64,000 nucleotides of DNA. It comes from Pirellulales bacterium (GTDB taxonomy: Bacteria > Planctomycetota > Planctomycetia > Pirellulales > JACPPG01). Position 1 is the first letter of the stretch, and every line of letters begins with the position of its first letter. Positions 1 to 64,000 of the stretch are shown here, in pieces. Where the stretch lies: positions 1-64,000 of the forward strand of contig DASZWQ010000017.1 in NCBI GenBank assembly GCA_035546535.1. The letters run 5' to 3'. Position numbers and translations under genes: made by a program. The notes under the pieces were generated by a model. It was not told the DNA's origin. It was given only the letters and a program-made list of their open reading frames with translations, and did no database searches.

Positions 1-1
1 T

Positions 2-454
2 GAGTTGTTCGCTTACACTGGTACGCTTACGGACAATGGATTGTCTCTCGGTAGCCTGCCCAGCGGGTTTGGTTACAAGCTCGACGAAGTGTCGACGCCT
101 GGCGAAGTGCGTTTGGACGTGACTTCCCTGGCTTCGTTGCCAGGCGACGTCAACCACGACGGGATCGTCAACAGTCAGGATCTTGCGTTGATTTCGAGTA
201 ACTGGCTGGCCGCGGGAACGAATCTGGCCGGCGATGCCAACCATGATGGGATCGTCAATAGTCAAGACCTTGCCCTGGTCTCGTCGAACTGGCTGGCCTC
301 ATCGCAGGGCGGTGGCGCGCTGGCTGTTCCCAGTGCAGCGCCGGTACCTGAGCCGGGCGGCTTAGTGCTCGCGGCCATCGCCGTGGCGCTTACAGGCAAT
401 GGGCTGCGGCAGAGACGCCGCCGCAGCACCGGACCGCGGACAATCTACGGCTGA
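2..454 (+). CDS. C-terminal part of a secreted dockerin/PEP-CTERM protein (5' end outside window)
   Basis: The reading frame is open from the first bases, so this is the 3' end of a longer gene; about 150 residues are visible. Two dockerin-like repeats follow each other at about residues 49-75 and 77-103, each with a GD(V/A)NHDGIVNSQDLAL core that matches the Ca-binding loop of type I dockerins. A PEP-CTERM sorting signal closes the protein: VPEPGG, a hydrophobic stretch, then an arginine cluster. From family knowledge, such proteins are exported and processed by an exosortase, and the dockerin may bind a cohesin or mediate other surface contacts. The missing N-terminal part would define the function; a beta-rich adhesin or autotransporter-like body is common for this architecture. 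Confidence 0.85.
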   Translation, partial: ELFAYTGTLTDNGLSLGSLPSGFGYKLDEVSTPGEVRLDVTSLASLPGDVNHDGIVNSQDLALISSNWLAAGTNLAGDANHDGIVNSQDLALVSSNWLASSQGGGALAVPSAAPVPEPGGLVLAAIAVALTGNGLRQRRRRSTGPRTIYG

Positions 455-597
455 CGTCGCCCCTCATCTGAACAAGTGATTGCTCGCTCGGGGTCGGCGA
501 TAGTTGCGTCCTCGTTGGACGTGTGGGCTGCACATAGCGACATTGCGCAAGCGACTGCAGCCCGACTGCGGCGTGTCCGTTCGAGTACATCCACGTG

Positions 598-634
598 GGG
601 CCGCTTGCCGGATCGTCGGCAGGCGGCCCTTTTG
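598..634 (+). terminator. Rho-independent terminator after the dockerin gene
   Basis: A 13-bp stem (598-610 with 617-629, one G-T wobble) closes a six-base loop and is followed by a short T run at 630-633. It lies 144 bases past the stop codon of the dockerin/PEP-CTERM gene and 110 bases before pyrF, so it probably separates the two transcripts. Confidence 0.7.
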
Positions 635-744
635 TTTGCGCGATGGCCCTTTTCCAGGAGTACGATGCGCGGATGCGTCTTAACGAAAGCCGCCGTGGTC
701 GGTAAGCTTGCGTTGATGGATTCTCGATCCGCTGAGGACACCCG

Positions 745-1689
745 ATGACCGAAACTGTCGATCAAGTCCGCGTCACCGGGTTTGGTGACTTACTTGCGGC
801 TGCTGTCACACGAGCGGGCAGCCCCGTCGTTGTGGGGCTCGACCCGCGCTGGCAGGAACTGCCCGACAAGCTCAAAGAGGGCAGCAACGGCGACTTTTCC
901 GCTCGCAGCAACGCTTATGTGAGATTCTGCCGTGAGATCATCGACGTGGTCAAAGACCGCGTTGCGCTCGTCAAACCGCAGGTCGCCTTCTTTGAGCAAC
1001 TCGGTCCCCCGGGAATGCAAGCTTTGGGGGAAATGATTCGCTATGCCCGGGAATGCGGGTTGATCGTGATCGCCGATGGCAAGCGTAACGACATCGGTTC
1101 CACGGCCGAGGCATACGCCGACGCCTGGATGGGTGCCAACAGCGCCTGGCAAGCGGACGCCCTTACCGTGAGCCCTTACTTGGGCAGTGACAGCCTCGCC
1201 CCCTTTGTCCTGACAGCGCACGAACGCGGGGCCGGTTTATTCGTGCTCGCCAAAACATCAAACCCGGGTGGTGGACAGTTTCAGGACCTGGATTCTGGGG
1301 GCCGCCCCCTGTATCGCCACGTGGCCGATCACATCGAACAATTGGCGGCAGCCAGCGCCGGCTCGAGCGGATATGGTTCGGTAGGCGCGGTGGTGGGAGC
1401 GACCTATCCCGGTCAGCTCGGCGAACTTCGCGCGGCATTACCGCACGCGTGGCTGCTAGTGCCAGGTTTTGGCAGCCAGGGGGGCTCGTCGCATGACGTC
1501 GCGCCGGCCTTTGATGCGCGCGGCCTAGGCGCAGTAATCAACAATTCTCGCGGAATCATCTTTGCCTATCGCCGCCGAGAATATGCCCATCTCAAGGGCG
1601 GCCGATGGCAAGACGCCGTGGCACAGGCCACGGACGACATGATCGCGAGCCTGCACGCCGATACGGCCGCGGGACGACTGAGAGCGTGA
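745..1689 (+). CDS. pyrF: Orotidine 5'-phosphate decarboxylase (type 2 family)
   Basis: This enzyme decarboxylates OMP to UMP, the last step of pyrimidine synthesis, in the cytoplasm. The 314 residues match the longer type 2 family (about 270-310). The substrate-site opening VGLDPRW lies near residue 31. KPQVAFFEQLG lies near 77. The catalytic Lys/Asp motif DGKRNDIGSTA lies near 112. The phosphate-binding strand ends near LVPGFGSQGG at about 240. The ATG at 745 sits directly before this start and no better upstream start is seen. It stands alone between a terminator and the convergent ndk gene, 45 bases away. Confidence 0.93.
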   Translation: MTETVDQVRVTGFGDLLAAAVTRAGSPVVVGLDPRWQELPDKLKEGSNGDFSARSNAYVRFCREIIDVVKDRVALVKPQVAFFEQLGPPGMQALGEMIRYARECGLIVIADGKRNDIGSTAEAYADAWMGANSAWQADALTVSPYLGSDSLAPFVLTAHERGAGLFVLAKTSNPGGGQFQDLDSGGRPLYRHVADHIEQLAAASAGSSGYGSVGAVVGATYPGQLGELRAALPHAWLLVPGFGSQGGSSHDVAPAFDARGLGAVINNSRGIIFAYRRREYAHLKGGRWQDAVAQATDDMIASLHADTAAGRLRA

Positions 1690-1734
1690 TCACCGCCTCT
1701 CTCACCGTCCCTTTCCTCGCGCTCCGCCGGTGAT

Positions 1735-2196
1735 TCAACTCTCGTCGCTGGCGCGCAGCCAGGGAGTAAGCGTCAGGTCGGCTGCGCAAATCTCTTCGGA
1801 CTTGAAATAGAGCGCGATCTCGCGCTGCGCCGCTTCAGGTCCATCCGAGGCATGCACCAGGTTCATCTGCCGGCTGGAACTGAAGTCGCCCCGGATCGTC
1901 CCGGCCGCGGCTTTCAGGCCGCTGGTAGCGCCCAGAATCTCGCGCACCACGCGAATGGCTTCCAGCCCTTCCACGATCGCGGCCACGATCGGACCACCCG
2001 TGATGAAACCCTCGAGCGCTGGGTAAAAGGGCTTCGTCACATGCTCGGCATAATGTTCCTTAGCCAATTTGGGCGTCACACGCATCATCTTCATGGCAAT
2101 GATGTTAAAGCCCTTGTCCTCGAAGCGGCTGATGATGCGGCCCATCAAACGGCGCTGCACACAATCGGGCTTGAGTAAAATCAAGGTTCGTTCCAT
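1735..2196 (-). CDS. ndk: Nucleoside diphosphate kinase
   Basis: It transfers the gamma phosphate between nucleoside triphosphates and diphosphates through a phosphohistidine. The 153 residues fit the family (about 140-155). It starts MERTLILLKPD, which carries the conserved active-site KPD. The active-site histidine lies in NLVHASDG at about residue 115-122, and the phosphate-binding RGDF precedes it. A GGAG element lies about nine bases before the ATG. The gene converges with pyrF; both feed nucleotide pools, but they are not co-transcribed. The C-terminal tail LRASDES is a little longer than usual. Confidence 0.95.
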   Translation of the reverse strand: MERTLILLKPDCVQRRLMGRIISRFEDKGFNIIAMKMMRVTPKLAKEHYAEHVTKPFYPALEGFITGGPIVAAIVEGLEAIRVVREILGATSGLKAAAGTIRGDFSSSRQMNLVHASDGPEAAQREIALYFKSEEICAADLTLTPWLRASDES

Positions 2197-2452
2197 GGCG
2201 AAAAATCTCCGTACGTCGTGTTTGAGAATTGCGCGCGAGGCGCAGTCCGAGCCGTGCGACCTTGGTCACGAGGCGTTCGGCGTTGCCGAGGCGCTATTAT
2301 GCAGGTCTGAAACTCTGAAACGGCAAGGGCACACTGAAAGCCGAGGATTCTAGGGTATCGCCTGCCGAGCCTCAAGCGGGGCACCGCGATCAACGCTGCC
2401 GATCTTGTTTGACAAAGCCCGTATCCGCAAGGCGATCGCGCGCAGGTCGTCG

Positions 2453-3109
2453 TCAATGCTGGCCAAAGTCCCGCGCAAGCAGGGCGGGCAATTCTCTGCT
2501 GTGGATCAAGTTTGCCCCTCCTTCACTCAGCGATTTCAGAGCTGATGCAGCGTCACCCGGTGTTAGGTCGATACCACGGCAGCCATCGACAACGATCCAC
2601 ACGGTAAATCCCAGCCGCAGTGCGTCCAAAGCGCTATACGCCACGCAATATTCCGTCGCCAGGCCTAGCAGGAAAAGCTGCCGCACGTTGGCAGAACGCA
2701 AGAAATCCTCCAAGCCCGTGGCACGCCCGCGCGTGTTGTCAAAAAAGGCGCTGTAACTGTCGACGCTCGAATCTGTCCCTTTCTGAATGATCCGGGTGAT
2801 GTCCTCGGCGTTCAGTCCCGCGGCAAGCGCCGCACCGTGCGAACCTTGTACGCAGTGTACAGGCCAAAGTGTCTGTCGCTGGCCGCCAACGTCGATGACA
2901 TCGCCCGGCCGCCGGCCAGCATGATTGACGGCAAAGCTCACATGGTCAGCGGGATGCCAATCCTGCGTCGCGACAACGAGTTCGAACAGAGGTGCAACGT
3001 GGTTCGCGACGGCTACGATTTCATTGCCACAGGGGACCGGCAGCGCGCCGCCTGGCAAGAAGTCATTCTGCAAATCGATGATGACTAAAGCCCGGCCCGG
3101 CCCCATCAT
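2453..3109 (-). CDS. pncA: Nicotinamidase / isochorismatase-family amidohydrolase
   Basis: It hydrolyses nicotinamide to nicotinic acid in NAD salvage. The 218 residues are normal for PncA. The catalytic triad is visible: Asp in ALVIIDLQNDF near residue 12, Lys in IIQKGTD near 111, and Cys in GLATEYCVAYSALDA near 150. The metal-binding segment DWHPADHVSF lies near residue 51, and WPVHCVQGS follows the usual PncA pattern. Two ATG codons stand together at 3104-3109 and neither has a strong ribosome site. It lies 59 bases downstream of the DUF1559 lipoprotein gene on the same strand, so loose co-transcription is possible. Confidence 0.92.
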   Translation of the reverse strand: MMGPGRALVIIDLQNDFLPGGALPVPCGNEIVAVANHVAPLFELVVATQDWHPADHVSFAVNHAGRRPGDVIDVGGQRQTLWPVHCVQGSHGAALAAGLNAEDITRIIQKGTDSSVDSYSAFFDNTRGRATGLEDFLRSANVRQLFLLGLATEYCVAYSALDALRLGFTVWIVVDGCRGIDLTPGDAASALKSLSEGGANLIHSRELPALLARDFGQH

Positions 3110-3168
3110 TTTCGGGCGAAGCTCCTCGCTTAGCGCGCAGAACGCGCAATGGCGTTCTCTGGAGAGGA

Positions 3169-4893
3169 TCAGAATTCATCGGGCAATTCTTCTCCACCGG
3201 CCGGAGAGAACAGTCCAACAACAATGGTAGGATTCTTCTTGGCATCGATACGGCGCGCGACACCGTCGCCAAAGACGGCCAGAAAATACGGCTTGGCGAG
3301 ATGCGTCAGATTAATGGTCGGATCGGCACGATCGAGTTTTTGATCCTCCGGCTTGGTCCATTCCACGCCACGACCGTCGAACAGCTCGACAACCAGGATC
3401 GTCTTCGACTTTCCATCCGTCAGGCTGTCGGGCTTTGGCCCCTCCTTGCCTTCGAATACCGTGCCAACTCCCGTGGGCATCACGTATTGCGTCTTGCCGT
3501 CAAAAAGATGACCGGGATTGCGATACACGACGGGCATACGCTTGATGAGCTTCTTATTGTGTTCGCTGTCCCACGGCTCATCGAGATGGAATTGGTCGTA
3601 CAGCGCCTGCTGCCCGAGTTGTGGCAGCAGGTGAACGCGCCAACTCAACAGCGGCTTGCCATCCGGGCCGTAACTGGCCGGTGCAGGATAGGTGCCCTTG
3701 GCCGCGGCATATTCATTCAAAGCGGCGCCGATCGTTGCCAACTTTTCTTCCGAGGCCTGAACGGTGGCCTTCTCCCAGGAGTTCCGGTACGAGCTGATCA
3801 TAGTTGGTCCGATCATCGTGATCTGATTCTGAACGGGCCGGCCGCCGTAACTTACTTTGAGCTCGTTCCCCTCGCGCGAATGCACCAACAACTCCTTGAT
3901 GTCGCCGAGCAGATTTCGCAAAGCCTCGGTCTGCGCTCCGGCACGCATATCCCCCCCTCCGTCGTCCGAACCGGCCGTCATCTCTTCGACGGTGTCCACC
4001 ACCTTGTCAACCACGTTGGCAACGAACGTGTCGGTGGCGATCGCGGCGTCTTCATCTTTGGCGCGCAGGGTCGCGCTCAACGACGTATACGGGGCGATAT
4101 CGAATTTGAGGACCGCCTCGTCGATATTGCCCGGTAGCTTTTTGATGCCGTCATACGGTGGGGCGTCAAAGGGAGCCGGCAGCTTTGTGAACACGAGAAA
4201 CGCGCTGATTTGTGGCCGAATGGCCGCCACCTCGACCACGGCGGTCGCCGCCGACGAATCATCCATTTTCCGCAGGGTATTCAACAGTGGGCTATCGGCA
4301 TCCTTGTCGGCTGACATCATCTTCTTCAAAGTTTCCTCGTTGGCCTCGAGGATCACGCGATCCGCGATGGCGCACACGCACGGCACGCTTTTATCCTGAG
4401 ACCGGTAATACTTGTGATCGCCGTCGGCAACTTCTTCCCATTCCGGGCTGCGGATATGCAGGAACGCGTCCATATCGACGGGTTGCTTGAAACGCTGGAT
4501 CGATCCTACGTAGTACTCGCCAAGCTTCTTACCCAATCCGCCGATAAGTATGATCTGATCGGTGGCGTCCAAGTCGTACCCCATCAGCTTCAAGGGATCT
4601 TTCAGATCCCTGTTCACCAACTGGAAATTGGGCGCATTGGTCAATTGCAAGGAATCTGCAACAAAGGCAAAGACCGCCTCAGCTGGAATATACGAGACGT
4701 CGATCGGCTTGGGCTCCTTCAGCTTCCTTCCGGGGCCTACGATGTCGACGATGATGGGGCCCGGTGCTTCGATTTTCTGCTTGCGGCCGCACCCACTGAC
4801 GCTGACGGCAATGCCGATGATCGATACGATGGCGGCGATCGACATGACGACGCCCACCCGCGCTGCTGCTGCTGCTGCGTACCTCGCTCGCAA
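3169..4893 (-). CDS. DUF1559-domain protein, lipoprotein-like (no prepilin leader)
   Basis: I chose the TTG at 4893, giving 574 residues, because GGGAGGTG ends four bases before it; the frame is open further upstream without such a site. The N-terminus is a signal peptide ending in a lipobox (SVSGC, Cys near residue 36), so the protein is probably lipid-anchored. The middle 300 residues are of unknown fold. The C-terminal third is DUF1559: LATIGAALNEYAAAKGTYPA, SWRVHLLPQLGQQALYDQF and DEPWDSEHNKKLI, ending in FGDGVARRI, which stands in for the H-X9-DG end. Most DUF1559 proteins carry a pilin-like helix; here it is replaced by a lipoprotein signal. The function is unknown. Confidence 0.85.
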   Translation of the reverse strand: MRARYAAAAAARVGVVMSIAAIVSIIGIAVSVSGCGRKQKIEAPGPIIVDIVGPGRKLKEPKPIDVSYIPAEAVFAFVADSLQLTNAPNFQLVNRDLKDPLKLMGYDLDATDQIILIGGLGKKLGEYYVGSIQRFKQPVDMDAFLHIRSPEWEEVADGDHKYYRSQDKSVPCVCAIADRVILEANEETLKKMMSADKDADSPLLNTLRKMDDSSAATAVVEVAAIRPQISAFLVFTKLPAPFDAPPYDGIKKLPGNIDEAVLKFDIAPYTSLSATLRAKDEDAAIATDTFVANVVDKVVDTVEEMTAGSDDGGGDMRAGAQTEALRNLLGDIKELLVHSREGNELKVSYGGRPVQNQITMIGPTMISSYRNSWEKATVQASEEKLATIGAALNEYAAAKGTYPAPASYGPDGKPLLSWRVHLLPQLGQQALYDQFHLDEPWDSEHNKKLIKRMPVVYRNPGHLFDGKTQYVMPTGVGTVFEGKEGPKPDSLTDGKSKTILVVELFDGRGVEWTKPEDQKLDRADPTINLTHLAKPYFLAVFGDGVARRIDAKKNPTIVVGLFSPAGGEELPDEF

Positions 4894-5230
4894 TGGACAC
4901 CTCCCAAGGAAACCGACAATACGATGATGACGAAAGAGACGCACCTTCGCGCACTGCGGCAAATAGTCGCTCGGCGAGGCGTCTCCTTCCGAGCCTGCAA
5001 AGCACTTCTGCGGCGCCGGCAAATGCTCGCACTCTATTCCGAGGCGACCGCATCCCCCCGACGGAACATTCTACTGCGCACTAAATATATGCTGCGCACT
5101 CGGCACTATGCAAGAACCGCCGAGATCGGAGGTGCGCCGCTCAGCGTCGTCGCATCCCGACTTGCGGCGAAAGGCCATTGCGCACGCCACGCCGAGGACC
5201 AGCTTCACAGGCCTGAGCCCGCTATTCCGC
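4894..5230. other. Intergenic stretch, 337 bases
   Basis: It lies between two minus-strand DUF1559 genes. It holds the ribosome site of the downstream gene (GGGAGGTG, 4898-4905). I see no RNA gene, terminator or promoter that I would defend. The frame of the downstream gene stays open to 5022, but that extension is Arg/Ser-rich and has no start signal. Confidence 0.5.
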
Positions 5231-6031
5231 TCATTGCGGGTAGCTGCTGTCGACCGTCAGTACCACTTTGTCCGGGTACATATCCACGACCGCTGCATCC
5301 CAATCACGTGTCACGGCGTGCCCGTCCAGGTATAGGTAGTTGGCCAACCGCGCGTGCCGACGGTAAGCAATCCACGGCTGAATCGTCGACGTGCCCAGCC
5401 AGATGTCGTAATCATCCTGGCGCGGATCGCCGTCAGCGGGTGGCGTAAAAGCGTCCGCATCGCGTTCCGAAAAGCATACGAACTGGGACGTGCCGACTTC
5501 GTTCAAGAATCGCATCCACGTCCATCGTCCATAGCGCCGCGTTTTATGGCTTAGCAGCGAATTCATCAGGTAGCTGGTGCGCTGCGCGATGCCGTCGGTC
5601 ACGCCGCTACCATCAATGTACGGCTGCTGCTCCGACAGATCGCCGGGGCACCGGTAAATGGCCGCGCTGCCCGTCACGATGCCGGCGCGGGCCAATTCTT
5701 CATTGGCCTCAGGCGCGCCGCCAATCCAAGGCATGATCTTATCCTCCCAATAGATTTCGGCAAACGATTCCGAGGCGCCAGCCAGCGCCAGTACGTCGGC
5801 GTCGAAGGGGTGGTGGAGGAAGAACTGGCCATCGTAGGCGTCGTAATACTGTTGCGCGCCCAGCGCAATCTGATGCAGGTTCGACAGACATTGTGTCCGT
5901 CGCGATGCCTCCCGCGCCATTTGCACGGCGGGTAAGACGAGCGCGAGGAGAATACCAATGATAGCGACGACAACCAAAACTTCGACGAGCGTAAACGCCG
6001 ACCTCGCTTCGAAAGCGCTTTTCCTGAACAT
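5231..6031 (-). CDS. DUF1559 pseudopilin-like protein
   Basis: The N-terminus is a type IV prepilin/GspG-like leader and helix: [20 protein letters not shown], then [16 protein letters not shown]. That places the protein in the envelope after prepilin peptidase cleavage before the Phe. The DUF1559 body follows with the planctomycete pattern [19 protein letters not shown], and an [16 protein letters not shown] end that matches the H-X9-DG signature. I chose the ATG at 6031 because AGAGG lies eight bases upstream; a GTG (6040) and an ATG (6037) just ahead sit too close to it. It has 266 residues. The ligand or assembly partner is unknown. Confidence 0.9.
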
Positions 6032-6203
6032 GAACATCACCTCTTAGCATGCGTCGCGGTACCGCGATCTTACTGTTGTCCCATCGCGCTGGCAACGAGT
6101 GCGCAATGCTCGCACGTAAGCGGCCATGCCGTCGATCGTTGCGGCGCCATGGCGCGCTCCGCTCATCGAAAGCCGAGCAGCGCGAACGCCGGCCCCAGGG
6201 TCT

Positions 6204-7586
6204 TCACCCCGTCGCGGCGAGCCCCAACCAGCGGCGCACGCCAGGAATGCGCGAGAGCAACATTCGTTCGACAGCCAGGACCGCGAGCAGCGAACCACCG
6301 AACAACGGCAAGTAAACGCCGAGAAGAACAACGATGATGAACAGGCCCAGCGAAAAGCGCGGCGCCGCAAGGACCCGGGGTGCACCGAGCAACCCAGAAT
6401 CGCGGCGGCGCCACCACATGACGACGCCGGAAGTACAAATGAGAACCAATCCACAAGCCGTCAACAGCCCGAGCAACTGGTTGGCGATGCCAAAGAGTTG
6501 TCCTTCGTGCGCGGCGATGCCCGTGCCGATAATTCGATCGATCAGGTGCCGGTCTTGAAACTCTTCGCGGCTTTCGACGTCGCCCGTCGCGCCGTTCAGA
6601 ACCAGGTTGACGCGTCGCGTGCGGTCGGCGGCCATGGATTTGGCACTCCATTTCGCACCGTCTCGCCCGACGGGCGCGATAACAACCGGCGGAACCAATG
6701 CCAACGGCGCGACGGTCTTCGCAACGCGATCGACCGCCGTAAAATCGAGTGGCGCGCGCGGGCCGTTATCGGCGTCACCACGCCGACCTCCGTGCCCACC
6801 ATGGTCGCCGTGGCCCCCTAGGGGCGCTCGGGCCATCGTCCGCTCGCTACCGACCGTCCAATCTTGCTGCGCCACCGCGGTGCCGGTCAGCCGCCGGACA
6901 GCTTTCAAATAATTGCCCCACGACTTGGCCCACGGCAAACCGCTGAGCAGAAGAAAAAGCGCCATGCCCGAAATCCAGATGCCGGTTACGCTGTGCAGAT
7001 CGCGCCAGAAGATGCGCGACCCCGCGCGCAGACGCGGATAAAGCACGCCGCCCCCTCCCTTTGCCTGGCGCGGCCACCACAGATAAAGGCCCGTCAAGAT
7101 CATGACAATGGTCCACGAGGCGGCCAGTTCGACGACCATCGAGCCGCGATCGCCTGACCACAACTCGCCGTGCAAGCGAAAGATGTACCGCATGAATCGT
7201 TCGTCCTCGGGCACGGTGTGCAGAACCGCCAACGACGAAGGATGGACATAGACGCGTATTGCTTCGCCGTTGCGCCGCACAATCACTCGCGCGGCGTTTT
7301 CCGGGGCGGTTGGCAATTCATAGCCGCTGAATCTGGAATCAGGCACTGCTGCCAGCGCCGCGGCTATCTGCTCGGCAGCGCTGGCTCGCGTGCCGGTGAC
7401 TTCCAGGTGATCGTACGGCGCATCGATCCAGGCTTCGATCTGCGGCTTGAAGAGATAAATCGTTCCGCTGATCGAGAGCACGATCACGAACGGCACGCAC
7501 AGCAACCCGGCATAAAAATGCCAGCGCCATACGGCACGATAATCGGGCCATGTTTTGGAGGCGGTCGCCGGTTCGGTCTCATTCAT
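6204..7586 (-). CDS. PepSY-associated transmembrane protein with a His-rich insert
   Basis: This is a 460-residue inner-membrane protein of the PepSY-TM family, often linked to iron-siderophore reduction or metal uptake. Membrane helices lie at about 24-48, 150-172, 198-220, 373-397 and 412-445. WRWHFYAGLLCVPF and FRLHGELW carry the conserved histidines of the family, as do RDLHSVTGIW and AAHEGQLFG. An extracytoplasmic loop near residues 250-275 contains GGHGDHGGHGG, a His/Gly-rich stretch that looks like a metal-binding insert. The DUF1559 gene at 7630 lies 43 bases upstream on the same strand, which suggests one transcript. The substrate is unknown; iron or copper is an inference from family and context. 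Confidence 0.85.
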   Translation of the reverse strand: MNETEPATASKTWPDYRAVWRWHFYAGLLCVPFVIVLSISGTIYLFKPQIEAWIDAPYDHLEVTGTRASAAEQIAAALAAVPDSRFSGYELPTAPENAARVIVRRNGEAIRVYVHPSSLAVLHTVPEDERFMRYIFRLHGELWSGDRGSMVVELAASWTIVMILTGLYLWWPRQAKGGGGVLYPRLRAGSRIFWRDLHSVTGIWISGMALFLLLSGLPWAKSWGNYLKAVRRLTGTAVAQQDWTVGSERTMARAPLGGHGDHGGHGGRRGDADNGPRAPLDFTAVDRVAKTVAPLALVPPVVIAPVGRDGAKWSAKSMAADRTRRVNLVLNGATGDVESREEFQDRHLIDRIIGTGIAAHEGQLFGIANQLLGLLTACGLVLICTSGVVMWWRRRDSGLLGAPRVLAAPRFSLGLFIIVVLLGVYLPLFGGSLLAVLAVERMLLSRIPGVRRWLGLAATG

Positions 7587-7629
7587 GACGTTAGGGACTC
7601 ACTCGCGCTGGCTGCGCGCTTGCGAAAAA

Positions 7630-8694
7630 CTAAAAGGAACCGATGATCTCGTTGCCGTTACGGCTGTGCAGATTGCGATGCAGGACGGGGTCGGTCGCGT
7701 CACTCAGAAACCGCACCGAGCCGTCGCCGAGCAGCACGTTCGCCCCCCCGCTGTGCCAGCTGCGCGGGCCGAAATATCCGGAATGGTGCATGACGACCTC
7801 CGGGATGCGATTGTTGGGAGTCGTATAGCCGTTGGTCTGCGTGTTCAGCGCCCCCTCGGCTGCCCAGCAGGTGCCGCGACCGCGCAGGGCCGTGCTCCCT
7901 GCCCCGCGCCAACCGGTGAGTTGCACCCACACGGGCGCGAGATCCGGGTTGGCGATCATGCCGTTAATCGTGGGGCCCGTCCACGGCGCCCCGGTCATCG
8001 TGATTCCCGGACCGTTTCCGGGAGTCAGGCCCGTCGATCCATTGAGCGTGTATTGGTAAGGAAACCCGGGCGTCTGTCCGGGCGGCAGCGTCAAATCCTG
8101 ACCGATACTGCGAATCGCCTCGCTCATGAACACGGTGTTCGAGCTACCGTCCGAAACATCGGCGTAGCGCACCAGCGAGTTGTAGAACGTAATTCCGTCC
8201 GTGGGAAATCGCTGGTCGTACAAAATGCCGGTGCCGCTCCCGGTGCTGATCATGTAGTTGTTTCCCGCGTAGGTGGCGTTGTAGGTCGTCTCCGTATTGA
8301 CGACGTCGGCTGGATCGGTGGGACATAGTAAAAGCGGGATCGGCATGGCAAAGATTGCCGCAAACTTCGGATTGGGCACCTGCGCGTTGTAAGCTCCGGT
8401 GAAAGCGGGCTGACTGAAATCAAGCAGATTCTGCAGGTTGCCCTGCTCGACATACGGCAGCAACCGCGCTTGCGGCGAAAAGCCGTTCGGTGGATCGGTC
8501 GCGGGAAAGACGCCGCGTGCGCCCTCGAAATTAATCAGCGCCAGCCCGAGCTGCCGCATGTTGTTCTTGCATTGACTGCCGCGCGCGGCTTCGCGCGCCA
8601 TCTGCACGGCCGGCAAAAGCATACCGATCAGGATCCCAATGATGGCGATCACGACCAGCAGCTCGACTAGTGTAAATCCCCCACGGCGACTCAT
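7630..8694 (-). CDS. DUF1559 pseudopilin-like protein
   Basis: It has 354 residues from the ATG at 8694, which follows a GAGGGAG ribosome site and gives a clean prepilin leader [20 protein letters not shown]. An upstream in-frame extension to 8787 has no such support. The helix is followed by [20 protein letters not shown] and the DUF1559 domain, and the end [18 protein letters not shown] matches H-X9-DG. The first gene of a probable two-gene unit with the PepSY protein, it could be a surface or periplasmic scaffold for that membrane protein, but this is inference only. From family knowledge, planctomycetes encode many paralogues with no known function. Confidence 0.92.
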
Positions 8695-8966
8695 GATGAA
8701 CTCCCTCGTATTTGCAGACCTATTGCTGCGACGCAACGCATCAATCCTGTGGCGCAAGCACGCGTTTATCACTTGCACGACGCGCAAAGAGCACCATGGA
8801 CGCGGCCGTGTCCAGAAAGAATCAGGCGCCAGCGCGCGACGGCGCTGACCACGGCTACCGCGTGCGAAATTCGATCAGACCCATGACGCCGTGAACGTCG
8901 ACTGTAGGCGCGCAGGCGCAAGGATCCGGCCGCGTCTCGGCGCAGACCGCTCCCTGGACACAGGCG

Positions 8967-9704
8967 TCACGCCGAGGGGGGACGCGTGGGAGGAGAAGTG
9001 TCGAAAGATTCGACGAGACTTGTCACCAGTTCGACGCGGCCCCGCGAGCACCAGTCGTACTCGTAGCTCACGATTGCCGCTGGAGGCAGCGCGGAAAATG
9101 TGAGCACCGACCACGGCCCGAGGCCACGGCATTGACTAGCCAGAGGCCCGACGATGAACGCGATTTGCCAGCCCTGTGACTTTGCCAACTCGTGATCATC
9201 ATCATCATGCCCGTCGCCGACACATTCGTCGTCGTGGCAAGCGGCATGGTTCGCCATGTCGGCATGGTCGCACTTGGCACAGGCGTTCTTCTGCGCATCA
9301 CTCGCGGTCGAACGGCTGCAGCAAGCGCCATCATGCCGCTCACCGTCCGAGTGCTCAGCAAGCTCACCATGATCATGGTCACCGTCGAGCAAGGGTGGCG
9401 TCACTAACTCGTCAGCCACCTGGGCCAGTAGCTCCGCGGGCACCTCGATGTCGTTCGACCTGGCCCAGGCCAGCCGCTCGCGCGCCGAAAAGCAGCAGCA
9501 ACCACGGAGGCATTCGTCGGCCGACATGCAACCGCACGGACGATCCTGGCAGAGAAAGGGGCGGCTCTTGTCCTTGCCGCGCGGCCCGAGTGGACGCACG
9601 ACAGGCAAACCCGTGTTGGCCACGAGAAAGCCGATCAGCCCAAGGGCGACCGTTAATCGGCCACCGGCGCGAAGCACGGTGTGCATCGAGCGAAAGCATC
9701 GCAT
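8967..9704 (-). CDS. Cys/His-rich membrane-anchored protein, putative metal binding
   Basis: I recognise no named family. The 245-residue protein begins with one hydrophobic segment at about residues 16-36, a signal anchor, so the rest probably lies outside the cytoplasm. A first cluster, CQDRPCGCMSADECLRGCCC at about 52-71, has eight cysteines in 20 residues. A second region at about 107-170 is rich in His, Asp and Cys (DGDHDHGELAEHSDGERHDG, NACAKCDHADMANHAACHD, GHDDDDHEL). The C-terminus has a conserved-looking IAFIVGPLASQCRGLGPW. This composition points to binding soft or transition metals. It lies upstream of the DUF1559/PepSY pair, separated by 272 bases on the same strand, and is divergent from another DUF1559 gene. 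The start is the first of two close ATG codons. Confidence 0.75.
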   Translation of the reverse strand: MRCFRSMHTVLRAGGRLTVALGLIGFLVANTGLPVVRPLGPRGKDKSRPFLCQDRPCGCMSADECLRGCCCFSARERLAWARSNDIEVPAELLAQVADELVTPPLLDGDHDHGELAEHSDGERHDGACCSRSTASDAQKNACAKCDHADMANHAACHDDECVGDGHDDDDHELAKSQGWQIAFIVGPLASQCRGLGPWSVLTFSALPPAAIVSYEYDWCSRGRVELVTSLVESFDTSPPTRPPSA

Positions 9705-10047
9705 GCGGAAGCGCTCGGGCGGGGCTGAACAGGAGGGTCAAACTTTCCGGTCGAGTGTAAGTGTGCCGGACGGGCGTGTCAAACCTTGACCGTTGCGCGT
9801 CCGCCCGGGCCCCTGCTAGCGCCAGAACCTGAGGAGCACCAAGCAGTTCGACGAAATCTCTTTCGGTTGCCGTCGTGCAAGGATGCCTATGCCATTGGAT
9901 TGCCAGCAGCCGCAAAGCTGAATTAATCGATCAAGTTTAGCCGAAAGGAACAGTAGGACCACCGCGCCTCTCGGCGGAGCGCGTGGTGTCTGATCGCAAG
10001 CGGGCGATCGTGATCTTGGGGTGTTGCGGTTCAAGGAGGAACAGATC
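9705..10047. other. Divergent intergenic region, 343 bases
   Basis: It separates the minus-strand Cys/His-rich gene from the plus-strand DUF1559 gene, so promoters for both should lie here. The only site I can point to is the AAGGAGGA ribosome site of the DUF1559 gene (10033-10040). No convincing operator palindrome was seen by eye. Confidence 0.5.
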
Positions 10048-10998
10048 ATGAACATTTCACGCCGGGGCATGACGCTCGTCGAGCTTCTAGTGGTCATCGC
10101 GATTATTGGATTGCTCGTCGGCTTGATTCTGCCGGCCGTGCAGATGGCCCGCGAAGCAGGGCGCCGCGCCTCGTGCTTGAATAACCTCAAGCAGATCGGG
10201 CTGGCGCTGCACATGTATGCCGACCGCAATCTGGTATTTCCGCCAGGCTATATCTCGACGGTCTTACAACCAAGCCGGGATGACGGCGGCCCCGGTTGGG
10301 CCTGGGCCGCGATGCTGCTGCCTGACGTCGAGCAGAACTCGCTTAACCAGGAATTCAATTTCAAATCGCCCATCAATAGTGCGGCGAGCGACCCCGTGCG
10401 TACCGCCTCAGTGGCGCTGTTCGTTTGCCCTTCGGATGGCGCGTTCGAGCCAACCATCGAAATTCCGTCGCTGGCCGACAACTCGATCATCTGCACGATG
10501 GCCGCTTCAAGCTACGTCGCGAACATCGGCACCGTGCGTCCCACGTGTCGGGTCTGCCGCGACTCATTCGACGGCATGTTCGGACGCAATCGGGCTGTCA
10601 GCTTCGCCGAGATCTGCGACGGAACCTCGAACACGATGGCCATTGGCGAGCGCGCCTTCAAGTGGTCGACCCCCGCGTTATGGGGCGTGGTGCCTGGTTC
10701 GGAATTGGTCGATCGACTGATCGCGGGCCGATTGGCGGCCGGTCCCGGCTACGTGCTGGGAACGACGTTCAAGGATGGCTTCAACCTGGAAGAGATCGTC
10801 GACGATCCGCGCGAGGATCACTCGCTTGCCGAGTCGTTCGGGAGCATGCACCCGGGCGGCGCTAATTTCGCCTTTTGCGACGGCGGTGTGCGTTTCATCA
10901 AGGATACGATCGACCCTGCCGCCATGAACGCGCTCTCTACACGTTGCGGCACGCCCTACGGCGGCGAGACGATCCATTCCAGTCCGTTCGATCAATGA
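10048..10998 (+). CDS. DUF1559 pseudopilin-like protein
   Basis: The ATG at 10048 follows AAGGAGGA with a seven-base gap and gives 316 residues. The leader [20 protein letters not shown] has the prepilin peptidase site (Gly before Met; Met replaces the usual Phe at +1) and the conserved Glu at +5. [20 protein letters not shown] and [11 protein letters not shown] are typical of the family, as is the end [20 protein letters not shown]. Two Cys pairs (CRVC near 158-161 and further cysteines) may form disulfides. It is divergent from the Cys/His-rich gene and 52 bases upstream of mscL, so it could share a promoter with the channel. Confidence 0.92.
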
Positions 10999-11050
10999 GC
11001 GCCCTCAACAAGGGGACGGCGCGTCGAACGCGTTTGACAAGGAGCCGGTC

Positions 11051-11506
11051 ATGGGGTTGCTCAAGGAGTTTCGCGACTTTGCCATGCGCGGCAACGTCGC
11101 CGATATGGCCGTCGGCATCATCATCGGTGGCGCTTTCGGCAAGATCGTGTCGTCGCTGGTCAACGACATCGTGATGCCGCCGATCGGGCTGCTGCTCAAG
11201 GACGTGCCGTTCAAGGACCTGGTCATCAGCCTGCGCGACGGTCATCTGATGGACGCCGAAAGCGCCGCGAATGCTGTCGGTGGCCCGATTCCGACGGTGA
11301 ACATCGGGACCTTTATCAACACGGTCCTCGATTTCGTCATCGTGGCCTTCGTGATCTTCATGGTCATCCGTTGGATGAATCGGGTGCTGCCGGTGCCGGT
11401 CACCTCGACGCCGGCGGCCAAGAAGGATTGTCCGTACTGCAAATCGAGTATCCCCGCCGCGGCCACGCGCTGCCCCCATTGCACGTCGGAAATGCCGGGG
11501 GCGTAG
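11051..11506 (+). CDS. mscL: Large-conductance mechanosensitive channel with C-terminal zinc ribbon
   Basis: This inner-membrane pentamer opens under membrane tension and releases solutes on osmotic downshock. It begins [20 protein letters not shown], then the first helix [20 protein letters not shown], a periplasmic loop, and the second helix near residues 85-110 ([20 protein letters not shown]). The 151 residues include a C-terminal extension with two CxxC pairs, [18 protein letters not shown], a small zinc ribbon replacing the usual charged helix. Similar tails occur in other MscL proteins. It lies 52 bases after a DUF1559 gene on the same strand. Confidence 0.95.
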
Positions 11507-11803
11507 CCCCTGAGGGAGCGCGCGAGCAACTCAGAGGAGCCTCAGCCAGAGCGAGGTCACCGAAACTTCGACGGTGCCTGAACTGCCATTCTGTCGAGGC
11601 AGGCATTGGCAGGTTGTTTCGGTTCTGGCTCTGTGCTCGCTCGCCCCCTTCGGCCGTTTTGGGCTGTCTTGCGGCATCGCAGCATACCCGGAACTGGACG
11701 GCAGATTCTCTCCGGGCGATAATCGGGAGCACACGCCAAAGTTGCCTCGCTGCGCTTGTCGCGCGGGCCACCTCCTGACCCATCTTCTTGCGACATCTGC
11801 GCT

Positions 11804-14800
11804 ATGGCCACGAATGCCGCATGGAAATCTTGCACGGTACGGCTTCTCGTGGCGATGTACTGTCTTGGTTTTTTTGCGCTCGTCCAGGATTCGATCGCTG
11901 CCGATGCGCCGACTAGTGCGTCCGCCGCATATTTCGATCGCGAGGTTGCGCCGCTCCTTTCCCGGCGGTGCCTCGATTGCCACAACCCCACGGATAAAAA
12001 GGGCGGACTCGATCTGACCAACGCCACTGCGGCAAAGTCCGGTGGCGATAGCGGCCCAGCCATTGAGCCGGGCAAGCCTGACGACAGCCTGCTCTGGTCG
12101 CGCGTCGCGGCCGACGAGATGCCGCCGAAACATCCGCTTCCTGCCGCCGAGCGCAAACTGCTGCACGACTGGATTGCGGCCGGGGCCGCATGGGGCACCG
12201 ACGCCATCGATCGCTTTCGCTATTCCTCCGATACGCGCGCCGGCTACGACTGGTGGGCGCTGTCGCCGATCGTGCGGCCTGCCGTGCCCGAGCTAATGGC
12301 CGGTGAAGTCTCCTCGCCCTGCGCGATCGATCAGTTGGTGCGACCTGAACTGGCACGGCACAATCTACATCCCGCGCCCGAAGCTGATCGCCGCACCCTG
12401 ATTCGCCGCGTGACCTTCGACCTGACGGGGCTGCCGCCCACGCCGGAAGAGATCGACGTGTTTTTCAACGACGCCGGCGATGGTGCTTACGAGCGCGTCG
12501 TCGATCGGCTGCTGGCCTCGCCGCAATATGGGGTGCGCTGGGCACGGCATTGGCTCGACGTCGTGCGCTTCGGCGAAAGCAATGGCTTCGAATACGACGA
12601 GTTGCGCCCCCAGGCATGGCCCTACCGCGACTGGGTCGTGCGCGCCTTGAACGATGATTTGCCCTACGACGAGTTCGTCCGCATGCAGCTAGCCGGCGAC
12701 TGTTTGCGGCCGCACGATCTGGACGCCACGATTGCCACCGGCTTTCTAACTGCCGGAGCATACGACACCGCGGGACAAAACCAGCAGAGCGCCGCCATGC
12801 GGGCCGTGGTGCGGCAGGACGAATTAGAGGATCTGGTCGGCACCGTGGCCCAGACGTTTCTGGGGCTCACCGTTAATTGCGCTCGCTGTCATGACCATAA
12901 GTTCGATCCGATCCGGCAAAGCGAGTATTACGCGCTTGCGTCCGCCTTGTCCGGCGTGCGACATGGCAATCAGGAACTCGCCGGCTTGTCGCTCGCTGGA
13001 AAGCGCGCCGCGGAGCTCGCCGGCCTGGAGGCACGCCGCCAAAAGCTGGAATCGGAACTCGCGGCATTGGAACATCCCGCTCGCGCTCGCATCCTGGCAA
13101 AACGCCGCGCGCAACCGGTCGAATTACGTCCCTTGGCCGCCTGGGATTTTCGGCAAGACCGACTCGAGCAGACAGCCGGTTGGGAGATCGAACTGCACGG
13201 CGCGGCGCGACTGACATCGGCAGGCCTCGAACTCAATGGAGACGATGCGTTCGCCACGACTGGCCGCTCGTCGCAGGATCTGCGCGCCAAGACCCTCGAA
13301 GTCTGGGTGCGCCTGGCCAACGTGAAGCAAAGCGGCGGCGCGGCGATCGGCGTTCAGTCGCTCGATGGCGGCGTTTTCGATTCAATCGTCTTCGGTGAGC
13401 GCGAACCGCGCCAATGGATGGCCGGCAGCGACAACTATGTCCGTACGCAGAGCTTTCACGCCGCGGAGGAAATTGCGCCCAGCAACGAGCTAGTACATAT
13501 GTGCCTCACATATGCCGAGGATGGGACGGTTTCGGCATTTCGCAATCGTGAGCCGTACGGCCGGCCCTATCGGACGAGCGCGGTGGCGACGTTTCCGGCG
13601 CGAAAATCGCAAATCGTTTTCGGTCTGCGACACGCGCCGGCCGCGCCGGGCAAGATGCTCTCCGGCTTGATCGAGCGTGCCCACCTTTACGACCGCGCGT
13701 TGTCGGCCGACGAAGTCGCGAGCGGCGTCGATCATACGGTCACCTCGGCCATGATTCGCCAGGAACTTGGTACCGACGATCTGGCTCATTATGAGGGAGT
13801 GCAAGCCGATCTGGCGAGCACGAATGCCGCGATCGCCGCCTTGCGGCCGACAAGCGTATACGCCAACAAGCCACGTGAGCCCGAGCCGACGCGACTGTTG
13901 GCGCGCGGCAACCCAGCCCAACCGAAAGACGTGGTCGCGCCAGGCGGAATTGCCGCCGTCGGTTCATTGCCCGCTGATTTTGGCCTGGCGGCGGACGCGC
14001 CCGAGAGCGAGCGTCGCCTGCGCCTGGCAAACTGGATCACCGACGCCCGCAATCCGCTCTTCGCGCGCGTCATCGTGAACCGGCTCTGGCACTATCATTT
14101 CGGTGTTGGCCTGGTCGATACTCCCAACGACTTTGGCTTTAATGGCGGTCGGCCCACCAACCAGGCCTTGGTCGACTGGCTGGCTGCCGAAATGATTGCC
14201 GGTGGCTATCACCTGAAACCGATTCACCGCTTGATCGTCACCTCGGCGACCTACCGGCAGGCCTCGTCGCTGGACGCAGCAGCCATGAAAGTCGATGCCG
14301 ACAACCGGCTCTTATGGCGCCATGCGCCGCAGCGCCTCGAGGCCGAAGCCGTTCGCGACACGATGCTGCACGTGGCGGGTGCCCTGAATCTTTCCCTCGA
14401 CGGCCCCGGCTTTCAGGAAATGAAAGCTACGATCGCACCGGGGACGAATACGTTCCTCTACGCTCCTGACGATCCTACGAAGGCCATCTTCAAACGGCGC
14501 ACGCTTTATCGAGTCTGGGCGCGCAGTGGGCGAAGCGCGTTGCTGGACGTGCTCGATTGCCCCGATCCCTCAACGACCTCACCCAAGCGCGCAGTGACCA
14601 CCACGCCGCTGCAGGCTCTTTCGCTGCTCAACAACGCGTTCGTCTTGCACGTGGCCGACAAATTCGCCGAGCGCGTCGAACGTGATGCCGGCGCGGAACC
14701 AGCGCGTCAAGTGGCCCGCGTCTATCAGCTTGCTTACGGACGCTTGCCTGCGGAGGACGAACAGAAAATCGCCATACGCGTGGTGCGCGAACATGGCCTG

Positions 14801-14854
14801 GGCGCTTTGGCCCGGGCGATCTTCAACAGCAATGAATTTGTATACGTGGATTGA
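11804..14854 (+). CDS. PSCyt1/PSCyt2/PSD1 planctomycete protein with LamG-like insert
   Basis: This is a secreted 1016-residue protein of unknown biochemical role. A signal peptide (about 1-33, ending DSIAA) is followed by PSCyt1 with a heme c motif CLDCH near residue 62 and the MPPK ligand-type motif. DUF1549 (PSCyt2) follows, with RRVTFDLTGLPPTPEEIDVF and a second heme-like site NCARCHDHKFDPI near 360. A beta-rich LamG/concanavalin-like insert comes next, near 440-620. DUF1553 (PSD1) covers the C-terminal third, with NPLFARVIVNRLWHYHFG and TTPLQALSLLNN. I chose the ATG at 11804 because it gives the signal peptide; the frame is open to a TTG at 11756. It precedes the DUF1501 gene by ten bases. 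Confidence 0.93.
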   Translation: MATNAAWKSCTVRLLVAMYCLGFFALVQDSIAADAPTSASAAYFDREVAPLLSRRCLDCHNPTDKKGGLDLTNATAAKSGGDSGPAIEPGKPDDSLLWSRVAADEMPPKHPLPAAERKLLHDWIAAGAAWGTDAIDRFRYSSDTRAGYDWWALSPIVRPAVPELMAGEVSSPCAIDQLVRPELARHNLHPAPEADRRTLIRRVTFDLTGLPPTPEEIDVFFNDAGDGAYERVVDRLLASPQYGVRWARHWLDVVRFGESNGFEYDELRPQAWPYRDWVVRALNDDLPYDEFVRMQLAGDCLRPHDLDATIATGFLTAGAYDTAGQNQQSAAMRAVVRQDELEDLVGTVAQTFLGLTVNCARCHDHKFDPIRQSEYYALASALSGVRHGNQELAGLSLAGKRAAELAGLEARRQKLESELAALEHPARARILAKRRAQPVELRPLAAWDFRQDRLEQTAGWEIELHGAARLTSAGLELNGDDAFATTGRSSQDLRAKTLEVWVRLANVKQSGGAAIGVQSLDGGVFDSIVFGEREPRQWMAGSDNYVRTQSFHAAEEIAPSNELVHMCLTYAEDGTVSAFRNREPYGRPYRTSAVATFPARKSQIVFGLRHAPAAPGKMLSGLIERAHLYDRALSADEVASGVDHTVTSAMIRQELGTDDLAHYEGVQADLASTNAAIAALRPTSVYANKPREPEPTRLLARGNPAQPKDVVAPGGIAAVGSLPADFGLAADAPESERRLRLANWITDARNPLFARVIVNRLWHYHFGVGLVDTPNDFGFNGGRPTNQALVDWLAAEMIAGGYHLKPIHRLIVTSATYRQASSLDAAAMKVDADNRLLWRHAPQRLEAEAVRDTMLHVAGALNLSLDGPGFQEMKATIAPGTNTFLYAPDDPTKAIFKRRTLYRVWARSGRSALLDVLDCPDPSTTSPKRAVTTTPLQALSLLNNAFVLHVADKFAERVERDAGAEPARQVARVYQLAYGRLPAEDEQKIAIRVVREHGLGALARAIFNSNEFVYVD

Positions 14855-14864
14855 GGGTGAGGTG

Positions 14865-16340
14865 ATGAATCGACACCAGAACCGTGACGTTGGCGATTCT
14901 TCGGCCGGCGTCCCCTTACCGCGACGCGAGTTCTTGTCCTGGGTTGGCAATGGACTATCGAGCGCGGCCGTGGCCAGCCTGCTGCTCGACGATCGAACAT
15001 CGCGCGCCGCGGCCGTGCCGGGCGATGCCGCTGATCCGCCACCGCATGCGCCCCCGAAAGCCCGCCGCGCCATCCACATCTGCCTGTGCGGCGCGATGAG
15101 CCACGTCGACACGTTCGACCACAAGCCGGAGCTCGTGCGCTTGCACGGCAAATCACTCGTCGCCGACGAGAAGCCGGACGTCTTTTTCGGGCAAGTCGGC
15201 TTGCTGCGCGCGCCGGATTGGCAATTTCGCCAGCGCGGCAAAAGCGGGCTGTGGGTCAGCGACCTCTTGCCGAACATCGCCGAGGTGGCCGACGAGCTGA
15301 CGGTGATCCACTCCATGTTCGCCGAGACGTCGAATCACACGCCGGCCATGTTCCAGGAAAACACCGGCTTCCGCCTGAATGGTTTCCCCGTGCTGGGAAG
15401 CTGGCTGTCGTATGGTTTGGGCTGCGAAACCGATAACTTACCGGCGTTCGTCGTCATTCCGGACGCGCGCGAGTTGCCCGCCGGCGGCTCGATCAATTGG
15501 ACCAACGGCTTTTTGCCGGCTCGGCACCAGGGAGTGGTCGTGCGTGCGCGCGGCAACCCGATCGACGACTTGTTTCCCCCCGCCTCGATCAGTCCCACGA
15601 CCGAACGAGCGACGCAAGAGCTTCTGGCGAGGATGAACGCGCGGCATCTCGCCGACCGTCAGGCCGCCGATCCACTCGCGGCCCGCGTGCAGGCTTACGA
15701 AATGGCGGCGCGCATGCAATTGGCAGTGCCGGAAGTCGCGGCCCTGGACCGTGAAACCGCCGCCACGCAAGCCATGTACGGCTTCGAGCGCGATGAGACC
15801 CGCGATTTCGGCCGCGCCTGCCTGATGGCGCGGCGCCTGTTGGAACGGGGCGTTCGATTCGTGCAGTTGTTTTCTGGCGGCACGTTCGGCAGCCCGCGCC
15901 GCAACTGGGATGGTCACGAGGACATGGTGAAGAATCATGGGCAAGAGGCGCTGCGCATCGATCAACCAGTGGCGGCCTTGCTCAAGGACTTGCGTCAGCG
16001 CGGCATGTTGGACGATACACTCGTGCTGTTCACCACCGAGTTTGGCCGCACGCCCTTTACGCAATCGGCGGCCGATGTCGTGGGCAAAGGGCGCGACCAC
16101 AATCAGTACGGATTCACCGTCTGGGTGGCCGGCGCCGGCTTGAAGCATGGCATGGCGTACGGGGCAACCGACGACGTCGGCTACCGGGCTGTTGACCGGC
16201 CGGTTCACTGGCACGATTTTCACGCCACCGTGTTGCACCTACTGGGCATCGATCACGAGCGGCTGACCTTTTACCACAATGGCATACGCCGCCGCTTGAC
16301 GAATGTGCATGGCCAGGTGATCGACGCGCTCCTGGCTTGA
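14865..16340 (+). CDS. DUF1501 protein, exported, sulfatase-like fold
   Basis: It has 491 residues from the ATG at 14865, preceded by a GAGGGTGAGG element. An RREFLSWVGNGLSSAAVASL segment near residue 20 is Tat-like, so the folded protein is probably exported. DUF1501 features follow: HICLCGAMSHVDTFDHKPEL, KSGLWVSDLLPNIAEVAD, and the C-terminal TTEFGRTPF with a later GRDHNQYGFTVWVAGAG. DUF1501 proteins resemble the alkaline phosphatase/sulfatase superfamily, but activity is unproven. It almost always sits next to a PSD1 gene, as here, suggesting the two act together on an extracellular substrate. Confidence 0.93.
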   Translation: MNRHQNRDVGDSSAGVPLPRREFLSWVGNGLSSAAVASLLLDDRTSRAAAVPGDAADPPPHAPPKARRAIHICLCGAMSHVDTFDHKPELVRLHGKSLVADEKPDVFFGQVGLLRAPDWQFRQRGKSGLWVSDLLPNIAEVADELTVIHSMFAETSNHTPAMFQENTGFRLNGFPVLGSWLSYGLGCETDNLPAFVVIPDARELPAGGSINWTNGFLPARHQGVVVRARGNPIDDLFPPASISPTTERATQELLARMNARHLADRQAADPLAARVQAYEMAARMQLAVPEVAALDRETAATQAMYGFERDETRDFGRACLMARRLLERGVRFVQLFSGGTFGSPRRNWDGHEDMVKNHGQEALRIDQPVAALLKDLRQRGMLDDTLVLFTTEFGRTPFTQSAADVVGKGRDHNQYGFTVWVAGAGLKHGMAYGATDDVGYRAVDRPVHWHDFHATVLHLLGIDHERLTFYHNGIRRRLTNVHGQVIDALLA

Positions 16341-16407
16341 CGTCGGTGCGAAAAAGCGCGGTCGGCATCTCCGCTGCCAGGCAAAAGCGTTTTCGTGATC
16401 GGTGCGC

Positions 16408-18825
16408 CTACAGCAGCCAGTTGGATTGAGGCTTGCCTGTCGCCGCCTGGGCGAAGAACACGTCCGCCAATCGAGCCGCGGCCGACGACGGTGTCGTCAG
16501 CAAGGTCCAGCTCGATGCGGCGCTCGTGCTACTGTTGTAGGCAATGATCGCAAAGTAGGTCATCGTGCCCGGCGTCAGACCGCTGATCGAGACGGACGTG
16601 GTCCCGGCAGCCACCGTACCCAGCAGGACGGCCTGGAAACCATTCCAGTAAACGATCTCATAGCCTGTCGCGCCGGCCGATGCACTCCACGACAGGGTGC
16701 CCGTCGTCGAGGATGTAGCACTCGCGGTGACGCGCGGCGCTGACAGCGTAGCGGCACTTGGCATGGTGACGCTGACCCAGCCCGACGAAGCCGTCGACGT
16801 GGCGTTGTAGGCCGTGACGTAGAAGTAATCTGTCGTGCCGGGGGTGAGATTGCCGACGGTTAACGACGTTGTGCCGCTTGTCGTCGTACCAACTTGTACC
16901 GCCTGGCCGTTGACGTATTCAAAAACTCGATAGCTTGTCGCGCCGGTTACCGCACTCCAGGAGATGAGCGCGGTCGTGGCGGATGTCGCGCTGGCGGTGA
17001 CGTTTTGCGGCGCACTGACGCTCACGTTGGCCGCCGGCAGCGTCACGCTGACCCACGATGTGGATGCCGACGAATTCGCGTTGTACGCCGTCACGAAAAA
17101 GTACGCGGTCGAGCTGGGCGTCAGGCCGCTGACAGTGGCCGAAGTGGTCCCGGCGCCCACGGTGTTGATCAGCACGGCCGTGCCATTCTGATATTCGTAG
17201 ATGCGATAGCCGCTTGCGCCGGCCGACGCACTCCAGGAGAGTTGCACGGTCGTGGCGGAAGTCGCCGTGGCCGCCAAGTTCTGCGGAGCGACCACCGTCG
17301 TAACAGTGCTTGTGGCCGTCGTGGCCTCGACCCAATTCGTCGCCGCTGTACCCGACGAGTTGTAAGCCACAAGCTCGAAGCTGTAGGTCGTGCCGGCCGT
17401 CAGACCACCGATGATCGCTGATGTGGCAGCCGGACCGTAATTTGTGAGAAGCACAGGAGTGCCGTTAACGTTTTCGTACAGGTGGTAGCCGGTCGCGCCG
17501 GTCGAGGACGACCAGCTAATGCTGATCTGGGTCGTCGAAAGCGTCGACGCGGTGAAGTTCGAGGGCGCGGTCGGATTCGACGACGTCGTACCTCCGCCAG
17601 TACCACCACCGCCGGTGCCTCCGCCTCCGGTGCTACCAGACGTGCCGTAGCTGACCAGAAAAGGAACGAGCAAATTGGCGACGGGACTGCCGCGCCCCGT
17701 TGCCAGGTCGTAACCGACTCCGGCCGATTCGAATTGCGTACTGCCTGTGGTGATATCGTGGAAATCGCTCGCGGGCGCCGCATAGATGGCAGCCAAAGTT
17801 TGCGAAGCGCCGTTGAGTGTTCCTTGACCGGCGAGCGCGCGCCCCTGGTTGGCGATTGCGATCAGCGCCGCCCATTGCGGAGCGCCCGCGCTGGTGCCGC
17901 CGATGCTTTCCCATCCGCCGGCGCCACCGTAAGTGTTGTACACGGCCATGCCGACGCCGGCATTGTAGGCCACATCCGGCACATCGCGACCGGAGAATTC
18001 CTGGCTGACACCGCCGCCGCCGCTCCAGGTCTGGCCGCCGCTGGTGGTGGGCTCCCAAGCGGTTTCGCTCGTGATCGCCCCGCTTGACGTTAAATAAAGG
18101 TCCGTCCCGCCCACGGCCAAGACGTTCGGACTCTCGGCCGGGAAGTTCGGATGACCGTCATCACCCGAAGAGGCCACGAACGTAATACCCTGGTGACCGC
18201 TGGGGGTGACAAGATATTGCGAGCTGAGGTTTTGATCGTTGCTGGCGTTTGCGAGACTATCATCGCTTCCCCAACTCATCGAGATCACGGACACGCCGGC
18301 TTGCTGGCGTGCCCAGTTCACCGCCGCGAACAGGTCGGCGTCCGAAGCACTGTTGGCCTCGACGAGGATGATATTCGCGCCCGGCGCGATCGCGTGCGCC
18401 CATTCGACATCGAGGGCGATTTCCCCTTCCCAACCCCCGGTGGAGTCGGCCTTGGGCAGCGAGCTGCCGCCGTTCTGATTCACGACCTTGAAACTCGGCG
18501 GCGCGGCGATACCCATCGCCGCATCAAATGCCGCCAGGTCGGAGGCGATGTTCGGGTCGTTATAGGCGTCGACGATCGCGATCGTTTGGCCGGCGCCATT
18601 TGCGGCCGTCGAACCGAACGACAAGCTGCTGACGCCGTACGCCGCCTTAATCTGCGCCGGCGTGTAACCCGTGATTCCCGTGCTCGACGCCAGTTCGACG
18701 TAATCGGTGTGAGCCGTTGCCGTAGCAGTGAGCAGGCAGCGAACCTCGAGCTCTTCCATGCGGAGCGTACGGCCTGTGCGTCGTTTTTTCCCGAGTAGAT
18801 CTTGCGAGCGGTTAAAACGTGCCAT
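16408..18825 (-). CDS. Secreted sedolisin-type serine-carboxyl protease with FN3 repeats
   Basis: It is an 805-residue exported peptidase of family S53. Near the N-terminus, MEELEVRCLLTA is an LEPR-type planctomycete export/anchor motif in place of an ordinary signal peptide. The catalytic residues can be read: Glu135 and Asp139 in GEIALDVEW, Asp222 in ASSGDDG, and Ser312 in IGGTSAGAPQWAAL. No long activation prodomain precedes the peptidase. After a Gly/Thr/Ser linker near residue 400 come four fibronectin III-like repeats of about 90 residues, each with SWS and GLTxGTxYxF(x)VxAYN. Those repeats probably bind a polymer or the surface. The gene stands alone, with a 582-base gap upstream. Confidence 0.9.
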   Translation of the reverse strand: MARFNRSQDLLGKKRRTGRTLRMEELEVRCLLTATATAHTDYVELASSTGITGYTPAQIKAAYGVSSLSFGSTAANGAGQTIAIVDAYNDPNIASDLAAFDAAMGIAAPPSFKVVNQNGGSSLPKADSTGGWEGEIALDVEWAHAIAPGANIILVEANSASDADLFAAVNWARQQAGVSVISMSWGSDDSLANASNDQNLSSQYLVTPSGHQGITFVASSGDDGHPNFPAESPNVLAVGGTDLYLTSSGAITSETAWEPTTSGGQTWSGGGGVSQEFSGRDVPDVAYNAGVGMAVYNTYGGAGGWESIGGTSAGAPQWAALIAIANQGRALAGQGTLNGASQTLAAIYAAPASDFHDITTGSTQFESAGVGYDLATGRGSPVANLLVPFLVSYGTSGSTGGGGTGGGGTGGGTTSSNPTAPSNFTASTLSTTQISISWSSSTGATGYHLYENVNGTPVLLTNYGPAATSAIIGGLTAGTTYSFELVAYNSSGTAATNWVEATTATSTVTTVVAPQNLAATATSATTVQLSWSASAGASGYRIYEYQNGTAVLINTVGAGTTSATVSGLTPSSTAYFFVTAYNANSSASTSWVSVTLPAANVSVSAPQNVTASATSATTALISWSAVTGATSYRVFEYVNGQAVQVGTTTSGTTSLTVGNLTPGTTDYFYVTAYNATSTASSGWVSVTMPSAATLSAPRVTASATSSTTGTLSWSASAGATGYEIVYWNGFQAVLLGTVAAGTTSVSISGLTPGTMTYFAIIAYNSSTSAASSWTLLTTPSSAAARLADVFFAQAATGKPQSNWLL

Positions 18826-19407
18826 GTTCCTAAAAACCTGATCCTGAGGCCGACCCCTTCATGCCTAAAAACGCTTCTTGCGTCGTTGACCCGACCCGAC
18901 GACCTTCTTGCTGCGCGGCAGAGCATCACTCCGCCGGACGCTCGATACTAACGCCTGTTATCCACGCGCGGACTCTGAGGTGCCGACTGCTCGTGTCGAA
19001 GTACGGGAACCGGAATGAGCTTCCGACAACTGGTAAATGGCGACAGCACGGCGCGATCGCTGCGCGCCACGACCCGCCGCCAGATGCGGCGCGAGTCGCC
19101 AACGAAACTGTTCCACCCCTCTCGCAAGAGATGACGCAGCAACATTTCTGTTCCTTTTGCGAAACCAGCCGTCCGCCCAAACGCTCCCCAACGCCAACCG
19201 TGCGCCAGGGCTATTCCCCAACGAAATCCGGCGCGGGCAAAACGCTCTCCTGATCCCATAAACTGGCTCATGTGCGACGATACCGGGTGCCCTGGTGCCT
19301 GTCCAGCAAGTTGCCATTTCCTTACGCGTTCTTAAGCTCACTGCCGCCCACCTACATGGAACGCAAATAATTTCGCCGTCTCCCGCCTTACAACCGTGCG
19401 GCTTCAT
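18826..19407. other. Intergenic stretch, 582 bases
   Basis: It lies between the start of the sedolisin gene and the end of the kinase gene, both on the minus strand, so it should contain the protease promoter and possibly a kinase terminator. I found no clear hairpin with a T run, no tRNA and no coding frame with a plausible protein. Short open frames on both strands have compositions unlike the neighbouring genes. Confidence 0.5.
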
Positions 19408-21975
19408 TCACCATAGAAATAAATTCTCAGGCGAGTGGTGCAGCTTGAATTGAACTGGTTCACCGACCAAAGCGCTCCACGTGTGCCGCTGTTCGGGCGT
19501 GAGAATTGTCACGATGTCGTCTACCGTTCGCCTCATCGTATCGGTCAATTCGCGCGGCCCCGGCGGACCGCGGTGTGGGCCGTGATGATCGTCGTGTGGC
19601 GGAGGAGGGCGCCGATCGGATCGCGGCGGACCGTCGAAGCTACCGCGCCTGTGCCCGCTACCAGGCGGATCTGCTTCGTTCTCGCGCGCGGTGTGCTGCT
19701 CGAAAGCGACGTGGCCGTCATCCTGCACGATTTCCGACGACGATGGTTCCGATCGCGGCGGCCGCCGATCGTGAGGCTCGAACATGTCGTCATAGGGCTT
19801 GGGCGGAGGGGCCGCATGCCAATCGGGCGGTCCGTCCTCCGGGAAGGGACGATCGCGGAATTGTCGCCGGTGCGGGGCATGAGCCTCGATGATGTCGGTG
19901 ATGCGTTGGCGCTGATCGCTCGACAAATCCAGCGCCTCGATGACTTCCTGTCGCTTGAAAGCGAACGGGCCCTGCTGCTGCAAGGCAATCTGTCGCAAAC
20001 GCTCCATTTGCCGTGGACCAATGACGCGTGCAATTTGCTCTTCGTGCAAGCGCAACGATTCCGCGAGCAGGTGTTGCCGCTGTTCGCGCGTGAGCTGCTG
20101 ATCGTTTGTCTCGGCCTGCTGGGCCCAGAGCTTGTCGATGAGTTTCTCTATCTCTTCTCGCTGCGAGTTGCCGATGCCCAGCTCTTCTTGCACCCGCTCG
20201 TCGGAAAGCAGCACGAGCGGCCCGAAGCTGCTCAAGGTCGTGAGCTCGTCGATGATCTTCGCAACCCATTGCCGCGTCGCGGCTAGCTCCGCCTGTACGG
20301 CCTTATCGTTGCGGTGCTGCTCGAGAAACGTCTCGTAATAATCCAACGCCGTTTCCAAGAACTTGCGGCGCGATTGCAACATCGAGGGCTTACTAGTCAA
20401 TTCCTCTTCGCTGAGCTGTGTGAAGGCATCCACCGCTTGCCGGGCCTGTTGAAAACTTTGATTCGCCGCCGCGCGCTCTTCGACGACCCGCTGATACGCC
20501 ACCTTGGTTTTCGCATGCTCGCGCGCGATCAGAATCGTACTCGCGAGCAATCCCAGCGAAACCAGCACGAGCGATAACACGCCCGCCACCACGATGGGCT
20601 TATGCCGCCGTCCCCATTTCACCACGCGATCGAGCGCGCTCGGTCGCCGCGCAGAAATCGGCTGATGATCGAGAAACCGCTGCAGATCATCGGCCAGGGC
20701 CTGGGCCGTCGCATAGCGTTCGACCGGCAATTTGGCGGTCGCCTTGAGCAGGATCGTTTCCAGGTCGAGTGGAATATTGGGGTCGACCGCGCGCGGCGTG
20801 CGCGGCTCGGCAATCGCGATCTGCCGCAGCAGGACTCGCCCGTCGGAGTCGTCGAAGGCGGGCTCCAGCGTTAATAGCTCGTACAGAGTGATGCCGAGCG
20901 AATAAATATCCGTGCGGTGGTCGAGCAATACGCGCTTGCCGGTCGCCTGCTCGGGACTCATGTAACGAATCGTGCCGGGCAAGTTGCCGGTCAGCGTCAG
21001 CCCTCCTTCGGCTTGAAACTGCGCGAGGCCGAAGTCCGTGATCCATAACTTGCCGCGCGCGTCGAGCAAAAGGTTGCCCGGCTTGACGTCGCGATGGATC
21101 ACGCCCATCTGGTGTGCGTGCTCCAGGGCTTCGGCTGCCTGCACGCCCAGCCGCGCCGCGGTCTGATAGAAGGCCAGCCGTTTCGTTTTTTGTTCAGCCG
21201 AGCGCAGGCCGGTCAATGGCGCCGTCTCGCCGGCGCGCAACGTATCGTGATGGGGCGTTGCCAGGTCGGCGGATACGGCAGCACGTTTACCGCCAGGATT
21301 AGCCGCGGGCTCGCCCTTGACGATGACCCAATCCTCGGTCGGGCTTCCCGCGCTGCGATGCGCTCCGCGCTGGAGGCCGCGCGCTTCGCGCGCCATGCCA
21401 AGAATCAGGCTCCCGAGCGTCTCGCCCTCGATCAATTGCATCGCGTAAAAGTGGACGCCGCGCTCACAACCGACAGCGTAGACAGGCACGATGTTCGTGT
21501 GGTGCAATTGCGCGGCGGCCTGCGCCTCGTTCTTGAATCTTTGCAAGCGCGTGACGTCAAGTGCCGATGCAAAGGGGAGCACCTTTAGCGCCACGCGCCT
21601 CCCTAACGACAACTGCTCGGCCTCGTACACCACCCCCATGCCACCGCGGCCAAGTTCGCGAATGATGCGAAAATCTCCCAAGGCGGCGGGCATCGCCACC
21701 GGGCTGGAGGGCGTTGCATGATCGCCGGGATTCAGCCGCAGCCGCGGTGCTGCCGCGAGCACGATGGCCAGACTATCGAGACAAGCAGCCAAGGCCGACG
21801 AAATATCGGCGTGCTTCGCTAGAAACTCGTCGCGATCCGGCGGATCGCCCGACTCGATCGCCGCCACGTACTCGTGCAACGCGCGGGCAACGCGCGGATC
21901 GTCCGTGCAATCGTCGGCGCAGCTGGCGCCAACGGCATCGTCAGGCCGCGTCCTGTTGTCGAATTCGGCGGTCAC
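19408..21975 (-). CDS. Membrane Ser/Thr protein kinase with Spy-like extracytoplasmic domain
   Basis: The GTG at 21975 overlaps the TGA of the sigma factor gene (GTGA), so the two are translationally coupled; this gives 855 residues. The kinase domain starts near residue 100: P-loop GRGGMGVVYEAE, Lys in VALKVLPF, catalytic loop HRDVKPGNLLLD, then DFGLAQ and GTIRYMSPEQATG. An insert of about 60 residues splits the domain after MQLIEGETLGSLI. One membrane helix lies near 465-490. The outer part is helical with repeated LTxxQ-like units (LTREQRQ, LSSDQRQRI, LTPEQRHTW) like Spy/CpxP. A Pro/His/Asp-rich stretch follows. It may sense envelope or metal stress and control the sigma factor; that is inference. 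Confidence 0.92.
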   Translation of the reverse strand: MTAEFDNRTRPDDAVGASCADDCTDDPRVARALHEYVAAIESGDPPDRDEFLAKHADISSALAACLDSLAIVLAAAPRLRLNPGDHATPSSPVAMPAALGDFRIIRELGRGGMGVVYEAEQLSLGRRVALKVLPFASALDVTRLQRFKNEAQAAAQLHHTNIVPVYAVGCERGVHFYAMQLIEGETLGSLILGMAREARGLQRGAHRSAGSPTEDWVIVKGEPAANPGGKRAAVSADLATPHHDTLRAGETAPLTGLRSAEQKTKRLAFYQTAARLGVQAAEALEHAHQMGVIHRDVKPGNLLLDARGKLWITDFGLAQFQAEGGLTLTGNLPGTIRYMSPEQATGKRVLLDHRTDIYSLGITLYELLTLEPAFDDSDGRVLLRQIAIAEPRTPRAVDPNIPLDLETILLKATAKLPVERYATAQALADDLQRFLDHQPISARRPSALDRVVKWGRRHKPIVVAGVLSLVLVSLGLLASTILIAREHAKTKVAYQRVVEERAAANQSFQQARQAVDAFTQLSEEELTSKPSMLQSRRKFLETALDYYETFLEQHRNDKAVQAELAATRQWVAKIIDELTTLSSFGPLVLLSDERVQEELGIGNSQREEIEKLIDKLWAQQAETNDQQLTREQRQHLLAESLRLHEEQIARVIGPRQMERLRQIALQQQGPFAFKRQEVIEALDLSSDQRQRITDIIEAHAPHRRQFRDRPFPEDGPPDWHAAPPPKPYDDMFEPHDRRPPRSEPSSSEIVQDDGHVAFEQHTARENEADPPGSGHRRGSFDGPPRSDRRPPPPHDDHHGPHRGPPGPRELTDTMRRTVDDIVTILTPEQRHTWSALVGEPVQFKLHHSPENLFLW

Positions 21976-22655
21976 GTGTGCGCCCCCATCTCCTGACGCA
22001 ACCGTGCCAGGCCACGCACCCACAGCTTTTGGACGCTGTCTTCGCTGCGTTCCATCCGCGCGGCGATTTCCACGAAGGGGATTCCTTCCAGGTGCCGCAG
22101 CACGATTACCTCGCGATAATCGGGCGGCAGTCGATCCAGGGCATCGGCCAGCATGACCGCATGCTCGCGCCGCGCGGCATGGCTGCTGGGGCTTTCATGC
22201 GCCGATACCAACTGCTCGTTCATGATTGCCGATGATTGCCCCATTTCCTGGATCATGGCCCGTTCCAGCCGGATATCGCGTCCCTTGGTACCCAGGTAGT
22301 GGCGCACGAGGTTAGAAAGCCTCGCGCCGAGGATTTGCCGCAACCAGGCGACGAATTCCCCTTCGGTCGAACCACGAAATTGTGAAAAATTACGGTGCGC
22401 TTCGAGAAAAGTCTCTTGCACGGCGTCGGCGGCGTCGACTTTGCCCTGCAGCCGCCGCCCGATCTGCACGCGCGCCATAAGCGACAAGTAATTACGGTAC
22501 AGCTCCAGCAATCGGCCGAGTGAGCCCGCGCCGTCGCGCTTCGCCAGCGCGATCAATTCGGCGGGATCCGAGCCGTCGAGCGGCAAAGAGTCAACGACCG
22601 CCTTGGGAGATTCGGGAAGCCCTTGCTTGCTAGTCGGCACCATGGCTGATTGCAT
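21972..22655 (-). CDS. ECF-family RNA polymerase sigma factor, kinase-linked
   Basis: It is a 227-residue sigma-70 family protein of the planctomycete kinase-coupled ECF type. Region 2 shows QGKVDAADAVQETFLEAHRN near residues 70-90, and WLRQILGARLSNLVRHYLG follows. Region 4 shows LDRLPPDYREVIVLRHLEG and then EIAARMERSEDSVQKLWVRG, the DNA-binding helix-turn-helix. The first 30 residues are an extra low-complexity arm. There is no anti-sigma gene; the next gene is a kinase overlapping by four bases, which suggests control by phosphorylation. ATG codons stand at 22655 and 22643; the first is taken. Confidence 0.92.
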   Translation of the reverse strand: MQSAMVPTSKQGLPESPKAVVDSLPLDGSDPAELIALAKRDGAGSLGRLLELYRNYLSLMARVQIGRRLQGKVDAADAVQETFLEAHRNFSQFRGSTEGEFVAWLRQILGARLSNLVRHYLGTKGRDIRLERAMIQEMGQSSAIMNEQLVSAHESPSSHAARREHAVMLADALDRLPPDYREVIVLRHLEGIPFVEIAARMERSEDSVQKLWVRGLARLRQEMGAHT

Positions 22656-23303
22656 TCAGTCGTCGTCTATCCCCGCCCCCGCAGGGATATCCGTCTATCC
22701 TACTCAGAAAGGCCCGGGCGCACCCCGTTAGTGGCTGTGGTGATAGTCACTCTTGCGGGCCAAAACCGCCGCGGAGGGCGGTAAAAACGGCCAAGTCGTC
22801 CTAAAATCGCCCCGAACCGGATGGCACGCACCGAAAGCTCAAGGTCCAGTGGCGGATCGATGGACATGCCGCGGCGCCACTTCCTCGGCCCGAGCGGCCA
22901 GAAAATCGTCTTCGGCGCGGCGGATTCCACCGCCCCTTCGTGACTACTGTCTCAGAAAGGCCAGTTCCGCGGCAGGCAAAACATCTGGATGGCTCGCGGA
23001 AACGTGACGGCGCTTCGATTCGTGGTGGGGGCCACGATCGGGCAGGAACAGAGAACATCAAAGCGAAGCCGGCACCCGCCCAAAGCCGGCGGTTTCGTCG
23101 ATTCGCTTGCCTGGCAGCCGCGGCCTGACGCACCGTGCCAACGGTTGTCCACGCCGAGTACTCGGCACCGTCGGTGTCTTTGCGCGTGGCGGACGTGCAA
23201 GCTGTGTGAAGTGTTCTGATCGACGTGTTGATTGACGACCTTGTCCGCCCGCGCGAGCCAGGAATCACAGGAGGCACACCACGATGACCAGGAGAGCTGG
23301 CAC
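22656..23303. other. Divergent intergenic region, 648 bases
   Basis: It lies between the sigma factor gene (minus) and a secreted repeat protein (plus), so both promoters should be inside. A ten-base string, CTCAGAAAGG, occurs at about 22704 and again at about 22950; its meaning is unclear. The ribosome site of the plus-strand gene (AGGAGA) lies at 23290-23295. I see no RNA gene or convincing protein. Confidence 0.45.
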
Positions 23304-24275
23304 ATGGGATCGAAGGATCTGAAACGGAATTCCCCAACTCGTCGTCTTGGTTTCGGTGAGCAACTCGAGGACCGGCACTTGTTGTCTGGCCATGGGCTAG
23401 CCTTTACGCCGGCCCTGCAACAGTTTGAATCGCATCTTGCGCCATCGGCGGCGGCCCAACTCGCGGCGCATGCGATTACGTCCGCCATTTCGCATCTGAC
23501 TTCGTCCTCCACGTCACACACCGTGTTGACGACACAATTGACCGATTCGAGCGGCACGGCTACCGGCACAGCGACGTATTCGACCGGTACCTATGACGGC
23601 ACAACCGAGACCCGATTCACGGTCTCGATCTCGGGCGCCACGGCCAATACGACCTACGACGTTGCCGTTGGCGGTACCGATGTCGGTACGATCACGACCG
23701 ACGCCAACGGTGCCGGCAAGCTCGTGCTCTCGAGTAACCCCGACTCCAACGAACAGTCGTTACCGGCGAACTTCCCCACCACGGTCACCTCAGGAACAGC
23801 GGTCACCGTCGGCACGCTGAGCGGTTCGCTGGCCACGCCGACCAATTCCGGTGGTGGGTGCGGCGGCGGCGAGCACGGCGGATTGACCGACGTCACCAGG
23901 CTTACCGCGACATTGACCGACCCGAGTTCGAGCGCAACCGGCACCGTTTCTTACAAGAGCGGAACCACCGAGGACGGTACGACCGTAACCCGCTTCAAGG
24001 TCACGGTCACCGGCGCCACGGCCAGCACCACGCTCGACGTGGCAGTTGGCGGGACCGTGGTCGGCCAGATCACGACCGACGCGAGCGGCGGCGGATCGCT
24101 CACATTGTCGAGTCATCCGAAGAATTCCAACGAGCAGTCGCTGCCGTCGAATTTCCCAACGTCGATCACTTCGGGCACTGCGGTGACGGTGGGGACGTTA
24201 AGTGGCACGTTGGGCACGCCGAGCGAATCGAGCGGCACGTCGAGCTTTCGATCGTTCTTTGCGCGAGGCCGCTGA
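23304..24275 (+). CDS. LEPR-type secreted protein with two tandem beta repeats
   Basis: The ATG at 23304 follows AGGAGA and gives 323 residues. Near residue 20 stands FGEQLEDRHLLSG, the LEPR-like N-terminal motif of exported planctomycete proteins. Two repeats of about 105 residues follow, from about 92 and 203, separated by a GGGCGGGEHGG linker. Each reads LTDxSxxATGTxxYxxGT, VSxGATAxTTxDVAVGGTxVG, TTDAxGxGxLxLSS and a NEQSLPxNFP close. The composition is Thr/Ser/Gly-rich, as in secreted proteins. The repeats resemble proteins of unknown function that bind or coat surfaces; I do not recognise a domain name. The end FRSFFARGR is basic. Confidence 0.8.
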   Translation: MGSKDLKRNSPTRRLGFGEQLEDRHLLSGHGLAFTPALQQFESHLAPSAAAQLAAHAITSAISHLTSSSTSHTVLTTQLTDSSGTATGTATYSTGTYDGTTETRFTVSISGATANTTYDVAVGGTDVGTITTDANGAGKLVLSSNPDSNEQSLPANFPTTVTSGTAVTVGTLSGSLATPTNSGGGCGGGEHGGLTDVTRLTATLTDPSSSATGTVSYKSGTTEDGTTVTRFKVTVTGATASTTLDVAVGGTVVGQITTDASGGGSLTLSSHPKNSNEQSLPSNFPTSITSGTAVTVGTLSGTLGTPSESSGTSSFRSFFARGR

Positions 24276-24441
24276 GTGAATTGAAAGACCTTCAACTACG
24301 GAGTCTGACGTTGACGAACCGGCCAACGGTGATGACCCGATCACGTTAGCTGTTCGGGCCCTTTTGCCCCTGGGCTGGAATGGCCGTTGGCCGGTCGTCT
24401 TTTTTTCTCACGATGAGTGCCGGGAACCGGGGGAGGCAACA

Positions 24442-24849
24442 ATGGCACGATTACTTCTGACGTCGATGGTCTTGTGTGGTTTGCTCGCCGGCCGCGCGAC
24501 AGCGCAAGGCGGCGGAGGAGGCTGTGCCCGCGGCGGCGGCATGCAGTCGCGCGGCATGGGATCGCTGATGTCGCCGCTGGGTACGAGCGGCACGACCGCG
24601 GCGCTACGACAGGCGCAGCTCGCGTATCAATATCAGGCGCAGTTGGCTTATCTGCAGCAGCAGTCGCAACTCGAACAAGCGTATCTGCGTCAAGAAAGCG
24701 ATCTGGTCGCGAAGAAGCAGGAAATGCGCGAGCGGAAGATCGCCGAACGGCGTGAACGCAAGGAATCGGAAAAGGCGCGCCGCCTGGCTGGCAAGGCGAA
24801 TGCCGCGAGGCAGAAAGAGGCGGCGCCGAAGTTGGCCGCTCTCCCGTAG
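24442..24849 (+). CDS. Small secreted coiled-coil protein, unknown function
   Basis: The ATG at 24442 follows GGGGGAGG and gives 135 residues. A signal peptide MARLLLTSMVLCGLLAGRAT ends near AQG. A Gly/Ser/Met-rich segment follows, with one Cys. Residues 55-130 form a Gln/Leu helix (AQLAYQYQAQLAYLQQQSQL) that turns into a highly charged Arg/Lys/Glu coiled coil. No family was recognised. A strong terminator stands 126 bases downstream, so the gene is probably a single unit or the end of one with the repeat protein upstream (166 bases). Confidence 0.75.
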   Translation: MARLLLTSMVLCGLLAGRATAQGGGGGCARGGGMQSRGMGSLMSPLGTSGTTAALRQAQLAYQYQAQLAYLQQQSQLEQAYLRQESDLVAKKQEMRERKIAERRERKESEKARRLAGKANAARQKEAAPKLAALP

Positions 24850-24974
24850 TTCAAATAGCTCGTGTAACTCGACGACGCCGCGCGGAACGTCGAACTTCGC
24901 GCGGCGCCGCTCTCCGTGCGATTTTCGTTGCGCGACCCTCTGGCACCAGAGCGGCAACGTACCGCTCTAGAGAG

Positions 24975-25019
24975 TCGTAGCGGGTGCTCCGCAGGGATGC
25001 GGCCCGCTACGATTTTTTT
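24975..25019 (+). terminator. Rho-independent terminator, long imperfect hairpin
   Basis: A perfect 10-bp outer stem (24975-24984 with 25003-25012) encloses a second perfect 5-bp stem (24989-24993 with 24998-25002), and seven T residues follow at 25013-25019. It ends the transcript of the small coiled-coil protein gene. The remaining bases of the 332-base gap from 24850 to 25181 show nothing else except the AGGAGAA ribosome site of the next gene. Confidence 0.85.
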
Positions 25020-25181
25020 ATTGCGGCCATGAGCACATGTCTCTGTAGCCGGCCTTCTTTGAGGCCGACGCTTCATTGTATCGCTTCCGAGGTGATAGAT
25101 TACGGCCTGCAAACGCTTTTGCTGGCCTGCCCGCCGCTGGTGCGTTATGTTGGGCCGCACCTTTAACAGGAGAAATCCAAC

Positions 25182-25937
25182 ATGCGATCCACATACACTC
25201 TGCGCGCGCTTTCGCTGATATTGATCACGACTGGCCTCACACAGGCCGACGAGTTCAAACGTGAGACCTTCGGTACGGCCGGCTTCGTGTCAATCTTTGA
25301 TGGCAAGACCCTCAATGGCTGGCATGTGAGCGCACAAACCGGTCATAGCGGAGCGAGTCAACATCGATCGGGCGGGCGCTGGGGCGTCGAAGACGGTGCC
25401 ATCACCGGCAGCCAGGATACGCCCGGTAACGGCGGCATCGTTCTGACCGACAAGGCGTACGGCGACTTCGAAGTCGTTGTGGAGATGAACAACGACTTCG
25501 GGCCCGACAGCGGGCTCTTTCTGCGCAGCACCGAGAAGGGGCAGGCCTATCAATACATGGTCGACTACCACGCCGGCGGCAATCTGGCCGGCATCTATGG
25601 CGAGGGACTATCGGGCGGTATTTCGCTGCGCAATTTCGATTTCGTCGACAAAGTCACCGATATCAGGCCGCACGATTGTCCGTTTCCGCTCCCGATCAAG
25701 CCCGTCGACTGGCCGAAGCTCTGGCAGCACGGCAAATGGAACGAATTGCGGGCCCGCATCGTGGGGAATCCGCCGACGATCACCACCTGGATCAACGGCG
25801 TGCGCTTCATGGAATTCACCGACGTCGAGAAACGCCATCCCGACTCAGGCGGCATCGCGCTACAGGTACACGGCGGCGGCGATTTCACCAAACAGTTCGT
25901 CCGCTACCGCGGCATTCGGGTAAAAGTCTTGGACTGA
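25182..25937 (+). CDS. DUF1080 (3-keto-disaccharide hydrolase-like) protein
   Basis: A 251-residue exported protein with a signal peptide (about 1-22, TTGLTQADE). DUF1080 fits the rest: FVSIFDGKTLNGWHV, a ligand-side motif EVVVEMNNDFGPDSGLFLRS, YQYMVDYHAGGNLAGIYGEG, and the close SGGIALQVHGGGDFTKQFVR. The fold is a concanavalin-like jelly roll, and some members hydrolyse 3-keto-glycosides; the specificity here is unknown. An AGGAGAA ribosome site lies before the ATG. It is convergent with the esterase gene, 23 bases away, in a block of sugar-metabolism-type genes. Confidence 0.92.
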   Translation: MRSTYTLRALSLILITTGLTQADEFKRETFGTAGFVSIFDGKTLNGWHVSAQTGHSGASQHRSGGRWGVEDGAITGSQDTPGNGGIVLTDKAYGDFEVVVEMNNDFGPDSGLFLRSTEKGQAYQYMVDYHAGGNLAGIYGEGLSGGISLRNFDFVDKVTDIRPHDCPFPLPIKPVDWPKLWQHGKWNELRARIVGNPPTITTWINGVRFMEFTDVEKRHPDSGGIALQVHGGGDFTKQFVRYRGIRVKVLD

Positions 25938-25960
25938 TTTGGCGCGCGTAGGCAGCGTGC

Positions 25961-26920
25961 TTAGTCCAATTGCTCGCGAATGAACTGCATCGCCCGGGCG
26001 TTGGCCGCGGCCAGGGCTTTCGGATCGCCGCCGCCCAGGCCATGCTCGGCGCCTTCGAGCGTGATCAGCTCGTGCCAGACGCCTTGCTTGGCCAGTCCCG
26101 CGGCCATGTCGGCCGACTCGTGATAGGCCACGTCGGTATCGGCCGTCCCGTGAAGTAGCATTGTCGGCGGATAGTCAGGGCTGAGGTTGCGCACGGGACA
26201 ATACGGCGTGATCTTGTCACGCTCGGTCTTCGGGTCCAAGCCCGCGACTTCGCGCGTCCATAGGCCATTCTGGCGCAGATACAAATAGTACTTGCCGCGA
26301 TCCCGTCCGACGCCTTCGGTCTTCACCTCTCCGCCCACGACGCTCAGGGCTTCTTCCCGCGTTACCAATGGCTGCTTGCGATAGTGTTCCGAGGGATCGG
26401 TATACCAGGGCGCGTCGATATCGCCGTAGCCGTAATAGGCGAGCAGAGCCTTGGGGCGCGGCGTGACGCAGATGCCCGACATCAAGGTCAGGTAGCCGCC
26501 GGCCGATCCGCCGGCGACGAGGATTCTCTTGGGATCCATGTGATATTTGCTCACACCTTCACTGTGGATCCAACGAAAGGCGTCCTTCAAATCCTCGATG
26601 ATCGCGGGCAATTGCACCTCGGGTGCCAGCCGGTAATCGAGCGATACCAGGACATAGTTCTGGTCATTGCACAGCTTGCGGATATCGCCCGGCACGCCCT
26701 GCCGGCTGCCCATGATCAGGGCTCCGCCGTGAATCCACACGACGCACGGCCGCGTCTGGTCGCCGTTGCGGCGATAGATGTCGGCCTCGATCTTCGTCGG
26801 GCCAACGGTTTTATAGACGACTGTTTCCTTGTGCCAATCTTCGGCCGCCGTGGCCGAAGCGGCGAAGAGCGACAAGCAGATCATGGGAAAAATGCTCGAA
26901 ACCGATATCCGACGGCACAT
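25961..26920 (-). CDS. Exported alpha/beta hydrolase, acetyl-esterase/lipase type
   Basis: The ATG at 26920 gives 319 residues with a signal peptide (FPMICLSLFAASATAAEDW). The oxyanion motif is VVWIHGGALIMGS near residue 68. The nucleophile elbow is AGGSAGGYLTL with Ser near 146, and the acid and base are HGTADTDVAYH and LEGAEHGLGG near 250 and 285. It is thus an HSL/BD-FAE-like carboxylesterase, probably outside the cytoplasm, removing acyl groups from carbohydrates or other esters. It diverges from the ThuA gene with a 203-base shared upstream region. The frame extends further upstream to 26989 but without a signal peptide start. Confidence 0.88.
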   Translation of the reverse strand: MCRRISVSSIFPMICLSLFAASATAAEDWHKETVVYKTVGPTKIEADIYRRNGDQTRPCVVWIHGGALIMGSRQGVPGDIRKLCNDQNYVLVSLDYRLAPEVQLPAIIEDLKDAFRWIHSEGVSKYHMDPKRILVAGGSAGGYLTLMSGICVTPRPKALLAYYGYGDIDAPWYTDPSEHYRKQPLVTREEALSVVGGEVKTEGVGRDRGKYYLYLRQNGLWTREVAGLDPKTERDKITPYCPVRNLSPDYPPTMLLHGTADTDVAYHESADMAAGLAKQGVWHELITLEGAEHGLGGGDPKALAAANARAMQFIREQLD

Positions 26921-27123
26921 GGGAAATCCTCGCTTCGTGGCGACCCTCGACCCGCCGCGTAGTCTGGCAGCCGGGACGGGTGATCGCAAGTCAAGACGGC
27001 CGCCAGACGCTGAGGCTGCCGTTTAGCCCGCTTGCGAACTCTCGCGACGGAGACGATGATCGCTGGGGTTCGGATCGTCCGCCCGCACCGTATTTCAATC
27101 GCATCGCGAAGGAGAATTCACAA

Positions 27124-27963
27124 GTGGCTGAACCGAGAAACTGGTTTCGTGGTGTGGTCCTCGTGCTCCTCTTCGCGGGAGCGATTCCGCGGGCGGTTAC
27201 CGCTGACGACAAACCGATCCGGGCACTCTTGGTGATCGGCGGCTGCTGCCACGACTACGCCGCGCAGAAGGATCTGCTCACGAAGGGGATCTCGGCGCGC
27301 GCCAATGTCACCTGGACGATCTCCTACGATCCGGACAAAACGACCAGCCACATGAACCCCGTCTATGAAAACCCGGAGTGGGCGGCTGGCTTCGACGTGG
27401 TCGTCCACGACGAATGCTCGTCCGACGTCAAGGATCTGGCCGTGATCGAGCGCATCTTGCGGCCGCACCGCGAAGGGTTGCCGGCCGTCGTCTTGCATTG
27501 CGGCATGCACTGCTACCGCAGCCAGGGCTATCCGAAAGAAGTGACCCCGTGGTTCGAGTTCACCGGCTTGCCCTCCACGGGCCACGGCCCGCAATTGCCG
27601 ATCGAGGTAACGTTGATCGACCGCGGCAGCCCGATTCTGCAAGGGCTCGACAACTGGACCACGATCAACGAAGAGCTTTACAACAACTTCATCGGTAACG
27701 TGCTGCCGACGGCGCGCGTGTTGGCGCGGGGTGCGCAGCAGGTGAAAGGTCGCGATGGCACGGTGAATACCGTCGATTCGATCGTCGTCTGGACGAATCT
27801 CTACAACGAAAAGACAAAAGTCTTCGCGACGACGCTGGGGCACAATAACGCCACCGTTGAGGACCCGCGCTATCTCGACCTGGTCACGCGCGGCCTGCTG
27901 TGGTCCGTCGGCAAGCTGGACGCCGAGCACCTAAAGCCGGCGAAGAAGGTGCTCGCCGACTAG
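27124..27963 (+). CDS. ThuA-like domain protein, exported
   Basis: The GTG at 27124 follows AAGGAGAA with a suitable gap and yields a signal peptide (NWFRGVVLVLLFAGAIPRAV); the frame is open to 26980 without such a site. The 279 residues have the ThuA fold, related to class I glutamine amidotransferase folds: ALLVIGGCCHDYAAQKDLL, FDVVVHDECSSDVKD, VVLHCGMHCYR and WTNLYNEKTKVFATTLGHNN. ThuA was named for trehalose utilisation, but the exported planctomycete versions have no known activity. It faces away from the esterase gene and converges with a DUF1501 gene 18 bases away. Confidence 0.9.
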   Translation: MAEPRNWFRGVVLVLLFAGAIPRAVTADDKPIRALLVIGGCCHDYAAQKDLLTKGISARANVTWTISYDPDKTTSHMNPVYENPEWAAGFDVVVHDECSSDVKDLAVIERILRPHREGLPAVVLHCGMHCYRSQGYPKEVTPWFEFTGLPSTGHGPQLPIEVTLIDRGSPILQGLDNWTTINEELYNNFIGNVLPTARVLARGAQQVKGRDGTVNTVDSIVVWTNLYNEKTKVFATTLGHNNATVEDPRYLDLVTRGLLWSVGKLDAEHLKPAKKVLAD

Positions 27964-27981
27964 TCTTGCAAACGGCGCGTT

Positions 27982-29355
27982 TTACGCCACCACGTCGTGC
28001 GCCACCGTGCCGGCCAGGTCGGTCAGGCGGACTTCGCGGCCGCTGTACTGGTAGGTCAGCTTCGTGTGGTCCAGGCCGAGCAGGTAGAGCATCGTTGCGT
28101 GCAGGTCGTTGATGTGCATCTTCTTGTCGACGGCCTTTTCGCCATGCTCGTCGGTCGAGCCGTGGCGATAGCCCCCTTTGACGCCGCCACCGGCCATCCA
28201 CATCGAAAAGCCGGTCGCGTTGTGATCGCGGCCGTCGGCACGCTGGGCGGCGGGCGTGCGACCGAACTCACCACCCCACACGACGAGCGTATCCTTGAGC
28301 ATGTCGCGCTGTTTGAGGTCGGCCAGTAGCGCCGCGATCGGCTTGTCGATCGCGCGAGCGTTGGTTGTCAGCTTGGCTTTCAAGTTGTTGTGCTGATCCC
28401 AGCCGCCCATGCCCAGTTCGATAAATCGCACGCCGGCTTCGGCGAAGCGCCTCGCAAGCAGGCATTGCCGGCCGAAATTGTCGGTGCCTTTCGTGCCGAT
28501 GCCGTAAGCTTCGCGCGTGGCCTCCGACTCGTTCGAGATGTCCATGATCGCGGGCACGGCACCCTCCATGCGGAAGGCCAGCTCGTACGATTGGATCAAC
28601 CCCTCCAAGTCCGTGTTCACGCCGTCCTTCTGCAGGCGGTCTTTATTGAGCGTGGCCAACAGGTCGAGCTGCTGGCGTTGCAGTTCGGCAGAAAGCTTGG
28701 CATTGCCGATGTTGGCCATGCGGCCGCCGCCGTTGCGTTCCTGCACGCCGTCGATCTTGATGCCTTGATAAGAGGCCGGCAGGAAGGCGCTACCGTAGCT
28801 CGGCGCGCCACCCGCCGGATTGATCGTGATAAAGCCGGGCAACTCGGCGTTCTCGCTCCCCAGCCCGTACAGTGTCCAAGCGCCCATCGACGGGCGTTGA
28901 AAGCGGAAGCTTCCGGTGTGCATTTCGGCCACGGCCTGCGGATGCACGCCCACGTCGGTGTACATGCTGTTGAGTAAGCACAAGTCGTCGGCGTGCTTGG
29001 CCAGGCTCGGAAAGATATCCGGCAGCCACAGCCCCGACTTGCCATGCTGGGCGAACTTGAACGGGGACCGCATCAGCTTGCGATTCTTGTCGCCGGCGGC
29101 CTTGCCGTCGTCGGACTGCAAGCGCGGTTTGTAGTCGAACGTGTCGACGTGTGACGGTGCGCCCTGCATGAACAGGAAGATGACGCGCGTGGCGCGCGGC
29201 TTGAAATGTGGCTTCTTGGGCGCCAGCGCATTCGGCGCCTCGGACGTACTGGCTTGCGCGGCCAGGTTCGAGAAGGCCAGATACCCGAAGCCGCAAGAAG
29301 CGGCCTTCAGCAGTTCGCGACGCGTCCAGACATGCGGGCGGAAGTTGTTCAACAT
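27982..29355 (-). CDS. DUF1501 protein with Tat signal
   Basis: It has 457 residues. The N-terminus TRRELLKAASCGFGYLAFSN is a twin-arginine signal, so it is exported folded. FLFMQGAPSHVDTFDYKPRL, KSGLWLPDIFPSLAKHADDL and VVWGGEFGRTPAAQ follow DUF1501. GRDHNATGFSMWMAGGGVKG also matches. Its PSD1 partner lies immediately upstream (15 bases between stop and start). In the first PSD1/DUF1501 pair of this window, the DUF1501 protein has a different spacing and sequence, so the two systems are paralogous, not duplicates. Confidence 0.94.
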   Translation of the reverse strand: MLNNFRPHVWTRRELLKAASCGFGYLAFSNLAAQASTSEAPNALAPKKPHFKPRATRVIFLFMQGAPSHVDTFDYKPRLQSDDGKAAGDKNRKLMRSPFKFAQHGKSGLWLPDIFPSLAKHADDLCLLNSMYTDVGVHPQAVAEMHTGSFRFQRPSMGAWTLYGLGSENAELPGFITINPAGGAPSYGSAFLPASYQGIKIDGVQERNGGGRMANIGNAKLSAELQRQQLDLLATLNKDRLQKDGVNTDLEGLIQSYELAFRMEGAVPAIMDISNESEATREAYGIGTKGTDNFGRQCLLARRFAEAGVRFIELGMGGWDQHNNLKAKLTTNARAIDKPIAALLADLKQRDMLKDTLVVWGGEFGRTPAAQRADGRDHNATGFSMWMAGGGVKGGYRHGSTDEHGEKAVDKKMHINDLHATMLYLLGLDHTKLTYQYSGREVRLTDLAGTVAHDVVA

Positions 29356-29370
29356 TTCGCAGGACCTTAT

Positions 29371-31890
29371 TCAATACACGTAACGGAACTCGCCCGACTC
29401 GAACAACGTCTGGCAGAGGCTGGTCCAGGCAGCCTGTTGCGGATTTTTGTGACCGCTGTCGAAGAGCTTCTGCCGATAGCCGTTTAGATACTTGGCCACC
29501 GCCGCGTGTTCTTCCTTCGTGGCGAGCCGCGATAGCGCCAAGCGATAAGCCATGTCGATCCGCGTCGCCTGGTCACGATCCTTGTCCTTCAAAATGCGTT
29601 TGGCCATCTCCTCGGATTGCCGTAGCACAAACGGGTTGTTCATCAGAAACAGCGCCTGGGTCGGCACGGTGGTCACGTCGCGCTTGCCGACGATCAGGCT
29701 GGGATCGGCGGCGTCGAACACTTGCATGAAATCGGGCAAATTACCGCGGACGATCGGCAAATAGACGCTGCGGACGTTAGTCGCCTTGTGGACTTCTTGC
29801 AATTCGCGGCCGCGCACCGGTCCATTATCGAGATCCATGACGACCGAACCCGTCGGCCGCTCGAGGTCTAGCTGGCCGCTGGCCATCAGGATGGCGTCGC
29901 GAATTTCTTCGGCGTCCAGACGGCGCCGGTCGACGCGCCATAAGTAAATATTCGCCGGGTCGTGGTCGTGGTTGGCCGCGTCGTAGTCGCTGCTCAACTG
30001 ATACGTATGGCTCAGCACGATCGAGCGGATCAGTTTCTTGACGCTCCAGCCTTCGCTCATGAACTGAAACGCCAGGGCGTCGAGCAGTTCGGGATTGCTT
30101 GGCTCGTTGCCGAGAACGCCGAAATTATCGACGGATTCGACCAATCCTTGCCCGAACAGGTGTGACCACACTCGATTGACCATGACCCGAGCCGTGAGCG
30201 GGTTGGTCTTGCTCGCGATCCATTGCGCCAATTCCAGCCGGCCGCTACGGCGTGGATTGAGGTGATTCGTCGCGGGCGTTTTCAACACGGTGAGCACCCC
30301 GCGCGGCACCTCGGCGCCTTTATCCTTGATTTCGCCGCGCACCAGCACCTGGCAATTCACTGGCGATTTCGACTCGACGACGCCCATTGCCAGGTTGCTG
30401 GTCGGTGTTTTTTGGCCTTCGAGCTTTTCGATCTGGTCGCGCAGCTCCTTGACCTTGTCGCGCACCGCCTGGTTATCGACTCGCATGTTGCGCGCCTGGG
30501 CTTTGGCCATGTTCATGCCCTTGCCCTTGGCTTTGCCTTTCGGCAATGAGGCCCTGGCAGCCTGGCGGGCCGACTTGTGAATCTGGTCGATTTCGCCTTC
30601 CAAGCGAGCAATTTCCCGCTGACGTTTTTGTTCATCCTTGAGCGCCTCGGGCGATGGCTTGAGGCTGCGCGGCGTGTCGGCCAGGGCGATCAGTCGTCCA
30701 TCGAGTGCGGCTTTCTTCCCGGCTTCCGTGCCGGACAGCGTCTCGGTGCTGCGAAAGATGCCCGCCAACGCGTAGTAATCGGTCGTGGGAATTGGATCGA
30801 ACTTGTGATCGTGACAGCGGGCGCAGGCGATCGTCATACCCAGCATCGCGCGGCCGACGACGTCGATCTGGTCGTCGATCACGTCCATGGCGAACTGCTC
30901 TTCGTTGCGCGTGTTGACCCCCTTCGGGCCGATGGCCAAAAAGCCAGTGGCGACCAGGTGCTCGTTCTTCTGCTCGGCGCCGCGGGCCGGCAAAAGGTCG
31001 CCGGCGATCTGTTCCATGACGAACCGGTCGTACGGCTTGTCGGCGTTGAAGGCGTCTATGACGTAGTCGCGATAACGCCAGGCGTAGCGATACGGAACAT
31101 TGCGGTCCTTGCCGGTTGACTCGGCATAGTGCGCAACGTCGAGCCAATGCCGGGCCCAGCGTTCACCAAAACGCGGCGAAGCCAACAAGCGATCGACAAC
31201 CGTGGCAAACGCTCCGCTTGATTCGTCCTTGAGGAAGGCGTCGACTTCGTCGGGTGTGGGTGGCAAACCGGTAAGATCGAAGGTCACGCGGCGGATGAGC
31301 GTCAGGCGATCGGCATCACGCGCTGGCGTGAGATGCTCTCTTTCTTGCGCCGCGCGCACGAAACGATCGATGTTCGTGTGCGGCCAGCGCGAATCGTTCA
31401 CTTCCGGCGGCGGCGTCAACTTGGGCTGCTTGAAGGCCCAGTATTTTCGTGCCTCGGCCAGGTCGATCTTGTTGCGCGGCTTGGCCGCTTTGCCGACGCG
31501 CGGATCAGGTGCGCCGCTATTGATCCAGTCGACGATGTCCTGAATCGTCGCTTCGTCGAGTTGCCCCTTCGGCGGCATCTCGAGCCCTTCGTAGCGGATG
31601 GCCTGCACGAGCAGACTGTCGTCGGCGCTACCTGGCATGACGACGGCGCCGGAGTCACCACCTCGGTGCATTCCCTCGGCCGAATCGAGCAGCAAGTGTC
31701 CCTTCGCCTTGGCAGCATCGCCGGAATGGCACTCGTAGCAATTGTGAACGAGGACCGGGCGGATCTTCTTCTCGAAGAAGTCAACGCCTTCCTTCGAGAG
31801 CTTGGGCTTGGGAGGCGCCGCTACGGCGCATGTCGCCGAGAGAATCGCGGCAACCAGAAACCAGCAACAACAGATTCGTGGCAGCCGCAT
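29371..31890 (-). CDS. PSCyt1/PSCyt2/PSD1 planctomycete protein (second copy)
   Basis: An 839-residue exported protein from the ATG at 31890, which opens a signal peptide (RICCCWFLVAAILSATCAVA); a GTG at 31923 is an alternative. PSCyt1 carries the heme motif CYECH near residue 50 and MPPKG near 104. DUF1549 contains LIRRVTFDLTGLPPTPDEVD and a second heme-like motif ACARCHDHKFDPI near 330. DUF1553 covers the end with NPLTARVMVNRVWSHLFGQG and TTVPTQALFLMNNPF. A basic helical segment between them (GKAKGKGMNMAKAQARNM) replaces the LamG-like insert of the first copy. It forms a tight pair with the DUF1501 gene. Confidence 0.93.
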   Translation of the reverse strand: MRLPRICCCWFLVAAILSATCAVAAPPKPKLSKEGVDFFEKKIRPVLVHNCYECHSGDAAKAKGHLLLDSAEGMHRGGDSGAVVMPGSADDSLLVQAIRYEGLEMPPKGQLDEATIQDIVDWINSGAPDPRVGKAAKPRNKIDLAEARKYWAFKQPKLTPPPEVNDSRWPHTNIDRFVRAAQEREHLTPARDADRLTLIRRVTFDLTGLPPTPDEVDAFLKDESSGAFATVVDRLLASPRFGERWARHWLDVAHYAESTGKDRNVPYRYAWRYRDYVIDAFNADKPYDRFVMEQIAGDLLPARGAEQKNEHLVATGFLAIGPKGVNTRNEEQFAMDVIDDQIDVVGRAMLGMTIACARCHDHKFDPIPTTDYYALAGIFRSTETLSGTEAGKKAALDGRLIALADTPRSLKPSPEALKDEQKRQREIARLEGEIDQIHKSARQAARASLPKGKAKGKGMNMAKAQARNMRVDNQAVRDKVKELRDQIEKLEGQKTPTSNLAMGVVESKSPVNCQVLVRGEIKDKGAEVPRGVLTVLKTPATNHLNPRRSGRLELAQWIASKTNPLTARVMVNRVWSHLFGQGLVESVDNFGVLGNEPSNPELLDALAFQFMSEGWSVKKLIRSIVLSHTYQLSSDYDAANHDHDPANIYLWRVDRRRLDAEEIRDAILMASGQLDLERPTGSVVMDLDNGPVRGRELQEVHKATNVRSVYLPIVRGNLPDFMQVFDAADPSLIVGKRDVTTVPTQALFLMNNPFVLRQSEEMAKRILKDKDRDQATRIDMAYRLALSRLATKEEHAAVAKYLNGYRQKLFDSGHKNPQQAAWTSLCQTLFESGEFRYVY

Positions 31891-32094
31891 GGGATAGAAC
31901 CCGACACGCCGGCTAGAAATCACCCTCAGTCCGCCCCTTCCATTATTCTATTTCAATACGTATCTAACACCCAAATTGGCAAGAGCGACCGGCCGAACCT
32001 GACGATTCCGTAGGATTTACGGTCCGCAGCAGGGATCTACGGATCGATTCCGTGAGCCGCGCGCCCCGATCGTGCGGCCCAGCGGCGTCTGACA

Positions 32095-32664
32095 TTAGAG
32101 GGAGGGCAGGCCAATGCCGCGCAGTTCGCCGTCGCAGACGAGCCTTTGCTCGACGAAGCATTGGAAGCGATAGACGATCATAACGCCACGGCGGATTTTC
32201 AAGACCTTGGCCATGATCACGAGCCGTGACGGAACGGCCACCGTCTCGCGAAAACGTACCTGGTCAAGCCCTCCAAATCCCAGCACCCGGCCATCGGTGA
32301 GATTGCGACTTTGGGCGTGGTAACTGCAAAGCTGTGCGGCCGCCTCGCAAATCAGAACGCCCGGTGTCACAGGATGTGCCGGAAAATGGCCGCGGCACCA
32401 GAATTCGTTGGCCGTCAAATCCTTGTAGCCAACGACCGTTTGCGTGGCCTCGTCATCGTGGACCACCGCGGTGAGCTGCTCCATCTCGAACCGCTGCGGG
32501 TTGACGCGGCGAATCGCCTCCTGGTCCGCGATCACGCGATCCAGGCAGAAGGCCTCATGAGGCACGATCGGTTCCGTTGTGGGCACGTCGGTCTCCGCCG
32601 AGGGATGAAGCACCGGGCTGGGTGAATCAGGAGCCAGTGGTGCAGAGCCACACCGGCAACGCAT
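32095..32664 (-). CDS. FabZ-like 3-hydroxyacyl-ACP dehydratase family protein
   Basis: The hot-dog fold signature FWCRGHFPAHPVTPGVLICE with the catalytic His near residue 93 and the later Glu marks the FabZ family, and AAAQLCSYHAQ follows it. FabZ dehydrates 3-hydroxyacyl-ACP in fatty-acid synthesis. At 189 residues it is longer than FabZ (about 145) because of a roughly 45-residue N-terminal arm. This form with GYKDLTANEFWCRGHFP occurs as a second FabZ-like protein in planctomycetes, so a role other than bulk lipid synthesis is possible. The start (ATG 32664) is uncertain; later GTG codons could serve. Confidence 0.85.
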   Translation of the reverse strand: MRCRCGSAPLAPDSPSPVLHPSAETDVPTTEPIVPHEAFCLDRVIADQEAIRRVNPQRFEMEQLTAVVHDDEATQTVVGYKDLTANEFWCRGHFPAHPVTPGVLICEAAAQLCSYHAQSRNLTDGRVLGFGGLDQVRFRETVAVPSRLVIMAKVLKIRRGVMIVYRFQCFVEQRLVCDGELRGIGLPSL

Positions 32665-33113
32665 AAATCGTCACCGGGAGCAGCCACCTTGCCGGGCATC
32701 AGCCAACAGGCTGAAAGGCCTCCTGTCTCGGCCGCGTCATGGTATCAAACAGGGCCTGCCGGTCAAATCGACCTCATCGTCGGTACGAATCCGTGTCCGC
32801 TGCTAAACGTATTACTTGGATCAGGGGCTGTTATCCCCATTGTGGACGGGTATACTAACGGAGCCGGTCGGTCCGCCGAACAGGAATTGACTGCTCCGTC
32901 TTATCCAAGACTTAATCCAGAGCGGACAACCCCCTCTCGCCTTCCTGCCTGCTGGGTCCGGTCTTTTGCGACCCCTTTCTTTGTCAGCTCGGAAAGATTT
33001 TTGTAGAGCCGGCGCATGGTGATTGGTCTCGGAATGTCGAACTCAAGCAGTCATCGGGGCTCGCTTGGCAAACGCAATTGCATTCCGGACGGAACGCATT
33101 CAGGAGATGAGCG
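32665..33113 (+). other. Intergenic/leader region of 449 bases before the RRM gene
   Basis: The region holds a possible promoter (32828-32856), the AGGAG ribosome site at 33102-33106, and a short GGGG/CCCC hairpin at 32824-32839. If the promoter is real, the RRM messenger has a leader of about 250 bases, as known for cold-shock genes; that is inference. No coding frame here looks like a protein. Confidence 0.4.
32828..32856 (+). promoter_or_regulatory. Possible sigma-70 type promoter upstream of the RRM gene
   Basis: The -10 candidate TATACT (32851-32856) has a GGG upstream and a 17-base spacer to a weak -35, CTGTTA (32828-32833). The -10 is good and the -35 matches only three of six consensus bases. 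Confidence 0.3.
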
Positions 33114-33446
33114 GTGGGAAAGAAACTGTATGTCGGTAATCTGAGCTACGGTGTCAAAAGCTCCGACCTGGAGACACTGTTCTCGCAGTTCGGGCAGGTG
33201 CAAAGCGCGCAGGTGATCGAAGATCGCGAGACAGGGCGCAGCAAAGGCTTCGGCTTTGTCGAAATGAGCAGCGATGCCGAGGCACAGGCAGCCATTCGCG
33301 GCCTGCACGAGCAGGAGCATGAAGGACGTCCGCTGACGGTGAACGAAGCTAAACCGCGCGAAGATCGTGGCGGCGGCGGGGGCGGTGGACGCCGCGGTGG
33401 CGGCGGTGGCGGCGGCTACGGCGGTGGCCGCGGCGGTCGCTACTAG
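33114..33446 (+). CDS. Glycine-rich RNA-binding protein (single RRM)
   Basis: The GTG at 33114 has AGGAG seven bases before it and gives 110 residues. RNP2 is KLYVGNLSYGV at residues 4-14 and RNP1 is KGFGFVEM near 44-51, the aromatic pair that stacks on RNA bases. Residues 85-110 are a Gly/Arg tail (repeats of GGGGG with RRGG and YGGG). Such proteins in cyanobacteria, planctomycetes and others bind RNA and are often cold-induced. It is a single gene, closed by a perfect hairpin terminator. Confidence 0.95.
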   Translation: MGKKLYVGNLSYGVKSSDLETLFSQFGQVQSAQVIEDRETGRSKGFGFVEMSSDAEAQAAIRGLHEQEHEGRPLTVNEAKPREDRGGGGGGGRRGGGGGGGYGGGRGGRY

Positions 33447-33487
33447 ACCAAACCCCAAAGAAGTACCCGAAAAGCATCGATGTTCGC

Positions 33488-33518
33488 AAAAGAGGCCGGC
33501 GAGAAGCCGGCCTCTTTT
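33488..33518 (+). terminator. Rho-independent terminator of the RRM gene
   Basis: A perfect 13-bp stem (33488-33500 with 33506-33518) closes a five-base loop GAGAA, and the stem itself ends in four T bases. The A run on the other side makes it work in both directions, so it could also stop the minus-strand SET gene transcript that ends at 33556. Confidence 0.85.
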
Positions 33519-33555
33519 GCGCGCGGCGCGGTGGAGGTCGCACACCGACGAAACT

Positions 33556-34059
33556 CTAGCCGTCGCCGTTGGTCGAGGCGCGCTCGGTGGAAGTTTCTAC
33601 TCGATCGAGTTCTGCGGCGGCGACGATCCAGCGCCGGCAATCCTCGGCTCCGCACCGGCAGGGGATCGCCCACGCGGCGGGCCAGCCGTAGTCGATCGTC
33701 AGTTCCGATCCGTCGGCGATGCGTGCGATGGCGATGACGTATAAGCGCCTTTGGCGCCCTCCGCGCACTCCCTCAACGTCGAACCAGTGCAACTCACAAT
33801 TGGGTTCGCAGCTGTGATTCATATAGCGAAATGGCGTGATCGGTTCCAAGGAGCGATGATCGCCCAGATCCATGCAGTAGCGAGATTCGTGTTCGCGATC
33901 TTCGATGACCTCACCATGCACCTCGCCGATGACCTCGTACTGGGCGAACCACCGCTCGGCGAAGACGCCGCGCCCCACGCGGCTGCGGCCGACGCGAATA
34001 CGACCTGGCTTCGTTGTTTTAGGATTGCGAACCCCTTCATCTTTGAATTTGCCGGGCAT
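33556..34059 (-). CDS. SET-domain protein (lysine methyltransferase-like)
   Basis: It has 167 residues from the ATG at 34059 (AGGAG upstream). A SET domain fills most of it: GRGVFAERWFAQYEVIGEVH at the start, YMNHSCEPNCELHWFD with the NHSCxPN motif that forms the pseudoknot and binds S-adenosylmethionine, and the ELTIDYGW close with the catalytic Tyr. A post-SET-like Cys stretch CRCGAEDCRRW follows. SET domains methylate lysines in eukaryotic histones and ribosomal proteins; bacterial targets are mostly unknown. A small helical/winged protein gene lies 45 bases upstream on the same strand. Confidence 0.9.
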   Translation of the reverse strand: MPGKFKDEGVRNPKTTKPGRIRVGRSRVGRGVFAERWFAQYEVIGEVHGEVIEDREHESRYCMDLGDHRSLEPITPFRYMNHSCEPNCELHWFDVEGVRGGRQRRLYVIAIARIADGSELTIDYGWPAAWAIPCRCGAEDCRRWIVAAAELDRVETSTERASTNGDG

Positions 34060-34104
34060 GCATGCTCCTCGAAGCTCTCGCGGCCGCGTTTCCACAGAAA
34101 CTTC

Positions 34105-34308
34105 CTAGACCGCCCGGACCGCCGCATAGCCTGAGGCCGTCAGGCAAAACGCATTCTTGGGGCCCGCGCTCGTCACGAGGCCATCATCCATCAGCCGCGT
34201 CATGGCAGCATTTAAGCCCGAGTCCAAGTTGTGGATGAAGAGCATTTGCCCCGGCCCGACCCGATAGCGGCGAAATATCGCGAGAACTTTGAGCGCCGCG
34301 TCATCCAT
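34105..34308 (-). CDS. Small winged-helix-like protein, unknown function
   Basis: It has 67 residues. The middle NAAMTRLMDDGLVTSAGPKN followed by AFCLTASGYAAV resembles the recognition helix and wing of small winged-helix regulators of the PadR/MarR type (compare ...LxxLxxxGLI...YxLTxxGxxxL). AAAGGAAT lies ten bases before the ATG. It precedes the SET gene on the same strand by 45 bases, so the two may be co-transcribed. I do not recognise a family, and the length makes the gene call itself uncertain. Confidence 0.6.
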   Translation of the reverse strand: MDDAALKVLAIFRRYRVGPGQMLFIHNLDSGLNAAMTRLMDDGLVTSAGPKNAFCLTASGYAAVRAV

Positions 34309-34554
34309 CGGACGATTCCTTTGCGAAGGGGCTCGCGGGAGAGGAAACTGCCTTGTCGCGAGCGTGAGAGCGAAAACCGGACCTCACCTTCCGTAGTTTG
34401 GCCGCACCACCGACAAGATTGTACCAGTTTTGCACGCCGCGTGCGCGCCAAACCCATCATCCTCTGGCGAGGGTCGCCGCGACCTCACGACGGACTTTGA
34501 CGCCCCGTCCGATCGTGCCGCAATACCCGTTGAAGGCCTGAAGAGACGATCGCT

Positions 34555-35499
34555 TCAGCCGGCTTTGAGCTTGTCGATCAAGAACGCCACGACCTTCGTG
34601 CCCTGTTCTTCGCGTGCCGCGCGGCCGCTACTCCCGTCCAGCAACAACAGGCAATCGATGCCGTTCTGCTTGCACCGATCGGCGATCGCCGTCGAATGTT
34701 TCGGATGATGCAGGTATGCGCCGCGGTCCTTAGGCTCCTCGTCCGGAAACGAGCATGCCAGCGCCACGGGCACGTCGTCTTTCGTGATCAGGTTGACCAT
34801 GCTGCAGTCGCGCATCACTCGATCAGCCTCGGGCGTATCTACATCTGCCGCAGAGGCGAATCGATAAAATTGGACCCACTCCGCCGCGCCACGCGCAAAG
34901 GGCGAATCGCCGACGATTTGTTTCCAGTCGCGTAAATCGTAGGAAGCCTGCCCCTCGAGCGAACCGGCCGCAGTCAAGCGCGACGACTGTCGCAGAACGG
35001 GATCGGTTGCCTTGGGATCGGCCAGGTCGTCATGAAACGCCAGCCACAAGCTCGTGCCCGCTCCGGCTGACCCGCCAAAGGCAGCGATCCGCGCGGGATC
35101 GATGTTGTACTCCTTGGCGTGCGCGCGGAGATACTGAATCGCGCGCGCCGCATCCCGCAAGATATCCTGAATCGCGGCATGTTCACGGAAACGATAGTTG
35201 ATCGACGCGAAAGAAACGCCGGCATCCAGACACTGGCGGATCACGGGGCGATTACGCACCTGACCTTTGTCGCCATTGACGAATCCACCGCCGTGGATGA
35301 AGACCACCAGCGGCGTTGGTTTCTCCGATTTCGCTTTCCATAAATCGAGGACGTTCCGCTGGTGCGGACCATAGGCGACGTTTTCCACGTCGGGTCCATT
35401 CGCCTGCGGATCAGCGGCCGGCGATGTGGCCACCAGTGTGAGAACCAGCGCAACAAAACCGAACAGGATGCGGACGGCGGATAGCGAGCGCGGTTTCAT
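34555..35499 (-). CDS. Exported alpha/beta hydrolase (BD-FAE/esterase type)
   Basis: The ATG at 35499 follows GGAGGGGAATTGCC and opens a signal peptide (SAVRILFGFVALVLTLVATS, ending near SPAADP); 314 residues. The oxyanion motif is VVFIHGGGFVNGD near residue 65. The nucleophile is in AAFGGSAGAGTSLWL, Ser near 139. A histidine acid-base partner near the C-terminus lies in HHPKHS. It is a carboxylesterase-like enzyme outside the cytoplasm; natural substrates of this planctomycete family are unknown. It is a different subfamily from the esterase at 25961. Confidence 0.87.
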   Translation of the reverse strand: MKPRSLSAVRILFGFVALVLTLVATSPAADPQANGPDVENVAYGPHQRNVLDLWKAKSEKPTPLVVFIHGGGFVNGDKGQVRNRPVIRQCLDAGVSFASINYRFREHAAIQDILRDAARAIQYLRAHAKEYNIDPARIAAFGGSAGAGTSLWLAFHDDLADPKATDPVLRQSSRLTAAGSLEGQASYDLRDWKQIVGDSPFARGAAEWVQFYRFASAADVDTPEADRVMRDCSMVNLITKDDVPVALACSFPDEEPKDRGAYLHHPKHSTAIADRCKQNGIDCLLLLDGSSGRAAREEQGTKVVAFLIDKLKAG

Positions 35500-35649
35500 G
35501 GCAATTCCCCTCCAGGCTGCTCGAGGCGCGCGAACGCGCGCCGCCGACACTCTGGCAGCATAATCCCTGCCGCGGGAGACTACCACATTCTCAAGCCAAC
35601 CGAGGGAACGAGTTTCACTTCGTAGGCGACCTTGTGCTGACGATCGCGG

Positions 35650-37533
35650 CTACTTCGTGACCCGTTCAAGCACATAGATATAAGCTGGCGTGCCCGCAAC
35701 GGTCTTGAACTCCGTGGGGCGCGGCAGATCTGGGTTGTAGCTGTAGCAGATTTTCAGCTTGTCACCTTCCAGCGAGATGATTCCTTTCAGGGTTTTGTCG
35801 CCTAGCCGGTCCGCCCCCAGATCGACCCACATCGGTTTCTTGCTGACTTCGAGTTTCAATTGATAAGCGGCCGTCCGTCGATTGGGCCGAAGCCATTTGT
35901 CGCCGCTAATCGCATCGATGGTGCCGGCCGCTTGCGACTCGTCGTGGCCCGAGAATTCACAGTCGATGATCTTCCATTTGCCTTGCAGCTTCTCGAGCTC
36001 GGGCGAAAGCTTGGCGGCCGCGGTCGATGCGTTATCTGCGGTCGCAGTTTTCACGCCCACTCCGTTTGTGCGTTCCAGCACGTACAAGTAGCCCTTGGCG
36101 TTTGGCGTCGTTTTGAATTCCGACGGCCGTGGAAGTTTCGGGTCATAGGCGTAGCAGATAGTGAGCTTGTCCCCTTCGAGTGAACAGATTCCCTTCAAGG
36201 TCTCATCGCCAAGGCGATCGGCCGATAGATCGACCCATATCGGGCTTTTGCTGAGATCCATCGTCAGCCGATATTCGCCCGTCCGGCGACCTGGGCGCAG
36301 CCATTTGCCATCTTGAATTGTGTGTACCGTGCCCACGATGCCTGCGTCGACTCCGCCCGAGAACTCACACTGGACGATCTTCCACGTGCCATCAATTGGC
36401 TGATCGGACTTCGCATCAGGACTAGTGTTTAACGACGCCCCCTCCTGTTTGTCCTGGGCGTGCAGGTTCGCAGTGATGGTCAACCCTGTCCCCGGGACAA
36501 ACAGCAGAAGGCCTGCCATGAAAACCGCACGCGCGAAGTGGTTGGCTCGACGTCGGTCGGCGCTTACGTACCGCATGATGGCCTCCAATCTTTGTGAATT
36601 GACTTCCAAGGGTCGTACTCCGGGCAAGGCGACAAGCGACCGCAATCTTCCTCGCTGCTCGAGAACGTTCAACAACGCCCGCGCATACACAACCGGCTTA
36701 CAACCGATGCCGGCGATGACCTCTTCGTCGCAACAGTGCTCGCGGGCGCGGCTCATATTTTGATTCACCCACCAGATCAATGGGTTAAACCACCAGATCA
36801 GCTGTGCGGCGAGTTGCATCTTGCTTGCCAATTCATCGCGTCTGCGAACGTGGACTAGCTCGTGTGCCAGAACGAGTTCGGCGTGTTCGTCAGCCATACC
36901 GGACAAAAGCGATTCGGGCAGCAGGATCGTAGGTCGCAACAGCCCGAATACCGCGGGACCGATCGGCCGGGATGTGACGGCGAGCCTGACGCGCCGACCT
37001 ATCCCCAGCCGACGCGACAGCTCGATGATCGCGACCCTGTGCCGTTCGTCGACCGGAAGGCTCGAGCGCCGGATCAAGATCGAGGCAACGAAATGTTTAC
37101 CGGCAACGTAAACCACACCGAGCGCGAGGCCGCCAGCCCAAACGTAAAACCCGATAACGCCTGCACGCGGCCACTTAATCGTTGGATGGCGAAGTTCGCC
37201 GGCGGCGGGCCCGCTGTCGTGCCGCTGCTGTGCAAATTGTTCGCTCACCGGCGCGATGGATGCTGAGGGTGCTGAGGCGTCCTGGGGAACGACTTCGGTG
37301 GCGAGGGATGTCGATTTCGAATTAACTAGTGCCCAGCTGAAGAGACTCGTCGGACTGCTCCAGACTGGCGGCACGAGCGCCTTGAAAAGAACGAGCATCC
37401 ACAAGGCGTAGGCCAACCGAGGTCTTCGACGGCACCACAGCCTCACTGAAACCGCGACCAGGGTCGCAACGACGGCCACTTGCCAAAGTTGAACCCACGC
37501 CAGCTGCGCGAAATCGTCGAGATAGCGGTTCAT
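35650..37533 (-). CDS. BlaR1-like M56 membrane metallopeptidase with two TIGR03067 domains
   Basis: It has 627 residues. Four or more membrane helices surround a cytoplasmic zinc protease: HELVHVRRRDELA with HExxH at residues 224-228, and SRAREHCCDEEVIA that supplies the third ligand. BlaR1/MecR1 proteins sense a signal outside and cleave a BlaI repressor. Here the outer sensor is not a penicillin-binding domain; instead, residues 391-495 and 520-625 form two copies of a TIGR03067-like domain (GTWKIVQCEFSGG and GKWKIIDCEFSGH), with WLRPGRRT and SPIWVDLSADRLGDETLKGI. The ATG overlaps the stop codon of the BlaI-like gene upstream, so the pair is coupled. Confidence 0.92.
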   Translation of the reverse strand: MNRYLDDFAQLAWVQLWQVAVVATLVAVSVRLWCRRRPRLAYALWMLVLFKALVPPVWSSPTSLFSWALVNSKSTSLATEVVPQDASAPSASIAPVSEQFAQQRHDSGPAAGELRHPTIKWPRAGVIGFYVWAGGLALGVVYVAGKHFVASILIRRSSLPVDERHRVAIIELSRRLGIGRRVRLAVTSRPIGPAVFGLLRPTILLPESLLSGMADEHAELVLAHELVHVRRRDELASKMQLAAQLIWWFNPLIWWVNQNMSRAREHCCDEEVIAGIGCKPVVYARALLNVLEQRGRLRSLVALPGVRPLEVNSQRLEAIMRYVSADRRRANHFARAVFMAGLLLFVPGTGLTITANLHAQDKQEGASLNTSPDAKSDQPIDGTWKIVQCEFSGGVDAGIVGTVHTIQDGKWLRPGRRTGEYRLTMDLSKSPIWVDLSADRLGDETLKGICSLEGDKLTICYAYDPKLPRPSEFKTTPNAKGYLYVLERTNGVGVKTATADNASTAAAKLSPELEKLQGKWKIIDCEFSGHDESQAAGTIDAISGDKWLRPNRRTAAYQLKLEVSKKPMWVDLGADRLGDKTLKGIISLEGDKLKICYSYNPDLPRPTEFKTVAGTPAYIYVLERVTK

Positions 37534-37913
37534 GGCGAGCCTCTTTCCAACTGGTCCAATAGTTTGCGTAGTTCTTCAATCTCGTCGGTGGTCAGTCCAC
37601 GATCGTTGACCATGTGTTGAAAGAGTGGGAGGACTTCGCCGTCGAACAGCCGATTGAGCATGTCGTCCACGACCTCGCCGATGACGCGCCCGGGCTGAAC
37701 GGTTGGCCGATAGACATTGCTACGACCGACGCGAATCGTCTTGACGTATCCTTTCGCCTCCAGCCGGCGCAAGTATGTCTGGACCGTCTTGAAATCGAGC
37801 CCGCGATCCGCCGGGAGTGCCTCAAGCACCTGGCGGACGCTCGCCTGGCGCAATTCCCAGACGACGCGGGCAATCTCTAGTTCCGACTTGGCTACCGGTG
37901 GTCGCTTGGCCAC
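37530..37913 (-). CDS. BlaI/MecI-like winged-helix repressor
   Basis: The GTG at 37913 follows GGAGGAG by seven bases and gives 127 residues, the usual size of BlaI; the open frame upstream to 38057 runs through the operator and is not coding. The winged helix is ELEIARVVWELRQASVRQVL, then RGLDFKTVQTYLRRLEAKGY (recognition helix) and the wing VKTIRVGRSNVYRP. The C-terminus is a dimerisation helix. It overlaps the BlaR1-like gene by four bases. A perfect palindrome covers its promoter, so the operon is probably autorepressed and induced when BlaR1 cleaves BlaI. Confidence 0.95.
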   Translation of the reverse strand: MAKRPPVAKSELEIARVVWELRQASVRQVLEALPADRGLDFKTVQTYLRRLEAKGYVKTIRVGRSNVYRPTVQPGRVIGEVVDDMLNRLFDGEVLPLFQHMVNDRGLTTDEIEELRKLLDQLERGSP

Positions 37914-37938
37914 GAAATACTCCTCCGCATCACGCTTA

Positions 37939-37978
37939 CATTTGAACGCTATGATAGCGTTCAAATGAACGCCGTCAA
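37939..37978 (-). promoter_or_regulatory. BlaI-type promoter with overlapping 29-bp palindromic operator
   Basis: On the minus strand the -35 is TTGACG (37973-37978) and the -10 is TATCAT (37951-37956), with a 16-base spacer; each matches five of six consensus bases. A perfect inverted repeat with 14-base arms and one central base covers 37939-37967 and lies right over the -10. The half site TTGAACG recurs, because CGTTCAAATGAACG (37958-37971) is a second, overlapping palindrome. The GTG start is 26 bases away. The layout fits a repressor blocking polymerase. Confidence 0.85.
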
Positions 37979-38066
37979 TGCCCGTGTGAGATTTTTTGGC
38001 AAGAATGAATCGTAGGCTGCCGCGCCCCCTCGGTGCTACGGCGCAGATAATCGACATCGCGCCGGA

Positions 38067-39059
38067 TTAGAAAAGTCGCAGCTGCACGGCCGAGGCTATG
38101 GCCAGCGCCCGGGAGCCAGGACAGTGCTTACCGTCGAGCGGATAGGCCCGATGCCCAGCCCGGCGTAGGCAATCGACAAAGCTTTCGGGGCCATGCGTGC
38201 AATAGACGACGCGCGGCGCGACTTGCTCAATGGCCGACAGCAGTTCGTCGTAGTCGGCATGATCCGAGAGCGGAATGGCATGATCGACGCCCAACCGTCG
38301 CGTGGAGTGCATGGCCCAGCCGGTGACTGCGAACGTGACGGGATTTCGGATTCTCCCCAGATCGGCGCGCGAGTGTCGTTGCGGGGGCACGATCACGACG
38401 CAATCGTCGCGCGGCTTGCCGCGATACAGTTCGATCGCCCCCAACTCGACGCCGCAATCGCGATAGACCAGGCTGATTTCGTAGATCTCCTGGTGCTGCT
38501 GCACTGCGATGCCGGCCATCGCAAGAATGGCCGTCACTTCTTGTGCCTTGCCAAGCGAGTAAGCCTGCACGACAGGCGTCAGGCCGCGCGAAAGCGTCTC
38601 ACGAATCAGATCCACGAGGCGCTCGATCGCCTCGGCACGAGGCAGATGACGGTGTGCAGGGTTGCCGTAGGTCGACTCGATGACCAGGAGGTCGGCCCGC
38701 GGCAACTCGGCACGTTCGGCGGTGGCCGATTCCGCCAGCTTGAAGTCGCCCGTGTACAGCAAGCGTTGCTCGCCGTCGTCGGCCAGCAACATGGCCGATC
38801 CCAGGCAATGTCCCGCCGGATAGGTCGTGAGCTGCAGCCCGCCCCAAGAGATCGTTTGGCGGTAGGGCATCTCCAGCACCGGCCGGCGGCCCATCCGCGC
38901 GTGATAGAGCCGTGCCGTGTGTGGTGTACACAAGGCAAACTCGTGCCGCGCCATGTGATCACGATGCGCGTGCGAAATAAAGCCGCGCGGCTGGCGGCGC
39001 CGGAAGTCGACCGCCAGGTCAGCCCGCGTAAGCTTCAGACCGCGATCGAAGTGAAACAT
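38067..39059 (-). CDS. MBL-fold exonuclease-like protein
   Basis: It has 330 residues. The N-terminal metal motif is GFISHAHRDHMARH (HxHxDH), and the second strand is TTYPAGHCLGSAMLL. LLYTGDFKL supplies the Asp ligand, and LLVIESTYGNPAHR is the beta-CASP-linked strand seen in mRNA 3'-end-processing and RNase J relatives. A C-terminal SDHADYDELLSAIE and CTHGPES complete the metal site. It is probably a nuclease acting on RNA or DNA; the family includes ligase-associated DNA exonucleases, but no ligase gene lies nearby. It converges with nothing and ends 67 bases from the BlaI operator. Confidence 0.85.
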   Translation of the reverse strand: MFHFDRGLKLTRADLAVDFRRRQPRGFISHAHRDHMARHEFALCTPHTARLYHARMGRRPVLEMPYRQTISWGGLQLTTYPAGHCLGSAMLLADDGEQRLLYTGDFKLAESATAERAELPRADLLVIESTYGNPAHRHLPRAEAIERLVDLIRETLSRGLTPVVQAYSLGKAQEVTAILAMAGIAVQQHQEIYEISLVYRDCGVELGAIELYRGKPRDDCVVIVPPQRHSRADLGRIRNPVTFAVTGWAMHSTRRLGVDHAIPLSDHADYDELLSAIEQVAPRVVYCTHGPESFVDCLRRAGHRAYPLDGKHCPGSRALAIASAVQLRLF

Positions 39060-39149
39060 GGCGCCGCGCCTGCTGAGTCGCGATCACATCAACCACACGA
39101 GTCACAACATTCACCAAGACGGCGCTCTTGCAAAGCGTCCCCGCGATAG

Positions 39150-40043
39150 CTAACGCCTCGCGGGCTGCGACGCCAACTTGCCTGCCGGTGACAGGCCCGC
39201 GGCTTTCCAGACTTTATCGAGGGCTTGCCCAGCACGCTTGATGCTTGCCTCGCGTCGCAACCCTTTCAATTGATCGGGATGGGCTGCCGGCGTTACGGGA
39301 CCGTCGAATCCCATTTCGGCAAGGGCCACCAGCGCCGCCGACGAATCCAGTGCGCCCCCCTCGCCGGGAAGCATACGCTGGCTGGCCTTGAGCTCGCCGG
39401 CGGGGACGTCGGCCGGCGCATCGGCAAGCCGCGCCGCGATCAGTCGCTCGCCGCCCAATTTCTTGAGTGCCTCGAGCGAGCTGCCGGTGACGTGTAAGTC
39501 CCACAGATCGACGATCGCGCCGACGTTCTTGGCCGGTACGCTGGAAAGCAGTAGCAACAGCGCATCGGTCGTGTGAATGAATTCAAAGGCTTTGCCTTGC
39601 CGCGCTTCGGGAGCAGTGATCAGGCCGACACCCAGGCGCATGCCGTGCGGTTCGAGCGCCTTCGCCAGCTCGGCGAGCCGTTTACGGATGGTCTCAAACC
39701 GCTGGTGAAAGGGCTGCTCGTCGTTGGCGGGCTCGAGCCAGCTGAGGGCCCGACGGAAGCCCCCTTCGGCCGCGACCGTGGCCCATTCGTTCAATTGGGC
39801 CAGATCCGCGCGAAAAGTCGTTTCGTCGCCTTGCCAGCGCGTCGGCAGTTCGAATTCGCCGACTTGCAACTTGGCGCTATCCAGCAATCGCCGGGCGTGT
39901 GCCGCACCGTGCGATTTGACCTGCGCGACATACTCCATCACATCCAGACCGAGCCCGCGAAATCCGAATGACAGGGCCGACTCGATCAACTCACTCTGAC
40001 TCCCCGAAAGGCCCAGGGCCTTGGGGCTCAGATTCTTGAACAT
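39150..40043 (-). CDS. Xylose-isomerase-like TIM-barrel protein
   Basis: The ATG at 40043 follows GGAGGAG and gives 297 residues. The fold signature is that of AP endonuclease 2/sugar isomerases: ALSFGFRGLGLDVMEYVAQV near residue 25, EWATVAAEGGFRRALSWLEP near 90, LAKALEPHGMRLGVGLITAP near 130, and IVDLWDLHVTG near 185, with RLIAARLADAP. The residues that bind metals in true xylose isomerases are only partly kept, so I call it a sugar-phosphate isomerase/epimerase-like protein without a defined substrate. It is divergent from uppP (288-base shared region). Confidence 0.75.
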   Translation of the reverse strand: MFKNLSPKALGLSGSQSELIESALSFGFRGLGLDVMEYVAQVKSHGAAHARRLLDSAKLQVGEFELPTRWQGDETTFRADLAQLNEWATVAAEGGFRRALSWLEPANDEQPFHQRFETIRKRLAELAKALEPHGMRLGVGLITAPEARQGKAFEFIHTTDALLLLLSSVPAKNVGAIVDLWDLHVTGSSLEALKKLGGERLIAARLADAPADVPAGELKASQRMLPGEGGALDSSAALVALAEMGFDGPVTPAAHPDQLKGLRREASIKRAGQALDKVWKAAGLSPAGKLASQPARR

Positions 40044-40331
40044 CCGCTCCTCCGGTACCTCGATTCGCTGCACTGTTGACCAAAACGGCATTATGGCAAA
40101 TTGCGGCGTTTCTTCAACCGCGGTGGCGCGCCGCCAGCATCCTGTGCATCGCGGGAACGACGCGGATTTGTTTTCCGCAGCCGACGTGTGGGATTGAGCT
40201 ATATTTGACGATTCGCCGGCCCACGTCTCAGGGCCATCAGACGCTATCAACCTGTCCATGGCACGCCGGACGAAGGGCGTGGCTGTGCTACGTTTCAGCG
40301 CTTACTTTTCAATACTTGCGAGCACCTGCGC

Positions 40332-41123
40332 ATGGAATACCTTCGCATCATCATCCTGGGCATCGTGCAGGGAATCACCGAGTTCCTGCCGATCAGCTCC
40401 GACGGCCACCTGGTGGTCGCCGATCAGCTCGTCGAGCGGTTTTCCTCGGTGCCGCTTTCGAAGCAAAGCATCATCGTCACGATCATCCTGCACTTGGGTA
40501 CGCTGGCCGCGATCCTGATCGTCTACAGGGAGCAGATCCTGCGTTTGCTCACCAAGGACTGGCGTGTCATCGGGCTGTTGATCGTGGGAACCATTCCGGC
40601 GGCCGTCACCGGTTTGGTGCTCGAAGAGCTTTTCGAAGATTATCTGGTCAACCCACTGCTGACCGGCTGCCTTCTGCCCCTGAACGGATTATTGCTGTTT
40701 TACATCGACCGCAAGAAGCAGGGGGACGTCGAGTACGAGAACCTGAGCTACAAGCAAGCACTCTTTATCGGCTGCTGCCAGGCGTTCGCGCCGCTGCCGG
40801 GCATCTCGCGCAGCGGTACCACGATCGCCGGAGGTCTGGCGGCCGGAATGCGTCGCGACGCGGCCGCCACGTTTTCCTTCCTGCTCGCCATTCCCGCCAT
40901 CGGCGGCGCGGTGACCGTGGCCTTTGCCAAGCTCTTGATCAAGGGAGCCGAGGACCTTCCCTCGCCCGGCGTGTTGGTCTTGGGGGCCGTGATCTCATTC
41001 GTTGTCGGCCTGGTGTCGCTACGTCTCTTGCTGCGGCTGTTGCGCGAAGGACTGCTCGACCCGTTCGGCTACTGGTGCATCGCGCTGGGGCTGGGTGTCG
41101 TTATTTGGAAGTTGTTCAGTTGA
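40332..41123 (+). CDS. uppP: Undecaprenyl-diphosphate phosphatase (UppP/BacA family)
   Basis: It regenerates the undecaprenyl phosphate carrier for cell-wall and polysaccharide synthesis. The 263-residue membrane protein shows the family motifs: GIVQGITEFLPISSDGHLVV near residue 10 and PGISRSGTTIAGGLAAGMRR near 155, the catalytic Glu/Arg/Ser sites. Eight hydrophobic segments fit the known fold. The loop reads SSDGHL where SSTGHL or SSSGHL is usual. The gene stands alone; the overlap with a longer frame in another register is accidental. Confidence 0.93.
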   Translation: MEYLRIIILGIVQGITEFLPISSDGHLVVADQLVERFSSVPLSKQSIIVTIILHLGTLAAILIVYREQILRLLTKDWRVIGLLIVGTIPAAVTGLVLEELFEDYLVNPLLTGCLLPLNGLLLFYIDRKKQGDVEYENLSYKQALFIGCCQAFAPLPGISRSGTTIAGGLAAGMRRDAAATFSFLLAIPAIGGAVTVAFAKLLIKGAEDLPSPGVLVLGAVISFVVGLVSLRLLLRLLREGLLDPFGYWCIALGLGVVIWKLFS

Positions 41124-41320
41124 GCGGGGCGCGAGCGTTTACTTGGCGCGGATCGGCACCCAAATTATTCAATTAGTGGAATTATTCAACGCGAAAAAAG
41201 CACTTCGCGTTCCGTCGAAACAGCGCGGCAGGTAAAGGGCCGAGCGAAACGGGGTCGCCGATAACGGGACGGCACGGACGAAGTGACGATCGTGTTTCTG
41301 TCGGGCCAAAGGCCCGCAGC

Positions 41321-41590
41321 TCACATCTCGTCGAGCCGCAGTTGCTCGGCGGCGATGCGGTAGAGCGTCCGCTCGAGGCGACGGTGATGTCGCGGCGCTT
41401 GGGGCCGGGCGTGAGCATGCCCTCGTAGAATTCGCGCAGCCGTTCGATAGGCCGGCGGTTGCGAACGTCCTCGGCTCCAGGTCCCATTTTACCGGCCGGA
41501 GTGGCCTGATTTCGAGACCGGATTTGTCGATTAGTTCGCGTCCGCGTAAGTGCGCGGAAGCCTTGTCGGGCGTCGTCCCTACGAGGGGCT
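41321..41590 (-). pseudogene. Probable remnant of a protein-coding gene, several frameshifts
   Basis: Three stretches in different frames read like pieces of one protein: SAHLRGRELIDKSGLEIRPL with RPVKWDLEPRTFA, then ERLREFYEGMLTPGPKRRDI, then ERTLYRIAAEQLRLDEM with a TGA stop at 41321-41323. The last two pieces join if one base is added or removed near 41380, and the first joins near 41460. No single frame gives a full protein. I do not recognise the family. An alternative is chance similarity in a GC-rich frame. Confidence 0.35.
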
Positions 41591-41608
41591 GAGGCTTGTG
41601 GCGCGCAC

Positions 41609-41639
41609 AAAAAAGCGAGGCGCCACTGGGGCGCCTCGC
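41609..41639 (-). terminator. Rho-independent terminator of the Gfo/Idh/MocA gene
   Basis: A perfect 10-bp GC-rich stem (41615-41624 with 41630-41639) and a five-base loop precede, on the minus strand, a run of six T (the A run at 41609-41614 on the plus strand). It is 35 bases downstream of the oxidoreductase stop codon. Confidence 0.85.
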
Positions 41640-41673
41640 GTTGAAATGCATCCTTGATTGAGCAAACGCTCTT

Positions 41674-42984
41674 CTACACGACCTGCGTTACGCCCGGCGT
41701 GGCCACGACCGGCGTCGGCGGCGAGGCGGTCCAGGCGTATTCCTTCGGTGCGAGGTTGATATCCGAACCGAGCGCCTGCTCCCAGGTAATCATCTTGCCC
41801 GAGTAGGTCGCCATGCGGCCGAGAATTGCCGTCATGCTCGACAGGGCACCGTTTTCGGCTTCGTTCAGCGGATAGCCCGCGCGGATGCTGGCGAACAGGT
41901 CGTCGTGCTCGACCTGGTACGGATTCTTCTTCTCGCCGCGGAAGCGCCAATCGTCCCAACCCTTGATCTTGATCCGCCCTGCGCTGATATCCGATGTGCC
42001 ATGCGTGCCGATGGCGTGTTCGGTGACACTGTCCCAGCAATTGGGGATATGGCGGCAATAGCTGAACATCCGCGATCCATCGGCATACTCGAACTCGACC
42101 GCGTGATGGTCGAAGATTTCGCCGAAATCCTTGCCCGTGCGCACCTGCCGACCGCCCATGCCTTGAGCACGGACCGGGTAGCCGCGCTTCAACCAGTTGA
42201 CCACGTCCAGGTTGTGGATGTGCTGCTCGACGATATGGTCACCGCACAGCCAGTTGAAGTAATACCAGTTGCGCATCTGGTATTCCATGTCGGACTGATT
42301 CTCGGTGCGCGGATGGACCCACACGCCGGCGCCGTTCCAGTACACACGTGTGGCCAGGATGTCGCCGATCGCCCCGTCTTGCAGACGCTTGATCGTTTCG
42401 ATGTACGACGCTTCATGATGGCGCTGCAGGCCGACGCCAACACCCAAACCTTTTTGACGGGCACTCTGCGCGGCGGTCAGCACGGCCCGCACACCCGGTC
42501 CGTCGACGGCGACTGGTTTTTCCATGAAGACGTGCTTGCCGGCATCCACGGCGGCCTGGAAGTGGACGGGGCGGAAGCCCGGCGGCGTGGCCAGGATCAC
42601 CAGGTCGATTCCCGCGGCGAGCACTTTCTGATAGGCGTCGAATCCGACGAAGCGGCGTTCCTCAGGCACGTCGATCCGGCTGGCAATTTCGCCTTCCTTC
42701 ATCAAGCTCTGATGGCTGCCGTCGAGCCGATCCTTGAAGGCGTCCCCCATGGCAACGAGCTTGACGTTCCCCTTCGTGCGCAGCGCCTGGCTGGCAGCGC
42801 CGGTGCCGCGGCCACCGCAGCCGACCAGGCCGATCTTGATCGTGTCATCGCCGGCGGCATGTGCGTAACGAGCCGGACCGAGAGTGGCTGCCAGACTGCC
42901 CCCCACGACTGCCACGGTCGAGCTTTTCAAGAACGAACGACGAGAAGCATTCTGCGGATCGTTGGCTGGGGCATGCTCTGACAT
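41674..42984 (-). CDS. Tat-exported Gfo/Idh/MocA-family oxidoreductase
   Basis: The ATG at 42984 follows AGGAGAGCAGG and gives 436 residues. The signal is twin-arginine (ASRRSFLKSSTVAVVGGSLA), so the enzyme is exported with its NAD(P) cofactor. The Rossmann motif is IKIGLVGCGGRGTGAASQAL near residue 48. The second signature EKPVAVDGPGVRAVLTAA lies near 130 and carries the conserved Lys of the dehydrogenase site. LWLCGDHIVEQHIHNLDVV-type residues near 245 follow the catalytic His pattern. The gene is probably an exported sugar or inositol oxidoreductase of the planctomycete kind; its substrate is unknown. A terminator ends it. Confidence 0.93.
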   Translation of the reverse strand: MSEHAPANDPQNASRRSFLKSSTVAVVGGSLAATLGPARYAHAAGDDTIKIGLVGCGGRGTGAASQALRTKGNVKLVAMGDAFKDRLDGSHQSLMKEGEIASRIDVPEERRFVGFDAYQKVLAAGIDLVILATPPGFRPVHFQAAVDAGKHVFMEKPVAVDGPGVRAVLTAAQSARQKGLGVGVGLQRHHEASYIETIKRLQDGAIGDILATRVYWNGAGVWVHPRTENQSDMEYQMRNWYYFNWLCGDHIVEQHIHNLDVVNWLKRGYPVRAQGMGGRQVRTGKDFGEIFDHHAVEFEYADGSRMFSYCRHIPNCWDSVTEHAIGTHGTSDISAGRIKIKGWDDWRFRGEKKNPYQVEHDDLFASIRAGYPLNEAENGALSSMTAILGRMATYSGKMITWEQALGSDINLAPKEYAWTASPPTPVVATPGVTQVV

Positions 42985-43080
42985 AATCCTGCTCTCCTCA
43001 AACAAGGGCGGGTCTGGTGTTGTGAAATTATTAAAGGTTGCGTTTGGCCGCCTCGCCATCGGCGAGCGCGTGCCATTGAA

Positions 43081-44148
43081 TTACTGCTGCGAAGCATCGG
43101 CCGAGAATTTGATTTTCTCCTCGGCCGAGGGTTCATTCAGCGGGCGAACCACGCGGAACCCCAGAAACAAGGCATCCGTATAATACCAGATGCTCTGCGG
43201 AATTTGAGGATCCTGCTGCTTCCATTCCTTACTCGAACCGCGTCGGGCGGCACTGCGCAGCGCCGCCGGATCGTCATCCCACGACCCCCCGCGCACGCTG
43301 CGCGGCTCGACCTTTGTCGCCACGACAAGCGGGTTGGCGCCCGTCGCCTTCGTGTAGGCGTCCGGCGCGTACTGGTCGACGCACCATTCAGCCACGTTGC
43401 CGTGCATGTCGTGCAATCCCCAGGGATTGGGCTTTTTCTTGCCCACCGGGTGATATGCTTCGTTGCTGTTGTCGTAGTACCAGGCGTAGTCGTTCAGGTC
43501 GTCGGGGCTGTCGCCAAACGAATAGGCGGTCTTCGTGCCTGCCCGGCAGGCGTATTCCCATTCGGCTTCGGTGGGCAAGCGGTAATAGTGCCCGGTCTTG
43601 GCCGACAGCCACTCGCAGTATTTCTTGGCCGCGAGCTGCGTCATGCAAATCACCGGGTAACCTTCCTTACCCATGCCGAAGGTCATGTCCGTGTACGGCT
43701 TCGTCGGTCGGGTGACGGCGTCTGCCAGCTTGTCGAACTCGGTCGGCTCGCGCCCTTCGACTTTGCGCCGTTGAATGTCGAGACTGAACATGAACAGTTC
43801 GTACTCGTTCCACGTGACCTCGCACTTTCCCATCCAGAACGGGGCGATCTCGACCTCGTGCTGCGGCCCTTCGTCCTCCTTGCGCTCGGCTTCGCCGGCG
43901 GGGCTTCCCATCACGAACTTGCCCCCGGGAATCGGCACCATGTCGAACTTGACAGGCGTGCCGGGGATTTGCTCGGTGTAAGGTTTCATCTCCGCTTCGG
44001 CCTTGGCTTCGGCGTCGGGATTCGGCGTGGCCGCTTTGCCTTCGGCCGCCGGGAGCCGAGAAATCGGAACCGCGGCTGCCCATAGAAGGATTGCGGCCAA
44101 CAGGCGCACGCTTCGCAGAAGGATCAACAATCGGTGCGTCATCATCAT
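43081..44148 (-). CDS. FGE/SUMF1-fold protein lacking the catalytic cysteines
   Basis: A 355-residue exported protein with a signal peptide ([20 protein letters not shown]). The FGE-sulfatase domain is easy to see: [72 protein letters not shown] and [19 protein letters not shown]. In true formylglycine-generating enzymes, cysteines follow RGGS; here the line reads DDDPAALRS, with no Cys. It is therefore more likely a non-catalytic or structurally related member. Three ATG codons stand in a row (44142-44148). It lies directly upstream of the oxidoreductase gene, about 96 bases away. Confidence 0.9.
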
Positions 44149-44285
44149 CGAGACTATAATTTCCAAAGGTTCAAGAACTCTCGCCGGTCACTTGTCGTGC
44201 GGCGATACTCGTTCCGCGGTCACGATGGCCGGAACGATTTTGTAGCGATGTCAGCACATCAACCAGGGCATCGGCAGGGAAATAC

Positions 44286-45347
44286 ATGCAGGGGGGATGG
44301 TCCAAACCCGGCTCCGTGCTGCGACTGTTGGCACTGCCACTGGTATCGCTGTGTACCGTCGCCGGGCGGCCGGGAATCGCTCCCCTGCGGGCCGCGGACA
44401 CCTCTCCACTTGGGCGTTACGAGTTTGCACAAGTCGAGATGGGGATGCAATTCAAGCTGCTATTGTATGCAGCCGACCAGACGGCCGCAAATCGAGCCGC
44501 CGCAGCAGCTTTCGACCGGATTCACCAGCTCAATGGCGTGATGAGCGACTACGACCCGGCCAGCGAATTGTCGCGTTTGAGCGACACGGCCGGGCAGGGT
44601 CGCGCCGTCAAGGTCAGCGACGACCTGTGGTTTGTCCTGGTCGCCGCGCAGCAGCTTGCCGAGCGATCGGACGGCGCCTTCGACGTGACGGTCGGGCCCT
44701 ACGTGAAGCTGTGGCGCCGAGCGCGGCGCGAGAAGGAAATGCCCCCCGCGGCTCGCATGAAAGATGCACGGCAGGCCGTCGGCTATCGTTACGTCAAACT
44801 CACAGCCGAAGACCGCGCGGTCGAATTGCTGCGGCCGGGCATGCGGTTGGATTTGGGCGGCATCGCGGTCGGCTACGCAATCGACGAGGCGATGATCGTC
44901 TTGCGCCAACATGGCATCACCCGCGCCCTGGTCGACGGTAGCGGCGATATCCTGGTCAGTGATCCCCCGCCCGGCGAACGGGGATGGCGGATCGGCGTGG
45001 CACCGCTGGAAGCCAAGAACGGCCCGCCGAGCCGTTTCCTGTCGCTGGCAAATTGCGCCGTGACGACCTCGGGCGACGCCTGGCAGTATGTCGAGCTGGA
45101 GGGTAAACGCTACTCGCACATCCTCGACCCGCGCACGGGGCTGGGGCTGACGGATCGCAGCCTGGTGATCGTCGTGGCGCGCGACGGCATCACGGCCGAC
45201 AGCCTGACGAAGGCCGTGGCCGTGCTTGGGCCGGGCCAAGGTCTGGAACTGGTGACGGAATATCCTGGCGCGGCGGCGCTTGTGCTGCGGCCCGCGGATG
45301 GCAAAATCGTGCAGGAAGAATCGAGCAATTTCAGGAGCTTTGAATGA
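44286..45347 (+). CDS. apbE: FAD:protein FMN transferase (ApbE family)
   Basis: It attaches FMN covalently to a Thr of target flavoproteins (Rnf/Nqr-type complexes and related). The 353 residues include a signal peptide (about 1-37, AGRPGIAPLRAADT). The FAD/Mg site is shown by LDLGGIAVGYAIDEAMIVL near residue 196 and DGSGDILVSDPPPGERGWRI. YSHILDPRTGLGL also fits. It overlaps the SMP-30 gene by four bases (ATGA), so they are in one operon. The target flavoprotein is not in the window. Confidence 0.93.
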   Translation: MQGGWSKPGSVLRLLALPLVSLCTVAGRPGIAPLRAADTSPLGRYEFAQVEMGMQFKLLLYAADQTAANRAAAAAFDRIHQLNGVMSDYDPASELSRLSDTAGQGRAVKVSDDLWFVLVAAQQLAERSDGAFDVTVGPYVKLWRRARREKEMPPAARMKDARQAVGYRYVKLTAEDRAVELLRPGMRLDLGGIAVGYAIDEAMIVLRQHGITRALVDGSGDILVSDPPPGERGWRIGVAPLEAKNGPPSRFLSLANCAVTTSGDAWQYVELEGKRYSHILDPRTGLGLTDRSLVIVVARDGITADSLTKAVAVLGPGQGLELVTEYPGAAALVLRPADGKIVQEESSNFRSFE

Positions 45348-46210
45348 AGATCTATCTGCTCTTTGCCATCATCGTCGTGAGCGCCGCACTGGCAAATGCC
45401 GCGGAATCGCTCATCGCCCCCGGCGGCGAAGTAAAGAAGCTCGCCGGGGATTTTGCCTTTACCGAAGGGCCGGCCGCCGATCGCGATGGGAACATTTATT
45501 TTTCGGACATACCCAATAACCGCATTATGCGGTGGGGAAACGATGGTCAGCTTTCCACCTTCCGCGAAAACTCGGGCGGAGCGAACGGCTTGTGCTTCGA
45601 CAAGCAAGGAAATCTGTTGGCATGCGAAGGCGGCGCGCGGCGGCTGACGTCGATCTCGCCCGCCGGCGAAGTGACCGTCCTGGCCGACAGCTACGAGGGC
45701 AAGAAGCTGAATAGCCCCAACGACCTGTGGATCGATCCGCAGGGAGGGGTGTATTTCAGCGACCCGCGCTACGGCAACATGGAAGGTCTGGAGTTGCCCG
45801 GCTTTTACGTCTTTTATTTAACGCCCGATCGCAAGAAGCTGACGGCCGTGATTACCGACATGGTGAAGCCGAACGGCGTCCTCGGGTCGGCCGATGGCAA
45901 GCAGTTGTTCGTCGCCGACGCCGGCGGCAGCAAGACGTACCTCTACATGATTCAGGCTGACGGTTCGCTAACTGATAAGAAGTTGTTCGCCGGGCAGGGG
46001 TCCGATGGCCTCGCGCGTGACGAGCAAGGAAACATCTACCTGACCGGCGGCGGGATCACGGTCTACGCGCCAGGGGGCGAGAAGCTGGAAACCATCGCCG
46101 TGCCCGAGGGCCCCGCGAACCTGAAGTTCGGCGGCCCGGATCGCAAGACGCTCTACATCACCGCACGGACTTCGTTCTACGCGGTGCCGATGCGCGTGCG
46201 CGGGCAGTAA
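45344..46210 (+). CDS. SMP-30/gluconolactonase-like beta-propeller, exported
   Basis: It has 288 residues with a signal peptide (IYLLFAIIVVSAALANAAES). Six-bladed propeller repeats are visible: FTEGPAADRDGNIYFSDIPN, GLCFDKQGNLLACEGGARRL, NSPNDLWIDPQGGVYFSDPR and KPNGVLGSADGKQLFVADAG. The metal-site residues (Glu near the start of blade 1, Asn in SPND, Asp in VADAG) are retained, so it is likely an active lactonase or esterase. It overlaps apbE by four bases. Lactones of sugar acids are the usual substrates; the true one is not known. Confidence 0.93.
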   Translation: MKIYLLFAIIVVSAALANAAESLIAPGGEVKKLAGDFAFTEGPAADRDGNIYFSDIPNNRIMRWGNDGQLSTFRENSGGANGLCFDKQGNLLACEGGARRLTSISPAGEVTVLADSYEGKKLNSPNDLWIDPQGGVYFSDPRYGNMEGLELPGFYVFYLTPDRKKLTAVITDMVKPNGVLGSADGKQLFVADAGGSKTYLYMIQADGSLTDKKLFAGQGSDGLARDEQGNIYLTGGGITVYAPGGEKLETIAVPEGPANLKFGGPDRKTLYITARTSFYAVPMRVRGQ

Positions 46211-46341
46211 TCGCTTCTCAGAAGAGAAGAAGTTCGCCACCGAGGGGCGCACGGCTAAACGAGTCCCGGGTGCCACACACGCGATCCTTCTCGGCGACCT
46301 CTGTGTGCTCGGTGGCTAATCCGTCGGCCAACGAGAACCGC
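46211..46341 (+). repeat. Possible dispersed intergenic element (CACAGAGG-type)
   Basis: On the minus strand the sequence contains CCACCGAGCACACAGAGGTC next to GCCGAGAAGGATCGCG, and on the plus strand GTTCGCCACCGAGGGGCG stands nearby. Strings of this kind recur between genes in many environmental bacteria, including planctomycetes, as I recall. Within this window I see it only here, so repeat status is uncertain. Confidence 0.25.
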
Positions 46342-47967
46342 TTACGATCGCGCGCCGGCCGCTTCGCCGCCGAATCGCTCGAGCGCCAGCTCTTTTAGTC
46401 CGCGCAGATCGAGCTTGCCGGTACCCAGGACCGGGATCGTTTCGACTTTGCAGAAGCTGTCCTGCGAAGGAATCCAGATATTCGGCAATCCCTTCGCCGC
46501 CAGGTCGCGACAGATTTCATCGATCGGGCGCGGCAAGTCCGTATACAGCACGACCAACCGCTCGCCGCGAGTCGGATCGGGCACACCCGTGACCGCGAAG
46601 GTCAACTCATCGGGGTCGGCCTCGGTGACGGCCTGGATCGTTTCTTCGACCTTGATGTGCGGCACCATTTCGCCGCCAATTTTCGAAAATCGGCTTTGCC
46701 GCCCTGTAATCTGGATGCAGCCATTCGAGGTCACTAGCCCGACGTCGCCCGAGTTGTACCAGCCGTCTTTGATGACCTTGGCCGTCAGGTCGGGGCGGTT
46801 CAAATAGCCCTTCATGACATTCGGGCCCTTGAACCAAAGTACTCCCTCTTCATTCGGCCCGAGGTCTTTGCCCGTCTCGGGATTGACGGCCTTTACTTGG
46901 ACGCCGGGAATGGGGCGCCCCACGGTGCCCTCTTTGCACGTCAATTGTTCGGGGCTGGTGGCACGTGTCTTTGGGACGTGAAAGGCCACGATCGGCGACA
47001 ACTCGGTCGTGCCGTACCCTTCGCCCGGGCGGACGCCGAACTTTTTTTCAAAGGCCTCGGAGAGTTCGATGGGCAGCTTCTCGGCTCCTGTCAGTACCAT
47101 TTCGACGCCGGCGAAATCCTCAGGCGGGCAGCGACGCAAATAATTTCGCAAGAACGTCGGCGCCGACACCAGGATCGAAACCTTGTGCTTGCGGCACATC
47201 TCGCCCACCTGCCGCGCCTCGAGCGGGCTGGTGTGATAAGCCCCCTTGGGATCCAGCGACAGCGCGGTCCACAGCGTGGTCGTGAAGCCGGTGGAATGAA
47301 AGAAAGGCAGGATGCCCGCCACGCAATCATCGGGGTTCAATTGCAACAAGTAATCGACGCATTCCACGTTCGAAGCGACATTACGCTGCGTGAGCATCAC
47401 CCCCTTCGGTTCGCCGGTCGATCCCGAGGTAAAGATCACGGTCAGCAGGTCGTCGTCCTTGATCTTGTCCACGCCCAAGATCCGTTCCAGGATCGGCATC
47501 GGGCATACGAACGCCTGAAACGCCGCGATCAGTTTGTCGACGGTCGTGACCTTATCTTTGAAGTCTTCCAGATAGACGAGATCGGCATGGATATCGAGAT
47601 TGAATCGCTCGAGTACCTTGCGGCTCGTCAGCACGTGCTTGATCTCGGCCTGGCGAATGCACGAGTTCATCACGTCGGACGAGACCGTGTAGTTCAAATT
47701 CACGGGAATTCGCCCGCACAGCGGTAACGCAATATTGGCCAACACCGCTCCCGCCGAAGGAGGAACCAGGATGCCGACGAATTTTTCATCGGCTCCGAGC
47801 ACGTTGCGCAAGAGCAAGCGGCGAAAGATCAGCGTGCGCAAGAGCAGGCTGCCACCGGTCATCTCGACGCCCGTCGTATCGACAATCTTCGTGGCTTTCC
47901 GCCGGCGCCGGCACATGTGCAGGAACTCGCGCGGCATGATCATCGGCTTGGGCATCGGTTTGGCCAC
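46342..47967 (-). CDS. AMP-dependent acyl-CoA/acyl-ACP synthetase
   Basis: It activates a fatty acid as acyl-adenylate. I chose the GTG at 47967 because GAGG stands upstream and MPREFLHMCRRRRKATKIVD follows soon; the frame runs to 48054. It has 541 residues. The adenylation P-loop is VIFTSGSTGEPKGVMLT near residue 180, and GYGTTELSPIVAF near 315. DGWYNSGDVGLV and VPVLGTGKLDLRGL-type motifs (here IPVLGTGKLDLRGL) carry the catalytic Lys. It resembles the synthetase half of Aas (2-acyl-glycerophosphoethanolamine acyltransferase/acyl-ACP synthetase) and could recycle membrane lipids. It stands alone. Confidence 0.92.
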   Translation of the reverse strand: MAKPMPKPMIMPREFLHMCRRRRKATKIVDTTGVEMTGGSLLLRTLIFRRLLLRNVLGADEKFVGILVPPSAGAVLANIALPLCGRIPVNLNYTVSSDVMNSCIRQAEIKHVLTSRKVLERFNLDIHADLVYLEDFKDKVTTVDKLIAAFQAFVCPMPILERILGVDKIKDDDLLTVIFTSGSTGEPKGVMLTQRNVASNVECVDYLLQLNPDDCVAGILPFFHSTGFTTTLWTALSLDPKGAYHTSPLEARQVGEMCRKHKVSILVSAPTFLRNYLRRCPPEDFAGVEMVLTGAEKLPIELSEAFEKKFGVRPGEGYGTTELSPIVAFHVPKTRATSPEQLTCKEGTVGRPIPGVQVKAVNPETGKDLGPNEEGVLWFKGPNVMKGYLNRPDLTAKVIKDGWYNSGDVGLVTSNGCIQITGRQSRFSKIGGEMVPHIKVEETIQAVTEADPDELTFAVTGVPDPTRGERLVVLYTDLPRPIDEICRDLAAKGLPNIWIPSQDSFCKVETIPVLGTGKLDLRGLKELALERFGGEAAGARS

Positions 47968-48321
47968 GGTCGGACAATCCTCAGGGTTGTTGCCCCGCGC
48001 GAAGGCTCGCCCGCGCGATGCTGGTTCTTGAAAATCAGAAGATCCGGTCGACAATCAGGAACACAAACGACACGTCGCGGTCAACTCCGCGCCCCTCTGC
48101 CGCGCCACGTGCATGCCGTCCGGAGGCTTTGACGCGCCGCCGGCCGAAATCGTCACAATGCGTTACCCGTCCCTTGGCGACGCCCCTTGGCGGACGACCG
48201 CCCTCCCTGTCCAAAAAGATACCTGTTCGCGAGCATCCCAGGTAGGCGATCTGACGACCACCCCGCCCGACGGGCCTGCCACCAGGCCTATTATCGTCAT
48301 CCTGTCCGCGATCGGTTGCCC
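47968..48321. other. Intergenic stretch, 354 bases
   Basis: It lies between the synthetase start and the CPBP protease stop, both on the minus strand. It would contain the synthetase promoter. I see no hairpin with a T run, no RNA gene and no good protein frame. Confidence 0.45.
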
Positions 48322-49011
48322 TCAGAAATACCCCAGCCAGACAAGTCCCCACGTCAGCAGGCCTGCGTCCGTCAGGGCGTGCGAGAGCCAGGCGGCATGA
48401 ATACCTCCCGGCTGGCGGGCCAGCAGGCTCCAGGCCGCGGCCACGACCGTTAGCGCGACGAATACAAGGGCAAATGCGGCGAGCGTGACGCCTCGCATAT
48501 TGGCGAAGATGAACAAATGCATCGCCGCGAACGCCGCGGCGCTGCCGAGTATTCCCACGGCATTGCCGAAGCGGCGCGACAATTCAGGGTCGAGCCACGC
48601 ACGAAAGTGCAGCTCCTCCAAGGCGGAATTCAACGTGGTGAGAAAAACCACGACGGCCACCGCGCGCCAGGGAGTGATGCTGAACCGCGCATCCATGTCT
48701 TGGCGCAAATCGCCAGCTTCGATGCCGAGATACGCGGCCAAGGGAGGCAGCCCCGCCGCTGCGATCGCGACGGCAACCAGGGCAACGGCCACGGCGGCCG
48801 TCCATACGCCGGCGCCAGGGCGTGGTTCGTCGACGGGCCATAGACACGCCAGCCCACGTCGCCCATCCACGCCCCACCGCCAACCGACGGGTGCGACGAA
48901 TTGCAGGACCTTGTAGGCGGATTGCGCGATGTAGTTTTGCCCTAGCCAAACAAGGGATGCGGCTTTAAGGGCAAATGGCCCGGCAGCCAGAACAATCAAC
49001 AGCCACGTCAT
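48322..49011 (-). CDS. CPBP-family intramembrane metalloprotease
   Basis: This is a membrane protein of the CAAX protease/bacteriocin-processing family (Abi). The EExxFR motif reads EELHFRAWLDP near residue 135, and the paired motif AAMHLFIFANMRGV follows near 165. GGIHAAWLSHALTDAG carries the last His. Hydrophobic segments are spread over the whole length. I chose the ATG at 49011 (229 residues) because helix 1 starts at once; an ATG at 49020 and one at 49068 are alternatives. The substrate is unknown; some members act in bacteriocin immunity or protein processing. Confidence 0.85.
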   Translation of the reverse strand: MTWLLIVLAAGPFALKAASLVWLGQNYIAQSAYKVLQFVAPVGWRWGVDGRRGLACLWPVDEPRPGAGVWTAAVAVALVAVAIAAAGLPPLAAYLGIEAGDLRQDMDARFSITPWRAVAVVVFLTTLNSALEELHFRAWLDPELSRRFGNAVGILGSAAAFAAMHLFIFANMRGVTLAAFALVFVALTVVAAAWSLLARQPGGIHAAWLSHALTDAGLLTWGLVWLGYF

Positions 49012-49240
49012 GATCGGCATGCCCCTCTCAACTGGTACTTCGCCGTGGAATCCGAGATCTTGCCGCATCGGCGAGGGGTCACGCTAGCAGTGGCGCCGCC
49101 GGCCGTCAAATTGACCTAGGGTGTACCAAAGGCTAACGCAGGAACGAGCTGCTTGGCCAGAGTCGCCTTGCCGGCATTTGACAGTTCCGGCTAGATTTCG
49201 CCGGCGTTTTGGGACCGGCTTCACCTGTGATGGAGTTCGC

Positions 49241-49552
49241 ATGTTTCGCCAGTTGAGTACGTTCCTGCTCGGGATCATCGTCGGCGGAGCGCTGGTTTTC
49301 TTCGGACAGCGCTATCATGTGCTGCGCACCGACCGGGGACTGGAAACCGTGCCGAAGCTCTCCTCGGGATTCAACGATACTTATGTCGACGTGCGGAGCT
49401 TCCAGGCGGCCGATTGGGAACGCCACAAGGAGCTGGCCGCGGCGATCGTTCATGCCAAGCGTGAAGATTTGCTCGGCGCCTCGGCCAGCGATCAGACACG
49501 ACAAGGTATCGGTCGTTTCGTCGATCAGTTGCGGAACCTGCGCAGCAGCTAA
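49241..49552 (+). CDS. Small membrane protein, unknown function
   Basis: The ATG at 49241 follows GGAG and gives 103 residues. One membrane helix, FLLGIIVGGALVFFGQRYHV, lies at residues 8-28. The remaining part is outside or inside the membrane and reads LRTDRGLETVPKLSSGFNDT and VDVRSFQAADWERHKELAAA. The pattern RTDxGLxxVPK and DW..HKELAAAI looks like a conserved planctomycete family, but I cannot name it. It is the first of several single genes leading up to the partner-switch pair. Confidence 0.7.
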   Translation: MFRQLSTFLLGIIVGGALVFFGQRYHVLRTDRGLETVPKLSSGFNDTYVDVRSFQAADWERHKELAAAIVHAKREDLLGASASDQTRQGIGRFVDQLRNLRSS

Positions 49553-49905
49553 TCCGGCCGCAAGTGAAGGATCGTGGTGCTCCGTGCGCGCCGACCGCTC
49601 GGTCTGTGCGGGACCTGCCGACCGATCCGGCCAAAACGATCGTGGCGCGGGCCGCGGGCTCTCCCGGATGGCGTAACATTCGTTCTTCGCTGCGGGGTCC
49701 TGCGCCGTCCGATTCCTGCGCGGCACACGATCCTTGCGACTGGCATGCTCGTTGCGCGTGGCGCGCGTGACAGGAGCGGTACAAGCCAGACGCCACGCGA
49801 CGTCGCTGAAGTCTTGCTCCAGGCCGGCTCGATAGATTCCCGTGGGACGCGCGCTTATCGTTCCCGTCGCACGCACGTGCCTGTCCAGGGAGAGGAATTC
49901 GTTCG
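49553..49905 (+). other. Intergenic stretch, 353 bases
   Basis: It separates two small membrane-protein genes on the same strand. Only the AGGGAGAGGAA ribosome site near 49888 of the next gene is clear. No RNA gene, terminator or coding frame with plausible composition was found. Confidence 0.45.
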
Positions 49906-50193
49906 ATGGAATTCAATCGTAACCATTATTTTCTGGCCGGGCTGGTCGTCCTGATGCTCGGCATTCAGATGCGGATGGTCGATTCCTTCGTTCTCTCGAG
50001 TGAAAGTACTCGTTTCTTGGCAACGAAGTTCCCCAATGCCAAGGGAGCCACGATCGCGCAGATGGCTCCCGCTGGCAGTTCCTCGGGCCCTCGCAAGACA
50101 CTTCGGCCGCCGGAATGGTTGGGCTGGGCTCTGATCTCGGCCGGCTCGGTCCTTGTCCTGCACAGCCTCGCCATGCCCCGGCCCGCTGGATAG
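49906..50193 (+). CDS. Small two-helix membrane protein, unknown function
   Basis: It has 95 residues. A first hydrophobic segment (HYFLAGLVVLMLGIQMRMVD) near residues 7-26 and a second (WLGWALISAGSVLVLHSLAM) near 70-90 flank a polar loop with ESTRFLATKF. The ATG follows AGGGAGAGGAATTCG. No family was recognised. Its position next to another small membrane protein and ahead of the STAS gene may only reflect gene order. Confidence 0.65.
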   Translation: MEFNRNHYFLAGLVVLMLGIQMRMVDSFVLSSESTRFLATKFPNAKGATIAQMAPAGSSSGPRKTLRPPEWLGWALISAGSVLVLHSLAMPRPAG

Positions 50194-50503
50194 GCGACGC
50201 GCTCGCCAGAGCCTGCGGCATCGCGGTTCATGACTGGCTCGCGTGCTCGTCGCGGCAGGGGTGAAGGCATTCTGCTTGACACCCCCCGACCGCGGCATAA
50301 CATTGGTTACTGGAAATGCTTGCGTCAAAAGGTTGAGCTTTTCGTCGCTGCTTCGTGCTGTTCTAATAGCGGCCGTTAAGGGCTGCCGATTGGCAAGCTA
50401 TGCTGGCGGGCGGATGCACGAAATCCGCCGAATCATCATTCACAGTAATTCGAGCCAGACAGCGGGGCTGCCGTGCAGCTCTGCTGTCGTGCAGGAGAAG
50501 TCA
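50194..50503 (+). other. Intergenic region of 310 bases before the STAS gene
   Basis: A good sigma-70-type promoter lies at 50276-50303, described separately. The AGGAGAAG ribosome site is at about 50491-50499. Between them stands about 180 bases of leader with no obvious structure. Confidence 0.5.
50276..50303 (+). promoter_or_regulatory. Sigma-70 type promoter for the STAS/HATPase operon
   Basis: A perfect -35 hexamer TTGACA (50276-50281) is separated by 16 bases from TAACAT (50298-50303), a four-of-six -10. The leader to the STAS ATG would be about 190 bases. Confidence 0.45.
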
Positions 50504-50860
50504 ATGGCTGCTCAGCGCCATTTAGAGGTCACGGATGTCGGCGACGTAACGGTCGTGCGGCTCACCGACCGTAAAGTCGTCGACGAGACGAACATCCAGG
50601 AGTTGGGGCGAGAGTTATTTGCCTTGGTCGAGGAAGAGCACCGCAAAAACATCGTGTTGAACTTTGCCGCCGTGGGATTCCTTTCCAGCTCGGCGCTCGG
50701 CAAGTTGATCACGTTGGAAAAGAAGGTCAAAGCCTCGGGCGGCAAACTGCGACTGAGCAATATTCGTCCGGAAATCTACGAAGTGTTTGCTATTACCAAG
50801 CTGAACAAGCTGTTCGAGATCAAGGACGACGAAGCCGAAGCGCTGGCTGCCTTCGGGTAG
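50504..50860 (+). CDS. STAS-domain anti-sigma factor antagonist
   Basis: The ATG at 50504 follows AGGAGAAG and gives 118 residues. The STAS domain covers the whole protein: VTDVGDVTVVRLTDRKVVDE, then RKNIVLNFAAVGFLSSSALG with the phosphorylatable Ser in the FLSSSALGKL loop near residue 65, then GGKLRLSNIRPEIYEVFAIT and LNKLFEI. From the SpoIIAA/RsbV system, the unphosphorylated form binds the HATPase and frees a sigma factor. The HATPase gene follows after 104 bases, so they form a partner-switch pair. No sigma gene lies beside them. Confidence 0.93.
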   Translation: MAAQRHLEVTDVGDVTVVRLTDRKVVDETNIQELGRELFALVEEEHRKNIVLNFAAVGFLSSSALGKLITLEKKVKASGGKLRLSNIRPEIYEVFAITKLNKLFEIKDDEAEALAAFG

Positions 50861-50964
50861 TCGGCACTTGCGGAAAAACGCATAGGTTGGATTTGCCCCG
50901 CGGCGGGTGCCTGCGAGTTGCTGGCACGTGTCGCCCAACGCACGCATCCTGGGCTACCCACGTT

Positions 50965-51402
50965 ATGACGGCAAACGGCTGGCATTGGAGGACCGAGCAG
51001 GTCATTCCAAGCGATAACGGAGCCGGAAAAAAGGTTCTCGACGAGATCCTTGGGCAACTGGCCACCCACGACTGGGGACAGCGCGACATCTTTAGCGTGC
51101 ACCTGGCATTGGAAGAAGCCCTGGTCAACGCCATCAAGCACGGCAATGGCTGCGATATATCGAAGTCGGTACACGTGGTCTGCGAATTGACCAAGGATCG
51201 CCTGTTGGTGCAGATCGAGGACGAGGGACCGGGATTCGATCCCGACAATGTTCCCGATTGCACGGATGCGGATCGCTTGGAAATGCCCTGCGGCCGCGGC
51301 GTGCTCTTAATGCGCAGCTTCATGTCGAGCGTCGAGTTCCGCGATAAGGGGAACTGCGTCGTCATGACCAAGTGCCGCCAGGAAGGCGAAGACGCCGCCT
51401 GA
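50965..51402 (+). CDS. RsbW/SpoIIAB-type HATPase anti-sigma factor / serine kinase
   Basis: The ATG at 50965 gives 145 residues; the frame is open to a TTG at 50887. The GHKL ATP site is complete: N box HLALEEALVNAIKHGNGCDI near residue 60, G1 box VQIEDEGPGFDPDNVPD near 95, and the G2-like CGRGVLLMRSFMSSVEF near 118. It probably phosphorylates the adjacent STAS protein and holds a partner when not doing so. The target is unknown. It lies between the STAS gene and fae, and could share the STAS promoter. Confidence 0.92.
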   Translation: MTANGWHWRTEQVIPSDNGAGKKVLDEILGQLATHDWGQRDIFSVHLALEEALVNAIKHGNGCDISKSVHVVCELTKDRLLVQIEDEGPGFDPDNVPDCTDADRLEMPCGRGVLLMRSFMSSVEFRDKGNCVVMTKCRQEGEDAA

Positions 51403-51578
51403 GAGGCCCTTGGGTTCGCCTGTTTTCTCTGCGCGCCACATCTGCGCACACTCCTCTGTCACTTGCCGGCACTCTGCCAGCCCGTTGCATTCGCGTTTGG
51501 GTTTGTTATCGTGACGCGTTTGTCGAGCCACACGTGTTGTTGGCGGTGCGAGTTACGGCATTCCACGGAGAACCAGCC

Positions 51579-52076
51579 ATGTCGATGTACGTTGGAGAAG
51601 CCCTGGTAGGCGAGGGAAATGAAATCGCCCATATCGATCTGTTGATCGGCTCGAAGGATGGGCCTGTCGGCACCGCGTTCGCCAACGCGCTGGCCACGCA
51701 AAGCGAAGGGCACACGAACCTGCTGGCCGTGCTCACGCCCAATATCGCCGTCAAGCCGTCGACCGTGCTGATCACCAAGGTCACGATCAAGGGCATGAAG
51801 CAGGCCGTGCAAATGTTCGGTCCCGCGCAGGCCGCCGTGGCCAAGGCCGTGGCCGACCAGGTGGCCGCCAACGTCATCCCCAAGAACCAGGCCGAACAGC
51901 TCGTGATCGTGTGCGGCGTGTTCATTCACCCGCAAGCCGAAGACGACAAGAAAATCTACGAGTTCAACTACGAAGCCACGAAGCAAGCGATCGCCGCGGC
52001 CCTGGCCAGCAAGCCCTCGGTCGACGAAGTGGTCGCCAACAAGGACTCGGCCAAGCATCCGTTCCGCGGCTTCTAA
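51579..52076 (+). CDS. fae: Formaldehyde-activating enzyme
   Basis: It condenses formaldehyde with tetrahydromethanopterin to methylene-H4MPT. The 165 residues match the Fae family: MYVGEALVGEGNEIAHIDLL with the catalytic His near residue 18, then IGSKDGPVGTAFANALATQS, IAVKPSTVLITKVTIKGMKQ and GPAQAAVAKAVADQVAANVI. The ATG at 51579 follows GGAG. mtdB, whose product acts next in the pathway, lies 144 bases downstream, with a strong hairpin between them. This pathway detoxifies or oxidises formaldehyde and is known in planctomycetes from the work of Chistoserdova and others. Confidence 0.96.
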   Translation: MSMYVGEALVGEGNEIAHIDLLIGSKDGPVGTAFANALATQSEGHTNLLAVLTPNIAVKPSTVLITKVTIKGMKQAVQMFGPAQAAVAKAVADQVAANVIPKNQAEQLVIVCGVFIHPQAEDDKKIYEFNYEATKQAIAAALASKPSVDEVVANKDSAKHPFRGF

Positions 52077-52133
52077 CTTCGGTCGAACCCGCAGCGGACT
52101 GGCTGGCCGCTGCGCCTGTCGCGACTGGACTAC

Positions 52134-52168
52134 CGCGCCCCCTCTCGCGGCAATGGGAGAGGGGCGCG
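52134..52168 (+). other. Strong GC hairpin between fae and mtdB
   Basis: A 12-bp stem with one bulged C (52134-52146 with 52157-52168) closes a ten-base loop. No T run follows, so it is not a standard terminator; it may attenuate, protect or process the messenger between the two genes. CCCTCTC/GAGAGGG hairpins of this kind are also common dispersed elements. Confidence 0.5.
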
Positions 52169-52220
52169 CTGGAGCGCCGTTGTATGATCGTCGCGCCGTG
52201 CTCGACAGTAGCAGGCTCCC

Positions 52221-53084
52221 ATGAGCAAGCCTAATATCCTCGTCCAGCTCGATACCGACGAGCAACCGAGCGTGTTTGACTCGGTGGTGGCGATCGATGC
52301 CGGCGCCGAACATTTGCTGCGTCACCATGCGATCACGCCCGAGAATGTGCGCCAGCGCGTGCATGGCGCAATCTTCACGCGCGGGCCCGACGACCTGAAG
52401 CACACGGCGCTCTTTGTGGGTGGTTCCGACGTGGCTCGCGGCGAACAGGTGCTGGCCGCGATCGTCGCCTCGTTCATCGGCCCGTTGCGGACGTCGGTGA
52501 TGATGGATTCGGGCGGGGCGAACACCACGGCCGCTGCGGCCGTGCTGGCGGCGGCAAAACATGTTGATCTGGCTTCGACCGACGCTCTGGTGCTGGCCGC
52601 TACCGGGCCTGTCGGGCAGCGTGTGGCATGGTTGCTCGCGCAAGAAGGGGCCGCGGTACGCGTCGCCTCGAGGCGGCAAGAACGTGCCGCGGAGGTGGCA
52701 GCCCGCGTGCGCGACAAAACGGATTCGTCGCGACTGACCGCCTGGGGCATCAGTTCACCGGCTGAATTGGATATAGCGCTCGAAGGCGTGAATCTGGTGG
52801 TGGCCGCCGGCGCCGCTGGCGTCGAGCTGCTGCCGCAAGCGGCGATCGACCGCGCCAGGCAATTGCGCGTGGCCATCGATCTCAATGCCGTGCCGCCGCT
52901 AGGTATCGCCGGCGTCAAGGTGACCGATAAGGCGGTCGATCGCAAAAACGTCATCTATTACGGCGCGATCGGCGTGGGCGGCACGAAGATGAAAATTCAT
53001 AAAGCGGCGGTCAAGGCCCTGTTCGCGTCGAATGACCGCGTGCTGGATGCGCCAGAAATCTTCCAGATTGGCCGCGAGCTGTAA
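52221..53084 (+). CDS. mtdB: Methylene-tetrahydromethanopterin dehydrogenase, NAD(P)-dependent
   Basis: It oxidises methylene-H4MPT to methenyl-H4MPT with NAD(P), the step after Fae. It has 287 residues. The N-terminal domain reads ILVQLDTDEQPSVFDSVVAI with DAGAEHLLRHH and DVARGEQVLAAIVASFIGPL. MMDSGGANTTAAAAVLAAAK follows and the Rossmann strand ALVLAATGPVGQRVAWLLAQ near residue 126 binds the cofactor. GVEVLP-like and AIDLNAVPPLGIAGVKVTDK complete it. The remaining H4MPT genes (mch, fhc complex, cofactor synthesis) are not in this window. Confidence 0.95.
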   Translation: MSKPNILVQLDTDEQPSVFDSVVAIDAGAEHLLRHHAITPENVRQRVHGAIFTRGPDDLKHTALFVGGSDVARGEQVLAAIVASFIGPLRTSVMMDSGGANTTAAAAVLAAAKHVDLASTDALVLAATGPVGQRVAWLLAQEGAAVRVASRRQERAAEVAARVRDKTDSSRLTAWGISSPAELDIALEGVNLVVAAGAAGVELLPQAAIDRARQLRVAIDLNAVPPLGIAGVKVTDKAVDRKNVIYYGAIGVGGTKMKIHKAAVKALFASNDRVLDAPEIFQIGREL

Positions 53085-53145
53085 ATGCTGCTCTGCACGC
53101 AGCTTTTCCAGCCGACGCGCAGAATCGCCTGTCGACCTCGTTTTC

Positions 53146-53670
53146 TCAGCGTTTCGACAAGTACAATAACACGCCCAGCGCCGCGACCAGGATCACGATT
53201 GATCCGACGAGCATCACGGCATTGGATATCGCGCGGCGCCGCACGCGTTCGTCATGCAGGACGCGTTCGGCCCGCCGCCCCGAACGATCGTCGGGGGTGA
53301 TTGCGTCGGCCTGCGAAAAGAGATCGACCACCTCGTTCGCGCCTGAAGGTGATCGCGACTGCGTCGACGTCGTCGGCATTGCCGCCGGCTGTGGCAAGTC
53401 GGCGTCGATGGCCGAGCTTTTCCCAGCGGCTTCGGTTTCCGGGGTAGTCTGCCAGAGCTTGGTTCTCGTCCCTTTGCGTTTGCCCGTCGGAACCGACCGC
53501 CTCAATTCCTCGACCGAAACCTCTTCGACGCCGGTCGCCGTGTCGTCCGGCGCTTGCGGCACCAGCAGCACATTGTCGCAGGCGGGGCAGATCGTTTGCT
53601 GACCCGCCTGGCTGGCGTCGACTTCCGAGACCGCACCACAAAAGGGGCAGCCAAATTGCAACACCGCCAC
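53146..53670 (-). CDS. Zinc-ribbon protein with a C-terminal membrane anchor
   Basis: It has 174 residues. A CxxC zinc ribbon is at the start: FGCPFCGAVSEVDASQAGQQ followed by TICPACDNVLLVPQ. The middle is a polar, Thr/Ser/Glu-rich stretch (about 40-130). A single membrane helix, ISNAVMLVGSIVILVAALGV, lies near the end with LLYLSKR after it, so it is tail-anchored with the ribbon in the cytoplasm. The function is unknown; planctomycetes carry many such proteins. It is divergent from the molybdopterin/pentapeptide gene with a 172-base gap. Confidence 0.8.
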   Translation of the reverse strand: MAVLQFGCPFCGAVSEVDASQAGQQTICPACDNVLLVPQAPDDTATGVEEVSVEELRRSVPTGKRKGTRTKLWQTTPETEAAGKSSAIDADLPQPAAMPTTSTQSRSPSGANEVVDLFSQADAITPDDRSGRRAERVLHDERVRRRAISNAVMLVGSIVILVAALGVLLYLSKR

Positions 53671-53842
53671 GGTTCACTCTCCGGCGCATACGCTAAGGTG
53701 TGCATGACTCCAGTATCTACGGCAAGAACGCGTTCCTATCATAAACCACTCGAGCGGCATTGCGCCAAGAGTGCAAGAGACAAGCGGACGCTCGGCGAGT
53801 TAGAATTTCTGTGCGGCGTCTCGCACTCTTTGTACACGGACC

Positions 53843-54874
53843 ATGGCTTCGACAAACCGACGGCTACCGCCGCGCCAGCAACTCGCAGCGCCGGGCAAAT
53901 GGCCCGCCGTGGGCGAACGTGCCGCTGTGGGGCCTGTCGGGCCCTGGCGCGTGGTCGTCGGCGGCGAGGTTGCTTCACCGCTGGATTTGTCTCTCGACCA
54001 GTTGCGGGCGCTGCCACGGGTCGAACGCACGATCGACATACACTGCGTGACGCGCTGGTCAAAACCGGAAATGCGTTTTGCCGGCGTGACACTGGCATGC
54101 CTTCTGGACATCGCGCGCCCGCATCCGGAGGCGAAGTTCGTGTCGTTCGTGGCCTACAGCGCCCGCAACCATAGCACTTCATTACCGCTCGCCGATGCGA
54201 TCGCGCTCGAGACGCTGATCGTTTGGGAATTTGATGGTGCGCCGCTGCCGGCCGAGCACGGCGGACCGGTACGCGTGGTGGTGCCAAGCCGGTATTTCTA
54301 CAAAAGTCTCAAATGGCTGCGGGCGATCGAAGTTCTGGCGATCGACAAGCCAGGCTATTGGGAAAGCGAAGCCGGCTATCACAACACCGGCGACCCGTGG
54401 CGCGAAGAGCGCTACATGGCGCCGCAACTGACGCGGCAGGAAATGCGGGCGGCGTTCGCCGCGCGCGATTCCTCAGGGCGCGATTTGCGCAGCATCGATG
54501 CACGCGGGCACGATCTCTCTGGGCTGCGCGCCCAAGGCGCGCTGTTACGAGATGCGAACTTCCAAGAGTGCCGCCTGGCCGGCGCGATCTTCGACGACGC
54601 GAACTTGAGCAACGCTCATTTTGCGGGCGCTGTTCTCGCGGGGGCGAGCTTTGCGCGGGCCGACGTCGAAGGAGCTGATTTCTCGGGCGCTGACCTCCGC
54701 GGGGCGAACTTCACCGGCGCCTCGCTCTTTGGGGTTACGTTTGGCGCCGTCGAGGCCGGGCAATCCTCCCGGCCCGCGATCGCTGACGCTACAACGCGGA
54801 TCGATGCCGCGGGGCTCGAAGCGCTCGTGCCGCTCCAGGCGCAGCTCATCCGGCGGCTTCTCGCCTGTGGATAA
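53843..54874 (+). CDS. Molybdopterin (sulfite-oxidase fold) domain fused to pentapeptide repeats
   Basis: It has 343 residues. Residues about 30-195 match the oxidoreductase molybdopterin-binding (sulfite oxidase/MsrP) fold: DIHCVTRWSKPEMRFAGVTL with the Cys that ligates molybdenum near residue 68, VVPSRYFYKSLKWLRAIEVL near 154, preceded by AEHGGPVRVV. A WESEAGYHNTGDPW motif follows. Residues about 215-300 are pentapeptide repeats (DLSGLRAQGALLRDANFQEC, ANLSNAHFAGAVLAGASFAR, ADLRGANFTGASLFG). No signal peptide is obvious. The repeats form a quadrilateral beta helix, perhaps a docking surface. I know of no named protein with this pairing. Confidence 0.88.
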   Translation: MASTNRRLPPRQQLAAPGKWPAVGERAAVGPVGPWRVVVGGEVASPLDLSLDQLRALPRVERTIDIHCVTRWSKPEMRFAGVTLACLLDIARPHPEAKFVSFVAYSARNHSTSLPLADAIALETLIVWEFDGAPLPAEHGGPVRVVVPSRYFYKSLKWLRAIEVLAIDKPGYWESEAGYHNTGDPWREERYMAPQLTRQEMRAAFAARDSSGRDLRSIDARGHDLSGLRAQGALLRDANFQECRLAGAIFDDANLSNAHFAGAVLAGASFARADVEGADFSGADLRGANFTGASLFGVTFGAVEAGQSSRPAIADATTRIDAAGLEALVPLQAQLIRRLLACG

Positions 54875-54884
54875 ATGCCCGCGC

Positions 54885-57374
54885 TCACCCCGCGGGCAGC
54901 GGATGTTTGAGCGCCGCCTCGGCCAACGGCGCAAGATCGTCCCTGGGTTCGCGATCGGCGAGCTCCTTCAAGAGCGCAATCGCCGCCGGGCTGCGCAAGC
55001 GCGCGAGCAAGGCCAACGCCCGACGCGCCGCCGTCGCGCGAATTGTATTGGAATCGGGCTTTTCCAACAGCAGCTTTTTGAGCCGCTGGACCCGTAGAGC
55101 CTCTTCGTCGGGGGCCGGCTTTCGGTGATTCTCCATCACGAATCTCGTGGCACGTAGCCGTTCACCCAATAACTGCAGGGCCACGTCCGGCTGTTCTTCT
55201 AAATCGCAAACGGCCTGATAGGCGCTCGCTATATCGTCTTCCGAGAGTCGACGCCAAAGCTCCTTAGGATCGGGTACTGGTCGGTGCTCGCCGCGACGCA
55301 AATCCCACACGTAGCCGACCCCATCGCTGCCGCCACTTAGGATCGTGCGGTTGTCATGGCCGAATGCCAGCGTGTACACGTAACTTTCGTGGCGGCCCAC
55401 GTCCATGACCTTCAGGCCGGATTGGGCGTCCCACAATTCAACCTGGCCAGCCATACTGCCGGTGGCCAGATAGAGACCGTCCGGTGAGAAACTCAGAGCA
55501 CCAAATACGAATCGGCCCTTCACCTGGAGAGTCGCGTGCGGCGTCATCTCAGGTAGTTTCCACAGTCGGACCTTACCGTCGAGTTGCGCCGTGGCAAGAA
55601 GATCACCCGCTGGTGAGTAGCAAACGGTGTACATACGCACGTCGCCGCCATCACCGCCAGCTTTCGTGGCCCTCTGCTCCTCGCCTGTATCGGCGTTCCA
55701 GAAGCGGACCATTTTGTCCCAGCCGGCCGTGGCCAGGGTCTTGCCGTCGGGGTTGAACGACAGGCCGTAAATTTGCGAATGCTCGATTTCGGCGATTTCC
55801 TTTTCCGCGTCGACGTCCCACAGGTACGCGGCATGCTGGCGAAAGACCGCACCGGCAAGTCGGCGATTGTCGGGCGTGAAATCGAGGCATTCGATGGTCG
55901 AGTACGGATCCGCGCCTTTCGGCCAGGTCCAGCGCCTGTGGACCTCGCCTGTGGCGGCATCGAAGATCAACGCGCGAACATCGTCATGGACGGTGCCGCC
56001 GGCGGCTAACAATCGACTATCGGGCGAAAAGCGCAATTGCGAGAAGGTCATCCCGTCTTCGTGCAACGCACGCAGTTCCTGTCCCTCGTCCGCGCTGACC
56101 AGGTGCAGGGTGCCACCGCCGCCGGCAAAGGCGACCGTCCGGCCGTCGGGCGACATCGTCACGACCGAGCTGCCGCGCGTGCCCACAGGCAGCGGCAATT
56201 GCTTGCGCGCGTCGACGTCCCAGCGACGGATGGCCGAATCCCAGCCCGACGAGTACAGCAACTTGCCGTCGGTCGAAAAAGCCAGTGCCCAGGGCTTGGA
56301 CGTGTGGCCGTCGAGCGTGCCGATTTCTTCGCCGGTCGCGGCAGTTAGCAGATGCAGCTTGTCGTCCGTCGCAGCGGCTACGAGGAATTCGCCGCGGGGA
56401 TGAAAAGCGACCGCGGAGGTGTAGTTCTCATAAGGATTGTCCAGGTTCAGGACCCGCGACCAGACTTCCTGGCCGGTCGCCACGTCATAGAGTCGCACGG
56501 CGCGATCGCGCTCGGTGGTAACCAGCCGCGTGCCGTCGGGCGAGAAATCGAGCCGCACCATCCACGCCTGCAACTGCACGCGCCGCAGCTCTGCTCCCGT
56601 CGCAGCTTCGAGCAACCTTAGCTCGTCCGGCTTTTCGCTCAGCACGACGGCCAGTGTCTTGCCGTCGGGTGAGAATCGCACGAAGCTGAAATGTCCCCCG
56701 AACGCCAGGCGATCGCTGTTCTTGTCGTTGCCGCGGGCTTTCGCGGCGGACAGCAGATCGGTAAAGCCACGGTTGGGAACCGTGTAGAGAATCTTTCCGT
56801 CGCGGCCTGCCACGACCACACCGCGCGCGGTTCCGTAAGCGAAAAGCTCGCCGTTTCCCGCGACGTCGATGGCCCGGCACTCGCTGGGTGTGGTCCGCTC
56901 GACCGGTGCCCCTTGTAAATCTGCATCCGGCTTGAGCGTCATCTGTCGACAACTGCCGTCGAGATCCCATACGAGGAGGTCGTCGCGTTCCCCCGGCGTA
57001 TAGAAATGCTGGCCATCGGCCGCAAAGCAGACCGTGCGACAGCCATAAGAAGACATACTGTGGAAATAGGCCAACGCCGGCTTGCGAAAGCGTTGTTTGC
57101 CGGTATCCGTATCCCAGATGATCAACTGTTCGCCGATCGAGACCAGCGTCTTGCCGTCGGGCGAGAGAGCCAGATCGGAAACGCTGGATGGAGGCCGAAA
57201 GCGCACCGTGCCCAGACGCAAACGCGCGCCGTTCGGCAGCGGGTCGCCCAGCGCATCGACCCGCGGTGCAGGACGCGTTTCTTCCGCCGCACAGCTCGGA
57301 AAAGGGGCGAACCATAAAGCCAGGCAGACGGCGACGACGTTCCGTCGGCTGGCGTCTTGAACGCGCGATCGCAT
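54885..57374 (-). CDS. Exported WD40-repeat protein
   Basis: The ATG at 57374 follows AGGAGGGGG and gives 829 residues. A signal peptide (NVVAVCLALWFAPFPSCAAE) precedes the motif DPLPNGARLRLGTVRFRPPS that introduces planctomycete WD40 propellers. About ten WD40-like repeats follow, each with LAFSxDGKxLxSxGxDxxVRxWD; examples are LALSPDGKTLVSIGEQLIIW, LSFNPDGKTLATAGWDKMVR and LAFGHDNRTILSGGSDGVGY. The C-terminal 130 residues are helical, with ALQLLGERLRATRF and RRALALLARLRSPAAIALLK. It is a scaffold; partners unknown. It lies 35 bases downstream of the hydrolase gene on the same strand. Confidence 0.9.
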   Translation of the reverse strand: MRSRVQDASRRNVVAVCLALWFAPFPSCAAEETRPAPRVDALGDPLPNGARLRLGTVRFRPPSSVSDLALSPDGKTLVSIGEQLIIWDTDTGKQRFRKPALAYFHSMSSYGCRTVCFAADGQHFYTPGERDDLLVWDLDGSCRQMTLKPDADLQGAPVERTTPSECRAIDVAGNGELFAYGTARGVVVAGRDGKILYTVPNRGFTDLLSAAKARGNDKNSDRLAFGGHFSFVRFSPDGKTLAVVLSEKPDELRLLEAATGAELRRVQLQAWMVRLDFSPDGTRLVTTERDRAVRLYDVATGQEVWSRVLNLDNPYENYTSAVAFHPRGEFLVAAATDDKLHLLTAATGEEIGTLDGHTSKPWALAFSTDGKLLYSSGWDSAIRRWDVDARKQLPLPVGTRGSSVVTMSPDGRTVAFAGGGGTLHLVSADEGQELRALHEDGMTFSQLRFSPDSRLLAAGGTVHDDVRALIFDAATGEVHRRWTWPKGADPYSTIECLDFTPDNRRLAGAVFRQHAAYLWDVDAEKEIAEIEHSQIYGLSFNPDGKTLATAGWDKMVRFWNADTGEEQRATKAGGDGGDVRMYTVCYSPAGDLLATAQLDGKVRLWKLPEMTPHATLQVKGRFVFGALSFSPDGLYLATGSMAGQVELWDAQSGLKVMDVGRHESYVYTLAFGHDNRTILSGGSDGVGYVWDLRRGEHRPVPDPKELWRRLSEDDIASAYQAVCDLEEQPDVALQLLGERLRATRFVMENHRKPAPDEEALRVQRLKKLLLEKPDSNTIRATAARRALALLARLRSPAAIALLKELADREPRDDLAPLAEAALKHPLPAG

Positions 57375-57409
57375 GAGCCCCCTCCTGGCGCGGCGTGCCT
57401 CGCACGACT

Positions 57410-58273
57410 TCATTTCTTGTCGTTGCTCTTATCGTTGGCGTCGAGGAACGCCACGAGCTCGTCGATGTATTCGCGCGGAATATACCCGGCCATGATCGCC
57501 GTCAAGTGCGACTTGCCGGGAAGCACGACGCCTTTGAAATTCTTCAGCTCGCGTTGCATCCGCGCGGTCTTGGCGTTCGGTCCGTCGAACTCGCCATTGA
57601 TCGCCAGGACCGGGACGGTGACGATCGTAAGATCGATCTTCGAGCGCTCCTCGGGTTTCCACGGATATTGCCGCACGGCTGCCAGCGCCTCTTCGTCGCG
57701 ATCGGGGTGATGCGATAGTTTCTCGCGCGCTTCGGCTTCTTGCGGGTCGGGGCCTGGCTTATCGGCGGGCGTCTTTTCTTTCCACGCGGGATCAACCTCC
57801 GGAATGCCTGATCCGCCGAACGATGCCGTAATGAATCGCTCGGGATGTTTTGCCAGTAGTTGGCCTGTAATCGCGCCGCCCATGGAATAGCCGTGGATGT
57901 GCGCTTTGGGAATCTTCAAATGGTCCATCAATTCGATTACGTCGCGGGCCATGGCCGGCCCGTATTTATCGGCGTCGTGCGGCTTGTCGCTGTTGCCGTG
58001 GCCGCGGCAATCGATGGCAATGACCCAATGATTCTTGGCCAATGCCTCGGCCACGCCGTTAGTGAACCAGTTGCCGCGTGCCGTGCCGGTGTAACCGTGG
58101 ATCAGAACTACGGGATTGCCAGTGGCCGTCTCGCGTCCTGCTTCGATGTAATGAATCTTCAAGCTGTCGGACGTCTGGAAGTAGCCGTCGGTGCCCTCCA
58201 CGCCCCAGGAGAACAGCGCCCGGTTCGCGGCTAAGACGAATACCAAGGCAGGCAGAATCGCGCGCAAGATCAT
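57410..58273 (-). CDS. Exported alpha/beta hydrolase
   Basis: The ATG at 58273 follows GGGAGGCGTGGCC; a GTG six bases earlier abuts the ribosome site and is less likely. It has 287 residues with a signal peptide (LRAILPALVFVLAANRALFS). The oxyanion loop is PVVLIHGYTGTARGNWF, the nucleophile elbow IHGYSMGGAITGQLL with Ser near 131, and the acid VLAINGEFDGPNAK with the base VLPGKSHLTAIMAG. The substrate is unknown; this class includes many planctomycete hydrolases near WD40 genes. It is first in a probable operon with the WD40 protein. Confidence 0.9.
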   Translation of the reverse strand: MILRAILPALVFVLAANRALFSWGVEGTDGYFQTSDSLKIHYIEAGRETATGNPVVLIHGYTGTARGNWFTNGVAEALAKNHWVIAIDCRGHGNSDKPHDADKYGPAMARDVIELMDHLKIPKAHIHGYSMGGAITGQLLAKHPERFITASFGGSGIPEVDPAWKEKTPADKPGPDPQEAEAREKLSHHPDRDEEALAAVRQYPWKPEERSKIDLTIVTVPVLAINGEFDGPNAKTARMQRELKNFKGVVLPGKSHLTAIMAGYIPREYIDELVAFLDANDKSNDKK

Positions 58274-58425
58274 GGCCACGCCTCCCTAAGAAGGATGCTT
58301 CCGGCAGCGAGACGGTTTGCCCATTTCAGGGCTTCCCCAACCGCGAAGCTACCAGATCGCGGCGCGTCCGGCGAGCGTTTTTCGGCGCCGGGCGGCCGCG
58401 GATACATTTGCCCGACAAAATTGGC

Positions 58426-58484
58426 TTGACCGAGGCGCTACCACCCGATACTCTTATTTAAAGAGTAATCGTCATGCAAGAGTA
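58426..58484 (+). promoter_or_regulatory. Promoter with palindromic operator before the membrane-protein/regulator pair
   Basis: The -35 is TTGACC (58426-58431) and the candidate -10 TACTCT (58449-58454) is 17 bases further. A perfect inverted repeat TACTCTT-N5-AAGAGTA covers 58449-58467, over the -10, and AAGAGTA recurs at 58478-58484. The membrane-protein ATG is at 58512. The winged-helix regulator of the same unit is the obvious candidate to bind here. Confidence 0.65.
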
Positions 58485-58511
58485 AACGGCGTTTCTCCCG
58501 GAGAGCTGGCG

Positions 58512-59150
58512 ATGAGCGAGACCAATATCGAACGAGTCCGCGACGACCTGGCCGCGATGCGGCAAGCCTTGGGGTTTTCGCCGGCCTGCGAGCGCGACGT
58601 CATCGGGCACAACCTGGCCATGGCCGCGCTGGGTGTATTTTTGACTGCGGTCACCGCGTGGACGCGCGTGCCCGAGCCAATCGAGCGCGGGTCGCCCGCC
58701 CATCTGCGGTATTCGGCCTGGGTCGTCGTGCCGGCGCTCGTCGTTGTCGCGGTAATGCTGTTGGTTAGTTATCGCCGGCGCGGTTTGGCGCCACTCTTGT
58801 GGCGCGAGAATCGCCAATCGATGATCGTCGCCGCCGCGCTGGTGCCGTGTTATGTCGCGTTTGTCGCCTGGACAGCGTGGCTGGGGATCCAGGCAAGCGC
58901 GATCACGGTCGCGACCTTCTTCTTGTTCGGCTTGTTTATGTTCGGCACAGGGATTCTCGATCGCAGTCGGCGTTACTGGGTTGGCTGGGCCGTGGCGACC
59001 ATGGCCGCCGGCGCGTGTGCCCCGCTGTTTTCCTTCAGAACGACGGGCCTGTTGATCGGCCTATGGTTGATGGCGGGCGGCATGTCGACCGTTCTCATCG
59101 TGCGCTGGATGCAGCGTCGCGAGGACCTGAAAAATGCCGGTCGACTTTAA
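58512..59150 (+). CDS. Multi-pass membrane protein, unknown function
   Basis: The ATG at 58512 (GGAGAG upstream) gives 212 residues. Up to six hydrophobic helices are seen, for instance NLAMAALGVFLTAVTAWTRV, AWVVVPALVVVAVMLLVSYR, MIVAAALVPCYVAFVAWTAW, FFLFGLFMFGTGILDRSRRY and LLIGLWLMAGGMSTVLIVRW. The N-terminal 30 residues are a charged cytoplasmic helix (ETNIERVRDDLAAMRQALGF). No family name was recognised. It overlaps the winged-helix gene by 17 bases, so the two are translated together and the regulator probably controls this protein's expression. Confidence 0.8.
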   Translation: MSETNIERVRDDLAAMRQALGFSPACERDVIGHNLAMAALGVFLTAVTAWTRVPEPIERGSPAHLRYSAWVVVPALVVVAVMLLVSYRRRGLAPLLWRENRQSMIVAAALVPCYVAFVAWTAWLGIQASAITVATFFLFGLFMFGTGILDRSRRYWVGWAVATMAAGACAPLFSFRTTGLLIGLWLMAGGMSTVLIVRWMQRREDLKNAGRL

Positions 59151-59469
59151 CGGACTCGATACGACCGTGCATGGCCCGATCCGGCTGGGAGTGCTTACGG
59201 CGCTGCGCGTCGACGGCGGCCTCGATTTCACGACGCTGAAGAAGCGCCTCGAAGTCAGCGACGGCGCGCTGGGCCTGCACCTGGAGAAGCTGGCCGAGGC
59301 GGGTTACATCCGCTGCCAGAAAGCGTTCGTCGGCGCGCGGCCCAAATCGACGTACCGCATTACGCCCAGCGGTCAAAAGGCCCTCGCGCAATATCTCGAC
59401 GCGATGCAGGCCGTGATCGATTCGGTGAAAGACGCCAAGGGAAGGCCGCCGACGGGCCTCACAAAATAA
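59134..59469 (+). CDS. Winged-helix transcriptional regulator (PF13601-like)
   Basis: It has 111 residues. The helix-turn-helix reads IRLGVLTALRVDGGLDFTTL with KKRLEVSDGALGLHLEKLAE (recognition helix) and AGYIRCQKAFVGARPKSTYR (wing), then TPSGQKALAQYLDAM. This is the common pattern of the short winged-helix family that sits beside membrane-protein genes. It overlaps the preceding gene by 17 bases. A palindromic operator lies over the promoter of the pair, so autoregulation is likely. The effector is unknown. Confidence 0.93.
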   Translation: MPVDFNGLDTTVHGPIRLGVLTALRVDGGLDFTTLKKRLEVSDGALGLHLEKLAEAGYIRCQKAFVGARPKSTYRITPSGQKALAQYLDAMQAVIDSVKDAKGRPPTGLTK

Positions 59470-59484
59470 CCGCGGGTTTCGTGA

Positions 59485-60243
59485 TCAACCCTTGCTGCTG
59501 ATCGATTTCGCCGCAAAGCGCCCCACGCTCTCCAGGACGGCGGGCGAGCACCAACGTTCGATGATGGCCGCGTCCTCGCTTTTTGTCAGTCGCTCGGCCG
59601 CGTCGATCATCGGCCGCCGCACGGCCAGTTTAGTGGCCGCGTACGTGGCAGGTGGAACGGCGGACAACTCCTCGGCAACCGCGCAGGCTCGGGCGAGCAA
59701 CTGCTCGGGTTCGACCAGCTCATCGACCAGGCCGCGAGCCAGGGCTTGCTCGGGCAGCCAGGTGCGGCCGGTGAGAATCATCTCCGGAAAATGTTGCGGC
59801 GGAGTGGCGAACCGCGCGATCTCCAAGGCCCACGCCGGGAATTGCACGCCGACCAGGACCTCGGTCAGTCCGATTTTTGCCTCACCGCGCGCGAGCAATC
59901 GCACGTCGCAAGCCAGCATGAGGATCGCGCCGCCGGCGATCGCGTGACCGTTGGTGGCCGCCACAAGCGGCTTGGGAAACTTCACCAGCCGCTCGAAGCC
60001 GCGCGTCATCAGCGGGATGAATTGGCGGACATAGTCAGGCCCGCCGGCGACGAGCGCCGGCAGGTCGACGCCGGCGCCAAAAATGCGTCCCTTGCCAGTC
60101 AGCACGACCGCAGTGCACTCGCTGCGTTCCACATGCGAGAGGGCCTCGATGAGCGCCTCGAGAAACGAGATATCCAAGGCGTTGCCCCGGCCGCGCACCA
60201 TGTGCAACACCGTGACCGAGCCGCGATGCTCTAGTTCGATCAT
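59485..60243 (-). CDS. Enoyl-CoA hydratase/isomerase-family protein lacking one catalytic Glu
   Basis: It has 252 residues in the crotonase fold. The oxyanion-hole Gly pair lies in FGAGVDLPALVAGGPDYVRQ near residue 55 and in ATNGHAIAGGAILMLACDVR near 97. The second catalytic region is GLTEVLVGVQFPAWALEIAR near 125. In true hydratases a Glu stands where this protein has Ile (GGAILML against GGGCELAM), while the second Glu (TEVL) is kept; one-Glu members are usually isomerases or other crotonase enzymes. The reaction is therefore open. It converges with the winged-helix gene 15 bases away. Confidence 0.85.
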   Translation of the reverse strand: MIELEHRGSVTVLHMVRGRGNALDISFLEALIEALSHVERSECTAVVLTGKGRIFGAGVDLPALVAGGPDYVRQFIPLMTRGFERLVKFPKPLVAATNGHAIAGGAILMLACDVRLLARGEAKIGLTEVLVGVQFPAWALEIARFATPPQHFPEMILTGRTWLPEQALARGLVDELVEPEQLLARACAVAEELSAVPPATYAATKLAVRRPMIDAAERLTKSEDAAIIERWCSPAVLESVGRFAAKSISSKG

Positions 60244-60536
60244 GACGAGGTTCCCCCGAAGACCGTCACCAGCTCAGGCGCTGCTAGCGTCTGGTTCGAA
60301 AGGGCACGACGCGAGGCGCCATAGGTATTCGATACTGTCAGCGCGGTTCAATGTAGCCGGCATTAACACCCGCGGATACATCCGGCGGTTCCATCCTGAC
60401 AGCATTCCGGTCGGCAAATCGACCTGGACCGGATTGCTCATCTGGTCTAAGTTTCCCTCCCGCTTGCTTTTGACACAGGCTCGCGCGCCTCCCGCGGCGT
60501 ACCCGAAAGTTACCGCCACCAATCGGAGACCGACCG

Positions 60537-61700
60537 ATGCGTTTGCGCCACACGATTCTCAGTTGTGCTGCGATTGTCGGCGTAATGGTTGGCGCCAAGG
60601 CGACTCACGCGCAAACGGTCGAGGCGCAGACGGTCGCGGCTTCCCTCGAAGTGCTGCAAAGCTTCACGGATTTGCGCGCGACGTCGATACCGCGCTCGAT
60701 GCTGGCCGACGCTCAGGCGATTGCCATCATTCCCAACGTCGTCAAAGGTGGTTTCATTATCGCCGGCCGATTCGGTCGCGGCGTGGTCCTGGTGCGCGAC
60801 CCCAGCGGCGCGTGGCGCGCTCCGTTGTTTATGACGTTCACCGGCGGCAGCGTCGGCTGGCAGGTCGGCCTGCAATCGACCGATGTCGTGCTGGTGTTCA
60901 AGAATCGCAAAGGGCCGGACACGATCCTCAACGGGAGCGAATTCACACTCGGCGCCGATGCCTCGGTCGCCGCTGGGCCGGTCGGGCGGCAAACTTCGGC
61001 CGGAACGGATCTCAAGCTAAGCGCCGAGGTCTATAGCTATTCGCGAGCCCGTGGGTTGTTCGCCGGGGTCGCCTTGGATGGCTCGGTGCTAAAAATCGAT
61101 AATCGGGCCGTGGCGGCCTACTACGCCAACGGCACGGTCGTGCCGCCGCAGGCCGAGCAGTTGGTCGAGATGGTCGCGCGGAACACGATCGGCGCGCCGC
61201 CGATCAATCCCTCCGTCATACCGGCGGTGAACATGGTGCCCGCCACGCCAACGGCCGTCGACCAGTTACGTCAAGGCCTGATCGACGCGTCACGACGTCT
61301 CGATCCGCTGGTCGATGATACGTGGCGAAACTATTTGGCGCTGCCCGTGCCGACGATGGCCAATCAGCCGGCCCCCCTTCCTGACTTGAACGCGGCGCTC
61401 GTGCGTTATGACCGCATCGCGGTCGATCCACAGTACCGCTTGCTGGCCGATCGGCCCGAGTTTCACGAGACGCACGACTTGCTCAGGCGCTACGTTTCGG
61501 CGGTCAACGCGGCCAGCGCGCCCGCCGCGGTAACAGGCGTGCCGATGCCTCCCTTGGGCAATCTCCCTCCGCCGCCTCCGGCCAACGCTCCTCCGCCGGG
61601 TGCGCCCGGTCTTGTGCCTCCGGTGGTCGTTCCTCCGGCCGCTGTGCCCCCTGCGCCCCCTTCGGCAGCGGCTCCGCAGCAGATTCTGCCTCTGCGGTAA
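60537..61700 (+). CDS. SYLF-domain (Ysc84-like) lipid-binding protein, secreted
   Basis: It has 387 residues with a signal peptide (TILSCAAIVGVMVGAKATHA, end near AQT). The SYLF domain follows: VEAQTVAASLEVLQSFTDLR, SMLADAQAIAIIPNVVKGGF, IIAGRFGRGVVLVRDPSGAW, PLFMTFTGGSVGWQVGLQST and SRARGLFAGVALDGSVLKID. SYLF proteins bind phosphoinositides in eukaryotes; bacterial roles are unknown. The C-terminal 60 residues are Pro/Ala/Val-rich (GNLPPPPPANAPPPGAPGLV), a flexible tail that may span the wall. The gene stands alone, with 293 bases upstream and 275 downstream. Confidence 0.93.
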   Translation: MRLRHTILSCAAIVGVMVGAKATHAQTVEAQTVAASLEVLQSFTDLRATSIPRSMLADAQAIAIIPNVVKGGFIIAGRFGRGVVLVRDPSGAWRAPLFMTFTGGSVGWQVGLQSTDVVLVFKNRKGPDTILNGSEFTLGADASVAAGPVGRQTSAGTDLKLSAEVYSYSRARGLFAGVALDGSVLKIDNRAVAAYYANGTVVPPQAEQLVEMVARNTIGAPPINPSVIPAVNMVPATPTAVDQLRQGLIDASRRLDPLVDDTWRNYLALPVPTMANQPAPLPDLNAALVRYDRIAVDPQYRLLADRPEFHETHDLLRRYVSAVNAASAPAAVTGVPMPPLGNLPPPPPANAPPPGAPGLVPPVVVPPAAVPPAPPSAAAPQQILPLR

Positions 61701-61975
61701 GTCTCTTCGCTCGCGTCAGCTGAATTTCGAGTCGTGCATGATTCGTTGCCCGAAATGCTCGGTTGCGCGCTTCGCGTGGCTCGCCGGCGAATCAGGGGAT
61801 TGAACGCCGCGTCGCGCGCCCTTAGTATGACGCGCTTCGGGCCGGCAAGCGGCCGCTTTCCAGCCGATTCCGGCCTGGGTATCGCTACGTGGGGGATCAT
61901 CCGCAAGGACCATCGATCGTACGTCGGCGATAAATCGCCGCGCCGTTCAACCATCAAATCGTCGAGAGCAAAATC

Positions 61976-64000
61976 ATGAGCGAAGTCGTGCATCTTGAGC
62001 GTCGTGGTGATGTGGCCCTGATTACCATCGATTCGCCGCCGGTGAATTCGCTCAGTACGCCGGTTGTCGAAGGGATCTTCTCGCGCGTGGCAGAAGCCAA
62101 CAAAGACGCGGGCATTCGCGCCATGGTCATCACCGGGGCTCGCGACAATTTCATCGCCGGCGCCGATATCACCGGCCTGCAGGCGCTGGCCGAGGGCAAG
62201 GGCAAAGTCGACTCGCAGAATATCGGCGCCCTGACCGGCAAGCTCGAAGAGTTGGAAGCCAACGCGAAGCCCGTCGTCATGGCTATCGACGGCTTTGCAC
62301 TCGGTGGCGGATTGGAAGTGGCCATGGCCGGCCACTGGCGGGTCGGTACCACGCGCTGCCGGTGCGGATTGCCCGAGCTGACGCTGGGGATCATTCCGGG
62401 CGCCGCGGGCACGCAGCGATTGCCGCGCATCGTCGGCGTGCAAAAAGCCACGGAGATGATGCTCACCTCGGTCGAAGCTCGCGGCAAAGAGGCTCTCGCC
62501 CTGGGCATCATCCAGGAGATGGTCGAGCCCGAGCGGTTGATCGATGCCGCGATTGCCGCGGCGCGCAAGCTGGCCGACGGCCAGGCGAAACCGGTTCGGG
62601 CTTCGCAGTTGAACGACAAGATCGGCACGCCCGACGAAGCGCGCATGATCATGGAAGGGGCCAAGGCGATCGGCGGCGACAAGCTGCGCAACCTGGTCCA
62701 CCCGCACCTGTGCATGGACGCTATCCTTACCGGCGTCACCGACGGCTACCAGGCGGGGCTCAAGCGCGAGGCCGAGAACTTTGCCAAGTGCCTGGCCAGC
62801 CCCCAGGCGGCCGGCATGATCCACATCTTTTTCGCGACCCGTGCTGCGCCGAAAGTTCCCGGCGTCACGGATCAAAAGTTCGAGCCCAAAGCGATTAAAC
62901 GCGTGGCCGTGCTCGGCGGCGGCACAATGGGCTCCGGCATCGCCACCTCGCTCTTGCAGTCGGGCTTCGAAGTCGTGCTCAAGGAAGTGAACGCCGAGTT
63001 CGCTGAGGCCGGGCGTGGCCGCATCCAGTCGAACCTCGAATCGCGCGTCAAGAAAGGCAAGCTCGCCCAGGACAAATACGATCAGATGATGGCCCGGCTC
63101 GCGCCGCAAATCGATTACACAGGCTTCGACAAAGTCGACATGGTGATCGAGGCCGTGATCGAGAACATTGAACTCAAGCAGGGGGTCTTCGCCGATCTGG
63201 AGAAAGCGGTGCGGCCAGATTGCATCCTGGCGTCGAACACATCGACCATCGACCTGGACGTGATCGGCGAGAAGACCAAGGCGCAAGATCGCATCCTCGG
63301 GACGCACTTTTTCTCGCCTGCCCATGTCATGCCGCTGGTCGAAGTCGTGCGCAGCAAGAAGACCAGCCCACAGGCGCTCAATTCAGCCATCAACCTGGTG
63401 AAGCAACTGAAGAAGACGCCGGTCACGGTGGGCAACTGCGTAGGCTTCCTCGTGAACCGGATATTCTTCCCGTACGGCCAGACGGCGCTCTTGCTCGTCG
63501 ATCACGGCGTCGACTTGTACCGCTTGGACAAAGCGGTCTACGACTGGGGCATGCCGATGGGCCCCTTCCGCATGTCGGATCTGGCGGGCGTTGACGTGGC
63601 GAAATTCGCCGGCGGCATCCTGGCCAAGGCCTACTCGGATCACAACTACGTCTCGACCTTGGTTGATCACCTCTTCGCGGCCAAGCGCTTCGGCGAGAAG
63701 ACCGGGCGCGGCTACTACAAGTACGAAGGCAAGAAGGCCGAGCACGATCCGGAGCTGGCTGGCTTCATCGCCAAGGCTCGGGCCGACGCAGGCAACCCAG
63801 CCGTGATGGAAGTTTCCGATAAGGATATCGTCGAGCACGTGATGTTCGGCGTGGTGAATGAGGCTTGTCGTTGCCTGGACGAGGGAATCGCCATCCGGCC
63901 GTCCGACATCGACGTGGCTTGTGTGATGGGGATGGGATTTCCCGCTTACCGCGGCGGCGTGATGAAGTGGGCCGACACGCTGGGCGCAAAATACATCTAC
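61976..64000 (+). CDS. fadJ: Bifunctional enoyl-CoA hydratase/3-hydroxyacyl-CoA dehydrogenase (3' end outside window)
   Basis: The frame starts at the ATG 61976 and stays open to the window edge, so 675 codons are visible and the stop is missing. The N-terminal hydratase part has the paired catalytic Glu residues: IDGFALGGGLEVAMAGHWRV near residue 110 and RCGLPELTLGIIPGAAGTQR near 137. The dehydrogenase part begins with the NAD strand KRVAVLGGGTMGSGIATSLL near 308, then the catalytic His in GTHFFSPAHVMPLVEV and VGNCVGFLVNRIFFPY near 490. It performs two steps of fatty-acid beta-oxidation. A thiolase partner would be expected just downstream. Confidence 0.95.
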   Translation, partial: MSEVVHLERRGDVALITIDSPPVNSLSTPVVEGIFSRVAEANKDAGIRAMVITGARDNFIAGADITGLQALAEGKGKVDSQNIGALTGKLEELEANAKPVVMAIDGFALGGGLEVAMAGHWRVGTTRCRCGLPELTLGIIPGAAGTQRLPRIVGVQKATEMMLTSVEARGKEALALGIIQEMVEPERLIDAAIAAARKLADGQAKPVRASQLNDKIGTPDEARMIMEGAKAIGGDKLRNLVHPHLCMDAILTGVTDGYQAGLKREAENFAKCLASPQAAGMIHIFFATRAAPKVPGVTDQKFEPKAIKRVAVLGGGTMGSGIATSLLQSGFEVVLKEVNAEFAEAGRGRIQSNLESRVKKGKLAQDKYDQMMARLAPQIDYTGFDKVDMVIEAVIENIELKQGVFADLEKAVRPDCILASNTSTIDLDVIGEKTKAQDRILGTHFFSPAHVMPLVEVVRSKKTSPQALNSAINLVKQLKKTPVTVGNCVGFLVNRIFFPYGQTALLLVDHGVDLYRLDKAVYDWGMPMGPFRMSDLAGVDVAKFAGGILAKAYSDHNYVSTLVDHLFAAKRFGEKTGRGYYKYEGKKAEHDPELAGFIAKARADAGNPAVMEVSDKDIVEHVMFGVVNEACRCLDEGIAIRPSDIDVACVMGMGFPAYRGGVMKWADTLGAKYIY

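Follow-up and report, generated by a model that had tools for sequence, protein, structure and literature searches.

The window, i.e. the whole stretch of 64,000 nucleotides analysed here, contains a gene for a two-part protein of 343 amino acids, further referred to as the fusion protein. This gene and its upstream neighbours are located as follows.

51579–52076, + strand: Fae, formaldehyde-activating enzyme, upstream neighbour; the start is inferred (PF08714, E = 5e-72 at 51591–52064)
52221–53084, + strand: methylene-tetrahydromethanopterin dehydrogenase, MtdC/MtdB-like, upstream neighbour (PF09176, E = 6e-29)
53146–53670, − strand: small protein, zinc-ribbon-like pattern at the N terminus, hydrophobic segment at the C terminus (sub-threshold zinc-ribbon matches)
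53843–54874, + strand: fusion gene, 343 amino acids, SUOX-fold molybdopterin domain followed by a pentapeptide-repeat beta-helix (ORF, Pfam, AlphaFold2)

A gene for an 842-aa WD40 repeat protein (54885–57413, − strand) is convergent with the fusion gene, with a gap of 10 nt between them. The product of another ORF, at 50887–51402, looks by eye like an anti-sigma/HATPase regulator.

Reading frame and N terminus of the fusion gene

The ORF begins with ATG and has zero internal stops. Only 13 codons, NFCAASRTLCTRT, separate this ATG from an in-frame upstream TAG, so that acquisition of a Tat or Sec signal via an earlier start is impossible; a Tat signal from an upstream start, considered as a candidate, was rejected because of this stop. 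The start of the homologues coincides with the conserved LPPxQ motif (residues 8–12 of the fusion protein), which opens a longer conserved segment.

53864–53917, + strand: N-terminal motif LPPxQ...KWPxVGE, residues 8–25, conserved and too close to the start for a signal peptide

The sequence-only reading had described a SUOX domain fused to pentapeptide repeats and lacking a signal peptide. Both statements hold: the fusion is seen in the Pfam matches, in homologues spanning both domains and in the AlphaFold2 model, and the lack of a signal follows from the in-frame stop and the conserved N-terminal motif. It also proposed to look for a Tat signal under another start and for the same architecture elsewhere. 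With 13 upstream codons no such signal can exist, and the architecture recurs in over 90 non-redundant homologues, representing about 12 phyla, with the order of the two domains kept and a tail of 136–176 residues. The joining of two genes by a sequencing error was ruled out, since full-length two-domain homologues occur in many phyla. On sequence grounds, a cytoplasmic location of the fusion protein is well supported, and this part of the earlier suggestion of a cytoplasmic reaction or a docking role stands; a docking role of the helix would fit the conserved face described below. For contrast, an exported-type relative is represented in this genome by the paralogue L003, with the motif RRSFLK close to its N terminus.

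Predicted cofactor site, structure model and the conserved helix face

The following elements were delineated within the fusion gene.

53942–54361, + strand: SUOX-fold molybdopterin domain, residues 34–173 (PF00174, Z about 20)
54044–54046, + strand: codon of Cys68, which corresponds in the alignment to the Mo-ligating Cys of MsrP and to C185 of chicken sulfite oxidase
54362–54421, + strand: linker motif E-x(4)-YHN-x-GDPWREERYM, residues 174–193, common to free-standing cytoplasmic relatives
54464–54742, + strand: pentapeptide-repeat beta-helix, residues about 208–300 (PF00805, strand ladder in the model)
54806–54871, + strand: C-terminal helices, residues 322–342, capping the beta-helix; L328, Q332 and an aromatic or hydrophobic residue at 335 are conserved

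The Pfam scan of the fusion protein yielded only PF00174 and pentapeptide-type families, with no heme or FAD domain. The Oxidored_molyb family (PF00174) matched residues 34–173 with E = 1.2e-36 and 126.3 bits (cut-off 24), and Pentapeptide (PF00805) scored 78.5 bits (cut-off 20.2). The C-terminal SUOX dimerisation domain gave no Pfam match, and the beta-helix stands in its place. The whole chain was modelled by AlphaFold2 from an alignment of 74 unchanged homologues (pLDDT 94.3, pTM 0.89). The best Foldseek match of the first domain was MsrP (1xdy/1xdq, E = 5e-14). VIA-align comparison of this domain gave Z of 19–21 with SorA (up to 20.9), SoxC, MsrP and chicken sulfite oxidase, and 17–21 over the sulfite oxidases and dehydrogenases including SorT; residues about 207–342 reached Z of about 19 with the pentapeptide proteins 2g0y/2f3l and At2g44920. 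No solved chain among the listed structure matches covered both domains together.

Cys68 is invariant across the 74 aligned sequences, as are V69, T70, W72, H110, R144, the segment Y151–W158 (including K154, S155 and K157), G171, W173 and E174. The Mo-ligand Cys thus stands in surroundings usual for cofactor binding. In MsrP the counterpart of the Cys68 region is RMRCVEAWS. The Moco biosynthesis families MoaA (Mob_synth_C) and MoaE were found in the same genome. From these sequence features we infer binding of Mo-molybdopterin by the fusion protein. Catalysis by it as a cytoplasmic Moco enzyme is likely, and the fusion protein is quite probably a cytoplasmic single-subunit Moco oxidoreductase in which the beta-helix replaces the usual C-terminal dimerisation domain. 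A small cytosolic substrate would undergo two-electron oxygen-atom transfer at the Mo-molybdopterin held by Cys68; the conserved face of the helix may pack on the catalytic domain or dock an electron-transfer partner.

This helix shares the beta-helix and the C-terminal helical cap with Rfr32, At2g44920, HetL and Qnr (Z of 15–19 over residues about 207–342); unlike these stand-alone pentapeptide proteins, it is joined to a redox enzyme and has one conserved face. Selective conservation is confined to one of its four faces, with the outward residues R/K236, N254, S/T256, D274 and E276. The mean information on this face is 2.73 bits vs 1.6–1.9 bits on the other faces (permutation p = 0.0015; corrected for the four faces, about 0.006). 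The difference suggests that this face makes contact with the protein's own catalytic domain, a second copy or a partner. A tentative alternative, to which we give less than even chances, is that the beta-helix is a structural cap or a dimerisation element replacing the SUOX dimerisation domain and docks no partner. It concerns the helix only and is compatible with the enzymatic reading. The helix does occupy the place of the dimerisation domain after the catalytic domain, and the C-terminal helices past it are conserved. The preservation of polar surface residues on one face across phyla argues against this alternative, although such conservation would also be expected if the face packed on the protein's own catalytic domain or served in dimerisation.

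A sharper version of the preferred reading, i.e. of the cytoplasmic Moco oxidoreductase, would make the fusion protein an MsrP-like S-oxide reductase of the cytoplasm that repairs oxidised sulfur compounds or methionine sulfoxide and whose helix recruits substrate proteins or an electron donor. MsrP (YedY) is the closest solved structure both by Foldseek and by sequence, with the SUOX fold and an aligned catalytic Cys, and the pocket sequence CVTRWS is nearer to CVEAWS of MsrP than to the CAG.. motif of sulfite oxidases. A cytoplasmic homologue from Deinococcus has been suggested, so far without a test, as a possible MetO reductase (PMC8945050). However, MsrP is Tat-exported and works with the heme partner MsrQ, whereas the fusion protein has no signal, carries a beta-helix tail and has no MsrQ-like partner gene seen near its gene. 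Moreover, the NCBIfam MsrP model scored only 69.6 bits (cut-off 207), and the Glu two residues past the Cys in MsrP is replaced by the invariant Thr70. On balance we consider such a reductase possible but unlikely.

Distribution and relatives of the fusion protein

The homologue search retained 80 loci with relatives, nearly all of them with both domains. Judging by the titles of their records, these loci come from members of Planctomycetota, Myxococcota, Pseudomonadota, Acidobacteriota, Chloroflexota, Actinomycetota, Verrucomicrobiota, Calditrichota, Latescibacterota, Zixibacteriota, Binatota and Fraserbacteria; most homologues come from MAGs, and hence single phylum assignments can be wrong. 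Named records other than MAGs, again by title, include Sessilibacter corallicola C21 and Rhodopirellula sp. JC639. Among plasmids of the collection searched, none had query coverage of at least 80%, and the best matches were of the free-standing type. In the phylum-wide profile search few candidates were scored in each genome; the resulting counts are lower bounds and were left unused.

In the tree of first domains, fusions form a single clade (SH-aLRT 95), whose only seemingly unfused member, L084, is truncated by the end of its contig. The C-terminal tail comprises 136–176 aa in fusions vs 0–12 aa in free-standing relatives. The clade adjoins 13 free-standing signal-less proteins, with other paralogues of the sulfite-oxidase family outside. 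The free-standing relatives are under-sampled because sampling started from the fused protein. Nine positions tell fusions from free-standing proteins, among them H110, Y153, S106, R108 and S113. His is found at position 110 in 130 fusions, compared with Trp, Phe or Tyr in the free-standing relatives, and Tyr153 of the fusions corresponds to Trp.

The sulfite-oxidase family includes a group of uncharacterised, single-subunit, cytoplasmic enzymes (PMC7759655). Contrary to the earlier assumption, lack of a signal is therefore nothing exceptional in this family. Like the enzymes of this cytoplasmic group (group 3 of the family), the fusion protein lacks a signal, contains neither a heme nor a FAD domain and has no redox partner gene conserved beside its own; judging by sequence, it probably belongs to this poorly studied branch. 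Among its relatives, the YuiH-type 'sulfite oxidase-like oxidoreductases' share with it a PF00174-type domain, the LPPGQ start, HCVTRWS and GYHNxGDPWxEERY, as well as the lack of a signal peptide and of any extra redox domain; identity is 40–43% over about 185 residues. In contrast to the fusion clade, which continues with beta-helix and cap for about 150 aa, they end soon after GYHNxGDPWxEERY, and they have an aromatic residue and Trp where the clade has H110 and Y153.

We found no description of a fusion with pentapeptide repeats in the open-access literature, and apparently this two-part protein was not studied before; it is a new architecture among molybdoenzymes of a kind that is known but uncharacterised. 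Given that the absence of a signal is not unusual in the sulfite-oxidase family, it is the beta-helix and the clade-specific H110, Y153 and R108 that set the fusion apart. The clade provides the uncharacterised cytoplasmic enzymes of this family with a distinctive and widespread architecture, and its specific residues and conserved helix face are handles for mutation and partner tests.

Gene neighbourhood and possible reactions

The genes fae and mtdC belong to the tetrahydromethanopterin C1 pathway. In the window, mtdC and the fusion gene are separated by 758 nt and by the zinc-ribbon-like gene on the opposite strand, which makes co-transcription less likely here than in relatives with close gaps. 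In six of these (L021, L028, L035, L090, L101 and L102) mtdC stands immediately before the fusion, with 9–37 nt from the mtdC stop to the fusion start; in several relatives it thereby takes the place between fae and the fusion. Similar zinc-ribbon-like genes lie beside the fusion gene in L087, L013, L038, L039 and L023; this gene recurs next to the fusion in planctomycetes even where no fae was found in the locus (L013, L039, L023).

We surveyed 197 genomes of the planctomycete order, 27 with the fusion and 146 with fae. All 27 fusion genomes contain fae. In 13 of the 27 it is located about 1–3 kb upstream of the fusion on the same strand (G000, G001, G005, G008, G017, G024, G040, G047, G052, G053, G332, G400 and G439), and these genomes span six families (f1, f2, f5, f13, f14 and f16). 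In the other 14, fae resides elsewhere or on another contig, and hence the linkage may be inherited synteny. The fusion is present in 27/146 fae-positive vs 0/51 fae-negative genomes of the order (Fisher p = 2e-4), which is weak evidence because many fae-negative genomes fall in few lineages and fusions of other phyla occur without fae. Indeed, in a separate sample of 27 fusion genomes, mostly from other phyla, only two have fae, both of them planctomycetes. The link is therefore lineage-specific, and the general reaction of the fusion cannot be read from it.

In one genome, a match to residues 39–112 (45%) at G033:C273:4161–4382, − strand, runs through one TAG and looks like a decayed fusion gene. 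It follows fae, which has the same orientation, at a distance of about 1.7 kb, in the usual slot of the fusion.

The association with fae in planctomycetes is due to shared ancestry, function or both. In several lineages of the order, the fusion gene, fae and mtdC are probably expressed together, so that the fusion protein may work in or near formaldehyde/C1 metabolism or the associated sulfur stress metabolism. The gene order, newly seen here, gives a first metabolic hint for the cytoplasmic enzymes of the family.

One reaction to be considered in this context is that of a cytoplasmic sulfite oxidase or dehydrogenase that removes sulfite, in planctomycetes possibly sulfite bound in an adduct to the formaldehyde on which Fae and MtdC act. 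The position of the fusion gene behind fae and mtdC would suit this role, and the SUOX fold is shared with SorA (the Z of 20.9 mentioned above), SorT, SoxC and chicken sulfite oxidase. Tyr179, six residues past W173, lies near the position of Tyr322 of the chicken enzyme, the register being inferred. On the other hand, the fusion protein differs from sulfite oxidases and dehydrogenases in having no dimerisation domain, no heme and no equivalent of R190, the Arg five residues past the Mo-ligand Cys in the chicken enzyme. Ser73 occupies this position (87% Ser), and another sulfite-binding Arg, R450, is missing together with the dimerisation domain. Both differences disfavour a canonical sulfite oxidase. 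The NCBIfam models for SorA, SorT and SoxC scored 47, 29 and 54 bits, respectively, far below their cut-offs of 600, 570 and 420. Overall, we regard this reaction as unlikely, more so than S-oxide reduction.

It is improbable that the fusion clade represents a separate cytosolic Moco enzyme that catalyses a reaction of its own. In planctomycetes, such an enzyme would act jointly with Fae and MtdC on a compound arising from formaldehyde chemistry, e.g. a formaldehyde-sulfite adduct or another C1-sulfur compound, and its helix face would dock an electron acceptor or the C1 enzymes. More improbable still is a non-catalytic pterin sensor similar to PruR, with the helix as a signalling module, perhaps for methanopterin-type pterins near fae and mtdC. 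PruR shares the SUOX fold (Z of about 14.7), and the neighbours in the window come from a pterin-dependent pathway. However, PruR proteins are secreted and have no Mo-ligating Cys (PMC13259868), whereas the fusion protein has no signal and its Cys68 is invariant, which makes a sensor of this kind unlikely.

Among the neighbours of the fusion gene across phyla, no conserved gene for an electron-transfer or redox partner was found. By eye, they are a scattered set including two-component regulators, cation-efflux-like proteins and PhyH-like dioxygenases. In Nevskia-type loci (L040, L063 and L066) a gene for a cation-efflux-like membrane protein lies closely downstream of the fusion, and in candidate-phylum loci (L057, L058 and L082) genes of PhyH-like dioxygenases are located upstream on the same strand, both observations being made by eye. 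Elsewhere in the window, at 5231–10998, the products of several ORFs begin with prepilin-like motifs.
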